From Lachnospiraceae bacterium (lineage in GTDB: Bacteria; Bacillota; Clostridia; Lachnospirales; Lachnospiraceae), in assembly GCA_022776445.1 (NCBI GenBank), contig JALFHZ010000074.1, forward strand, positions 1 through 36,549: DNA of 36,549 nt. Direction: 5' to 3'. Of the stretch, positions 1 through 36,549 are shown piece after piece. A program made the translations under genes and the position numbers. Every line of letters begins with the position of its first letter. The stretch's first letter is position 1. The notes beneath the pieces were generated by a model. It did no database searches and had not been told where the DNA came from. It worked only from the letters and a program-made list of their open reading frames with translations.

Positions 1-1655
1 TGAAAATTGAAGATGAGCTGAAAGAATATGGATATGTGACAGAAGAACAGCTGGATCAGGCGATGGAATATCAGAAGGAACATAAAGGAATGCGTCTTAG
101 CACTGCCCTGGTGGAGCTTGGGGCGATTACCGAGCGGCGTATGCTGGAAATTCTGGCATCCTGCATGAAGCTTGAGATGGGATGCGTGGATCAGATGGGG
201 GTGGATCTGGAAGCCGTGCAGATCATTCCCATGGAGGTGGCACAGCGGTACCGGATTCTGGGTACGGCAGTGGACGGGGATATCCTCACGGTTCTGACCA
301 ATGATCCGTTGAATTATTATGGGCTGGAGGATGTCAGACAGACAACGGGGATGAATCTCAGGATTCTTCTCTGTGAAGGGAAAGAGCTGGATCAGGCCAT
401 ACGCTGCTGCTATGCGGAGGTGCGCGCCAGACAGGCCGCTTCGCAGGTCAACGACAGCCCCAGGCCGAAGATGGAACCGCTGGAAGTGGAAGAGGGGGAT
501 GGCGATGCGCCGGTTATCCATCTGCTCAACAGTCTGGTAGAACGTGCTTATCATCAGAATGCAAGTGATATTCATCTGGAACTGTTTGAGGATAAAACCG
601 TAGTCCGGATGAGAATAGATGGAATCATTCAGGAGTATGTAACGCTTCAGAAGCGTGTGCACGCATCCCTGATTGCCAGGATTAAGATTCTGAGTGACCT
701 GGATATTGCAAAGCGGCAGGTTCCGCAGGACGGGCACTGCCAGATGAAGATTGACGGGAAAACAGTACATATGAGAATTTCGGTGATGCCCACAGTTTTT
801 GGAGAAAAGGCCGTGATTCGTCTGCTGGCCGGTAATACCCGGATCGATCACGCGGGGACATTTGGCATGAGCCTTCCGGTGTATGAAACGGTAACCCGGA
901 TGCTGCGGGCACCGCATGGTCTGATCTACATCACAGGGCCTACCGGCTCCGGTAAGACCACGACGCTCTATATGATACTTCAGGAACTGGCAAAGCGTCA
1001 GGTTAATATTGTGACGATTGAGGATCCGGTGGAACGGAATCTTCCGAAAATCAATCAGAGTCAGGTGAATCCGGCAGCCGGTCTGACTTTTGAGACAGGG
1101 CTTCGAGCATTGCTGCGGCAGGATCCGGACATGATCATGGTGGGAGAAACCAGAGATCGGGAAACGGCATCCATTTCCGTGCGTGCGGCAATCACCGGTC
1201 ACCTGGTATTCAGTACGCTGCACACCAATGACGCGCTTTCCGCGATTGTGCGCCTGAAGGACATGGGAGCAGAACCATATCTTGTGGCGGATTCCCTGAC
1301 CGGTGTGGTTGCTCAGCGCCTGATCCGAAAACTTTGTCCGGAATGTGCCGCGGAGGTGGAGGCGGATGAAGAAACAAAGGCAGCTCTCGGAATTCCGGTT
1401 ACAAAAATCCGGGTTCCCGTCGGCTGTCCACGCTGTCGCCATACCGGTTACTCCGGTCGGATTGCCATCCATGAAGCAGTCTGTGTGGATCGAAAATTAA
1501 GGGAAATGATAGCTGCGGATGTGGGAATGGAAGCGATTCGTGCCTATGCAAAGCAGGAACTGAACATGAAGACCATGAGGGAAAACGGAGCGGTGCTGGT
1601 GGCTGAAGGCATTACCAGTGTGAATGAGTGGAGAAGGGCGGTTTACTATGAATAA
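1..1655 (+). CDS. pilB: GspE/PilB-type pilus assembly ATPase (5' end at window edge)
   Basis: This is a hexameric secretion ATPase that powers pilin polymerisation at the inner face of the membrane. The reading frame is open to the window edge, and bases 1-2 (TG) followed by a Lys codon fit an NTG start whose first base lies just outside. The GTG at 36 is internal to a conserved-looking MshEN N-terminal domain, so I do not use it. The Walker A motif GPTGSGKT is at nt 936-959, the Walker B/Asp-box region DPDMIMVGE follows near 1123, and a tetracysteine zinc site (CPEC, then CPRC about 30 residues later) lies near 1335-1437, all standard for GspE/PilB. The stop overlaps the next gene by 8 bp, so the genes are translationally linked. 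The pilin-like genes downstream support a type IV pilus or competence pseudopilus role. GspE of a type II secretion system is the alternative name. Confidence 0.93.
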   Translation, partial: KIEDELKEYGYVTEEQLDQAMEYQKEHKGMRLSTALVELGAITERRMLEILASCMKLEMGCVDQMGVDLEAVQIIPMEVAQRYRILGTAVDGDILTVLTNDPLNYYGLEDVRQTTGMNLRILLCEGKELDQAIRCCYAEVRARQAASQVNDSPRPKMEPLEVEEGDGDAPVIHLLNSLVERAYHQNASDIHLELFEDKTVVRMRIDGIIQEYVTLQKRVHASLIARIKILSDLDIAKRQVPQDGHCQMKIDGKTVHMRISVMPTVFGEKAVIRLLAGNTRIDHAGTFGMSLPVYETVTRMLRAPHGLIYITGPTGSGKTTTLYMILQELAKRQVNIVTIEDPVERNLPKINQSQVNPAAGLTFETGLRALLRQDPDMIMVGETRDRETASISVRAAITGHLVFSTLHTNDALSAIVRLKDMGAEPYLVADSLTGVVAQRLIRKLCPECAAEVEADEETKAALGIPVTKIRVPVGCPRCRHTGYSGRIAIHEAVCVDRKLREMIAADVGMEAIRAYAKQELNMKTMRENGAVLVAEGITSVNEWRRAVYYE

Positions 1656-2067
1656 GCGGGGATCTGCCCTGATCCAGGTGCTTCTTGTGATGACGGCAGC
1701 AGTTATGATATCGTGTGGGACACTGCGGGCAGCAGCGTTTGCCATGCGCAGTACGGAGCGGAGAATACGAAAAGAGCAATGCGAAATCCTTGCGTCATCC
1801 ATTGCCCTGGTACTTCAGGAAAAGCAGTTTGAGGCAGGAACAGAGCCGTGGAATTCCGGGACATCCGTTGTCTTTGAATTGGAGACGGAAATACTGCCGG
1901 GCAGAACGGCTGTGGAATGGTTTCGGTCGGGGACGGAGGAAGCTTCAGAGGTTCTTGCCATCCGTGTTACAACGTCGATCCGGGATGCGTCCGCGACGGT
2001 TACGGTTCCTTATGAACCGGATGCGCAGTGTGCGGAGTACGGGAATGAACAGGAAGGGGACGAGTGA
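1648..2067 (+). CDS. Minor pseudopilin-like protein (GspK/PilX-like N-terminus)
   Basis: This protein of 139 residues has a single N-terminal hydrophobic helix preceded by NKRG and beginning SALIQVLLV, then a polar domain. The pattern Arg-Gly-x-Ala-Leu-Ile is that of GspK/PilX-type minor pilins, which usually lack the Glu at mature position 5; here that position is Gln. The protein is much shorter than true GspK and lacks its large inserted domain. I chose ATG 1648, behind a GAAGGG motif, over the in-frame ATG at 1624 because it places the signature at the very N-terminus. It overlaps the end of the ATPase gene by 8 bp and abuts the next pilin gene. Its function is inferred from its position and its N-terminal helix only. 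Confidence 0.7.
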   Translation: MNKRGSALIQVLLVMTAAVMISCGTLRAAAFAMRSTERRIRKEQCEILASSIALVLQEKQFEAGTEPWNSGTSVVFELETEILPGRTAVEWFRSGTEEASEVLAIRVTTSIRDASATVTVPYEPDAQCAEYGNEQEGDE

Positions 2068-2069
2068 AG

Positions 2070-2432
2070 ATGAAGGTTTTCAGATTTGACAGAAGGGGAA
2101 CAACGATCGTCGAAGTGATTGTGGCATTCGCTGTTTTGATGATGCTTGTTTCGATGGTTAACGGTAGTCTGAAAATGGCTCTCGACATGACAGAGAGGAG
2201 CCGCAGGAGGAGGGAGGCATCCGGAGAACTTCTGCGGGAGTATTACCTGGGAGAGGAGTCCGGAGAAACGGGTGTGAAAAGGCAGGACAGCAAGGCAGTG
2301 CTGGAATTTGTACAGAGAGAAGGCGGGGATCGGTTTCAGATGGATGTGATCGTTCGGCAGTATTCCGGGGAATCCGGCACACTTTATGAGGTGGTTTCGG
2401 AGCTTCCGGCTGATGCGGAGGAGAGGCCATGA
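2070..2432 (+). CDS. Prepilin-like protein with type IV N-methylation site
   Basis: This protein of 120 residues begins with a short basic leader ending RRG, followed by TTIVEVIVAFAVL. It has the prepilin peptidase pattern with Gly at -1, Glu at mature position 5 and a hydrophobic helix that would form the pilus core. The remainder is a short polar domain with many Arg and Glu residues. ATG 2070 lies 9 bases behind AGGAAGGGGA; GTG 2064 in the same frame has worse spacing. The gene follows the GspK/PilX-like gene directly and shares an ATGA overlap with the next prepilin. It is probably a minor pilin of a competence or type IV pilus; the exact family is not recognisable. Confidence 0.78.
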   Translation: MKVFRFDRRGTTIVEVIVAFAVLMMLVSMVNGSLKMALDMTERSRRRREASGELLREYYLGEESGETGVKRQDSKAVLEFVQREGGDRFQMDVIVRQYSGESGTLYEVVSELPADAEERP

Positions 2433-2881
2433 GAATCGCAGACAGCCAAAAGGGAATGACGATGGTGGAGGTGATTGCGGCACTGGCTCTGACGGGTATG
2501 GTCATGGCAGCTACATCCGCTGCTTTTGGATTTTGTATGCGTATGAGCCTGAGGATAGAGGCATCTGCGCGTGCGGAACGGGTCGGTGAAGGACTGCTGG
2601 ATGTGATTGCAGATGCAGTTCGGATGGATGGATTGCCGGAATCGGAGGAAGAATTTCTGTCAGAACGGATCGAGGAAGCATTATATCGCGGCTTTTCGGT
2701 GGAACAGCTGTCTTTTACCCGGGTGGAACCGGAAAAGCATCCGGATGTGGTCCGGATTGATCTGATTTTGTGCGAGGAACGCACCGGTATTTCTTTCAAA
2801 GCGTCGGATTATGTCCGATTATACGAAGCGTATATGCCAGAAGAGGACGATATCCCGCTGCTGGATGATATTCCGCGATGA
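2429..2881 (+). CDS. Prepilin-like protein with type IV N-methylation site
   Basis: This 150-residue protein opens with a ten-residue leader ending KG and then MTMVEVIAALALTGMVM, with Gly at -1 and Glu at mature position 5 ahead of a hydrophobic helix, so a prepilin peptidase should process it. The C-terminal part is acidic and has no domain I recognise. The start overlaps the previous stop (ATGA), implying translational coupling. It ends the pilin cluster: an 86-base gap containing a good promoter separates it from comEA. It is likely a minor pilin of the PilW/ComGF type by position, but that is inference. Confidence 0.78.
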   Translation: MRIADSQKGMTMVEVIAALALTGMVMAATSAAFGFCMRMSLRIEASARAERVGEGLLDVIADAVRMDGLPESEEEFLSERIEEALYRGFSVEQLSFTRVEPEKHPDVVRIDLILCEERTGISFKASDYVRLYEAYMPEEDDIPLLDDIPR

Positions 2882-2896
2882 TTCACAAAATATCGC

Positions 2897-2925
2897 TTGT
2901 ATTTGGCGGGTTATTTCGGTAAAAT
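2897..2925 (+). promoter_or_regulatory. Sigma-A-type promoter for comEA
   Basis: TTGTAT at 2897-2902 and TAAAAT at 2920-2925 are separated by 17 bases and lie 42 bases upstream of the comEA start, in the only gap between the pilin genes and comEA. Five of six -10 bases match consensus. No terminator with a T-tract is visible in this gap, so read-through from the pilin operon is also possible. Confidence 0.6.
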
Positions 2926-2967
2926 AGGGATAGGCTGAATTGGGAATTCTCTCGGAAAGAGGGAATC

Positions 2968-3588
2968 ATGAAAAGGTGGATAAGATGTTTCGGCAAATGG
3001 CTGGCGCTGGCTGTATGGATACTGGCGGCCGGCTTTTGTTACAGTTGCGGACAGCAGGAGGGAGAACGGTTCCTGCTGCAGAAGGAAACTGTGCAGGAAG
3101 CAGAAACCGTGCAGGAAGCGGAAACCGGACAGAAGGCAAAGACGCAGCAGGAGGAGACTCGCCCCGGCTGTTTTGTGCATGTCTGCGGTGAAGTGATGCA
3201 GCCGGGAGTCTATGAGCTGAGCGAAGGACAGCGGGTCTATGAGGCGATCGCCATGGCCGGGGGCTTTACGGAGTCTGCGGCACAGTCTGCTCTGAATCTG
3301 GCGGAACCGGTGCATGACGGCATGAAGCTGGAAGTTCCGGATCAGGAGCAGGCAGCCCGGCTGATTTCAGATATCGGGACAGATTCCGCAGGAACGGTCG
3401 ATATCAATACCGCTTCGAAGGAGCAGCTGCAGACGCTGCGCGGAATCGGAGAGGCGCGGGCAGAGGACATCATCCGTTACCGGCAGGAGCACGGGAGATT
3501 TGAGCAGATTGAGGATATCATGAAAGTTCCGGGCATTAAGAATTCAGCCTTTGAAAAGATAAAAGATGATATTTCGGTGAGCCCCTGA
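2968..3588 (+). CDS. comEA: ComEA-type DNA-binding competence protein
   Basis: ComEA is a membrane-anchored double-stranded DNA receptor used in DNA uptake. Residues 10-27 form an N-terminal membrane anchor, followed by a Gln/Glu/Thr-rich linker with three tandem six-residue repeats (about 42-59), an SLBB domain (about 68-123, starting CFVHVCGEVMQPGVY) and two helix-hairpin-helix motifs (about 142-204, with VDINTASKEQL and LRGIGEARA). This order and the 206-residue length match ComEA of Firmicutes. The start has GAAAGAGGGAATC upstream. The preceding pilin/ATPase genes suggest that uptake machinery is grouped here, but no comEC is present in the window. I am confident of the family; whether the strain is naturally competent is unknown. 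Confidence 0.92.
   Translation: MKRWIRCFGKWLALAVWILAAGFCYSCGQQEGERFLLQKETVQEAETVQEAETGQKAKTQQEETRPGCFVHVCGEVMQPGVYELSEGQRVYEAIAMAGGFTESAAQSALNLAEPVHDGMKLEVPDQEQAARLISDIGTDSAGTVDINTASKEQLQTLRGIGEARAEDIIRYRQEHGRFEQIEDIMKVPGIKNSAFEKIKDDISVSP
3091..3144 (+). repeat. 18-bp tandem repeat in the comEA linker
   Basis: Two near-identical 18-base units (3091-3108 and 3109-3126, differing at one base) and a diverged third (3127-3144) encode the six-residue unit VQEAET in the linker between membrane anchor and SLBB domain. Variation in copy number would change the reach of the DNA-binding domain through the wall. Confidence 0.8.
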
Positions 3589-3627
3589 CGGACGGGGCAT
3601 TGGGATGATAGACAGTGAGGAGAGAAT

Positions 3628-4326
3628 ATGGCGAAGATTCTGGTAGTAGACGATGAAAAGCTGATTGTGAAGGGCATCCGTTTCAGCCTGGAGCAGGATG
3701 GAATGGAAGTGGACTGTGCGTACGACGGAGAAGAGGCGATCAATCTGGCAAAAGAGAAGGAGTATGATGTGGTGCTTCTGGATGTGATGCTTCCGAAGTA
3801 TGACGGATTTGAGGTGTGTCAGGCGATCCGGGAGTTTTCCGAGATGCCGATTATCATGCTGACGGCCAAGGGCGGTGATATGGATAAGATCCTGGGGCTG
3901 GAGTACGGTGCAGACGATTATATCACAAAGCCGTTCAATATACTGGAGGTAAAGGCACGGATCAAGGCGATTATGCGCCGGAATTCCAAGAAGGCCCGGA
4001 GGGCGCAGCAGGAGAACAGCCAGATGGTGACAGCCGGTGATCTCAAGCTGGATCGGGAAGGCAGAAGGGTGTTTATCGGCGGAAAGGAGATCAATCTGAC
4101 TGCGAAGGAATTTGATCTTCTGGAGCTTCTGGCATGCAACCCGAACAAGGTGTACAGCCGTGAGGCGCTGCTGTCGATTGTATGGGGCAACAAGGCGTCC
4201 GAGTCGGGGGATGTACGGACTGTGGATGTCCATGTGCGCCGCCTGCGTGAGAAGATTGAGCCGAGCCCGAGCGATCCGAAGTATGTGCATACCAAGTGGG
4301 GAGTAGGCTATTATTTCCGCGCCTAG
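3628..4326 (+). CDS. OmpR/PhoB-family response regulator, orphan
   Basis: This is a two-component transcription factor of 232 residues. The receiver domain (1-118) carries the acidic pair at D8/D9, the phosphoacceptor D52 in LLDVMLPKYDG, T79 and K101. A winged-helix DNA-binding domain (about 132-231) ends with VDVHVRRLREKIE and the wing sequence KWGVGYYFR. ATG 3628 lies behind GAGGAGAG. Its receiver resembles the WalR/PhoP group. No histidine kinase is adjacent: the neighbours are comEA and a GNAT gene. Its partner and regulon therefore cannot be told from this window. Confidence 0.93.
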   Translation: MAKILVVDDEKLIVKGIRFSLEQDGMEVDCAYDGEEAINLAKEKEYDVVLLDVMLPKYDGFEVCQAIREFSEMPIIMLTAKGGDMDKILGLEYGADDYITKPFNILEVKARIKAIMRRNSKKARRAQQENSQMVTAGDLKLDREGRRVFIGGKEINLTAKEFDLLELLACNPNKVYSREALLSIVWGNKASESGDVRTVDVHVRRLREKIEPSPSDPKYVHTKWGVGYYFRA

Positions 4327-4393
4327 ATGAAAGAATGGGTGCCGGGAATGCGCGGAACCGGCACAGATTTTAGAACAACGAGGGAGAATGATG

Positions 4394-4882
4394 ATGGATA
4401 TTCGAATCAGACAGGTGACACCGGAGGATCTGGATGCTGTGACACATGTGGAGGCTGTGTGCTTCCCGGAGGCGGAGGCGGCGACAAGAGAGTCTCTGGA
4501 GCAGAGAATCGCGGCTTTTCCGGAGAGTTTTTTTGTGGCGGAAAAGGATGGAGAAATTATCGGATTTATCAACGGCTGTGTGACGGATGAACGCACCATC
4601 CGGGATGAGATGTTTGAAGATGCAGGACTGCATAATCCGAACGGAGCATATCAAAGTATTTTCGGTCTGGATGTATTGCCGGAATACCAGCATCACGGAC
4701 TGGCATCCCGACTGATGCGCCATTTGATCGCGGATGCCAGGGAGAAGGGCAGAAAGGGATTGATTCTGACCTGCAAGGACCGCCTGATCGGTTTTTATGA
4801 GACCTTTGGCTACCGCAGTCTTGGAATTTCAGCTTCCGTGCATGGCGGCGCGGTCTGGTATGATATGATTCTGGAACTGTAA
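4394..4882 (+). CDS. GNAT-family N-acetyltransferase
   Basis: This is an acetyl-CoA-dependent acyltransferase of about 162 residues. The fold is shown by the N-terminal MDIRIRQVTPEDLDAV strand-helix, the central FGLDVLPEYQHHGLASRLM segment (the acetyl-CoA pyrophosphate-binding Q/R-x-x-G-x-A motif), and the C-terminal CKDRLIGFYETFGYR loop. Three ATG codons follow one another at 4388, 4391 and 4394; I chose 4394 because it sits 7 bases behind AGGGAG. The substrate is unknown. The overall pattern resembles the arylalkylamine/polyamine-type branch, but that is weak. It lies in the same direction as the acyltransferase gene and 17 bases before it. Confidence 0.88.
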   Translation: MDIRIRQVTPEDLDAVTHVEAVCFPEAEAATRESLEQRIAAFPESFFVAEKDGEIIGFINGCVTDERTIRDEMFEDAGLHNPNGAYQSIFGLDVLPEYQHHGLASRLMRHLIADAREKGRKGLILTCKDRLIGFYETFGYRSLGISASVHGGAVWYDMILEL

Positions 4883-4899
4883 AGGAAAAGAGGTGTGGG

Positions 4900-6357
4900 A
4901 TGGACAAGAACATTGGTTGGCGGAGATTGGATAATACGGCGAAAATTTTCCCGGTGATCGCCAATAAAGATATGAGCCAGGTGTTCCGGATGTCCGTGAC
5001 CCTGAAGAGTCCGGTGGATCCTGAGCTTCTGCAGCAGGCGCTGGAAGACATTCTTCCGCATATCAGCAAGTTCCGCGTGAAAATGCGCCGCGGACTGTTC
5101 TGGTACTATTTCGAGGAGAATGAGAAGATCCCTCAGGTGCAGAGGGAGAATACGTATCCGTGTCGCTTTATTGATCCGCATCGGAATCGCAGATTCCTCT
5201 TCCGTGTGACGTACTATGAGTGCCGGATCAACCTGGAGGTATTTCATGCGCTGACGGATGGTCTGGGGGCTGTGACATTTTTGAAAAGCCTGGTCTGCCG
5301 TTATCTGGACCTGAAGCGCGGTGTGGACGAATACTGGTGTGACAGTGATGCGTTTGCGCCGGAGGAAAAGGAGTTTCAGGTGGAGGACAGTTATCTGGAG
5401 AACTACCAGGAAACCTTGCACCGCAGCTACAGCTCCAGCCCGGCTTACCAGCTTTCGGGGAAATATTTAAGTCTTGGAACGGGGCAGGTGCTGCACGGTT
5501 ATGTGAATGTGAAAGCACTCAAGAATATCTGTCGGCGTCATGAGGTCAGCATTACCAAATATCTGGCTGCGGTTATGATCTGGTCGATCTGGAAGGAATA
5601 TCTGGGCGGACGTGCCTGCAGGCTGCCGGTTGCGCTGAATCTTCCGGTTAATCTGCGTGCATTTTTCGGTTCGGAAACCATGTCGAATTTTTTCGCGGTG
5701 ACGATCATCGGGTATCTGTTTCGGAAACCGGATATGGATTTTGATACGCTTCTGGGGATTGTCAGCCGTCAGATGGATCGCAAGATCGAGAAGCAGAGAC
5801 TGCTGGAGAACATTTCCTATAATGTTTCCAATGAGAAAAAATGGTATCTTCGTGTGATCCCGCTTGTGCTGAAGCGTCCGGCTCTGGCCTGGATGTTTCA
5901 GATGAAGGATCGCTCCTACACGATGACGCTGTCGAATGTGGGGCTGATTCAGGTGGAGCCGGAGTATGCTTCCGGGATTGAACGGTTCCATATGATGATC
6001 GGTGTATCCAGGCGTCAGCCGCTCAAGTGCGGCGTGTGCGCATTTGGAGATGAGGTGGTGATCACCTTTACGTCCGTGTTCAGTGACAGCCGCCTCCAGC
6101 ATCGTTTTTTCAAAAAACTGAAGGAGGATGGTCTGTCGGTGCGTCTGGAGGGCAATGACCTGTCGGCAGTCCGGAAACGTGACATGTATCCGCGTCTGCG
6201 CAGAGTTCTGATTCTGCGCCGCGGAGGAGAGGCGAAGGCATCCCGTCTTGTCAGAAAGGCGGGGCATACCGGAGAGACGGCGGCGAAGGGCCTGAGAGAT
6301 TACCTTGCCGGACGCCGTGACTGGAAGGAGGAGCTGAACCGGCGGCTCCATGTATAG
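4900..6357 (+). CDS. Condensation-fold acyltransferase (alcohol acetyltransferase-like)
   Basis: This 485-residue protein resembles the chloramphenicol-acetyltransferase-fold superfamily that includes PapA, wax-ester synthases and alcohol acetyltransferases. The active-site motif appears as FHALTDG at residues 115-121: His116, Asp120 and Gly121 match the second His, Asp and Gly of HHxxxDG, while the first His is Phe, which many members tolerate. A later MTLSNVG segment fits the conserved strand near the acceptor channel. The C-terminal part is rich in Arg/Lys. The start has AAGAGGTGTGGG upstream. The esterase gene begins 14 bases after the stop, so the two are probably co-transcribed and may add and remove the same acyl group. 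Donor and acceptor are unknown. Confidence 0.78.
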   Translation: MDKNIGWRRLDNTAKIFPVIANKDMSQVFRMSVTLKSPVDPELLQQALEDILPHISKFRVKMRRGLFWYYFEENEKIPQVQRENTYPCRFIDPHRNRRFLFRVTYYECRINLEVFHALTDGLGAVTFLKSLVCRYLDLKRGVDEYWCDSDAFAPEEKEFQVEDSYLENYQETLHRSYSSSPAYQLSGKYLSLGTGQVLHGYVNVKALKNICRRHEVSITKYLAAVMIWSIWKEYLGGRACRLPVALNLPVNLRAFFGSETMSNFFAVTIIGYLFRKPDMDFDTLLGIVSRQMDRKIEKQRLLENISYNVSNEKKWYLRVIPLVLKRPALAWMFQMKDRSYTMTLSNVGLIQVEPEYASGIERFHMMIGVSRRQPLKCGVCAFGDEVVITFTSVFSDSRLQHRFFKKLKEDGLSVRLEGNDLSAVRKRDMYPRLRRVLILRRGGEAKASRLVRKAGHTGETAAKGLRDYLAGRRDWKEELNRRLHV

Positions 6358-6371
6358 ACGAAGGTGATGGA

Positions 6372-7367
6372 ATGAGACAGGATAAGGTAAGCCTGCGCGG
6401 AAAACTGGTACGGGATGTGATGAAAAACATGATGGACTCGGCTATGGGACACAAGTTCCAGACCGGGGAATACCGGATGAATCCCGTTGAGCCTGCGTGG
6501 GTCTGCCCGGATGAATATGAATACGAGATTGTGGAGATGGAGCAGTTTCATATGGAATACCTGCGGCCGGCAGAGGTGTGCACCGGCCGGGTGGTGCTTC
6601 AGCTTCACGGCGGCGGTTATATCGGACCGATGAAGAATATTTACCGTGATTTTGCGGTTCAGTATTCCAGAAGAACCATGGGGGGCGATGTGCTGACGGT
6701 GGATTACCGTGTGGCACCGGAATATCCGTTCCCTGCGGCTCTGGAAGATGCGGTGAAGGCTTACCGATGGCTGCTGAATGAGAGGAAGTATGCGCCGGAT
6801 AAGATTGTGATTGCCGGTGATTCGGCAGGCGGCGGATTGGCACTGGCACTGGTATTATATCTGCGGGATCATGAGATACCGCTTCCGGCGGGGGTGATTG
6901 CCATGTCACCGTGGACCGATCTGACTTGCAGCGGAGAATCCTATGAGACGAATTTTGACCGGGATCCTCAGTTTGGGGGGACCAAGGACAATATGCTCTA
7001 TCACAGCAGTTATATCGGAGAGGCGGATCCGAAGCATCCGTACCTTTCTCCGGTATTTGGAGATTTCTCGGGATTTCCGCCGGTGCTTCTGCAGGTGGGA
7101 AGCGAAGAGGTCCTGCTGAGTGATACGCTTCGTGTGGCAGATAAGCTGCGGAAGGCGGGCAGCCGGCTTCGCGTAACGGTTTATGACGGCATGTTCCATG
7201 TGTTTCAGATGGCATACCGCCTGATTCCCGAGAGCCGGGAGGCATGGGAAGAGGTCGGTGTGTTCCTGCGCATCATCTACGGACTGCGCAGAAGCCCTTC
7301 CGGGAAAGCGGTCCGGCGGGTGAAGTCCGGACGTTTCACGCCGCGGAAAAAGATGACAGACATTTGA
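6372..7367 (+). CDS. Alpha/beta hydrolase, hormone-sensitive lipase/acetyl esterase family
   Basis: This serine hydrolase of 331 residues is predicted to cleave short-chain acyl esters. It shows the oxyanion-hole motif HGGG (79-82), the nucleophile elbow GDSAG with Ser151, and a C-terminal FHVF with His276. The acid is in the GSEEVLLSD region; the position usually occupied by Asp is Glu246, so either Glu246 or Asp251 may serve. The C-terminal 30 residues are strongly basic ([17 protein letters not shown]) and could bind envelope polymers or membrane. It has no signal peptide. The start is behind AAGGTGATGG. The upstream acyltransferase suggests a linked acylation/deacylation pair. rlmH follows after 10 bases. 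Confidence 0.9.
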
Positions 7368-7377
7368 GGAAGGCAGA

Positions 7378-7857
7378 ATGAAAATTACACTGATTACCGT
7401 TGGAAAAATCAAGGAGAAATTTTTCACTGATGCGATTGCGGAATACAGCAAGCGCCTGAGCCGTTACTGTAAGCTTGAGATCGTACAGGTGGCAGATGAG
7501 AAGACTCCGGATCGTGCAAGTGAAGCGGAGGAGCGACAGATCCGGGAGAAGGAGGGAGAACGCATCCTGGCCCAGATCCGGGAAGGCACCTATGTGATTG
7601 CACTGGCGATCGAAGGTCAGATGCTGGATTCGGAGCAGCTGGCGGCGCGGATTGAGCAGCTTGGTGTCAGCGGGCAGAGCCAGATCGCCATGATTATCGG
7701 CGGTTCTCTGGGATTGTCTGAAGCGGTGCTGAAGCGGGCGGATTACAAACTGAGTTTTTCTAAGATGACCTTTCCGCACCAGCTGATGCGGGTGATTCTG
7801 CTGGAACAGATTTACCGAAGTTTCCGGATTATTGCAGGAGAACCGTATCATAAGTAG
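7378..7857 (+). CDS. rlmH: 23S rRNA pseudouridine-1915 N3-methyltransferase
   Basis: RlmH methylates the pseudouridine in helix 69 of 23S rRNA using S-adenosylmethionine. The 159-residue length is exactly that of the family. The protein begins [15 protein letters not shown], contains the SPOUT-knot segment [18 protein letters not shown] and ends with the conserved [19 protein letters not shown] block, in which the C-terminal Tyr-His are substrate-site residues in the family. ATG 7378 follows GAGGAAGGCAG. It sits at the end of the acyltransferase-esterase run, but its role is unrelated housekeeping. Confidence 0.97.
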
Positions 7858-7887
7858 CATATTTTAATGAAAAGGAGGATTTTTCAT

Positions 7888-8616
7888 ATGAAGCATAATA
7901 AGTGGGCAAAGAAACTGATTGTACTGGCGCTGGCAGGCATTCTGTCTGCGGCAGGTGCTGTGGCATCTCTGGCAGCGACGAGACTGGACACGGTATCGGA
8001 TCCTTATTGGGATGAAGAGAATATGACAGTCGCGGTCTGGGAAGAGGTCGAGGACGCATATCAGTATCAGGTTTACCTGTACTGTGAAGAAAGCAAGGTG
8101 GCTGAGATCAAGACCAAAAAGACAAAGTATGATTTTGAACGCAAGATGACCAAAGCCGGGGAATATACGTTCCGGGTTCGGGCACTGGCAAAAGGCTCAG
8201 GTTCGAGGGATGGAAGCTGGTCTGAGTATTCAGATGCCATCTACATTGATGAGGATTTTGCCGAGTTGATGAAGAATGGCGGCGTGATTGACACGAACAC
8301 CTCCGGTCCTGGTGCAAAAACTGACGGTTCCGGTGCTACGGAAGAGTTCAGCCTGGTATATACCGCTCAGTGGATGCAGGACAGTGTCGGCTGGTGGTAC
8401 CGCAGAAGCGATGGTACCTATCCGGTCAATACCTGGTGGCAGGATCCGTCCAACGGAATCTGGTATTATTTTGACGGAAACGGATATATGGTGACCGGCT
8501 GGATTGACTGGAACGGCAGCCGCTATTACTGTGATGACAGCGGTGCAATGCTGACCGGTGCGCAGGTGATTGACGGTGTCAGCTGTCAGTTTGATGCGGC
8601 CGGTGCACTTCAGTAA
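7888..8616 (+). CDS. Secreted protein with fibronectin-like and cell-wall-binding repeats
   Basis: This 242-residue exported protein has a Sec signal peptide (1-30, cleavage likely after SLAA). A beta-rich region at about 32-122 has the WSEYSDAIYI ending of a fibronectin type III-like fold, and a Gly/Thr linker follows at about 133-150. The C-terminus carries Trp/Tyr-rich cell-wall-binding repeats (about 160-242) with WWYRRSDGTYPVNTWW, WYYFDGNGYMVTGW and YYCDDSGAMLTG. Such repeats bind choline or other wall polymers. There is no catalytic domain, so it may be an adhesin or wall-associated accessory protein. I use ATG 7888 because AAGGAGG at 7871-7877 is its ribosome site; an upstream in-frame ATG at 7867 would read through that site. 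It lies directly before the spoIIIA operon. Confidence 0.85.
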   Translation: MKHNKWAKKLIVLALAGILSAAGAVASLAATRLDTVSDPYWDEENMTVAVWEEVEDAYQYQVYLYCEESKVAEIKTKKTKYDFERKMTKAGEYTFRVRALAKGSGSRDGSWSEYSDAIYIDEDFAELMKNGGVIDTNTSGPGAKTDGSGATEEFSLVYTAQWMQDSVGWWYRRSDGTYPVNTWWQDPSNGIWYYFDGNGYMVTGWIDWNGSRYYCDDSGAMLTGAQVIDGVSCQFDAAGALQ

Positions 8617-8645
8617 GTATATCTGCCGCTCTCCCCTCATATATA
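8617..8645 (+). promoter_or_regulatory. Putative sigma-E-like promoter for the spoIIIA operon
   Basis: GTATATC at 8617-8623 and CATATATA at 8638-8645 are 14 bases apart. The Bacillus sigma-E consensus is roughly kmATATT, 14 bases, CATACAmT, and spoIIIA is a sigma-E operon in known sporeformers. Transcription would start near 8650-8653, giving a leader of only about 17 bases. The match is partial, so this is a candidate rather than a firm call. Confidence 0.5.
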
Positions 8646-8666
8646 TTAGCTATGAGGGGAGGGTGG
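8626..8666 (+). promoter_or_regulatory. Hairpin that sequesters the spoIIIAA ribosome-binding site
   Basis: CTCCCCTCATA at 8631-8641 is a perfect inverted repeat of TATGAGGGGAG at 8651-8661, with a nine-base loop. The stem extends outward to 8626/8666 with two G-U pairs. The 3' arm contains the GGGGAGGG Shine-Dalgarno of spoIIIAA, five bases before its ATG. No T-tract follows, so it is not a normal intrinsic terminator. A transcript reading through from the upstream gene would fold and hide the ribosome site. Confidence 0.7.
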
Positions 8667-8668
8667 AC

Positions 8669-9640
8669 ATGGATAGAAAAGAAGAACTGATCAAAATATT
8701 TTCTAAAGATATCAGAACGATTCTCAGGCGTTTAACCGTGGATTTCCAGCAGGTGCAGGAGATCCGGCTCCGGGTACAGGCGCCTCTTCTAATGATCTGC
8801 AACAATCTTGAATTTTATATTACTCCGGAAGGAACATTAAGCAAACGGGCGGATGAAGCATACCTGGTGTCCAGGCAGGAGCTGAAGGAAACCCTGGAAT
8901 ACATGAGCAGCTACTCTCTCTATGCGTTTGAGGAGGAGATGAAACAGGGATTCATTACGATTCAGGGCGGGCATCGGATCGGAATCGCCGGAAAAACCAT
9001 CACGGATGAAACCGGAATCCGTACGATGAAGTTCATATCCTTTATTAATGTACGGCTGTCCCATCAGGTGCGCGGCTGCGCCAGTGCAGTGCTGCCGTAT
9101 CTGTATGAATGCGGACGGATTCTGCATACGCTGATTATTTCTCCGCCCCGATGCGGAAAAACAACACTTCTCAGGGATATTATACGTCAGGTTTCCAACG
9201 GAACCGGACCGGAAGCAGGGGTGACGGTTGGCGTGGTGGATGAGCGCTCGGAGATCGGAGCGTGTTATCAGGGGATCCCGCAGAATGAACTGGGAATCCG
9301 GACGGATATCCTGGACTGCTGTCCGAAAGCGCAGGGGATGATGATGCTGATACGGACTATGTCACCGCAGGTCATTGCGGTAGATGAGATCGGCAGCCGG
9401 GAGGATCTGGAAGCGATGGAATACGTCATGAACTGCGGCTGCAAGCTGATTGCGACGGTGCACGGCAGTTCCATCGAGGATATCCGACAGAAACCGGTGC
9501 TGCGGAAGCTGGTCATGGAGCGATGGTTTGAACGATATATTCTTCTGAATAATTTTGGAAAAATCGGAAACGTGGATCAGATTTATGATTCCAGAGGGAC
9601 CAGGCTGTATCCGATCGGTTCCGGAAGCTGTGATGGTTAG
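8669..9640 (+). CDS. spoIIIAA: Stage III sporulation protein AA, secretion-type ATPase
   Basis: SpoIIIAA is the GspE/VirB11-like ATPase of the SpoIIIA-SpoIIQ channel, made in the mother cell to sustain forespore gene expression. The 323-residue protein has an N-terminal domain with the EIRLRVQAPL segment and a P-loop SPPRCGKT (158-165) in which the first Gly of the classical motif is Ser, as expected for this family. A Walker B strand VIAVDEIG lies at 235-242. I chose ATG 8669, five bases behind GGGGAGGG. The same frame is open back to 8570, but that stretch overlaps the preceding gene and the hairpin. Its stop overlaps the start of spoIIIAB. Confidence 0.97.
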   Translation: MDRKEELIKIFSKDIRTILRRLTVDFQQVQEIRLRVQAPLLMICNNLEFYITPEGTLSKRADEAYLVSRQELKETLEYMSSYSLYAFEEEMKQGFITIQGGHRIGIAGKTITDETGIRTMKFISFINVRLSHQVRGCASAVLPYLYECGRILHTLIISPPRCGKTTLLRDIIRQVSNGTGPEAGVTVGVVDERSEIGACYQGIPQNELGIRTDILDCCPKAQGMMMLIRTMSPQVIAVDEIGSREDLEAMEYVMNCGCKLIATVHGSSIEDIRQKPVLRKLVMERWFERYILLNNFGKIGNVDQIYDSRGTRLYPIGSGSCDG

Positions 9641-10163
9641 CTTCTGCCTGCGTATGGCAGGCTGTATTCTGATGGTGACGGGAACTTCCGGATACGGACT
9701 CTGGATGTCCGGAAGATATGGACGGCAGCTGGGGGAACTGGAGCAGCTGCGCCAGATGATGTTTCTGCTAAAAGGGCAGATATTATATGCCAATGCACCG
9801 CTTCAGGAGGCGTTTGAGGCGGTGGGCAGGCGCATGGAGGGGCGGCTGGCACAGCTGTTTTTGCAGGTGGCGGACCGGATCGGACAGAAACAGGGGGAGA
9901 TGTTTGCACAAATCTGGAAAGATGAAGTGGACAGTCTGCAGGATGAGGTGCTGCTTTCGGGCGAGGACAGGCAGTCTCTGGCTGCTCTGGGAGAGCATCT
10001 GGGATTTCTGGATCGGGAGATGCAGGAGCGAAATCTGCTTTTATATCTGGAACAGCTGGATCTGCGCATTCAGGAAATGCGGGAGCATAAGAAGGAACGA
10101 TGCCGCCTGTATACCAGTCTGGGAATCATGAGCGGACTGTTTCTGGCAATTCTGCTGGTGTAG
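9633..10163 (+). CDS. spoIIIAB: Stage III sporulation protein AB
   Basis: SpoIIIAB is a GspF-like membrane platform component of the SpoIIIA complex. The protein has 176 residues with an N-terminal hydrophobic segment (CLRMAGCILMVTGTSGYGLWM), a long Leu/Glu/Gln-rich helical region containing LRQMMFLLKGQILYANAPL and a C-terminal membrane helix (LGIMSGLFLAILLV). This matches the usual length of about 170 and the two-helix layout. ATG 9633 overlaps the end of spoIIIAA by 8 bases. The gene is followed at once by spoIIIAC. Confidence 0.95.
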   Translation: MVSFCLRMAGCILMVTGTSGYGLWMSGRYGRQLGELEQLRQMMFLLKGQILYANAPLQEAFEAVGRRMEGRLAQLFLQVADRIGQKQGEMFAQIWKDEVDSLQDEVLLSGEDRQSLAALGEHLGFLDREMQERNLLLYLEQLDLRIQEMREHKKERCRLYTSLGIMSGLFLAILLV

Positions 10164-10182
10164 GTTGGGAAAGGAGGAACAG

Positions 10183-10377
10183 ATGGGGGTCAATCTGATC
10201 TTCAAGATTGCCGCTGTAGGCATTCTGGTTTCTGTGATATGCCAGGTTTTAAAACACAGCGGGCGCGAGGAACAGGCATTTCTGACCAGCCTTGCCGGAC
10301 TGGTGCTGGTGCTGTTCTGGATGGTGCCTTATATCTATGAGCTGTTTGAAACGATTAAAAATCTGTTTGCATTGTAG
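10183..10377 (+). CDS. spoIIIAC: Stage III sporulation protein AC
   Basis: This small integral membrane protein of 64 residues has two hydrophobic helices (IFKIAAVGILVSVICQVL and FLTSLAGLVLVLFWMVPYIY). The first ends in the LKHSGREEQAF turn typical of SpoIIIAC, and the family length is about 65. ATG 10183 is behind an excellent AAAGGAGGA; the TTG at 10165 in the same frame would place that site inside the gene. It pairs with SpoIIIAD in the channel base. Confidence 0.95.
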   Translation: MGVNLIFKIAAVGILVSVICQVLKHSGREEQAFLTSLAGLVLVLFWMVPYIYELFETIKNLFAL

Positions 10378-10385
10378 GTGAGTCC

Positions 10386-10772
10386 ATGACGGTGGTAACG
10401 ATAGCGATTGTGGGGATAATGTCAGTTATGCTGGCAGTACAGATGAAGGGAATGAAAGGAGAATATGCTTCGTATCTTGCGGCCGCGGCAGGATGCTTCA
10501 TTTTTTTCTGCGGAGTGACGAAACTGGAATCCGTTTTTGATGCGGTACGGAAGATTCAGGAAATGATTCATGTCAACCGGATTTATCTGACCGCACTGAT
10601 GAAAATGACGGGAATTACTTATATTGCGGAGTTTGCATCCGGGATCTGCCGGGATGCGGGATACGGCGCGATTGGAAGTCAGATAGAGATTTTCAGTAAG
10701 CTTTCTATTCTTTCGGTCAGTATGCCGATCGTGCTGGCACTTCTGGAAACTCTGCAGGAGTTCCTTACATGA
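10386..10772 (+). CDS. spoIIIAD: Stage III sporulation protein AD
   Basis: This 128-residue polytopic membrane protein has several hydrophobic helices, including YLAAAAGCFIFFCGV and LTALMKMTGITYIAEFASGICRDAGYGAIGSQIE, the latter being the recognisable SpoIIIAD signature. It is the membrane partner of SpoIIIAC in the mother-cell SpoIIIA complex. ATG 10386 sits 8 bases after the previous stop, and its own stop overlaps the spoIIIAE start by ATGA, indicating coupled translation. Confidence 0.95.
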   Translation: MTVVTIAIVGIMSVMLAVQMKGMKGEYASYLAAAAGCFIFFCGVTKLESVFDAVRKIQEMIHVNRIYLTALMKMTGITYIAEFASGICRDAGYGAIGSQIEIFSKLSILSVSMPIVLALLETLQEFLT

Positions 10773-11959
10773 AGCAGCTTGTGATGTTCCTGCTTGTGGT
10801 GGAACTGAGCTGTTCCGGCAGCTTTGCCGTTCAGGCGGAGCAGCTGGAACGCAGCGTAGAGGCGGAAGGGGAATACGATTCCGGCAGGGAGGAATCGTAT
10901 TATGACGGGATGGAGGAAGAGTGGAAAGAACTGGATCGTTTCCTGGAGGAAGAGCTTGAAGCGGAGGGGGAGGATATCCGTTTTTCCGGAGTTGTGAAGG
11001 ATCTGATGCGTGGACATACCGAAAGCGTTGGAAAATGGATCATCACGGCGCTGCGAACGGTTCTGTTTCGCGAGACCTTGCATGGAAGCCGTCTGGCCGG
11101 GCAGCTTCTGGCACTGGGCATGGTCGGAGCGGTCTTTACCGGATTCTCAGATCTTTTTTCCGGAGGACAGATTTCGGAAACCGGATTTTTCCTGACCTAT
11201 CTGATGGCATTTTGTGTGATGGCAGCTTCTTTTTTTGAAAGCATTGCCATCACCTGTGAGGTGCTGGAGCGGCAGGTTGCGTTTATGAAAGCACTGATGC
11301 CGTCATATTTTCTTGCAGTGGCATGGTCAGGGGCGAGTATGACATCGGCCGCCTGGTATGAAGTAGTTCTGCTGCTGATTTCGGCAGTGCAGTGGCTTTA
11401 CTGGAAGCTTTTGATTCCGCTGATCCGGGTGTATGTGCTGCTTGCGATGGCGGGGCATATGGCCAGGGAAGACATGCTTTCCAGAATGACGGAGCTTTTA
11501 AAATCAGGTGTGGCGTGGGGAACCCGTGCGCTGATCGGAGTTGTTCTCGGATTTCAGCTGGTTCAGGGAATGGTACTGCCCTATGCAGACGCAGCGAAAA
11601 TGACAGGGGTTCAGAAGCTTTTGCAGGTAATTCCTGGAGTGGGGCAGGGCGCCGGGGCGGTGAGCAAGATGCTGCTTGGCTCCGGGGTTCTGATTAAAAA
11701 CACCATGGGTGCTGCGGCAGTGGTGATTCTGCTGATTCTGAGTCTCCTGCCGATTGTAAAACTGGCAGTCCTGGTGTTTCTCCACCGCAGTGTGGCGGCG
11801 ATCATACAGCCGATCGCCGATAAGCGGCTTGTCGCCTGCATCAGCAGTGTGGCGGAGGGGCAGAAGCTGCTTCTGATGCTGGTATGTTCTGCTCTGTGCC
11901 TGTTTGTGATCACCATAGCCCTGATCTGTTCCGGAACGAATGTGTCTTATCTGGCGTAG
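10769..11959 (+). CDS. spoIIIAE: Stage III sporulation protein AE
   Basis: This 396-residue polytopic membrane protein is the largest membrane component of the SpoIIIA complex. It has an N-terminal signal-like helix (MFLLVVELSCSGSFAVQA), an acidic extracytoplasmic segment (about 28-75, many Glu/Asp) and then at least six hydrophobic helices from about residue 108 onward. Family-typical segments include MKALMPSYFLAVAWSG and QKLLQVIPGVGQGAGAVSKM. Length agrees with family members of about 400 residues. The start overlaps the spoIIIAD stop. Known homologues are required for forespore sigma-G activity. Confidence 0.95.
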   Translation: MKQLVMFLLVVELSCSGSFAVQAEQLERSVEAEGEYDSGREESYYDGMEEEWKELDRFLEEELEAEGEDIRFSGVVKDLMRGHTESVGKWIITALRTVLFRETLHGSRLAGQLLALGMVGAVFTGFSDLFSGGQISETGFFLTYLMAFCVMAASFFESIAITCEVLERQVAFMKALMPSYFLAVAWSGASMTSAAWYEVVLLLISAVQWLYWKLLIPLIRVYVLLAMAGHMAREDMLSRMTELLKSGVAWGTRALIGVVLGFQLVQGMVLPYADAAKMTGVQKLLQVIPGVGQGAGAVSKMLLGSGVLIKNTMGAAAVVILLILSLLPIVKLAVLVFLHRSVAAIIQPIADKRLVACISSVAEGQKLLLMLVCSALCLFVITIALICSGTNVSYLA

Positions 11960-11970
11960 GAGGTGAGCCG

Positions 11971-12507
11971 TTGGAAGCATTTTATGGGTGGGTGCGCAGC
12001 CTGACCGGGTATTTTTTGTTCATGCTGGTGCTGGAGCATCTGCTTCCGGGAAAAAAGTACGGAAAGTATATCCGCCTGTTTGCGGGAATGGTGCTGATTC
12101 TTCTGGTACTGCAGCCCCTGGCGGGCAATCTGCGTATCGACGAAAAGATGGCGCTGGCATATGAGGCCTCTGTATTCCGGTATCAGGCGGATGAACTGAA
12201 GGAGGAATTGCTCGGCATCGGAGAGAAGCAGCTGGACCGGATGATCGGTCAGTATGAAGAGGCTGTGGAAATGGATCTGAAAGGTATGGCAGAGAACGAA
12301 GAAATGACGGTTCAGGCCTGTGAGGTGACGATTGGAAAGGATGAGGAGAAGGAGTCGTTTGGCCGGGTGACGGATATCCGGATGGATGTGTCCGGGAATA
12401 CAGATCAGCTTCGTCTTGATGCCGGAAGGCTGAAAAGAAAAATCGCATCTTATTATGATTTGGAGGAAAGGCATGTGGAAATTCAAATCGTGGAAGGGAA
12501 AAGATAA
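11971..12507 (+). CDS. spoIIIAF: Stage III sporulation protein AF (TTG start)
   Basis: This 178-residue protein has two N-terminal membrane helices (LTGYFLFMLVLEHLLP and YIRLFAGMVLILLVLQPL) followed by a soluble alpha/beta domain. The pattern matches SpoIIIAF, whose domain resembles type III secretion ring-building folds. The start is TTG 11971, placed 5 bases after AGGAGGTG, which itself spans the spoIIIAE stop. No ATG or GTG in this frame has a comparable ribosome site. The 3' end overlaps the spoIIIAG start. Confidence 0.93.
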   Translation: MEAFYGWVRSLTGYFLFMLVLEHLLPGKKYGKYIRLFAGMVLILLVLQPLAGNLRIDEKMALAYEASVFRYQADELKEELLGIGEKQLDRMIGQYEEAVEMDLKGMAENEEMTVQACEVTIGKDEEKESFGRVTDIRMDVSGNTDQLRLDAGRLKRKIASYYDLEERHVEIQIVEGKR

Positions 12508-13057
12508 ATATCTGTTTCTGCTTTCGGTGGGTGTGATGCTCTGCATTCTGGCATTTCCGGCAGAACGGCTGTCCGGTATGCGGGGAATCACCGGAGAACA
12601 GAATGCTGATACACAGCAGAAGGAGGAGAAAACAGATGCAGAAAACGTTCACGCTGAGGTGGGGTATGAGAAGCAGCTGGAGAAACGTGTGGAGGAGATT
12701 CTGAGTCATGTGGACGGAGTGGGGACTGTGGATGTGATGATTGTGTTGAAAACCTCTGCGGAAAAAGTGCTTCATGTGGATATCAGCAGCTCTCGTTCAG
12801 CGGAAGAGGAAAAAGACAGCACCGGAGGAAACCGGAAAAACGAAAGTGAAAGCCGGGAGCAGGCGACGGTTCTGACGGAAAGCGGGAATGAGAGAACGCC
12901 GGTCATTGAAAAGGAAATATACCCGGAGATTGCCGGAATTGTTGTCAGTGCTTCCGGCGGAAGCAATCCTGCGGTCCGCGCGGAAATTTCCGCTGCCATG
13001 GAAGCATTATTCGGTCTGCCGGCGCATAAAATAAAAGTGCTAAAGCGGGTGGAATAA
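12473..13057 (+). CDS. spoIIIAG: Stage III sporulation protein AG
   Basis: SpoIIIAG forms a large ring in the intermembrane space between mother cell and forespore. The 194-residue protein has an N-terminal transmembrane helix (about 13-29), a polar linker, the ring-building segment with YEKQLEKRVEEILSHVDGVG and VDVMIVLKTSAEK, a Ser/Glu-rich variable region, and a C-terminal PEIAGIVVSASGG strand. It is somewhat shorter than the Bacillus subtilis protein. ATG 12473 follows TGGAGGAAAGGC and lies inside the end of spoIIIAF. spoIIIAH starts 13 bases after its stop. Confidence 0.95.
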   Translation: MWKFKSWKGKDKYLFLLSVGVMLCILAFPAERLSGMRGITGEQNADTQQKEEKTDAENVHAEVGYEKQLEKRVEEILSHVDGVGTVDVMIVLKTSAEKVLHVDISSSRSAEEEKDSTGGNRKNESESREQATVLTESGNERTPVIEKEIYPEIAGIVVSASGGSNPAVRAEISAAMEALFGLPAHKIKVLKRVE

Positions 13058-13070
13058 AGGAGTGGCAATT

Positions 13071-13802
13071 ATGAAAGAACGAAAAGCCGGAAAGAATCTG
13101 AAGGATGTGAACATGAAAAAACTGTTCCGCCGCAATCAGATCATCATTACAACACTGGCTGTGATGATTGCAGCAGCCGGGTATCTGAATTACGCCGGAA
13201 AGAAGGAACTGGAGGTCAGCGCAGGAGAACCGGTGTATGAGGCTGGAATGCTGGAAATTTCGGATGAAGATCTGCTGGAAGAAAACCGGGCGGCTTCCGG
13301 ATTGATTGAAGAGGCCCAGAGTGCCCCGGAAGAGCAGGAATATCTTTCTTCCGAGTCTCTGGCAGAAGTGGAAAGCTGGGACGAGGGAGAAGAGGCCGGA
13401 ATGGATCAGCCGGGAGAGGCGGTGCTTACCAGCGGGATGACGGTCTCGGAGTACATAGCTTCTGTGCAGCTGAACCGCGAGCAGGTGCGGGCAAAGAACC
13501 GTGAAGCATTGAATCAGATTATCAACAATACCAATATTGAAGAGGCAGCCAAGCAGGAGGCAATCCAGAACCTGATTGCGATGACGGCTGTGGCGGAGAA
13601 GGAGAATGCGGCGGAGACGCTTCTGCAGGCCAAGGGATTTGCGGATCCGGTTGTCAGTCTGTCCGACGGGAAGGTGGATGTGGTGATTCATGCATCCGCG
13701 ATCACCGACCAGCAGAGGGCCCAGATTGAAGACATTGTGAAACGCAAGACGGAAGTGCCGGCCGACGGAATTGTAATTACGCTGCTGAATCTTGAGGAGT
13801 AA
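13071..13802 (+). CDS. spoIIIAH: Stage III sporulation protein AH
   Basis: SpoIIIAH is the mother-cell protein whose EscJ/PrgK-like domain binds forespore SpoIIQ across the septum, linking the two halves of the channel. The 243-residue protein has a basic N-terminus, one transmembrane helix (IIITTLAVMIAAAGYLNYAG), a long acidic linker (about 50-125) and a C-terminal ring-building domain from about 126 (YIASVQLNREQVRAKNRE) to the end. ATG 13071 has AAAGGAG eight bases upstream; GTG 13062 overlaps that site. It is the last gene of the operon, followed by the asp23 promoter region. Confidence 0.95.
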   Translation: MKERKAGKNLKDVNMKKLFRRNQIIITTLAVMIAAAGYLNYAGKKELEVSAGEPVYEAGMLEISDEDLLEENRAASGLIEEAQSAPEEQEYLSSESLAEVESWDEGEEAGMDQPGEAVLTSGMTVSEYIASVQLNREQVRAKNREALNQIINNTNIEEAAKQEAIQNLIAMTAVAEKENAAETLLQAKGFADPVVSLSDGKVDVVIHASAITDQQRAQIEDIVKRKTEVPADGIVITLLNLEE

Positions 13803-13811
13803 AAATAACCC

Positions 13812-13840
13812 TATGCAAATCAGGCTGTTTTTGTTATAAT
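13812..13840 (+). promoter_or_regulatory. Promoter for asp23
   Basis: A perfect TATAAT at 13835-13840 lies 41 bases before the asp23 start. The region 17 bases upstream reads TATGCA (13812-13817), a weak -35. The gap between spoIIIAH and asp23 shows no terminator, so asp23 may be served both by this promoter and by spoIIIA read-through. Confidence 0.55.
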
Positions 13841-13880
13841 AGGTACATAAGTGAATCTGGAGAGCAGGAGGTACGGTACT

Positions 13881-14267
13881 GTGGCAGAACAGGATACGAG
13901 AAATACCCATAAGGTATATGAAAAAGATAAAATCGGGGAAGTTCAGATTGCAGATGAGGTCGTGGCGATTATTGCGGGCCTTGCGGCAACGGAGGTAGAC
14001 GGGGTGGATTCCATGGCCGGCAATATTACCAATGAACTGGTTGGCAAGCTTGGCATGAAGAATCTGTCAAAAGGCGTGAAGGTAGATGTGACGGAGGAGC
14101 ATGTTTCTGTGGATCTGTCTCTGAATATCAAGTACGGATATAACATTCCGGATGTCAGCGAGAAGGTTCAGGAGCGTGTGAAGTCTGCGATTGAGAATAT
14201 GACCGGGCTGATGGTTCTGGATGTGAATATCCGGATTGCAGGTGTGAACCTTTCCGAAGAAAACTAA
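13881..14267 (+). CDS. Asp23/Gls24 family envelope stress protein (GTG start)
   Basis: This 128-residue protein is of the Asp23/Gls24 family, abundant membrane-associated proteins linked to envelope homeostasis. Diagnostic parts are IADEVVAIIAGLAATEVDGV, VKVDVTEEHVSVDLSLNIKYG and the C-terminal VLDVNIRIAGVNL. The start is GTG 13881, 8 bases after AGGAGGT; an in-frame GTG at 13851 would contain that ribosome site. In related Clostridia this gene often sits immediately before nusB; here about 11 kb of other genes intervene. A terminator follows. Confidence 0.93.
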   Translation: MAEQDTRNTHKVYEKDKIGEVQIADEVVAIIAGLAATEVDGVDSMAGNITNELVGKLGMKNLSKGVKVDVTEEHVSVDLSLNIKYGYNIPDVSEKVQERVKSAIENMTGLMVLDVNIRIAGVNLSEEN

Positions 14268-14301
14268 TTGAAAACAGCAGTGTATGGACCGCCGGGGCGA
14301 A

Positions 14302-14331
14302 CAGGAGAGATCCTGCCGCTTCGGCTTTTTT
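14302..14331 (+). terminator. Intrinsic terminator after asp23
   Basis: A GC-rich stem GCCG/CGGC with a three-base loop (14315-14325) is followed by six T residues (14326-14331). A second small stem, CAGGA/TCCTG, lies just upstream (14302-14315) and could form an alternative larger fold. It separates asp23 from the antiporter gene. Confidence 0.7.
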
Positions 14332-14350
14332 GATAAATTTTTATCTTTAC

Positions 14351-14378
14351 TTGCATTTGTGGAAAATTGTGCTATAAT
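14351..14378 (+). promoter_or_regulatory. Promoter for the antiporter gene
   Basis: TTGCAT (14351-14356), a 16-base spacer and TATAAT (14373-14378) preceded by TGC, giving an extended -10. The transcript would have a leader of about 45 bases before the TTG start at 14431. I found no recognisable riboswitch in this short leader. Confidence 0.68.
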
Positions 14379-14430
14379 GCGGCTTTGTACAAAAAAGAAG
14401 AGATTTCACAAATGACAGGAGGTAAGAGAC

Positions 14431-15876
14431 TTGAAAAAATGGCTTACTTTTTTGGGGTGTCTGTGTACGGCACTGATATGGAATCCGATGGTCAGTCTGG
14501 CAGGAGAAGGTGCAGCTGAGGCTGGTCAGGGGACGGTGCCGCTGTGGCTCTGCATTCCGTTTGCAGGGCTTTTGATATGTATTGCAGTACTTCCGCTGGT
14601 TCGGGGGGAATGGTGGGAGGAACATCAGCCGCTGGCGGTTCTATTCTGGTCACTTTTATTTGTGGTACCGTTCGCAGTCTGCTATGGTGTCGGTACGGCA
14701 GCGGAGACAGTGCTGGAATGTCTGGTTAACGACTATCTGACGTTTATTATTCTGTTATTCGGATTGTTTTGTGTGGCGGGTAATATAACGATGGAAGGGG
14801 ATCTGGCCGGTTCACCGAGGATCAATGTCGGGCTTCTGGCTCTGGGAACGATTCTTTCCAGCTGGGTAGGCACAACGGGTGCCAGCATGCTGATGGTGCG
14901 TCCGGTTATTAAGATGAATTCCTGGAGAAGACGGAAAAGTCATATTATGGTGTTTTTCATTTTCCTGATATCCAACATCGGCGGATGTCTGACGCCGATC
15001 GGTGATCCGCCGCTGCTGATGGGATTTATGCGCGGAGTACCGTTTTTCTGGAGTCTGCATCTGCTGCCGGTTATGCTGCTGAATATGGTCGTACTGCTGT
15101 TCGTGTTCTACTGGCTGGATCGCAGGGCATACCGGAAGGATATTGCAGAGGGATGTAAACCGGACATCAGCAAGCCGGGTACGGAAGTGTCCATCAGCGG
15201 ACTGCACAATCTGATTTTTCTGGCTGTGATTGTCGCGGCCGTGATTTTAAGCGGTACGCTGCCGTCTCTGGCTGCATTTCAGGATGCACAGGGACATGTG
15301 AAGGGAATTCATCTGTTTGGAGAGGTGGTTCTGACCTTCCCGGCAATCATTGAGATGGTTATGATTCTGATTGCCGCGTTTCTCTCGTTCCGGACGACCG
15401 ATGTGCAGATCCGCAGGAAAAACCATTTTACCTGGGGAGCGATTCAGGAGGTTGCGGTGCTGTTTGTGGGCATTTTCATTACCATGCAGCCTGCACTGAT
15501 GATTCTGAAGGCAAAGGGAGCGGAGCTTGGCATTACAGAGCCGTATCAGATGTTCTGGGTGACCGGTATGCTGTCCAGTTTCCTGGACAATACGCCGACG
15601 TATCTGGTCTTTCTGACAACAGCCGGTGCGCTGGGATTTACGGAAGGGATGGCTACGACGCTTGGAATGGTACCGGTTACCATGCTGGAAGCAATTTCCT
15701 GCGGAGCCGTGTTTATGGGAGCCAATACCTATATCGGAAATGCTCCGAACTTTATGGTGAAGGCGATTTCCGACGAGAACGGTATCCGGATGCCTTCGTT
15801 TTTCGGATATCTTCTGTGGTCGTTTGGCTTTCTGGTTCCGGTCTTTCTGCTGGACATGATAATATTCTTTTTATAA
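14431..15876 (+). CDS. NhaD-like sodium:proton antiporter (ion transporter superfamily)
   Basis: This 481-residue integral membrane protein has about twelve hydrophobic segments, preceded by a signal-like helix ending VSLAGEG. The motif FLISNIGGCLTPIGDPPLLM (about 177-196) and the later SSFLDNTPTYLVFL segment are characteristic of NhaD and related ion-transporter-superfamily members, where conserved Asp/Asn residues bind the cation. The start is TTG 14431, 6 bases behind AGGAGGT; no in-frame ATG nearby has a ribosome site. It likely exports sodium in exchange for protons, though a carboxylate transporter of the same superfamily cannot be excluded. It has its own terminator-promoter pair upstream, and the next gene begins 15 bases after it. 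Confidence 0.85.
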   Translation: MKKWLTFLGCLCTALIWNPMVSLAGEGAAEAGQGTVPLWLCIPFAGLLICIAVLPLVRGEWWEEHQPLAVLFWSLLFVVPFAVCYGVGTAAETVLECLVNDYLTFIILLFGLFCVAGNITMEGDLAGSPRINVGLLALGTILSSWVGTTGASMLMVRPVIKMNSWRRRKSHIMVFFIFLISNIGGCLTPIGDPPLLMGFMRGVPFFWSLHLLPVMLLNMVVLLFVFYWLDRRAYRKDIAEGCKPDISKPGTEVSISGLHNLIFLAVIVAAVILSGTLPSLAAFQDAQGHVKGIHLFGEVVLTFPAIIEMVMILIAAFLSFRTTDVQIRRKNHFTWGAIQEVAVLFVGIFITMQPALMILKAKGAELGITEPYQMFWVTGMLSSFLDNTPTYLVFLTTAGALGFTEGMATTLGMVPVTMLEAISCGAVFMGANTYIGNAPNFMVKAISDENGIRMPSFFGYLLWSFGFLVPVFLLDMIIFFL

Positions 15877-15891
15877 GGAGGGAAACAGATT

Positions 15892-16908
15892 ATGCAGTTT
15901 AATCAGGAAATGATTCAGGAGCTTGCGGAACATATTTATGATCTGGATGCGGAAGTGTATGCACAGCTGGGTTCCTCCCTTGGCCGGGTATTTAACCGGG
16001 ACCGGGAAGGCTGTGTCAGAGACATGGTAAAGCTGATGAACAGCCGTGACCGTGCACATCTGCTGCGCAGCGAGCTGGCATTGATCAGCAATATGGCGCG
16101 GACGATTCCGGACAGGGAGATCCGGAAGATGGTCATGAAGGAATATAATGAGATTCTTTGTCAGGTGAAGGCGCTGCCGACCAGCTTCGGTGAGTGTGAT
16201 ATCCTGAATCCGGAGCTGGCGAGTCTGAATGCGCTGAATCTGAAACAGCGTTTTTCTCAGAATGATCATCGGATTATCTGTATCGGCCGTACCTATGGAA
16301 GCGGCGGCACGGATATCGGGTTTGCGCTGGCAGATGCATTGAAGATCAATTACTATGATGCGGAGATCTTTTCCGAAGTGTTAAAGCGTCTGGATGTGGA
16401 AAAGGATAGGATTGTGGATCGCGGTTCTTTTACGGAACACAGCGACATCCAGGGAGAACGTGCTTTTGCAGAGAACGGTCATATGTCACTGAAGGAGTGG
16501 ATGCGGGCGTTCAGCCGGTACCATGGTTTGTCCAGACGTGACGCGGTATTTTTCAACCAGAGTGACCTGATCTGCGATATGGCCAGGAAAGAAAGCTTTA
16601 TAGTAATGGGACGCTGCGCAGACGTGATTCTGACCAACAACCGGATTCCGCACATCAGCATTTTTATCACGGCACCGTTTGAGCAGAGAGTCCGGCGCGC
16701 CATGGAGATCAACAAGAAGCTGACGGAGAAGCAGGCGCGCCGACTGGTGAAGAAGCTGGATCGTCAGCATACACGGTATTATGATTTCTATACGGGAAGA
16801 AAATGGGGCGATTCCGTCAATTACGATCTCTGCCTGAACAGCGCAGCCTATGGAATTGAAGGCGCCGTTGAGTTTATTCTGCGTATGCTGGAACAGAATG
16901 CATCATAG
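15892..16908 (+). CDS. Cytidylate-kinase-like protein with helical N-terminal extension
   Basis: This 338-residue protein has a C-terminal part (about 126-335) resembling the cytidylate-kinase-like family: a P-loop GRTYGSGGTDIG (132-143), DALKINYYDAEI, VMGRCADVILTN and the basic region RQARRLVKKLDRQHTRYYDFYTG that serves as a lid. The N-terminal 120 residues form a separate predominantly helical domain (EMIQELAEHIYDLDAEVYAQLG) that plain Cmk proteins lack. The true substrate is unknown, and this family is usually distinct from the housekeeping CMP kinase. It lies 15 bases after the antiporter and is probably co-transcribed. It ends 10 bases from the convergent transporter gene. Confidence 0.82.
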   Translation: MQFNQEMIQELAEHIYDLDAEVYAQLGSSLGRVFNRDREGCVRDMVKLMNSRDRAHLLRSELALISNMARTIPDREIRKMVMKEYNEILCQVKALPTSFGECDILNPELASLNALNLKQRFSQNDHRIICIGRTYGSGGTDIGFALADALKINYYDAEIFSEVLKRLDVEKDRIVDRGSFTEHSDIQGERAFAENGHMSLKEWMRAFSRYHGLSRRDAVFFNQSDLICDMARKESFIVMGRCADVILTNNRIPHISIFITAPFEQRVRRAMEINKKLTEKQARRLVKKLDRQHTRYYDFYTGRKWGDSVNYDLCLNSAAYGIEGAVEFILRMLEQNAS

Positions 16909-16918
16909 TGCGTGCGCC

Positions 16919-17350
16919 TTATTTCCAGTGAAATATGACGATTCCGGCGACTGCAACCAGTGCGCCGATGAGTTTCTGCCATGCAAATGATACTTTCTCC
17001 ACGCCGAACAGACCGAACAGCTCGATGCCATAGGCTGCGATGATCTGGGTGACGACGATGAGGAGTGTGGCTCTGGCAGGTCCGAGGCGGTCCATGCTCC
17101 GGATGACGGTATAGGTGATGAACGCACCGATCAGTCCTCCGAGCAGCATGTACCAGGGGCGAACCTGCCAGATGGCTGAGACCGGGCTTCTGTCGGCAAA
17201 GAGCCAGAGAAGCACACAGGTAAAAAAGGCAGTCAGCTGGACCCATCCGGCAGAGACCCAGATGCCGGTCTGTCGGGTTACTTCTGTGTTCAGGACTCCC
17301 TGAATGCTCATGAGTGCACCGGAAAGCAGTGCGGTCAGAATTCCCCACAT
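16919..17350 (-). CDS. DMT-family YdcZ-like (DUF606) membrane transporter
   Basis: This 143-residue integral membrane protein has five hydrophobic helices and the family pattern MSIQGVLNTEVTRQTG near the N-terminus, PWYMLLGGLIGAFITYTVI in the middle and KLIGALVAVAGIVIFHWK at the end. It belongs to the drug/metabolite transporter superfamily; the substrate is unknown. The start is ATG at 17350 (minus strand) with TTGGAGG just upstream; a TTG at 17365 would overlap that site. It is the only clear minus-strand gene in the window. Its 3' end is 10 bases from the end of the kinase-like gene, with no obvious terminator between them. Confidence 0.87.
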   Translation of the reverse strand: MWGILTALLSGALMSIQGVLNTEVTRQTGIWVSAGWVQLTAFFTCVLLWLFADRSPVSAIWQVRPWYMLLGGLIGAFITYTVIRSMDRLGPARATLLIVVTQIIAAYGIELFGLFGVEKVSFAWQKLIGALVAVAGIVIFHWK

Positions 17351-17438
17351 AGATATAACCTCCAAATTTAAATTCTAATTTTCTGCATCCATATATCGGT
17401 TAGTTTTCCATAAGTGAAAAAAAACATACATAAAATGA

Positions 17439-17467
17439 TATGCAATCGGACAAAAGTACGATATAAT
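17439..17467 (+). promoter_or_regulatory. Promoter for the 17513-25508 operon
   Basis: A perfect TATAAT at 17462-17467 lies 45 bases upstream of the first gene. Seventeen bases before it is TATGCA (17439-17444), the same hexamer at the same spacing as upstream of asp23. The surrounding 160-base gap is AT-rich and also holds the divergent transporter's start; nothing else was recognised in it. Confidence 0.55.
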
Positions 17468-17512
17468 GAAATCGTTAAAAATTATAAAATAAATTTCAGA
17501 AAGAGGCATGAA

Positions 17513-18154
17513 ATGATACAGGGCTGGCTGCCTGATTCTCTGCATGCGGCAGAGTTTGCGGCTGCGGCAGCGTCTGCGGCTGTGACTGCAGCGGTGCTGC
17601 TGAATGTGATTTTAAGGCTCTGCTGCGGGAAAAAGCAACGCAGGCAGATAAAGGAAAGCGCTGTTTTGCTGCAGGCACCGCATACGGAAGAAAAGCAGAA
17701 CGGGATGCGCAGGACGCCGCAGCAGGGGGCGGCGGAACAGGGATTTGACCTGCTGGAGCTGGCGGACAGCCTGAAAAAACGTTTTCAGGACCCCATGGAG
17801 CAGAGAGGAGTCCGTCTTCTGGAGGATTTTCCGGAGATTGACGCTCCCTGTGTGACGGGAGATCGGGAAGGATTAGCCGGAACACTGGAAACCTTCCTGA
17901 ATTACACATACGAGGATGCCGGAACCAGAGAAGTGCGGATTTTGTTCCGCCAGATGTACCGGGATCCGGAGAAGATCAATCTGATGGTGCGGATACGGGA
18001 TATCGGCGGCGAACGTGGGATTGCGCAGGCTGAACGCCTGGTCCGGAATATGGACGGACAGGTGACGGTCAGCAGGATACCGGAGGGCGGGTACGATTTC
18101 AGTGTATTTCTGACTTTAAAGATACAGAAGGGAAGCAGGCCAGATGAAGGATGA
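17513..18154 (+). CDS. Membrane-anchored degenerate histidine-kinase-like ATPase domain protein
   Basis: This 213-residue protein has a single Ala-rich transmembrane helix (about 12-37), a linker, and a C-terminal domain (about 78-205) whose layout resembles a histidine kinase ATPase domain: FDLLELADSLKKRF, then GDREGLAGTLETFLNYTY in place of the N-box, RIRDIGG in place of DxGxG, and ERLVRNMDGQVTVS leading to a final strand. The N-box Asn appears replaced (Tyr or Thr at the aligned sites), the ATP-lid region is missing and there is no dimerisation/phosphoacceptor His. It therefore looks like a non-catalytic pseudokinase or scaffold. ATG 17513 follows AAAGAGGC. Its stop overlaps the leucine-rich-repeat gene by 11 bases, so they are translated together. 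The homology call is by eye. Confidence 0.6.
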   Translation: MIQGWLPDSLHAAEFAAAAASAAVTAAVLLNVILRLCCGKKQRRQIKESAVLLQAPHTEEKQNGMRRTPQQGAAEQGFDLLELADSLKKRFQDPMEQRGVRLLEDFPEIDAPCVTGDREGLAGTLETFLNYTYEDAGTREVRILFRQMYRDPEKINLMVRIRDIGGERGIAQAERLVRNMDGQVTVSRIPEGGYDFSVFLTLKIQKGSRPDEG

Positions 18155-21100
18155 ACATCCGTGGAAAGGAATGCTGAAAAAGTACATATTGTGTGCGGCA
18201 GCATCGGTGTCGCTGTGCGGATTCGTTTATGTGGTCTGGGGACAGTATCAGGCTGCGGAACCGTTTTATCCTGACCGGTACGGGGACAGCAGCACTCTTC
18301 AGGGCAATACAATTATATTTCCTGAGCAGGAGCAGACCGGTATGGGACCGGGCGAAGGAGATTCCGGGCTGTGGGAGAAAGAAGAGCATGCAAAGGAAGA
18401 ACGAAGGCCGGAGAGCAATCCGGATCTGGTTCAGATGATAAGGGTGCCGCATCAGGAAACGGAACCTGCATTGGGACAGGTGCCTGTGGAGGCAGAGATA
18501 CCGGAACCTGCTTTGCCGGAACAGGAGCAGGTGTCGGCAGAGCGTTATGCAGCGGCAGGACCGGGAACGAATGGTCCGGTCGTGTCAGAGATACCACAGA
18601 GCGGGCAGACCGTGCATGGGGAAGCCTACACCCGGATCCCGGCTGACGGGACGGAGAGCGGCGGAGATGAAACGGATGATTTGAATGATGATACATCCGG
18701 TGCAGCAGAGACAAAACCGACGAAACCGGCAGAACCGACGAAACCGGCAGAACCGGTGAAACCGACGGAACCGGACAGACCGGAGCAGCCGGCTGATCCG
18801 GAGAATTCCGGACGTTCCGGGCTTCCGGTGAATCCGGAGGATGAAAAACAGGGAATCGTTCCGTTCCCCAGGGAAGGAATTCCGGATGATGGAGCCGGTC
18901 ATGTGTACCGCCTGAGTTTTCAGAAGCTGGACGATGATGCCCGCGAGCAGTTGTATTACAGTCAGCAGTTGGATGACTGGGATCTGCTGTGTGCGGTCTA
19001 TGCCTATGTGGAAGTGGATGGTGTCAGGAAATACAGACTGGACGGATATGGGGACTGTTTTCAGATTGAGTCGTATCCGGAAACCGCGACAGAGGCCTTT
19101 GATGTCACATTTGCTTTCCGACAGAATCCGGAAGAAGCATGGCAGGAGACAGCGTGGAACTATTCGGTGCAGCCGTATAAGCTGATTCTGGAGGACTGGG
19201 ACGGGGAGGAGCTGGATTGCCTGTTCCCGGAAGAGGGAGAAGCGGTCAATCTTTTAAAATACAACCGCGATCTGCTTCCGTATGAAGCGGGGGACAAACA
19301 GAGCGCCCTATTCCCGGGATGGATGCAGGAGCAGGGCACCGATGGGACAGCGGGCAATTTTTATACAGCGGAAGAGAAAGGAATGGAGGTCCTGAAGCCG
19401 CTTCCGATGGAAGAAGTTCCGGAGGGAATGACAGTGGAACTGCAGACTGCCGAGGTAGAGGACGAACTCTGCTGGATTCAGGCATTGACGGAATGTGATT
19501 CGTATGAAAACGGGGCAGAGGGGACGCTGGATGTTCCGGACGGAATCCAGCGGGTTGCTGCCGAAGAAGAAGCGGGAATCCGCGCCATGACGATGTACGT
19601 TCCGGAGGATGTTATGGAAATTGCTTCCGGGAGCGGAATTGCGGTGGACGGAGCTTATCAGGTGGACAGCCGGAATGCGGTGTACAGTTCGCAGGACGGT
19701 GTGTTATTTGATCAGGAGCAGACGGTTCTGTATCAGGCTCCGCTGATGATGGAATCTCTGGTGGTGCCGGAGACCGTGACGGAGATCAGTGATTATGGAA
19801 TAGCCAATGTGTCAGAGATTCGTTTCCTTTCCGAAGAACCGCCGAAATTCCGGACGGATACACTGAAAGAAGGGGTTACGATCTATGTACCGACGGATCA
19901 GTATTTTTCCTATCTTTCTGCATGGGGAGAGGATCAGTATACGCTTCTGACGGAAGAAGGAGAAAAACCTGACTATCTTCGGATTAACGGGCTTCTGCTG
20001 TCGGAAGACGGAACCATTCTGTTCGGGCTGGAGGATACCGTGGAGGGAATCTGTGTGATACCGGATGGAGTCAGAACGATTAAGGCCGGTGCCTTGAAGT
20101 ACTGTGGATCCGTGCATACAATTCGTTTCCGGTCGGAGGAACCGCCGGAGCTGGAATCCGGAATATTCGGAACCGGTCAGCTGCCGGAGATTCTGGTTCC
20201 TGCCGGAGCCGCAGATGCTTTCCGAAAGGCATGGGAACCGGTGCTAGGTGAGGCATGTGCGGAGCTGGTCATTCGGGAAATCGATGGGAATACCTGTCTG
20301 GGGGCAGATGGCGTGGAATATCATATGAAAGGAAATTCCGGAAAAGCTGTTCTGTGGAAAGCCCCGGAAGATCTGGAACAGTACACACCGGAATCCGTGC
20401 CGGAGGGACTGACGGTGACAGAGATTGCAGATGAGGCATTTGCCGGATGCAGCGAACTGGATACCGTGATTTTGCCGGATACGGTCGAGCGGATCGGTAC
20501 GCGGGTATTTGCCGGATCCGGCCTGCGGGAGCTTCACCTCTTCGATTCGCTGGGGTTCCTGGAGCGTGACTTCCTGGAAGGAACCGCTCTGGAGATATTG
20601 AATCTGGAGGGCACTGACCTGGTGGAACTGGATTATGGAAAAAGGGGCAGAGCGTTTAGCTTCGGCTGTGAGGAATTCCGGATCAGGCTGAATGGAGAGG
20701 ATCCGGAAGAGGGCGATCTGCTGGCGGAAGAATATCTTGCCTGCTGGAGTCTGCAGATTCTTGGCTATGAGACCAGAGACGAACTCTACCGGGATATCTA
20801 CCGGGAGGAGTTCTGGAACGGAGGATTTCTTGATTGGGATCAATGGTATCAGACTGTGCAGAAGCGTACGGAGGAGATGCTGCTGGATGGAGAAAACAAA
20901 GTACGCCGGATGATGGGGCTGGAGGAACTGGATCCGGAGGAATGGACGGAACCGCAGGAGCTGGCAGATGAGGATGCGGACGAAGACACAGACGAAGCTC
21001 CGGAAGCGGATTGGAAACAACTGATGACGGGGACTCCGTCGGATGCGGAGCGGGAGATCATACAGTCGGAAGAACAGGAGGACGAGGCAGATGATAACGG

Positions 21101-21155
21101 AACAGTCAGAGCATATCATTCAGGAAGTCAGCAAGGCATTTATCGGAAAAAATGA
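18144..21155 (+). CDS. Large membrane-anchored BspA-type leucine-rich-repeat protein
   Basis: This 1003-residue protein has one N-terminal transmembrane anchor (about 14-33) and a long low-complexity Pro/Glu-rich stalk, including tandem KPAEPT-like repeats at about 192-209. A central beta-rich region is followed by BspA-type leucine-rich repeats in the second half, such as LVVPETVTEISDYGIANV, CVIPDGVRTIKAGALKYCGS and TVILPDTVERIGTRVFAGS. Several repeats are spaced by RFLSEEPP-like strands. The C-terminus is very acidic with no sorting signal, so the protein is probably held by its N-terminal helix and faces outward. The gene overlaps the preceding gene by 11 bases and the following moxR by 65 bases. 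Binding partner unknown; adhesion or envelope sensing are possibilities. Confidence 0.8.
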   Translation: MKDEHPWKGMLKKYILCAAASVSLCGFVYVVWGQYQAAEPFYPDRYGDSSTLQGNTIIFPEQEQTGMGPGEGDSGLWEKEEHAKEERRPESNPDLVQMIRVPHQETEPALGQVPVEAEIPEPALPEQEQVSAERYAAAGPGTNGPVVSEIPQSGQTVHGEAYTRIPADGTESGGDETDDLNDDTSGAAETKPTKPAEPTKPAEPVKPTEPDRPEQPADPENSGRSGLPVNPEDEKQGIVPFPREGIPDDGAGHVYRLSFQKLDDDAREQLYYSQQLDDWDLLCAVYAYVEVDGVRKYRLDGYGDCFQIESYPETATEAFDVTFAFRQNPEEAWQETAWNYSVQPYKLILEDWDGEELDCLFPEEGEAVNLLKYNRDLLPYEAGDKQSALFPGWMQEQGTDGTAGNFYTAEEKGMEVLKPLPMEEVPEGMTVELQTAEVEDELCWIQALTECDSYENGAEGTLDVPDGIQRVAAEEEAGIRAMTMYVPEDVMEIASGSGIAVDGAYQVDSRNAVYSSQDGVLFDQEQTVLYQAPLMMESLVVPETVTEISDYGIANVSEIRFLSEEPPKFRTDTLKEGVTIYVPTDQYFSYLSAWGEDQYTLLTEEGEKPDYLRINGLLLSEDGTILFGLEDTVEGICVIPDGVRTIKAGALKYCGSVHTIRFRSEEPPELESGIFGTGQLPEILVPAGAADAFRKAWEPVLGEACAELVIREIDGNTCLGADGVEYHMKGNSGKAVLWKAPEDLEQYTPESVPEGLTVTEIADEAFAGCSELDTVILPDTVERIGTRVFAGSGLRELHLFDSLGFLERDFLEGTALEILNLEGTDLVELDYGKRGRAFSFGCEEFRIRLNGEDPEEGDLLAEEYLACWSLQILGYETRDELYRDIYREEFWNGGFLDWDQWYQTVQKRTEEMLLDGENKVRRMMGLEELDPEEWTEPQELADEDADEDTDEAPEADWKQLMTGTPSDAEREIIQSEEQEDEADDNGTVRAYHSGSQQGIYRKK
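18717..18770 (+). repeat. 18-bp tandem repeat encoding a Pro/Lys/Glu stalk
   Basis: Two identical 18-base units (18717-18734 and 18735-18752) and a third, diverged unit (18753-18770) encode PTKPAE-type hexapeptides in the stalk of the leucine-rich-repeat protein. Such stalk repeats often vary in copy number between strains. Confidence 0.85.
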
Positions 21156-22044
21156 TATAATCAAGCGTGTACTGATGACAATCTACGCAGGGGGACACGT
21201 CCTTTTGGAGGACCGCCCGGGCGTGGGAAAAACGACACTGGCGCTGGCTTTTTCAAGGGCATTGGGGCTGAACTATAAGCGCATACAGTTTACTCCGGAT
21301 ACGCTGCCGACGGACATTACAGGATTTACCATATTCAACCGGCAGACCGGTGCGCCTGAATTTAAGGAAGGGGCATCTTTCTGCAATCTCCTTCTTGCCG
21401 ATGAGATCAACCGTACTTCGCCCAAAACCCAGGCGGCGCTTCTGGAGGTCATGGAAGAATACCGCGTAACGGTAGACGGGACAACACATGCTCTGCCGGA
21501 ACCGTTTATCTGCATCGCGACGCAGAATCCTCTGGGCACGACCGGAACCCAGATGCTGCCGGAATCTCAAATGGATCGTTTTATGGTCAGGCTCTCGATC
21601 GGTTATCCGTCAACGGATGACCAGATTCAGATTCTGAAGGCCAGAAGATATGTGAATCCGCTGGATGAGATTCAGACGGCGGCGACGCGTGACAGTATCA
21701 TGGATGTCCGGAATTACCTGACATCCATTGAAGTCAGCGATGAGATTCTGTATTATATAACCCGATTGTGTGAGGAGACGAGAAAGCTTCCGCTTGTGGA
21801 GATGGGTGTCAGCCCGCGCGGTGTGTATGCGCTGACGCAGATGGCAAGAGCGCGTGCGCTGCTGGAAGCACGCAGCTATGTGATTCCGGAGGATGTACAG
21901 GATATCTTTCTGGATGTCTGCGCACATCGCCTTGTTCTGCGCCCGCAGGCACGGGTGGAGGGTGTGACAGAACGGGAACTGCTGCAGGAGCTTCTGGTGC
22001 AGATCCGACCTCCGATGGTTGTAAAGGGGTGGCATAATGGTTGA
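21091..22044 (+). CDS. MoxR-family AAA+ ATPase
   Basis: MoxR proteins are AAA+ chaperones that activate partner proteins, often encoded with DUF58 and transglutaminase genes as here. The 317-residue protein has Walker A DRPGVGKT (41-48), Walker B LLLADEIN (100-107), sensor 1 IATQNP (142-147) and the MoxR-typical ESQMDRFMVRL (158-168). ATG 21091 gives the standard N-terminus (EHIIQEVSKAFIGKNDII) and lies behind GAGGACGAGG; this start is inside the preceding gene, producing a 65-base overlap. Its 3' end overlaps the DUF58 gene by 8 bases. I infer that it acts on the DUF58 and transglutaminase-like proteins at the membrane. Confidence 0.95.
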   Translation: MITEQSEHIIQEVSKAFIGKNDIIKRVLMTIYAGGHVLLEDRPGVGKTTLALAFSRALGLNYKRIQFTPDTLPTDITGFTIFNRQTGAPEFKEGASFCNLLLADEINRTSPKTQAALLEVMEEYRVTVDGTTHALPEPFICIATQNPLGTTGTQMLPESQMDRFMVRLSIGYPSTDDQIQILKARRYVNPLDEIQTAATRDSIMDVRNYLTSIEVSDEILYYITRLCEETRKLPLVEMGVSPRGVYALTQMARARALLEARSYVIPEDVQDIFLDVCAHRLVLRPQARVEGVTERELLQELLVQIRPPMVVKGWHNG

Positions 22045-23209
22045 TAACCGGCGGGGATATGCAGGGATGGTGCTGTTGTCCCTGCTGCTGTTATTTTGGA
22101 CGGAAAACGGTTTTTTTCTGGCTGTTTTCGTACTGGAGCTTCTGTTTCCTGCCGTGCTGTCTGTTCTTCTGCGGTCAGAGCTTCGGAAACTCTCTTTCCG
22201 GTGGAGCTGTCTGGCATCCTGCACCGCGGGACAGGAACTGAATCTGGAGATATCTGCAGAGCGCAGGCGAAGGGGCTGGGCTGCGGGTGTTGCCCGGATG
22301 CAGGTAAGCTGCTGTCAGGTGATGTTCGGGCAGACGGTTTCAAAAACATATGAAATGAAGCTTACGAATCGGATTGACTGCATTGCCGGCAGCATTCCGA
22401 CCGATCTGTGCGGGAAACTTCGCATACGCTGTGAGAAGCTGGAGCTTTGCGACCTGTTCGGACTGTGCTGTGTTCCGTTTCCTCCGCTTCCGGAGCAGAC
22501 CGTTATGGTATATCCCGCAGCATTTACGATGCTTCTGTCTTTGCGGGATACCCGGGAAGGCGGTCGAGAGAGGTCACAGGATACAGTGGGAGAAAAGGGC
22601 AATGATATCAGTGAAGTGTTTGATCTGCGCAGCTATCAGGACGGCGATGATGTCCGTTCGATTCACTGGAAGCTTTCTGCCAAAACGGCTTCCCTTCTGG
22701 TACGGGAATTCTGCGAGACGGCCAGATATGATACGCTGGTGCTGGTAGATGTGTCTTTGAAAAGCAGAGGGGGAGAACCGGAGCCGGAACTGGCTGCGGC
22801 CGGTATTGCATTTGGCAGTTCCGTCAGCCGGGAACTGATTCGCCGGGGATTTCCGCATGGCGTTGCTTTTGTATCGGAAAACCGTCTGTTTGATTTTTCG
22901 GTGACAGATCAGAAGCAGTTTGAGGATGTTCTGGAACAGTGGTTGTGTGTGCGGCTGCCGGAACAGAACGGGATGGGAATCCGATATCTGAAGCTTCACG
23001 AACAGGGGCTGGACTGCAGGAAACTGCTGTATGTCACATCGGAAACCTGTCCGGATACAGTGGCGGAACTTTCGCAGGAGCTGGATGTTACGGTGGTCTG
23101 TCTGACCGGGCAGGGGGCAAAGGCAGATGTGGTGAAGCAGGAGCATGGCTGGCTGTTTCACCTTCCGGTCAGCTGGCTGCAGGATCATACCTGCAGAATA
23201 TTCTTTTGA
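22037..23209 (+). CDS. DUF58 domain protein (MoxR partner)
   Basis: This 390-residue protein has two N-terminal hydrophobic helices (about 8-45), a beta-rich middle region, and the DUF58 signature DLRSYQDGDDVRSIHWKLSA (about 198-217), followed by a von Willebrand A-like strand LVLVDVSLKS. The metal-site motif DxSxS is incomplete there because Lys occupies the second Ser position. DUF58 proteins are usual clients of MoxR ATPases. The gene starts inside moxR (8-base overlap), and the next gene begins 43 bases after its stop, so it is the centre of a MoxR-DUF58-transglutaminase trio. Confidence 0.92.
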   Translation: MVDNRRGYAGMVLLSLLLLFWTENGFFLAVFVLELLFPAVLSVLLRSELRKLSFRWSCLASCTAGQELNLEISAERRRRGWAAGVARMQVSCCQVMFGQTVSKTYEMKLTNRIDCIAGSIPTDLCGKLRIRCEKLELCDLFGLCCVPFPPLPEQTVMVYPAAFTMLLSLRDTREGGRERSQDTVGEKGNDISEVFDLRSYQDGDDVRSIHWKLSAKTASLLVREFCETARYDTLVLVDVSLKSRGGEPEPELAAAGIAFGSSVSRELIRRGFPHGVAFVSENRLFDFSVTDQKQFEDVLEQWLCVRLPEQNGMGIRYLKLHEQGLDCRKLLYVTSETCPDTVAELSQELDVTVVCLTGQGAKADVVKQEHGWLFHLPVSWLQDHTCRIFF

Positions 23210-23252
23210 TGATACCAGGGTCAAAATACCTTTTATTGCAAGGAGCAGCAGT

Positions 23253-25508
23253 ATGGAACAGAATGGGCGGTATGTGCGTGTACGATATATAATGGAATAT
23301 GGTTTGCTGAATGTACTGCTTCTGTACGGCATGCTGCAGGAGTATTTCGTACTGGTTGAGCTGGTCCCGGAGGAGAAAAACGGCCTCTACATGACAGCAC
23401 TGCTGATTACGGCTGTCTGTGCAGCGCTGTCTTCTTATGCGGTTCCGGTGCAGTATGCGGTGGGAATTCCGATTCTCTGTGCGGCCGTTCTGACTCTCTG
23501 CATCCCCGCAGGCGTGATGCGTGGGATGGCGGGAATGGTCAATGCGCTGATCCGGTGGTGGAATATCCGTTTTGAAGATGCGGTGCGGCTGCTTCCGGCA
23601 GAACCGGCGAGCGGGGCAGAGTCTCTGGATTTTGCGCTGGTCTGGATCTGTCTGAACAGTGCCTGGTGCTGGTATCTGATTCAGAAGCATCGTCAGAAGC
23701 AGGCGGGGATTCTGCTCACCGTTCTGATTCTCACGGGCGCCGTGCTGGGAAGATGTTCTGTACTTGCCTGCGTCTTTTTGATTGTGTACAAACTTGTCTG
23801 CATGAATCTGCAGTCCCGAAGAACGATTACGGTACGGAGCGGCGTGTGGATAGCCGGTGCCGGTATGATTCTTCTGGTTCTGGCAGCCCTGACGGGAGAA
23901 ACCACGGTTCCTCAGATTACACTTATGAAAAATCAGTGCGCAGTATGGCTGGAGCAGCTGCGTTACGGAGCCGATACGCTTCCGGAGGGAGACCTCAGAA
24001 AATCGGTTTCCATGGAAGCGTCGGAGGGAACAGCTCTGCGGGTGACATCCGGTGAACGGAAGGATCTGTATCTGCGCGGATTTGTCGGTGCCTGCTACGA
24101 AAACGGCCGCTGGACTCCGCTGAAGCGCGCGGCTTTTGGCGGAGAGCAGACCGGACAGGTACGCTGGCTGAAGAAACAGGAGTTCTGTTCAGCGGATCAG
24201 TATGCGGCATATCAGTCAGCAGGAGGTGTGGCTGCAGGCAACCCGATTACGGTTGATAACATCGGCGCGGACCGGGAATATGTCTATCTTCCTTATTCGG
24301 CAGACCGGCCGGAGCAGAATGGCATTGACCAGAAGCGGGACGGAGGTTTCCGTTCCACCGGCCTGTTCGGGGAGCGGAGCTATTCCTGCATGGAGTATGC
24401 GGGAAATCTGCCACCGGAGCTTCTGACTCTGGATGCGTGGACCGAAGATCCGGATAACGAAGAGCAGCTGAAATTCCTGCAAAAAGAGCGGGTATATGCG
24501 GCGTTTGTCCGGGAGAATTATCTGCGTGTGGATCGGGAACTGGAACCGTGGATTCAGATGCTGTTTTTTGATGGGGAAGAGCTGTCCGGGCAAAGTATCT
24601 GTGCCGTGACAACGGTAATCCGCAAAAAACTGGAGACTATGGTTTCATATAACAGTAAGATCGCTTCTCTGCCGGAGCATATCGACCCGATTCTATGGTT
24701 CCTGCAGGAGAGCAGGGAGGGTAATGCCGCGTTGTACGCATCTGCGGCTGTGCAGGCGTTTCGTGTCTGTGGAATTCCTGCCCGTTATGTGGAGGGATAT
24801 GTACTGCGCGGGCAGATGATGGAACCGGATTCCCGGAAACCGGTTGAACTGGGAACGGAAGCGGCACATGCCTGGGCGGAAGTGTATATGGATGGAATCG
24901 GATGGGTACCGATCGATGTGACGCCCGGATATTATTATGATACGTATGCGCTGATGGAACTGTTGAAAGCTTCCCGGGGCATTACGAAAACAGCAGCAGT
25001 GCAGGAATCCGTGCAGGACGGTATTCCGGTTCTGGATGATGAAAACTCCGGACATCCGTCCACAGAACCGGAGCCGGAAATCGTGGAACATCACTACATC
25101 CGATGGGTGGTTTTGTGGATATCTCTTGCAGTTCTGTCAGCTGCAGCTGCGGAGATCATCCGTGCTTTGCGGCTGCTTTACGGCTGGTACCGGATCCGGC
25201 ATGCGAAGGACCAGGAGCGGGCGGAACGGCTTTGTGCCGGGGTTCTGAACGGCCTGCAGGCAGCAGGGATCGATGCACAGCCCGGCTGGAAGACGGAGGA
25301 GACTGAGCAGCAGCTGATGCAGACCATGCCCGGATTTTCCGAAGGAGAATATCAGCAGGTCAGCCGGATCATTATGAAGTTTGCCTATGGAAAGCAGCTT
25401 CCGGAGCCGTGGGAGGAAGGGGTTCTGCTGCGTTTCCTGGACAGGCTGTACAGTCAGGCTCATCAGCTGAGCTGGAGGCAAAAACTGAGATTCCGTTATC
25501 ATGGATGA
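23253..25508 (+). CDS. Transglutaminase-like membrane protein, apparent Cys-to-Ala at the active site
   Basis: This 751-residue protein has a block of N-terminal membrane helices (about 12-220), a large extracytoplasmic region with a transglutaminase-like core, another membrane helix (WVVLWISLAVLSAAAAEII, about 618-636) and a cytoplasmic helical tail. The core shows GIPARYVEGYV, HAWAEVYMDGIGWVPIDVTPG and so keeps His and Asp. In the segment where relatives read GYCxxFASA, this protein reads GNAALYASA (490-498), putting Ala492 at the nucleophile position. It may thus be non-enzymatic. ATG 23253 follows AAGGAGC; the frame is open further upstream over the DUF58 gene. It is the last gene of the operon. 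Confidence 0.88.
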   Translation: MEQNGRYVRVRYIMEYGLLNVLLLYGMLQEYFVLVELVPEEKNGLYMTALLITAVCAALSSYAVPVQYAVGIPILCAAVLTLCIPAGVMRGMAGMVNALIRWWNIRFEDAVRLLPAEPASGAESLDFALVWICLNSAWCWYLIQKHRQKQAGILLTVLILTGAVLGRCSVLACVFLIVYKLVCMNLQSRRTITVRSGVWIAGAGMILLVLAALTGETTVPQITLMKNQCAVWLEQLRYGADTLPEGDLRKSVSMEASEGTALRVTSGERKDLYLRGFVGACYENGRWTPLKRAAFGGEQTGQVRWLKKQEFCSADQYAAYQSAGGVAAGNPITVDNIGADREYVYLPYSADRPEQNGIDQKRDGGFRSTGLFGERSYSCMEYAGNLPPELLTLDAWTEDPDNEEQLKFLQKERVYAAFVRENYLRVDRELEPWIQMLFFDGEELSGQSICAVTTVIRKKLETMVSYNSKIASLPEHIDPILWFLQESREGNAALYASAAVQAFRVCGIPARYVEGYVLRGQMMEPDSRKPVELGTEAAHAWAEVYMDGIGWVPIDVTPGYYYDTYALMELLKASRGITKTAAVQESVQDGIPVLDDENSGHPSTEPEPEIVEHHYIRWVVLWISLAVLSAAAAEIIRALRLLYGWYRIRHAKDQERAERLCAGVLNGLQAAGIDAQPGWKTEETEQQLMQTMPGFSEGEYQQVSRIIMKFAYGKQLPEPWEEGVLLRFLDRLYSQAHQLSWRQKLRFRYHG

Positions 25509-25517
25509 AAAGTAAGA

Positions 25518-25546
25518 TTGTGAATCTGTAAAAAATGTGATATGAT
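25518..25546 (+). promoter_or_regulatory. Promoter for the nusB-recN operon
   Basis: TTGTGA (25518-25523), a 17-base spacer and TATGAT (25541-25546) lie about 50 bases upstream of nusB, in the 87-base gap after the transglutaminase-like gene. No T-tract terminator is visible in the gap. Confidence 0.65.
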
Positions 25547-25595
25547 AGTCAAAAATATGCGTTGAATATGAATGAATTGCCAGGAGGAAAGATAG

Positions 25596-26048
25596 ATGAC
25601 CAGAAGAGAGATGCGGGAGCATTGTTTTAAAATACTGTTTGGGGTGGATTTTTATCCGGCAGAAGAGACCGCAGGACAGGCAGCGCAGTATTTTGATTCG
25701 CCGGAAGAGGATGATGCGACAGCCGACGGCGGACTGGAGATTATTCATAAAGTGGATATGAATGAGGAGGACCGTACCTTTCTGATCAGCCGGGTAGAAG
25801 GCATTGCGGTAAAGATTCCGGAGCTGGATGAAAAGATCAATGCGGTGGCTCAGGGCTGGAAGACCAGACGTATGGGCAAGGTGGAACTGACGATACTGCG
25901 TCAGGCTTTATATGAGATGCTGTATGACAGCGAAGTACCGGAGAAGGTTGCGATCAACGAAGCGGTGAATCTGGCCAAGAAATACGGCGGAAATGACGCT
26001 CCGGCTTTTATCAACGGAGTGCTGGCAAAGCTGGTGACAACGGAGTAA
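25596..26048 (+). CDS. nusB: Transcription antitermination factor NusB
   Basis: NusB binds boxA RNA with S10 during rRNA antitermination. The 150-residue all-helical protein shows the family start RREMREHCFKILFGVDF, the middle RMGKVELTILRQALYEMLY and the C-terminal VAINEAVNLAKKYGGNDAPAFINGVL, which are close to diagnostic. It is slightly longer than the Escherichia coli protein because of an acidic insert near residues 35-50. ATG 25596 follows CCAGGAGGAAAG. xseA starts one base after its stop, so the two are in one operon. Confidence 0.97.
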   Translation: MTRREMREHCFKILFGVDFYPAEETAGQAAQYFDSPEEDDATADGGLEIIHKVDMNEEDRTFLISRVEGIAVKIPELDEKINAVAQGWKTRRMGKVELTILRQALYEMLYDSEVPEKVAINEAVNLAKKYGGNDAPAFINGVLAKLVTTE

Positions 26049-26049
26049 T

Positions 26050-27252
26050 ATGGCAGGTATTTATTCAGTATCCCAGGTGAATTCCTATATTAAGAATATG
26101 TTTGCCCAGGATTTTGCTCTGAGCCGGATTGCTGTTCGGGGTGAGATCTCCAACTGCAAGTACCACACTTCGGGGCATATTTATTTTACATTGAAAGATA
26201 AGTCCGGGACCTTATCGGCGGTGATGTTTGCAAGCCAGCGACGAGGTCTCTCTTTTCAGTTGCAGGAAGGACAGCAGGTTGTGGTCAGCGGTTCGGTGGA
26301 TGTCTACGAGCGGGACGGCAAGTATCAGCTTTATGCACGAAGCATTGAGCTGGACGGAACCGGCGATCTGTATGCACGGTTTCAGAAGCTGAGAGATGAA
26401 CTGGAAGAGATGGGGATGTTTGCCGCGGAATACAAGCGGCCCATTCCGAAATATGCGCAGAAAATCGGAGTGGTGACGGCGAGCACCGGAGCTGCCATCC
26501 GGGATATCATGAATATTACGCATCGGCGCAATCCCTATGTGCAGCTGGTGCTGTATCCGGCTCTGGTGCAGGGGGCTGAAGCGGCCGGAAGTATTGCCGC
26601 CGGGATCCGGGTGCTGGATGCAAGGAATCTGGACGTGCTGATTGTCGGACGCGGAGGCGGATCGATGGAAGACCTCTGGGCGTTCAATGAAGAACTGGTA
26701 GCTCAGGCGATTTTCAACTGCCGGACTCCGGTGATCTCTGCAGTTGGGCATGAGACGGATGTGACGATTGCCGATTATGTGGCAGATCTGCGTGCACCGA
26801 CGCCGTCGGCGGCGGCAGAGCTGGCCGTGTTTGATTACCGGCAGTTTGAGGAACAGCGGATGGCCTGTCAGGCTGCGATTTGCCGCGGGATGGAGCGGCA
26901 GCTGGAGCAGAGGCGTCACCGGATCGAGCAGTATCGCCTTCAACTGAGACTCCATGATCCGGAACGGCAGCTCAATGAGAAGAGAAAACGTCTGGCGGAT
27001 CTGGAAGAACATCTGCAGGCGATGATGGAGCACAGGATTCTGGAGGCGCGTCATCGGCTGGCTCTGACCGGCGGCCGGCTGCATGGCCTGTCACCGTTGG
27101 AAAAGATCAGCAGGGGATATGGATTCCTGACGGATGCTGCCGGAAAACGCATTGAGCATATCCGGGATGTCAGAAAAGAGGATCCGATTACGATCCGGAT
27201 TCTGGACGGACGGATTGAAGCCCGGGTGACCGGAGTGGAAGAACTGGAGTGA
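26050..27252 (+). CDS. xseA: Exodeoxyribonuclease VII large subunit
   Basis: This is the catalytic subunit of the single-strand-specific exonuclease VII. The 400-residue protein has an N-terminal OB-fold (YSVSQVNSYIKNMFAQDF through VVVSGSVDVYERDGKYQLY), the nuclease domain with KIGVVTASTGAAIRDI, IVGRGGGSMEDLWAFNEE and SAVGHETDVTIADYVADLRAPTPSAAAE, and a coiled-coil and C-terminal strand region ending in LEKISRGYGFL. Length is as expected. The ribosome site is modest (GGAG at 26041-26044), consistent with coupling to nusB. Its stop lies just ahead of the xseB start. Confidence 0.97.
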   Translation: MAGIYSVSQVNSYIKNMFAQDFALSRIAVRGEISNCKYHTSGHIYFTLKDKSGTLSAVMFASQRRGLSFQLQEGQQVVVSGSVDVYERDGKYQLYARSIELDGTGDLYARFQKLRDELEEMGMFAAEYKRPIPKYAQKIGVVTASTGAAIRDIMNITHRRNPYVQLVLYPALVQGAEAAGSIAAGIRVLDARNLDVLIVGRGGGSMEDLWAFNEELVAQAIFNCRTPVISAVGHETDVTIADYVADLRAPTPSAAAELAVFDYRQFEEQRMACQAAICRGMERQLEQRRHRIEQYRLQLRLHDPERQLNEKRKRLADLEEHLQAMMEHRILEARHRLALTGGRLHGLSPLEKISRGYGFLTDAAGKRIEHIRDVRKEDPITIRILDGRIEARVTGVEELE

Positions 27253-27257
27253 AGATC

Positions 27258-27461
27258 ATGAAGGAAAAAACGATAGAACAGACCTTTGAGGAACTGGATC
27301 AGATTATAGAGAAACTGGAAGCTTCGGAGACGTCACTGGAGGAAGCGTTTGCCTGCTACGAGGCTGGCATGAAGCTGGTGAAGTCCTGCGGCGAGAAAAT
27401 TGATAAAGTGGAGAAGCAGATGATAATCCTGCAGGGAGGTGCAGAGGATGGAGATGCGTGA
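27258..27461 (+). CDS. xseB: Exodeoxyribonuclease VII small subunit
   Basis: This 67-residue helical protein assembles with XseA. It matches the family across its whole length: TFEELDQIIEKLEASETSLEEAFACYEAGMKLV. I chose ATG 27258 behind GGAG; GTG 27249, which overlaps the xseA stop, is possible and would add three residues. Its C-terminal codons overlap the ispA start region, so the genes are tightly packed. Confidence 0.95.
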   Translation: MKEKTIEQTFEELDQIIEKLEASETSLEEAFACYEAGMKLVKSCGEKIDKVEKQMIILQGGAEDGDA

Positions 27462-28335
27462 AGAACTGAAAAGACGGACGAAAGCCGTGGAAGCGGTGGT
27501 GGATTCCTATCTGCCTCAGGAGGACGGACATCAGAAAACCATATTTGAGGCAATGAATTACAGTGTCCGGGCAGGCGGCAAGCGCCTGCGCCCGATGCTG
27601 ATGCAGGAGACATATCGTCTGTTTGGCGGGAGCGGCAGGGAGATTGAGCCGTTTATGGCTGCGATCGAGATGATTCATACATCTTCCCTGATTCATGATG
27701 ACCTTCCCTGCATGGACAACGACGAGCTGCGCCGCGGCCTGCCGACGACCTGGGTAAAATTCGGATATGATATGGCGGTTCTTGCCGGGGATGCTCTGCT
27801 GATCTATGCGATTGAGACAGCCGCGAAAGCCTTCCGGATGGGAGCACAGGCGGAGCGCATCGGCAGAGCGATCGGAATTCTGGCGGAGAAAACCGGTATC
27901 TACGGCATGATCGGCGGCCAGGTGGTGGACGTGGAACTGACCAACCGGACGATTCCGCAGGAAAAACTGGATTTTATCTATCGTCTGAAGACCGGAGCGC
28001 TTCTGGAGGCATCCATGATGATCGGAGCACTGCTTGGTGGTGCGGATGAGCCGCAGCTTGGCATTGTGGAGCAGATGGCATCGGCCATTGGTCTGGCATT
28101 CCAGATCCAGGATGATATTCTGGATGTAACCAGCACGCCTCAGATGCTGGGCAAGCCGGTGCTCAGTGATGAGAAGAACCATAAAACAACATATGTAACC
28201 CTGGTTGGCATCGAACAGGCAAAAGCAGACGTGGAAGAGATTTCTGCCCGTGCGATCGATCTTCTGCATCAGCTTCCGGGAGAGAATCCGTTCCTGGAAG
28301 GATTGATTCAGATGCTGGTAACCAGAGAAAAATAG
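27448..28335 (+). CDS. ispA: Polyprenyl (farnesyl/geranyl) diphosphate synthase
   Basis: This synthase makes prenyl diphosphates from IPP and DMAPP, feeding cell wall and quinone lipid synthesis. The 295-residue protein shows the first Asp-rich motif DDLPCMD (84-90), the second DDILD (222-226) with FQIQ before it, and the GGKRLRPML substrate motif (43-51). The residues just before the first motif (MIHTSSLIHDD) fit a C15-type product, but length control cannot be proven by eye. ATG 27448 is 7 bases after GGGAGGT. dxs, which makes the upstream isoprenoid precursor, follows 13 bases later, linking the pathway. Confidence 0.95.
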   Translation: MEMREELKRRTKAVEAVVDSYLPQEDGHQKTIFEAMNYSVRAGGKRLRPMLMQETYRLFGGSGREIEPFMAAIEMIHTSSLIHDDLPCMDNDELRRGLPTTWVKFGYDMAVLAGDALLIYAIETAAKAFRMGAQAERIGRAIGILAEKTGIYGMIGGQVVDVELTNRTIPQEKLDFIYRLKTGALLEASMMIGALLGGADEPQLGIVEQMASAIGLAFQIQDDILDVTSTPQMLGKPVLSDEKNHKTTYVTLVGIEQAKADVEEISARAIDLLHQLPGENPFLEGLIQMLVTREK

Positions 28336-28348
28336 AAGGTTAATCAAT

Positions 28349-30220
28349 ATGCTTTTGGAACGAATAGAAGGTCCCTGGGATGTCAGGGCATTGAATGCAG
28401 AAGAACTGAAACAGCTGGCAGCGGAGATCCGACAGTTTCTGATCGAAAAGACCAGCGTGACCGGAGGACATCTGGCGTCCAATCTGGGTGTGGTGGAACT
28501 GACGATCGCACTGTTTCTGGCATTTGATCTGCCGAAGGACAAAGTGATCTGGGATGTGGGGCATCAGTCCTATACGCACAAGATTCTGAGCGGACGCAGG
28601 GAGATGTTTGATGAGCTGCGCCAGTACGGAGGCATGAGCGGTTTCCCGAAACGCAAGGAGAGTCCCTATGATTCCTTTGATACCGGCCACAGTTCAACCT
28701 CGATCTCTGCGGGGCTGGGAATGGCACAGGGCAGGGATCTGCTGGGAGAAGATTATGCGGTGGTATCCGTGATCGGAGACGGGGCGCTGACCGGCGGCAT
28801 GGCTTATGAGGCGCTGAATAATGCTGCCAGACTGAAGAAAAATTATATCATTATCCTGAATGACAACAATATGTCGATTTCAGAAAATGTAGGAGGCATG
28901 TCAAAGTATCTGAACGGGATCCGGTCGGATGCCGGGTACAACGAGCTGAAAAAACATGTGTCCAGTGCCCTTTCCGAGATACCGGTGATTGGTGAGGGGC
29001 TGGTGGAGAAGATCAGCAGAACCAAGAACAGCATCAAGCAGCTGTTTATTCCGGGAATGCTGTTTGAAAATATGGGAATTACGTATCTTGGCCCGGTGGA
29101 CGGGCACGATGTGAAAGCGATGGTCAAGATTTTTCGGGAAGCCCGCAAGATGGATCATGCGGTTCTGGTTCATGTCCTGACAAAGAAGGGGAAGGGCTAT
29201 GGTCCGGCTGAAAAAAACCCTGCCCGCTTTCATGGTGTGGAACCTTTTGATATTGATACCGGTAAGCCGCTGAAGGAGAAGATTTATCCCAGTTATACGG
29301 ATGTATTTTCCAAAGAATTGTGCCGGATAGCCAGAGATAATCCGCGTGTGGCAGCGATTACGGCAGCGATGCCGGACGGAACCGGTCTGAAAGCATTCGG
29401 CCATTATTTCCCGGATCGCTTTTTCGATGTAGGGATCGCGGAGCAGCATGCAGTTACTTCGGCAGCCGGGATGGCGGCGGCCGGCCTGAAGCCGGTAGTG
29501 GCGGTGTATTCTTCCTTCCTGCAGAGAGGATATGACCAGATTCTGCATGATGTTTGCATTCAGAATCTGCCGGTGGTATTTGCGCTGGATCGCTCAGGTC
29601 TGGTAGGCAGCGACGGTGAAACACATCAGGGGATTTTTGATTTATCCTATCTGACTTCTATTCCGAACATGAGCGTGCTGGCACCGAAGAATCTGTGGGA
29701 GCTTCGCCGGGATCTGCAATTTGCCATTGAAACCTATGAAGGACCGATTGCGATCCGCTATCCGAGAGGACAGGCATACCGCGGACTTCGGCAGTTCGAT
29801 ACACCGATCGTATATGGAAAAGGGGAGATCCTGATTCCGGGAAGCGAGATTGCGCTGCTTGCGGTGGGAAGTATGGTAAGTACGGCAGAGCATGTACGGG
29901 AGAAACTGCTGAAGGAAGGCTTTCGCTGTACACTTGCCAACGGACGTTTTATCAAGCCGATGGATGAGGAACTGGTGGAGCAGCTGGCAGCCGGTCACCG
30001 TCTGATCGTTACTCTGGAGGAGAATGTGCTTCAGGGCGGCTACGGACTTCAGGTAACTGCTTATGTGCATCAGCATCATCCGGAGACCGAAGTGCTTAAT
30101 ATCGCTTTGCCGGATGCCTATGTGGAGCATGGCAATGTATCGATCCTGAGAGAGATGCTGGGAATCGACAGTGACTCCGTAGTCCGCAAGATCCGAGCAA
30201 TTCTGGATGAAAATAAGTGA
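28349..30220 (+). CDS. dxs: 1-deoxy-D-xylulose-5-phosphate synthase
   Basis: This thiamine-diphosphate enzyme joins pyruvate and glyceraldehyde 3-phosphate, the entry step of the methylerythritol phosphate pathway. The 623-residue length is typical. Visible landmarks are TGGHLASNLGVVELTIAL, WDVGHQSYTHKILSGR, the thiamine-binding VIGDGALTGGMAYEALNNA with its NDNNMSIS partner, the GIAEQHAVTSAAGMA segment carrying the catalytic Glu, and DRSGLVGSDGETHQG. ATG 28349 has AGAAGGTT upstream. tlyA begins immediately afterward. Confidence 0.98.
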   Translation: MLLERIEGPWDVRALNAEELKQLAAEIRQFLIEKTSVTGGHLASNLGVVELTIALFLAFDLPKDKVIWDVGHQSYTHKILSGRREMFDELRQYGGMSGFPKRKESPYDSFDTGHSSTSISAGLGMAQGRDLLGEDYAVVSVIGDGALTGGMAYEALNNAARLKKNYIIILNDNNMSISENVGGMSKYLNGIRSDAGYNELKKHVSSALSEIPVIGEGLVEKISRTKNSIKQLFIPGMLFENMGITYLGPVDGHDVKAMVKIFREARKMDHAVLVHVLTKKGKGYGPAEKNPARFHGVEPFDIDTGKPLKEKIYPSYTDVFSKELCRIARDNPRVAAITAAMPDGTGLKAFGHYFPDRFFDVGIAEQHAVTSAAGMAAAGLKPVVAVYSSFLQRGYDQILHDVCIQNLPVVFALDRSGLVGSDGETHQGIFDLSYLTSIPNMSVLAPKNLWELRRDLQFAIETYEGPIAIRYPRGQAYRGLRQFDTPIVYGKGEILIPGSEIALLAVGSMVSTAEHVREKLLKEGFRCTLANGRFIKPMDEELVEQLAAGHRLIVTLEENVLQGGYGLQVTAYVHQHHPETEVLNIALPDAYVEHGNVSILREMLGIDSDSVVRKIRAILDENK

Positions 30221-30234
30221 CAAAGAGGAAGAAT

Positions 30235-31038
30235 ATGAAAGAACGACTGGATATATTGCTGGTAAACCGCGCGCTTGCGGCTTCCAGAGAGAAGGCGAAA
30301 GCCATTATCATGTCCGGCATTGTGTATGTGGACGGACAGAAAGAGGACAAGGCCGGTTCCATGTTTGAGGATACGGCTGTGATTGAAGTGCGCGGGACAA
30401 CGCTGAAATACGTCAGCCGGGGCGGACTGAAGCTGGAGAAGGCCATGACACATTTTGGCGTACAGCTTGCCGGAAAAATCTGTATGGATGTGGGTTCTTC
30501 TACCGGAGGATTTACGGACTGCATGCTGCAGAATGGTGCTGTGAAAGTTTATGCTGTCGATGTGGGGCATGGACAGCTGGACTGGAAACTGCGCAATGAT
30601 GAACGGGTCGTCTGCATGGAAAAGACCAATATCCGTTATGTGACACCGGAGGATATCGCAGATCGGATTCAGTTTGCATCCATTGACGTATCCTTTATTT
30701 CTCTGACCAAGGTGCTGGGACCGGTGAAGCAGCTTCTGACGGATGACGGACAGATCGTATGCCTGATTAAGCCGCAGTTTGAGGCAGGGCGTGAAAAGGT
30801 CGGGAAGAAGGGCGTTGTCAGGGAGAAAAGCACACATCTGGAAGTGATTGAACAGGTGATTCAGTTCGCCGTGAGTCAGGGCTTCGAGATTCTGAATCTG
30901 GAGTTTTCACCGATCAAGGGACCGGAAGGCAATATCGAATATCTGCTTTATCTGCAGAACCATACGGATGGTCAGCTTTATCCGGAGGTTCCTGTGGATC
31001 CGGCAGGTATCGTGGAAGAGGCACATAAGAACCTGTAG
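30235..31038 (+). CDS. tlyA: TlyA-family rRNA 2'-O-methyltransferase
   Basis: TlyA proteins methylate ribose in 16S and/or 23S rRNA. The 267-residue protein has an N-terminal S4 RNA-binding domain (1-60, ERLDILLVNRALAASREKAK) and an FtsJ-like methyltransferase fold with the SAM motif MDVGSSTGGFTDCML, then YAVDVGHGQLDWKLR and LIKPQFEAGREKVGKKGVVR. ATG 30235 follows AAAGAGGAAG; GTG 30217 overlapping the dxs stop is in frame but lacks that spacing. This position between dxs and nadK is common in Firmicutes. Confidence 0.96.
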   Translation: MKERLDILLVNRALAASREKAKAIIMSGIVYVDGQKEDKAGSMFEDTAVIEVRGTTLKYVSRGGLKLEKAMTHFGVQLAGKICMDVGSSTGGFTDCMLQNGAVKVYAVDVGHGQLDWKLRNDERVVCMEKTNIRYVTPEDIADRIQFASIDVSFISLTKVLGPVKQLLTDDGQIVCLIKPQFEAGREKVGKKGVVREKSTHLEVIEQVIQFAVSQGFEILNLEFSPIKGPEGNIEYLLYLQNHTDGQLYPEVPVDPAGIVEEAHKNL

Positions 31039-31053
31039 GAGGAGTGCGCAGCA

Positions 31054-31908
31054 ATGAAGCATTTTTATCTGATAGGCAATCTGTCAAAAGAGGGGACCTG
31101 TGAGGCGGCACAGGAGATTGCTGTTTATCTGAAGCAGCATGGCGCGTCCTGCAGCGGCAGTCTGAAATCCCGCAATGCAGGCGGGCACGGGAAGGGATAT
31201 ACGGACCCCGGTCAGGTTCCGCCGGAAACCGAGTGCGTGATAACACTGGGAGGAGACGGCACGCTGATTCAGGCTGCCAGAGATCTGATCGACCGACAGA
31301 TTCCTCTGATCGGAATCAACATGGGCAACCTGGGTTATCTGACGCAGGTTGCGCGCGGCGAATCGGTGATTCCGATGCTGGACGCGCTGCTGACCGACAA
31401 TTACCAGCTGGAAAAACGGATGATGCTGGAGGGATGCCTGATCGGAACCGGAGGGGAACGCCGGGGATTTGCCCTGAACGATATCGTGCTGACCGGGGCG
31501 GAAGGGATGCAGGTTCTGCGGTTTAAGACTTCGGTCAACGGCTCCTTTCTGAATGAATACCTGGCGGACGGAATGATTGTGGCGACACCGACCGGATCTA
31601 CGGCATACAACCTTTCGGCAGGGGGCCCGATTGTAAAGCCGGGGGCAGAGCTGATGGTACTGACGCCTGTCTGTTCTCATGCATTGAATTCCAGCAGCAT
31701 CGTGCTTACAAAGGATGATGTGGTGGCGTTTGAGATGTCCGGAGAGTCTGACCGGAGGCAGATGATTGTGTTTGATGGAGATAAGATCATGGAATTTGGA
31801 AACGGGGATGTCCTGGAGATCCGTAAATCCGCAAGCTATACCACATTGGTTCAGCTGAAAAACATATCGTTTCTGGAGAATCTGAGAAATAAGATGAGCC
31901 GTGTTTAG
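31054..31908 (+). CDS. nadK: NAD kinase
   Basis: NadK phosphorylates NAD to NADP with ATP or polyphosphate. The 284-residue protein carries the GGDGT motif (in CVITLGGDGTLIQAARDL), the MGNLGYLTQ loop, the FALNDIVLTGAEGM NE/D-type motif and the conserved TPTGSTAYNLSAGGPIV block. ATG 31054 follows AGGAGGAGTG. argR starts 17 bases after its stop. The gene order nadK-argR-recN is widely conserved in low-GC Gram-positives. Confidence 0.97.
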   Translation: MKHFYLIGNLSKEGTCEAAQEIAVYLKQHGASCSGSLKSRNAGGHGKGYTDPGQVPPETECVITLGGDGTLIQAARDLIDRQIPLIGINMGNLGYLTQVARGESVIPMLDALLTDNYQLEKRMMLEGCLIGTGGERRGFALNDIVLTGAEGMQVLRFKTSVNGSFLNEYLADGMIVATPTGSTAYNLSAGGPIVKPGAELMVLTPVCSHALNSSSIVLTKDDVVAFEMSGESDRRQMIVFDGDKIMEFGNGDVLEIRKSASYTTLVQLKNISFLENLRNKMSRV

Positions 31909-31925
31909 GCGCAGGAGGTAAGGGA

Positions 31926-32375
31926 ATGAAACTGGAACGACACAGTAAGATTGTGGAGCTGATTGGCAGATACGAGATCGAGACACAGGAGGAGCTGGCA
32001 GAACGGCTGAACGAGGCCGGTTACCGCGTGACGCAGGCGACGGTATCCCGTGATATCCGGGAACTGAAGCTGACCAAGATCCAGTCAGAAAATGGAAGAC
32101 AGCGTTATGTGGTGATGCAGAGCCAGGGAACCTTCAGCGACAAATATATCCGGATTCTGAAGGATGGATTTCTTTCCATGGATATGGCACAGAATATTCT
32201 CGTGATTAAGACAGTTTCCGGTATGGCGATGGCAGTGGCAGCTGCCCTGGATGCCATTCACTTTCATGAGATTGTGGGGTGCATTGCAGGAGATGATACG
32301 ATTATGTGCGCAGTCAGAAGCGTGGATGACACGATTCTGGTGATGGACAAGATCAAAAAGCTGGTTGCAGGATAG
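31926..32375 (+). CDS. argR: Arginine repressor ArgR/AhrC
   Basis: This hexameric regulator senses arginine and binds ARG operators. The 149-residue protein has an N-terminal winged helix (KIVELIGRYEIETQEELAERL and VTQATVSRDIRELKL) and a C-terminal arginine-binding oligomerisation domain with AAALDAIHFHEIVGCIAGDDTIM. The GDD pair contacts arginine in the family. ATG 31926 lies behind CAGGAGGTAAGG. It starts between nadK and recN as in Bacillus, and no arginine genes are in the window. Confidence 0.97.
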   Translation: MKLERHSKIVELIGRYEIETQEELAERLNEAGYRVTQATVSRDIRELKLTKIQSENGRQRYVVMQSQGTFSDKYIRILKDGFLSMDMAQNILVIKTVSGMAMAVAAALDAIHFHEIVGCIAGDDTIMCAVRSVDDTILVMDKIKKLVAG

Positions 32376-32385
32376 GAGGAATGAC

Positions 32386-34059
32386 ATGCTGTTGGAATTG
32401 CATGTAAAGAATCTGGCGCTGATTGAACAGGCGGATGTGGAATTTGGTAATGGGCTGAATATCCTGACCGGTGAGACCGGTGCAGGTAAGTCCATTCTCA
32501 TTGGTTCCGTCAATCTGGCGCTGGGTCAGAAGGCACCGAGGGATATGATCCGGGGCGGTGCTGATTATGCTTATGTGGAGCTGATTTTTTCCGTGGAGGA
32601 CGAGAAGCGGGAGGCGCTGGCAGCTCTGGATGTATACCCGGATGAGGATGGGCAGATCATTCTTTCCAGAAAGATCATGCCGTCCCGCAGTATCAGTAAA
32701 ATCAACGATGAGACCATAACGTCCGCCCGACTGAAACAGATCACCGGACTTCTCATTGATATTCATGGTCAGCACGAGCATCAGTCTCTGCTGCATGTCT
32801 CCAAGCATCTGGAGATTCTGGATACCTATGCCAAATCCCGTACCGGTCAACTGAAAAAAGAACTTTCGGCTGTTTATCAGGAATATAAGACGCTCCGTGC
32901 GGAACTGGAAGCAGCCTGCGGCGATCAGGAAAGCCGGAAGCGGGAGGCTGATTTTCTGCAGTTTGAGATCGAAGAGATTGAAAGGGCAGAGCTGAAGCCG
33001 GGAGAAGAAGAGCATCTGACCGAACAGTACCGCAGATGTGTCAACGGAAGAAAGATTATTGAGAGTCTGAGTGCCGCTTACGATGCGGTGGATACGGATG
33101 GCATCGGACGGGCGCTGCATCAGGTCAGTGAGGTGGTTTCCTATGATGATCAGCTGAAGGGGATACAGGATCAGCTGTATGATGCCGAATCGATTTTAAA
33201 TGACATTCATCATGCGATCGGTGCTTATCTGGATGAAGTGGAGTTTGATGAAAATGCACTCGTGCAAATGGAAGAGCGTCTGGATCTGATCCATGGACTT
33301 CAGTCCAAATATGGAAGCACACTGGAAAAAATCAATCAGGCTCTGGAGGAGAAAAAAACACGGTTGGAGCAGCTGGAACATTTTGATGAATATCGCCGGA
33401 AAACGGAGATACAATATAAGAAAGTGACAGAGCAGCTGGACAAACTCTGTGAAAAGCTGTCGAAAGAGAGACAGGAGGCCGCGAAAGGACTGACAGAAAA
33501 AATCCGGGCGGGGCTGGTGGACCTGAACTTCCTGGATGTTTCATTTTCCATGGAGTTCCGGAGACTGGATCATTTTACGGCAGGTGGTTATGATGAAGCG
33601 GAATTCATGATTTCCACCAATCCGGGCGAGCCGCAGCGGTCACTCGGGCAGGTGGCGTCCGGTGGTGAGCTGTCCCGAATCATGCTGGCGATCAAGACGG
33701 TACTGGCGGACAGTGATGATATTCCCACATTGATCTTCGATGAGATCGATACCGGAATCAGCGGCCGCACGGCACAGAAGGTATCGGAGCAGCTGGCGAT
33801 TATTTCCAGAAATCACCAGGTGATCTGTATTACCCATCTGCCGCAGATTGCTGCGATGGCGGACTGCCATTATGAGATCGCAAAATCGGCAGACGGAGGA
33901 AAAACACGGACGCGGATTCATGCGCTGGATGAGTCTGCCATGACGTCTGAACTGGCGCGGCTGCTCGGCGGAGTGCAGATTACCGATGCCGTCGTGCAGA
34001 ATGCAAGTGAGATGAAGCGGCTCGCGGAGAAAACCAAGCAGGCGCTTTTACAGAAGTAG
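32386..34059 (+). CDS. recN: DNA repair protein RecN
   Basis: RecN is an SMC-like ATPase acting on double-strand breaks. The 557-residue protein shows Walker A GETGAGKSI near residue 29, the HGQHEHQSLL segment, a long coiled-coil middle (about 150-370), the ABC signature ASGGELSRIMLAIK and Walker B TLIFDEIDTGISG. Length is as usual. ATG 32386 follows TAGGAGGAATGAC. A strong terminator lies about 55 bases after the stop, ending the nusB-recN operon. Confidence 0.97.
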   Translation: MLLELHVKNLALIEQADVEFGNGLNILTGETGAGKSILIGSVNLALGQKAPRDMIRGGADYAYVELIFSVEDEKREALAALDVYPDEDGQIILSRKIMPSRSISKINDETITSARLKQITGLLIDIHGQHEHQSLLHVSKHLEILDTYAKSRTGQLKKELSAVYQEYKTLRAELEAACGDQESRKREADFLQFEIEEIERAELKPGEEEHLTEQYRRCVNGRKIIESLSAAYDAVDTDGIGRALHQVSEVVSYDDQLKGIQDQLYDAESILNDIHHAIGAYLDEVEFDENALVQMEERLDLIHGLQSKYGSTLEKINQALEEKKTRLEQLEHFDEYRRKTEIQYKKVTEQLDKLCEKLSKERQEAAKGLTEKIRAGLVDLNFLDVSFSMEFRRLDHFTAGGYDEAEFMISTNPGEPQRSLGQVASGGELSRIMLAIKTVLADSDDIPTLIFDEIDTGISGRTAQKVSEQLAIISRNHQVICITHLPQIAAMADCHYEIAKSADGGKTRTRIHALDESAMTSELARLLGGVQITDAVVQNASEMKRLAEKTKQALLQK

Positions 34060-34113
34060 CTTGTACAACTAAAAACTGTCAGTGTGGATTGTCCGCAATT
34101 CTCACATACTAGG

Positions 34114-34140
34114 AAGGAGCTTATCGTAAGCTCCTTTTTC
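34114..34140 (+). terminator. Intrinsic terminator after recN
   Basis: A ten-base perfect stem AAGGAGCTTA/TAAGCTCCTT with a TCG loop (34114-34136) is followed by a T-rich tail. It separates the housekeeping operon from spoIVB, so spoIVB must have its own promoter between 34141 and 34191; I could not identify a convincing sigma-F or sigma-G match there. Confidence 0.9.
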
Positions 34141-34191
34141 GTTTTGATGATGAAGCTCAGGATGTGCTGCAGATATGAGGAGGTATGTGAG

Positions 34192-35508
34192 ATGCGGGAA
34201 GATGCGGAAGGAAGATGCAGAAGAAAGGTTTTATCAGGCCGGGAGCGATATCGGAGATATCTGATCCGGATGTTCTGGCTGGGTATATTCCTTATGGCTG
34301 GTTTTACGGTTTATTATGTAGAACGCCGGATTCCGAGCAGACTGAATGTAGTGGCAAATGAACAGGAAACTTTTGACTTTGCTCTGCCATTTGAAGTGAC
34401 CATGCTCAGTGACAGCGAGGCGGTAGTTCTGGGCAGTGAGTCCGGCATCCCGGCTAATGAAATTCGTCTGAAAGCAGAGGAACCACTGTCTTTGTATGTG
34501 AAGCAGGAAGGTACGTATCGGCTTGGTATGAAGCTGTTTGGAAAGATTCTGTTTAAAGAGATCGAGCTGGATGCGTCCGGGACCCAGTATGCGATCCCAT
34601 GCGGAACACCTGTGGGAATTTATCTCAAATCACGGGGAATTATGGTGATCGGGACGGGGCGTATTACGAATGAAGCGGGGGAAGAAACGGAACCTGCCTA
34701 TGGTGTTCTTCAGTCCGGCGATTATATCGAGGCAATCAACGGAGAACCGCTGCAGGACAAGGAAGCGCTGATTACGAATCTGAATCGGATCGGAGAGAGC
34801 GAGGCTCTGCTTCGGATTCGACGGGGCGGCGTACAGATGGAAGTTCAGATGAGTCCGGTGAAGGCTGCGGACGGAAGCTACAAGCTTGGGGCCTGGGTTC
34901 GGGATGACACACAGGGAATCGGAACGCTGACCTACGTGGATGAGAACGGCAGTTTTGGCGCGCTCGGTCACGGAATCAGTGACAGTGATACGGGGGATGT
35001 TGTGGAGATTGCGGAGGGAGCGCTGTATGAGACCGAGATTCTGGGGGTGGAAAAAGGCGCTGCCGGAAATCCGGGGGTGATGGCGGGGGTGATCTATTAC
35101 GGACCGGGAACGCAGCTTGGAACGGTGAAGGCCAACACCGAAAATGGAATTTTCGGAACGGTTAACGATAAGCTGGAGCATTCTCTGCAGGGGAAGGCAA
35201 TGGAGATCGGTTACCAGCAGGATATCCGGAAAGGGCAGGCCTGGATTCGCAGTAATGTTTCCGGCGTATTGCGGGATTATGAGATTGAGATCCAGAGAAT
35301 CGATTATAATCCGATACAGGTGAATAAAAGCCTGCTGATCCGCGTGACGGATCCGGATCTTCTGCGGATTACCGGGGGGATTGTACAGGGAATGAGCGGC
35401 AGCCCGATCATTCAGGACGGGAAGCTGGTGGGGGCAGTCACCCATGTGCTGGTGAATGACCCGACGAGAGGGTATGGGATATTTATTGAGAATATGCTGG
35501 AGCATTGA
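34192..35508 (+). CDS. spoIVB: Stage IV sporulation protein B, PDZ serine peptidase
   Basis: SpoIVB is the forespore peptidase that signals across the intermembrane space to start pro-sigma-K processing. The 438-residue protein has one N-terminal transmembrane helix (about 28-43), a PDZ domain (about 150-222) and an S55 peptidase domain. His260 (GALGHGISD), Asp387 and Ser402 (GMSGSPII) form the likely triad; the His-Ser spacing of 142 residues equals that known for Bacillus subtilis. ATG 34192 follows GAGGAGGT; the frame is open upstream, but that would cross the recN terminator. Terminators bound the gene on both sides. In most sporeformers the next gene is spo0A, which is not what follows here. 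Confidence 0.97.
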   Translation: MREDAEGRCRRKVLSGRERYRRYLIRMFWLGIFLMAGFTVYYVERRIPSRLNVVANEQETFDFALPFEVTMLSDSEAVVLGSESGIPANEIRLKAEEPLSLYVKQEGTYRLGMKLFGKILFKEIELDASGTQYAIPCGTPVGIYLKSRGIMVIGTGRITNEAGEETEPAYGVLQSGDYIEAINGEPLQDKEALITNLNRIGESEALLRIRRGGVQMEVQMSPVKAADGSYKLGAWVRDDTQGIGTLTYVDENGSFGALGHGISDSDTGDVVEIAEGALYETEILGVEKGAAGNPGVMAGVIYYGPGTQLGTVKANTENGIFGTVNDKLEHSLQGKAMEIGYQQDIRKGQAWIRSNVSGVLRDYEIEIQRIDYNPIQVNKSLLIRVTDPDLLRITGGIVQGMSGSPIIQDGKLVGAVTHVLVNDPTRGYGIFIENMLEH

Positions 35509-35523
35509 GTCGGGCAAGACAAG

Positions 35524-35563
35524 AAAGAGGCCTTACAAGCTTTCTTGTAAGATCCTCTTTTTT
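35524..35563 (+). terminator. Intrinsic terminator after spoIVB
   Basis: A long stem AAAGAGG..CTTACAAG (35524-35539) pairs with CTTGTAAG..CCTCTTT (35544-35560), with a four-base loop and a small internal mismatch, followed by a run of T residues to 35563. This isolates spoIVB from the AT-rich genes that follow. Confidence 0.9.
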
Positions 35564-35586
35564 ATGAGTATTTTTCAAACCACGCA

Positions 35587-35615
35587 TTGCGAATATTTTC
35601 GATATATGATATGAT
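35587..35615 (+). promoter_or_regulatory. Promoter for the HTH-RhuM pair
   Basis: TTGCGA (35587-35592), a 17-base spacer and TATGAT (35610-35615), 33 bases before the HTH gene. The surrounding DNA is strongly AT-rich. An overlapping TATGAT also occurs at 35605-35610. Confidence 0.55.
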
Positions 35616-35648
35616 TATTTTAATACTTGTTAGAAGGTGACTGAAATT

Positions 35649-35873
35649 ATGGAGTTAAAAGAAAAAATAAAAATGCTTAGGGAACAAACGGGATTATCCA
35701 GAAAAGATTTTTCGACACATGTTGGCATTCCACTTAGAACAATTGAAGATTGGGAAGCAGGGCGCAGGAAACCACCGGAATATATTCCACGACTGATTAA
35801 GTATCAGCTATTGTATGAGGAAATAGTAAATAAATGGCAAGAGGATAAAGAAACAGATGAAAAAAAAGAATGA
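35649..35873 (+). CDS. Small helix-turn-helix regulator
   Basis: This 74-residue XRE/Cro-like DNA-binding protein has the helix-turn-helix spanning about 12-36 (LREQTGLSRKDFSTHVGIP then LRTIEDWEAGRRKPP), followed by an amphipathic C-terminal helix and a Lys/Glu-rich tail. ATG 35649 follows AGAAGGTGA; an in-frame GTG at 35637 is part of that site. It overlaps the RhuM gene by 17 bases, so the two are co-translated. By analogy with toxin-antitoxin and restriction control modules, it may repress the pair. The codon use is far more AT-rich than that of spoIVB, which suggests recent acquisition. Confidence 0.85.
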   Translation: MELKEKIKMLREQTGLSRKDFSTHVGIPLRTIEDWEAGRRKPPEYIPRLIKYQLLYEEIVNKWQEDKETDEKKE

Positions 35874-36549
35874 AATTGTAATTTTTGAAACGGAAGATAA
35901 CCTAGTAACGTTACCAGTAAACATTGAAAATGAAACAGTGTGGCTAAGTGCAAATCAAATGGCGATGTTGTTTGAAAGAGATGAAAAAACAATACGTAAA
36001 CATATAAATAATGTTTTTTCAGAAATGGAAGTAGAAAAAGATAACAACACGCAAAAAATGCGTGTTGATGGAGTAAAGCAATTGGTACCATTTTATACTT
36101 TAGATGTTATCATCTCCGTTGGCTATCGAGTAAAATCAAAACGCGGTGTAGAATTTCGCCGTTGGGCAAATTCCGTATTAAAACAGTACATATTGAAAGG
36201 GTATGCGGTGAATGATAATCGTATCAAACAATTGGGAGAAGTGATACGAATTATGAAAAGGACGGAGAATGAACTGGACAGTAAACAGGTACTTTCCGTA
36301 ATTGAAAAGTACAGTAATGCACTTGATCTGTTGGATTCCTACGATCACCAGAACATGACTCGCCCGAAAGGAAATGAAACAACATATGTCCTTCAATATG
36401 AAGAGTGTATGGAAGTAATTCAGAGTATGCGCTTTGGTGATGAATCAGATCTGTTCGGCAAAGAGAAGGATGATTCCTTCAAAGGCAGTATCGGCAATAT
36501 TTATCAGTCTTGCGGTGGAGTGGACATTTATGAATCCCTGGAAGAAAAA
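35857..36549 (+). CDS. RhuM-family protein, probable N-terminal part of a RhuM-Fic fusion (3' truncated)
   Basis: This reading frame stays open to the window edge (231 residues). The N-terminal 120 residues are RhuM-like: VWLSANQMAMLFERDEKTIR, HINNVFSE, VPFYTLDVIISVGYRVKS and GVEFRRWANSVLKQYILKGY, a DNA-binding-like KilA-N/RhuM module. A linker with NRIKQLGEVIRIM follows, and the end (IYQSCGGVDIYESLEEK) resembles the segment just before the HxFxDGNxR motif in RhuM-Fic fusions. The motif itself would lie past the edge, so Fic activity is inferred. ATG 35857 lies inside the HTH gene. The AT-rich composition marks it as horizontally acquired. Possible roles are phage defence, toxin or prophage remnant. 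Confidence 0.8.
   Translation, partial: MKKKNEIVIFETEDNLVTLPVNIENETVWLSANQMAMLFERDEKTIRKHINNVFSEMEVEKDNNTQKMRVDGVKQLVPFYTLDVIISVGYRVKSKRGVEFRRWANSVLKQYILKGYAVNDNRIKQLGEVIRIMKRTENELDSKQVLSVIEKYSNALDLLDSYDHQNMTRPKGNETTYVLQYEECMEVIQSMRFGDESDLFGKEKDDSFKGSIGNIYQSCGGVDIYESLEEK

Follow-up and report, generated by a model that had tools for sequence, protein, structure and literature searches.

Hairpins proposed to separate read-through from own-promoter transcripts

The closest described relative of the arrangement discussed here is the lysozyme gene e of phage T4 (also soc, 49, and I-TevI), for which RNA reading through from upstream is reported to fold over the ribosome site (PMC3014915). The late promoter of gene e lies in the DNA encoding the 5' strand of this structure, and as a result, late transcripts lack that strand. 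Hairpins of this type are seen in related phages and missing in some, and a 100-fold effect is cited in the same text (PMC3014915). A second relative is sigG of B. subtilis, at which a hairpin of 20 or more bp is proposed to block the read-through RNA and to be unable to form from own-promoter transcripts (PMC5942855). The logic is already known, being established for T4 gene e and proposed for B. subtilis sigG.

Here, we focus on a stretch of 36,549 nucleotides from a Lachnospiraceae bacterium (hereafter the window) with a hairpin over the ribosome site of spoIIIAA. An earlier note on this DNA had drawn the parallel with the T4 lysozyme gene but did not name the case within sporulation. As in gene e, the Shine-Dalgarno sequence is paired in the 3' strand, and the structure is kept in relatives (here within one genus only). 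A candidate own promoter is assigned to the 5' strand; its elements are present and conserved, and its start is predicted to lie after that strand. In contrast to gene e, the locus is a cellular developmental operon, the promoter is of the sigma-E type instead of a phage late promoter, several operons are concerned, and the spoIIIAA hairpin of many relatives is also terminator-like; the T4 system was tested experimentally, whereas the present analysis is computational. With B. subtilis sigG, the locus shares a sporulation gene behind another operon and a hairpin that would be excluded from own-promoter transcripts. The gene, the sigma factor, and the lineage differ, and spoIIIAA follows a gene with choline-binding repeats and not a sporulation operon such as spoIIGA-sigE, which precedes sigG; the present hairpin also has co-variation support.

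Searches of open-licence full texts turned up no account of a hairpin of this kind for spoIIIA or spoIVA, although further open-licence papers and subscription papers could contain one. A transcription start-site study of C. phytofermentans, which covers growing and substrate cultures, never mentions the word spoIIIA (PMC5171806). Within the literature searched, four things are apparently new: the set of genes, the co-variation of the arms, the placing of a sigma-E-type promoter inside a hairpin that in many species is also terminator-like, and the occurrence at several operons.

The spoIIIA locus and its leader hairpin

The coding sequence of spoIIIAA, the first gene of the spoIIIA operon, occupies positions 8669–9640 of the forward strand (Pfam Spore_III_AA, E 3.8e-146; ATG at 8669–8671). 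It is followed on the same strand by spoIIIAB, an AC/AD-type gene, AE, and AF (9555–12507; assigned by Pfam, with mechanical ORF bounds). Upstream lies a co-directional gene with choline-binding (cell-wall) repeats, identified as an ORF and by Pfam (7867–8616, forward strand), whose stop codon at 8614–8616 is separated from the spoIIIAA ATG by 52 nt. We infer that this neighbour is vegetative and that read-through from it into spoIIIAA occurs.

The earlier note had described, between the two genes, an 11-bp perfect hairpin extendable to 16 bp with two G-U pairs, and it is found as stated. C8631–A8641 pairs perfectly with T8651–G8661 around a 9-nt loop (8642–8650, forward strand), and five extra pairs, including the G-U pairs T8630–G8662 and G8628–T8664, complete the stem. 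The 5' arm (8626–8641) and the 3' arm (8651–8666), both on the forward strand, are supported by sequence, folding, and the genus alignment; the 5' arm consists of the promoter spacer and the CATA of the -10 element. The Shine-Dalgarno GGAGG (8658–8662, forward strand), which the note had likewise assigned to the 3' arm, lies wholly inside it and is fully paired. Folding of both kinds of transcript, which the note had proposed as a check, agrees with its account: RNA spanning 8617–8690 folds into the stem at -31.6 kcal/mol (z -5.09; none of 200 shuffles as good) and RNA spanning 8610–8700 folds at -33.9 kcal/mol (z -5.42), and RNA beginning at 8651 is unstructured (0.0 kcal/mol) and RNA beginning at 8645 reaches -1.9 kcal/mol. 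The hairpin is real and buries the Shine-Dalgarno of spoIIIAA. Rfam gives no match at the gathering score to riboswitch or leader families in the window.

Sigma-E promoters combine a KMATATT-like -35 element, a spacer of 13–15 nt, and a CATACA-like -10 element. Judged against this consensus, the window carries a candidate match, GTATATC-14-CATATATA, with a sigma-E-type -35-like GTATATC at 8617–8623 and a -10-like CATATATA at 8638–8645 (both on the forward strand, the latter from sequence and leader comparison); these elements stand exactly where the earlier note had placed a promoter overlapping the 5' arm. Presuming the usual spacing for such promoters, transcription is predicted from the -10 position to start at about 8649–8653 on the forward strand.

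Conservation of the hairpin and the promoter

The host group is a genus of mostly uncultured gut-type bacteria (Lachnospiraceae). The 24 genomes of it that were compared, that of the window included, provide 22 spoIIIAA leaders (21 distinct); the genomes without a usable leader are G014, with a weak match elsewhere only, and G022, with a truncated gene. From outside the genus, the best 80 of 146 loci from named genome contigs were taken, of which 68 remain after removal of 11 genus duplicates and one contig-end case, and 90 leaders are thus compared in total.

The arms co-vary within the genus. In the 22 leaders, 89.0% of 336 cells are paired against 79.6% after shuffling, a measure that is favoured by the choice of the arm register for best pairing, and both-side changes, which this choice hardly favours, occur in 9 of 16 pairs against 4.9 after shuffling; the co-variation score is 0.429 against 0.230, and none of 500 shuffles is as high in any of these. 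Pairing falls to 52–62% when the partner is slid by 1–3 columns. With the four -10 pairs that the promoter fixes omitted, 92.9% of cells are paired and the score is 0.542 against 0.278 (0 of 500 shuffles), and the number of doubly changed pairs, one of five measures, is matched by 1 of 500 shuffles. Own arms pair at -25.47 kcal/mol against -19.17 kcal/mol for arms swapped within the genus, and none of 20,000 permutations is as good; since all 22 leaders are related, these counts from shuffles and permutations should not be read as probabilities. Columns 4–14 of 19 of the 22 leaders (without L019, L020, and L022) contain 178 Watson-Crick, 27 G-U, 1 A-C, and 3 other cells among 209. With 27 G-U cells against one A-C cell, selection therefore appears to see the plus-strand RNA and not a DNA palindrome. 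Arms still match in leaders whose loop measures 34–65 nt (L007–L009, L011, L013–L015).

At spoIVA and at spoIIIAA alike, the hairpin loop is enlarged in six genomes (G003, G004, G005, G011, G017, and G021). The enlarged spoIVA loops (L139, L143, L144, L146–L149) were identified by visual inspection; a strong hairpin is missing from L139 and L148.

Stem conservation with compensatory changes, for which the earlier note had proposed to examine relatives, holds in the genus, where more than half of the pairs are doubly changed, but is not seen outside it. Own arms do no better than swapped ones in 13 leaders from the Hungatella/Lacrimispora side (5678 of 20,000 permutations as good) and in 53 other leaders outside the genus (1840 of 20,000), and therefore spoIIIA does not generally need the hairpin. 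Some non-genus leaders, for example L045–L047, still pair at -16.6.

The promoter is conserved more widely. A script assigned it in 83 of the 90 leaders, with the -10 element beginning 21–34 nt ahead of the start codon for 71 of the 83, and the exact CATATATT is the first -10 candidate in 61 of 90. The -35 elements of congeners read GCATAAT, GCATAAA, GCATATT, and similar; that of the window is less canonical, and its spacer has 14 nt versus 13 nt in 52 of the 83 assigned promoters. Leaders of Blautia, Hungatella, and Lacrimispora have the promoter without the long stem, and the promoter is therefore under selection apart from the hairpin. Given the conserved position of the sigma-E-type promoter, transcription should begin within the loop, after the 5' arm.

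At the aligned spoIIIAA start codon, 7 of the 22 genus leaders (L007–L011, L014, and L015) have ATT or ATC, and their canonical in-frame codons, where present, lie at seemingly unusable distances from the Shine-Dalgarno. It is likely, judging from the aligned leaders, that spoIIIAA is initiated non-canonically in these seven, which would lower its translation further.

Terminator-like character of the hairpin

Like an intrinsic terminator, the hairpin has a GC-rich stem that in many relatives is directly followed by a U-tract. Unlike one, it has a promoter within its 5' arm and the ribosome site of a gene within its 3' arm, and the window has no U-tract after the stem; a scan of window positions 8400–8900 found no terminator-like site. 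In four relatives scanned in the standard way, the orthologous hairpin is called terminator-like in L042, L012, and L033 and is not called in L090, and a stricter custom finder reports a terminator-like hairpin spanning the promoter in 8 of the 22 genus leaders. Many congeners have a T-run after the 3' arm that extends into the start codon. A run of at least four T between -12 and +3 of the start is present in 15/22 leaders of spoIIIAA, 19/22 of yabP, and 21/22 of the spoIIE-like gene, the latter two being loci discussed below, and at spoIVA the T-run is three or shorter in 19 of 21 leaders.

Separate terminators 38–160 nt upstream were detected in 22 of 67 non-genus leaders (L077 excluded for too little sequence) but in none of the 22 from the genus (Fisher p 0.001, a value that ignores kinship and the short upstream gaps of the genus). 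The hairpin surrounding the promoter may thus replace the upstream terminator in the genus, where short gaps leave less room. Two of the 22 non-genus leaders with a separate terminator, L062 and L066, have a promoter-spanning hairpin as well. It is a 17-bp hairpin with a T-tail over the CATATATT -10 element and a G-rich spoIIIAA ribosome site, directly before an ATG that lies 30 nt upstream of the aligned start, and it is apparently independent of the genus cases.

The same layout at other sporulation operons

The pattern CCCC..CATATA..GGGG, with nested matches counted once, occurs at two places in the window's genome, spoIIIAA and a spoIVA start at a contig end, and its reversed control has no match in that genome. 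A variant, CTCC..CATATA..GGAG, led to yabP and to a gene of 469 aa with a SpoIIE domain about 1.2 kb away (Pfam YabP, SpoIIE); as a specific detector it was rejected, with many unrelated matches among those listed. Two further patterns were dropped: CATAWW..CATATA, with 24 matches versus 15 in the reversed control in three genomes, and a sigma-E promoter with a downstream GGAGG/ATG, for which the 30 loci inspected were mostly chance matches.

The spoIVA, yabP, and spoIIE-like leaders have the same order of elements, beginning with the -35, a spacer that complements the Shine-Dalgarno, and the -10, and continuing with the loop, the arm that carries the ribosome site, frequently a U-tract, and the start. 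Opening the ribosome site costs at least 12 kcal/mol in 20/22 leaders of spoIIIAA, 13/21 of spoIVA, 21/22 of yabP, and 19/22 of the spoIIE-like gene. Among controls, the same threshold is reached in 2/20 leaders of spoIIID (in truth 2/19, L386 having been misplaced by the script) and in just 2/18 of sigG, the gene for which the large B. subtilis hairpin is proposed (PMC5942855). These counts exclude truncated spoIVA leaders (L156–L158) and leaders at contig ends or from partial matches (yabP L325, spoIIE-like L341, sigG L117, L128, L131, and L133, and spoIIID L399–L402). A third intended control, spoIIM, has no match in the 24 genomes and was unusable. In the swap test, with duplicates and leaders without an assigned -10 (two spoIVA, one spoIIE-like) dropped, the permutations as good as own arms number, of 20,000, 10 for spoIVA (n=19), 1 for yabP (n=22), and 5 for the spoIIE-like gene (n=17). 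The hairpin is therefore present at spoIIIA, as the earlier note had it, but is not special to spoIIIA, as these operons share the layout.

A co-directional ORF of at least 70 aa ends at most 200 nt upstream in 21/22 leaders of spoIIIAA, 20/21 of spoIVA, and all 22 each of yabP and the spoIIE-like gene; in genome G016 the gaps at the four loci are 50–73 nt. Judged by sequence, with Pfam run on the window's neighbour only, these neighbours are choline-binding-type, HD/synthetase-like, S4-like, and DivIC-like. A script call of upstream-gene orientation (co-directional in 18/22 for spoIIIAA and 6/22 for yabP) was set aside as unreliable at long antisense ORFs. The exceptions without a co-directional neighbour, L022 at spoIIIAA and L137 at spoIVA, are also without the usual stem. 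At spoIIID, a co-directional neighbour is present in 13 of 20 leaders and a strong hairpin in two, and therefore a co-directional neighbour alone is not enough.

The two spoIIID leaders, L382 and L393, have their own long hairpin around a CATA-type -10 element, which is missing in the other correctly placed leaders; on this comparison the hairpins are apparently local gains. The spoIIID gene of L393 is preceded at 61 nt by the end of a co-directional gene that looks unrelated.

We lean, by a little, towards a multi-operon safety device in this genus. Sigma-E-type promoters located directly behind a co-directional gene, namely those of spoIIIA, spoIVA, yabP, the spoIIE-like gene, and, as apparent local gains in two genomes, spoIIID, would each be nested in a single hairpin, with the spacer as the anti-Shine-Dalgarno, that serves as a ribosome-site lock and often as a terminator and is absent from sigma-E RNA.

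Occlusion of ribosome sites compared across gene starts

Opening the spoIIIAA ribosome site of the window costs 18.8 kcal/mol, the highest value among 31 gene starts taken from mechanical ORFs, the next being 9.2. In G016, of the same genus, the ortholog costs 30.2 kcal/mol against a median of 2.5 and ranks first among 365 starts (400 kb) and first among 1077 starts (1.2 Mb sampled), in a sample whose top is enriched for these genes by 4 of 60 stretches chosen as holding or adjoining the spoIVA, spoIIIA, or yabP region. Shuffling of all of the leader but its last 20 nt gives an expectation of 0.25 starts of at least 16 kcal/mol in G016, against six observed, two of which (spoIIIAA and the spoIIE-like gene) come from stretches picked for known genes. 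Weak spoIIIAA leaders within the genus are L019 (6.1 kcal/mol) and L022 (7.2 kcal/mol).

Strong ribosome-site hairpins are also present in G016 at genes without an evident sporulation role, such as those of a large secreted protein and a LysR-type regulator, and therefore the design is not exclusive to sporulation. At two G016 starts, the 5' arm of the ribosome-site hairpin lies in sigma-A-promoter-like sequence: TTGAAC-17-TATAGT at L300 (start 421), and TTGACA with TTATACT 17 nt on at L293 (start 4700). Going by these two, the promoter-in-hairpin layout may extend beyond sporulation genes. A G016 gene of the DUF1540 type (L221, start 1975) has a long ribosome-site hairpin with an opening cost of 17.4 kcal/mol and with CATACTA in its 5' arm, which we take to resemble a sigma-G -10 element.

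Proposed mechanism and alternatives

We consider it about three-quarters probable that the hairpin is a lock gated by the start site. Structure, occlusion, co-variation, conserved promoter elements, and recurrence at other sporulation operons are the computed results behind this reading. RNA reading through from the upstream gene would hold both arms, fold, and hide the Shine-Dalgarno, and translation would be repressed to an extent that is itself a matter of inference. Transcripts made by sigma-E polymerase would begin in the loop and thus be without the 5' arm, leaving the ribosome site open. That arm would double as the spacer of the sigma-E promoter; since sigma-E recognizes the -35 and -10 elements, the sequence between them is at liberty to complement the Shine-Dalgarno. 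In congeners with a U-tract after the 3' arm, the same hairpin would also terminate read-through transcription; in the window's species, which has no U-tract, the ribosome-site lock alone would remain. The translation lock proposed in the earlier note is thus supported by genus co-variation and the conserved promoter, yet it appears to be only half of the likely function, as the hairpin of many relatives is also terminator-like. Of the two observations that the note had named as contrary to it, a sporulation start upstream of 8631 and a stem that relatives do not conserve, neither emerges from the sequence evidence, in which the start is predicted to follow the 5' arm.

An unlikely but serious alternative is that the hairpin is primarily the intrinsic terminator of the upstream gene, into which promoter and ribosome site were fitted to save space, the window copy having decayed and lost its U-tract. 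The terminator calls in three relatives and by the custom finder, the common T-runs at spoIIIAA, yabP, and the spoIIE-like gene, and the lack of a separate upstream terminator in the genus are all in line with it. Yet neither the window, which has no U-tract, nor L090 is called; the stem is retained without a U-tract in the window and in L003, the T-runs of spoIVA are mostly short, and pairing persists across loops of 34–65 nt, which are poor for termination.

The remaining alternatives have much less to recommend them. The hairpin could be a constant brake, present in every transcript and merely reducing SpoIIIAA synthesis, as a small sigG hairpin of B. subtilis does, which is reported to cut expression 2–4 fold (PMC5942855); low translation is also suggested by the ATT and ATC aligned starts, but the conserved promoter puts the start after the 5' arm and RNA from 8651 is unstructured, and we regard a brake as improbable. 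Still harder to maintain is the idea of a DNA operator, with the inverted repeat bound by a dimeric regulator at the promoter: the palindrome does cover the -10 element and the start region, but arm sequences vary between species with pairing kept, G-U cells far exceed A-C cells, the repeats of spoIIIAA, spoIVA, yabP, and the spoIIE-like gene differ in sequence, and long loops are tolerated. Chance pairing between a spacer rich in C and a ribosome site rich in G would explain why arms swapped between species pair fairly well (mean -19.17 kcal/mol), but no permutation matches the own arms, and with the folding, leader, and co-variation shuffles also against it, hardly any weight can be given to it.

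Implications

Sporulation genes are often located a short way downstream of other genes, and it is chiefly sigma-factor control that is considered to keep them silent during growth. If the start-site-gated lock is correct, placing the promoter within a hairpin that stops read-through, whether by hiding the ribosome site, by termination, or by both, would add a compact second layer of control. The rule that the spacer complements the Shine-Dalgarno is easily scanned for in any genome. It also calls for caution in annotation, as terminator-like hairpins over start codons, some of them apparently ATT or ATC, can be genuine gene starts. For the organism, such a layer would mean that sporulation genes are made only during actual sporulation and that stray messages from their neighbours are blocked.
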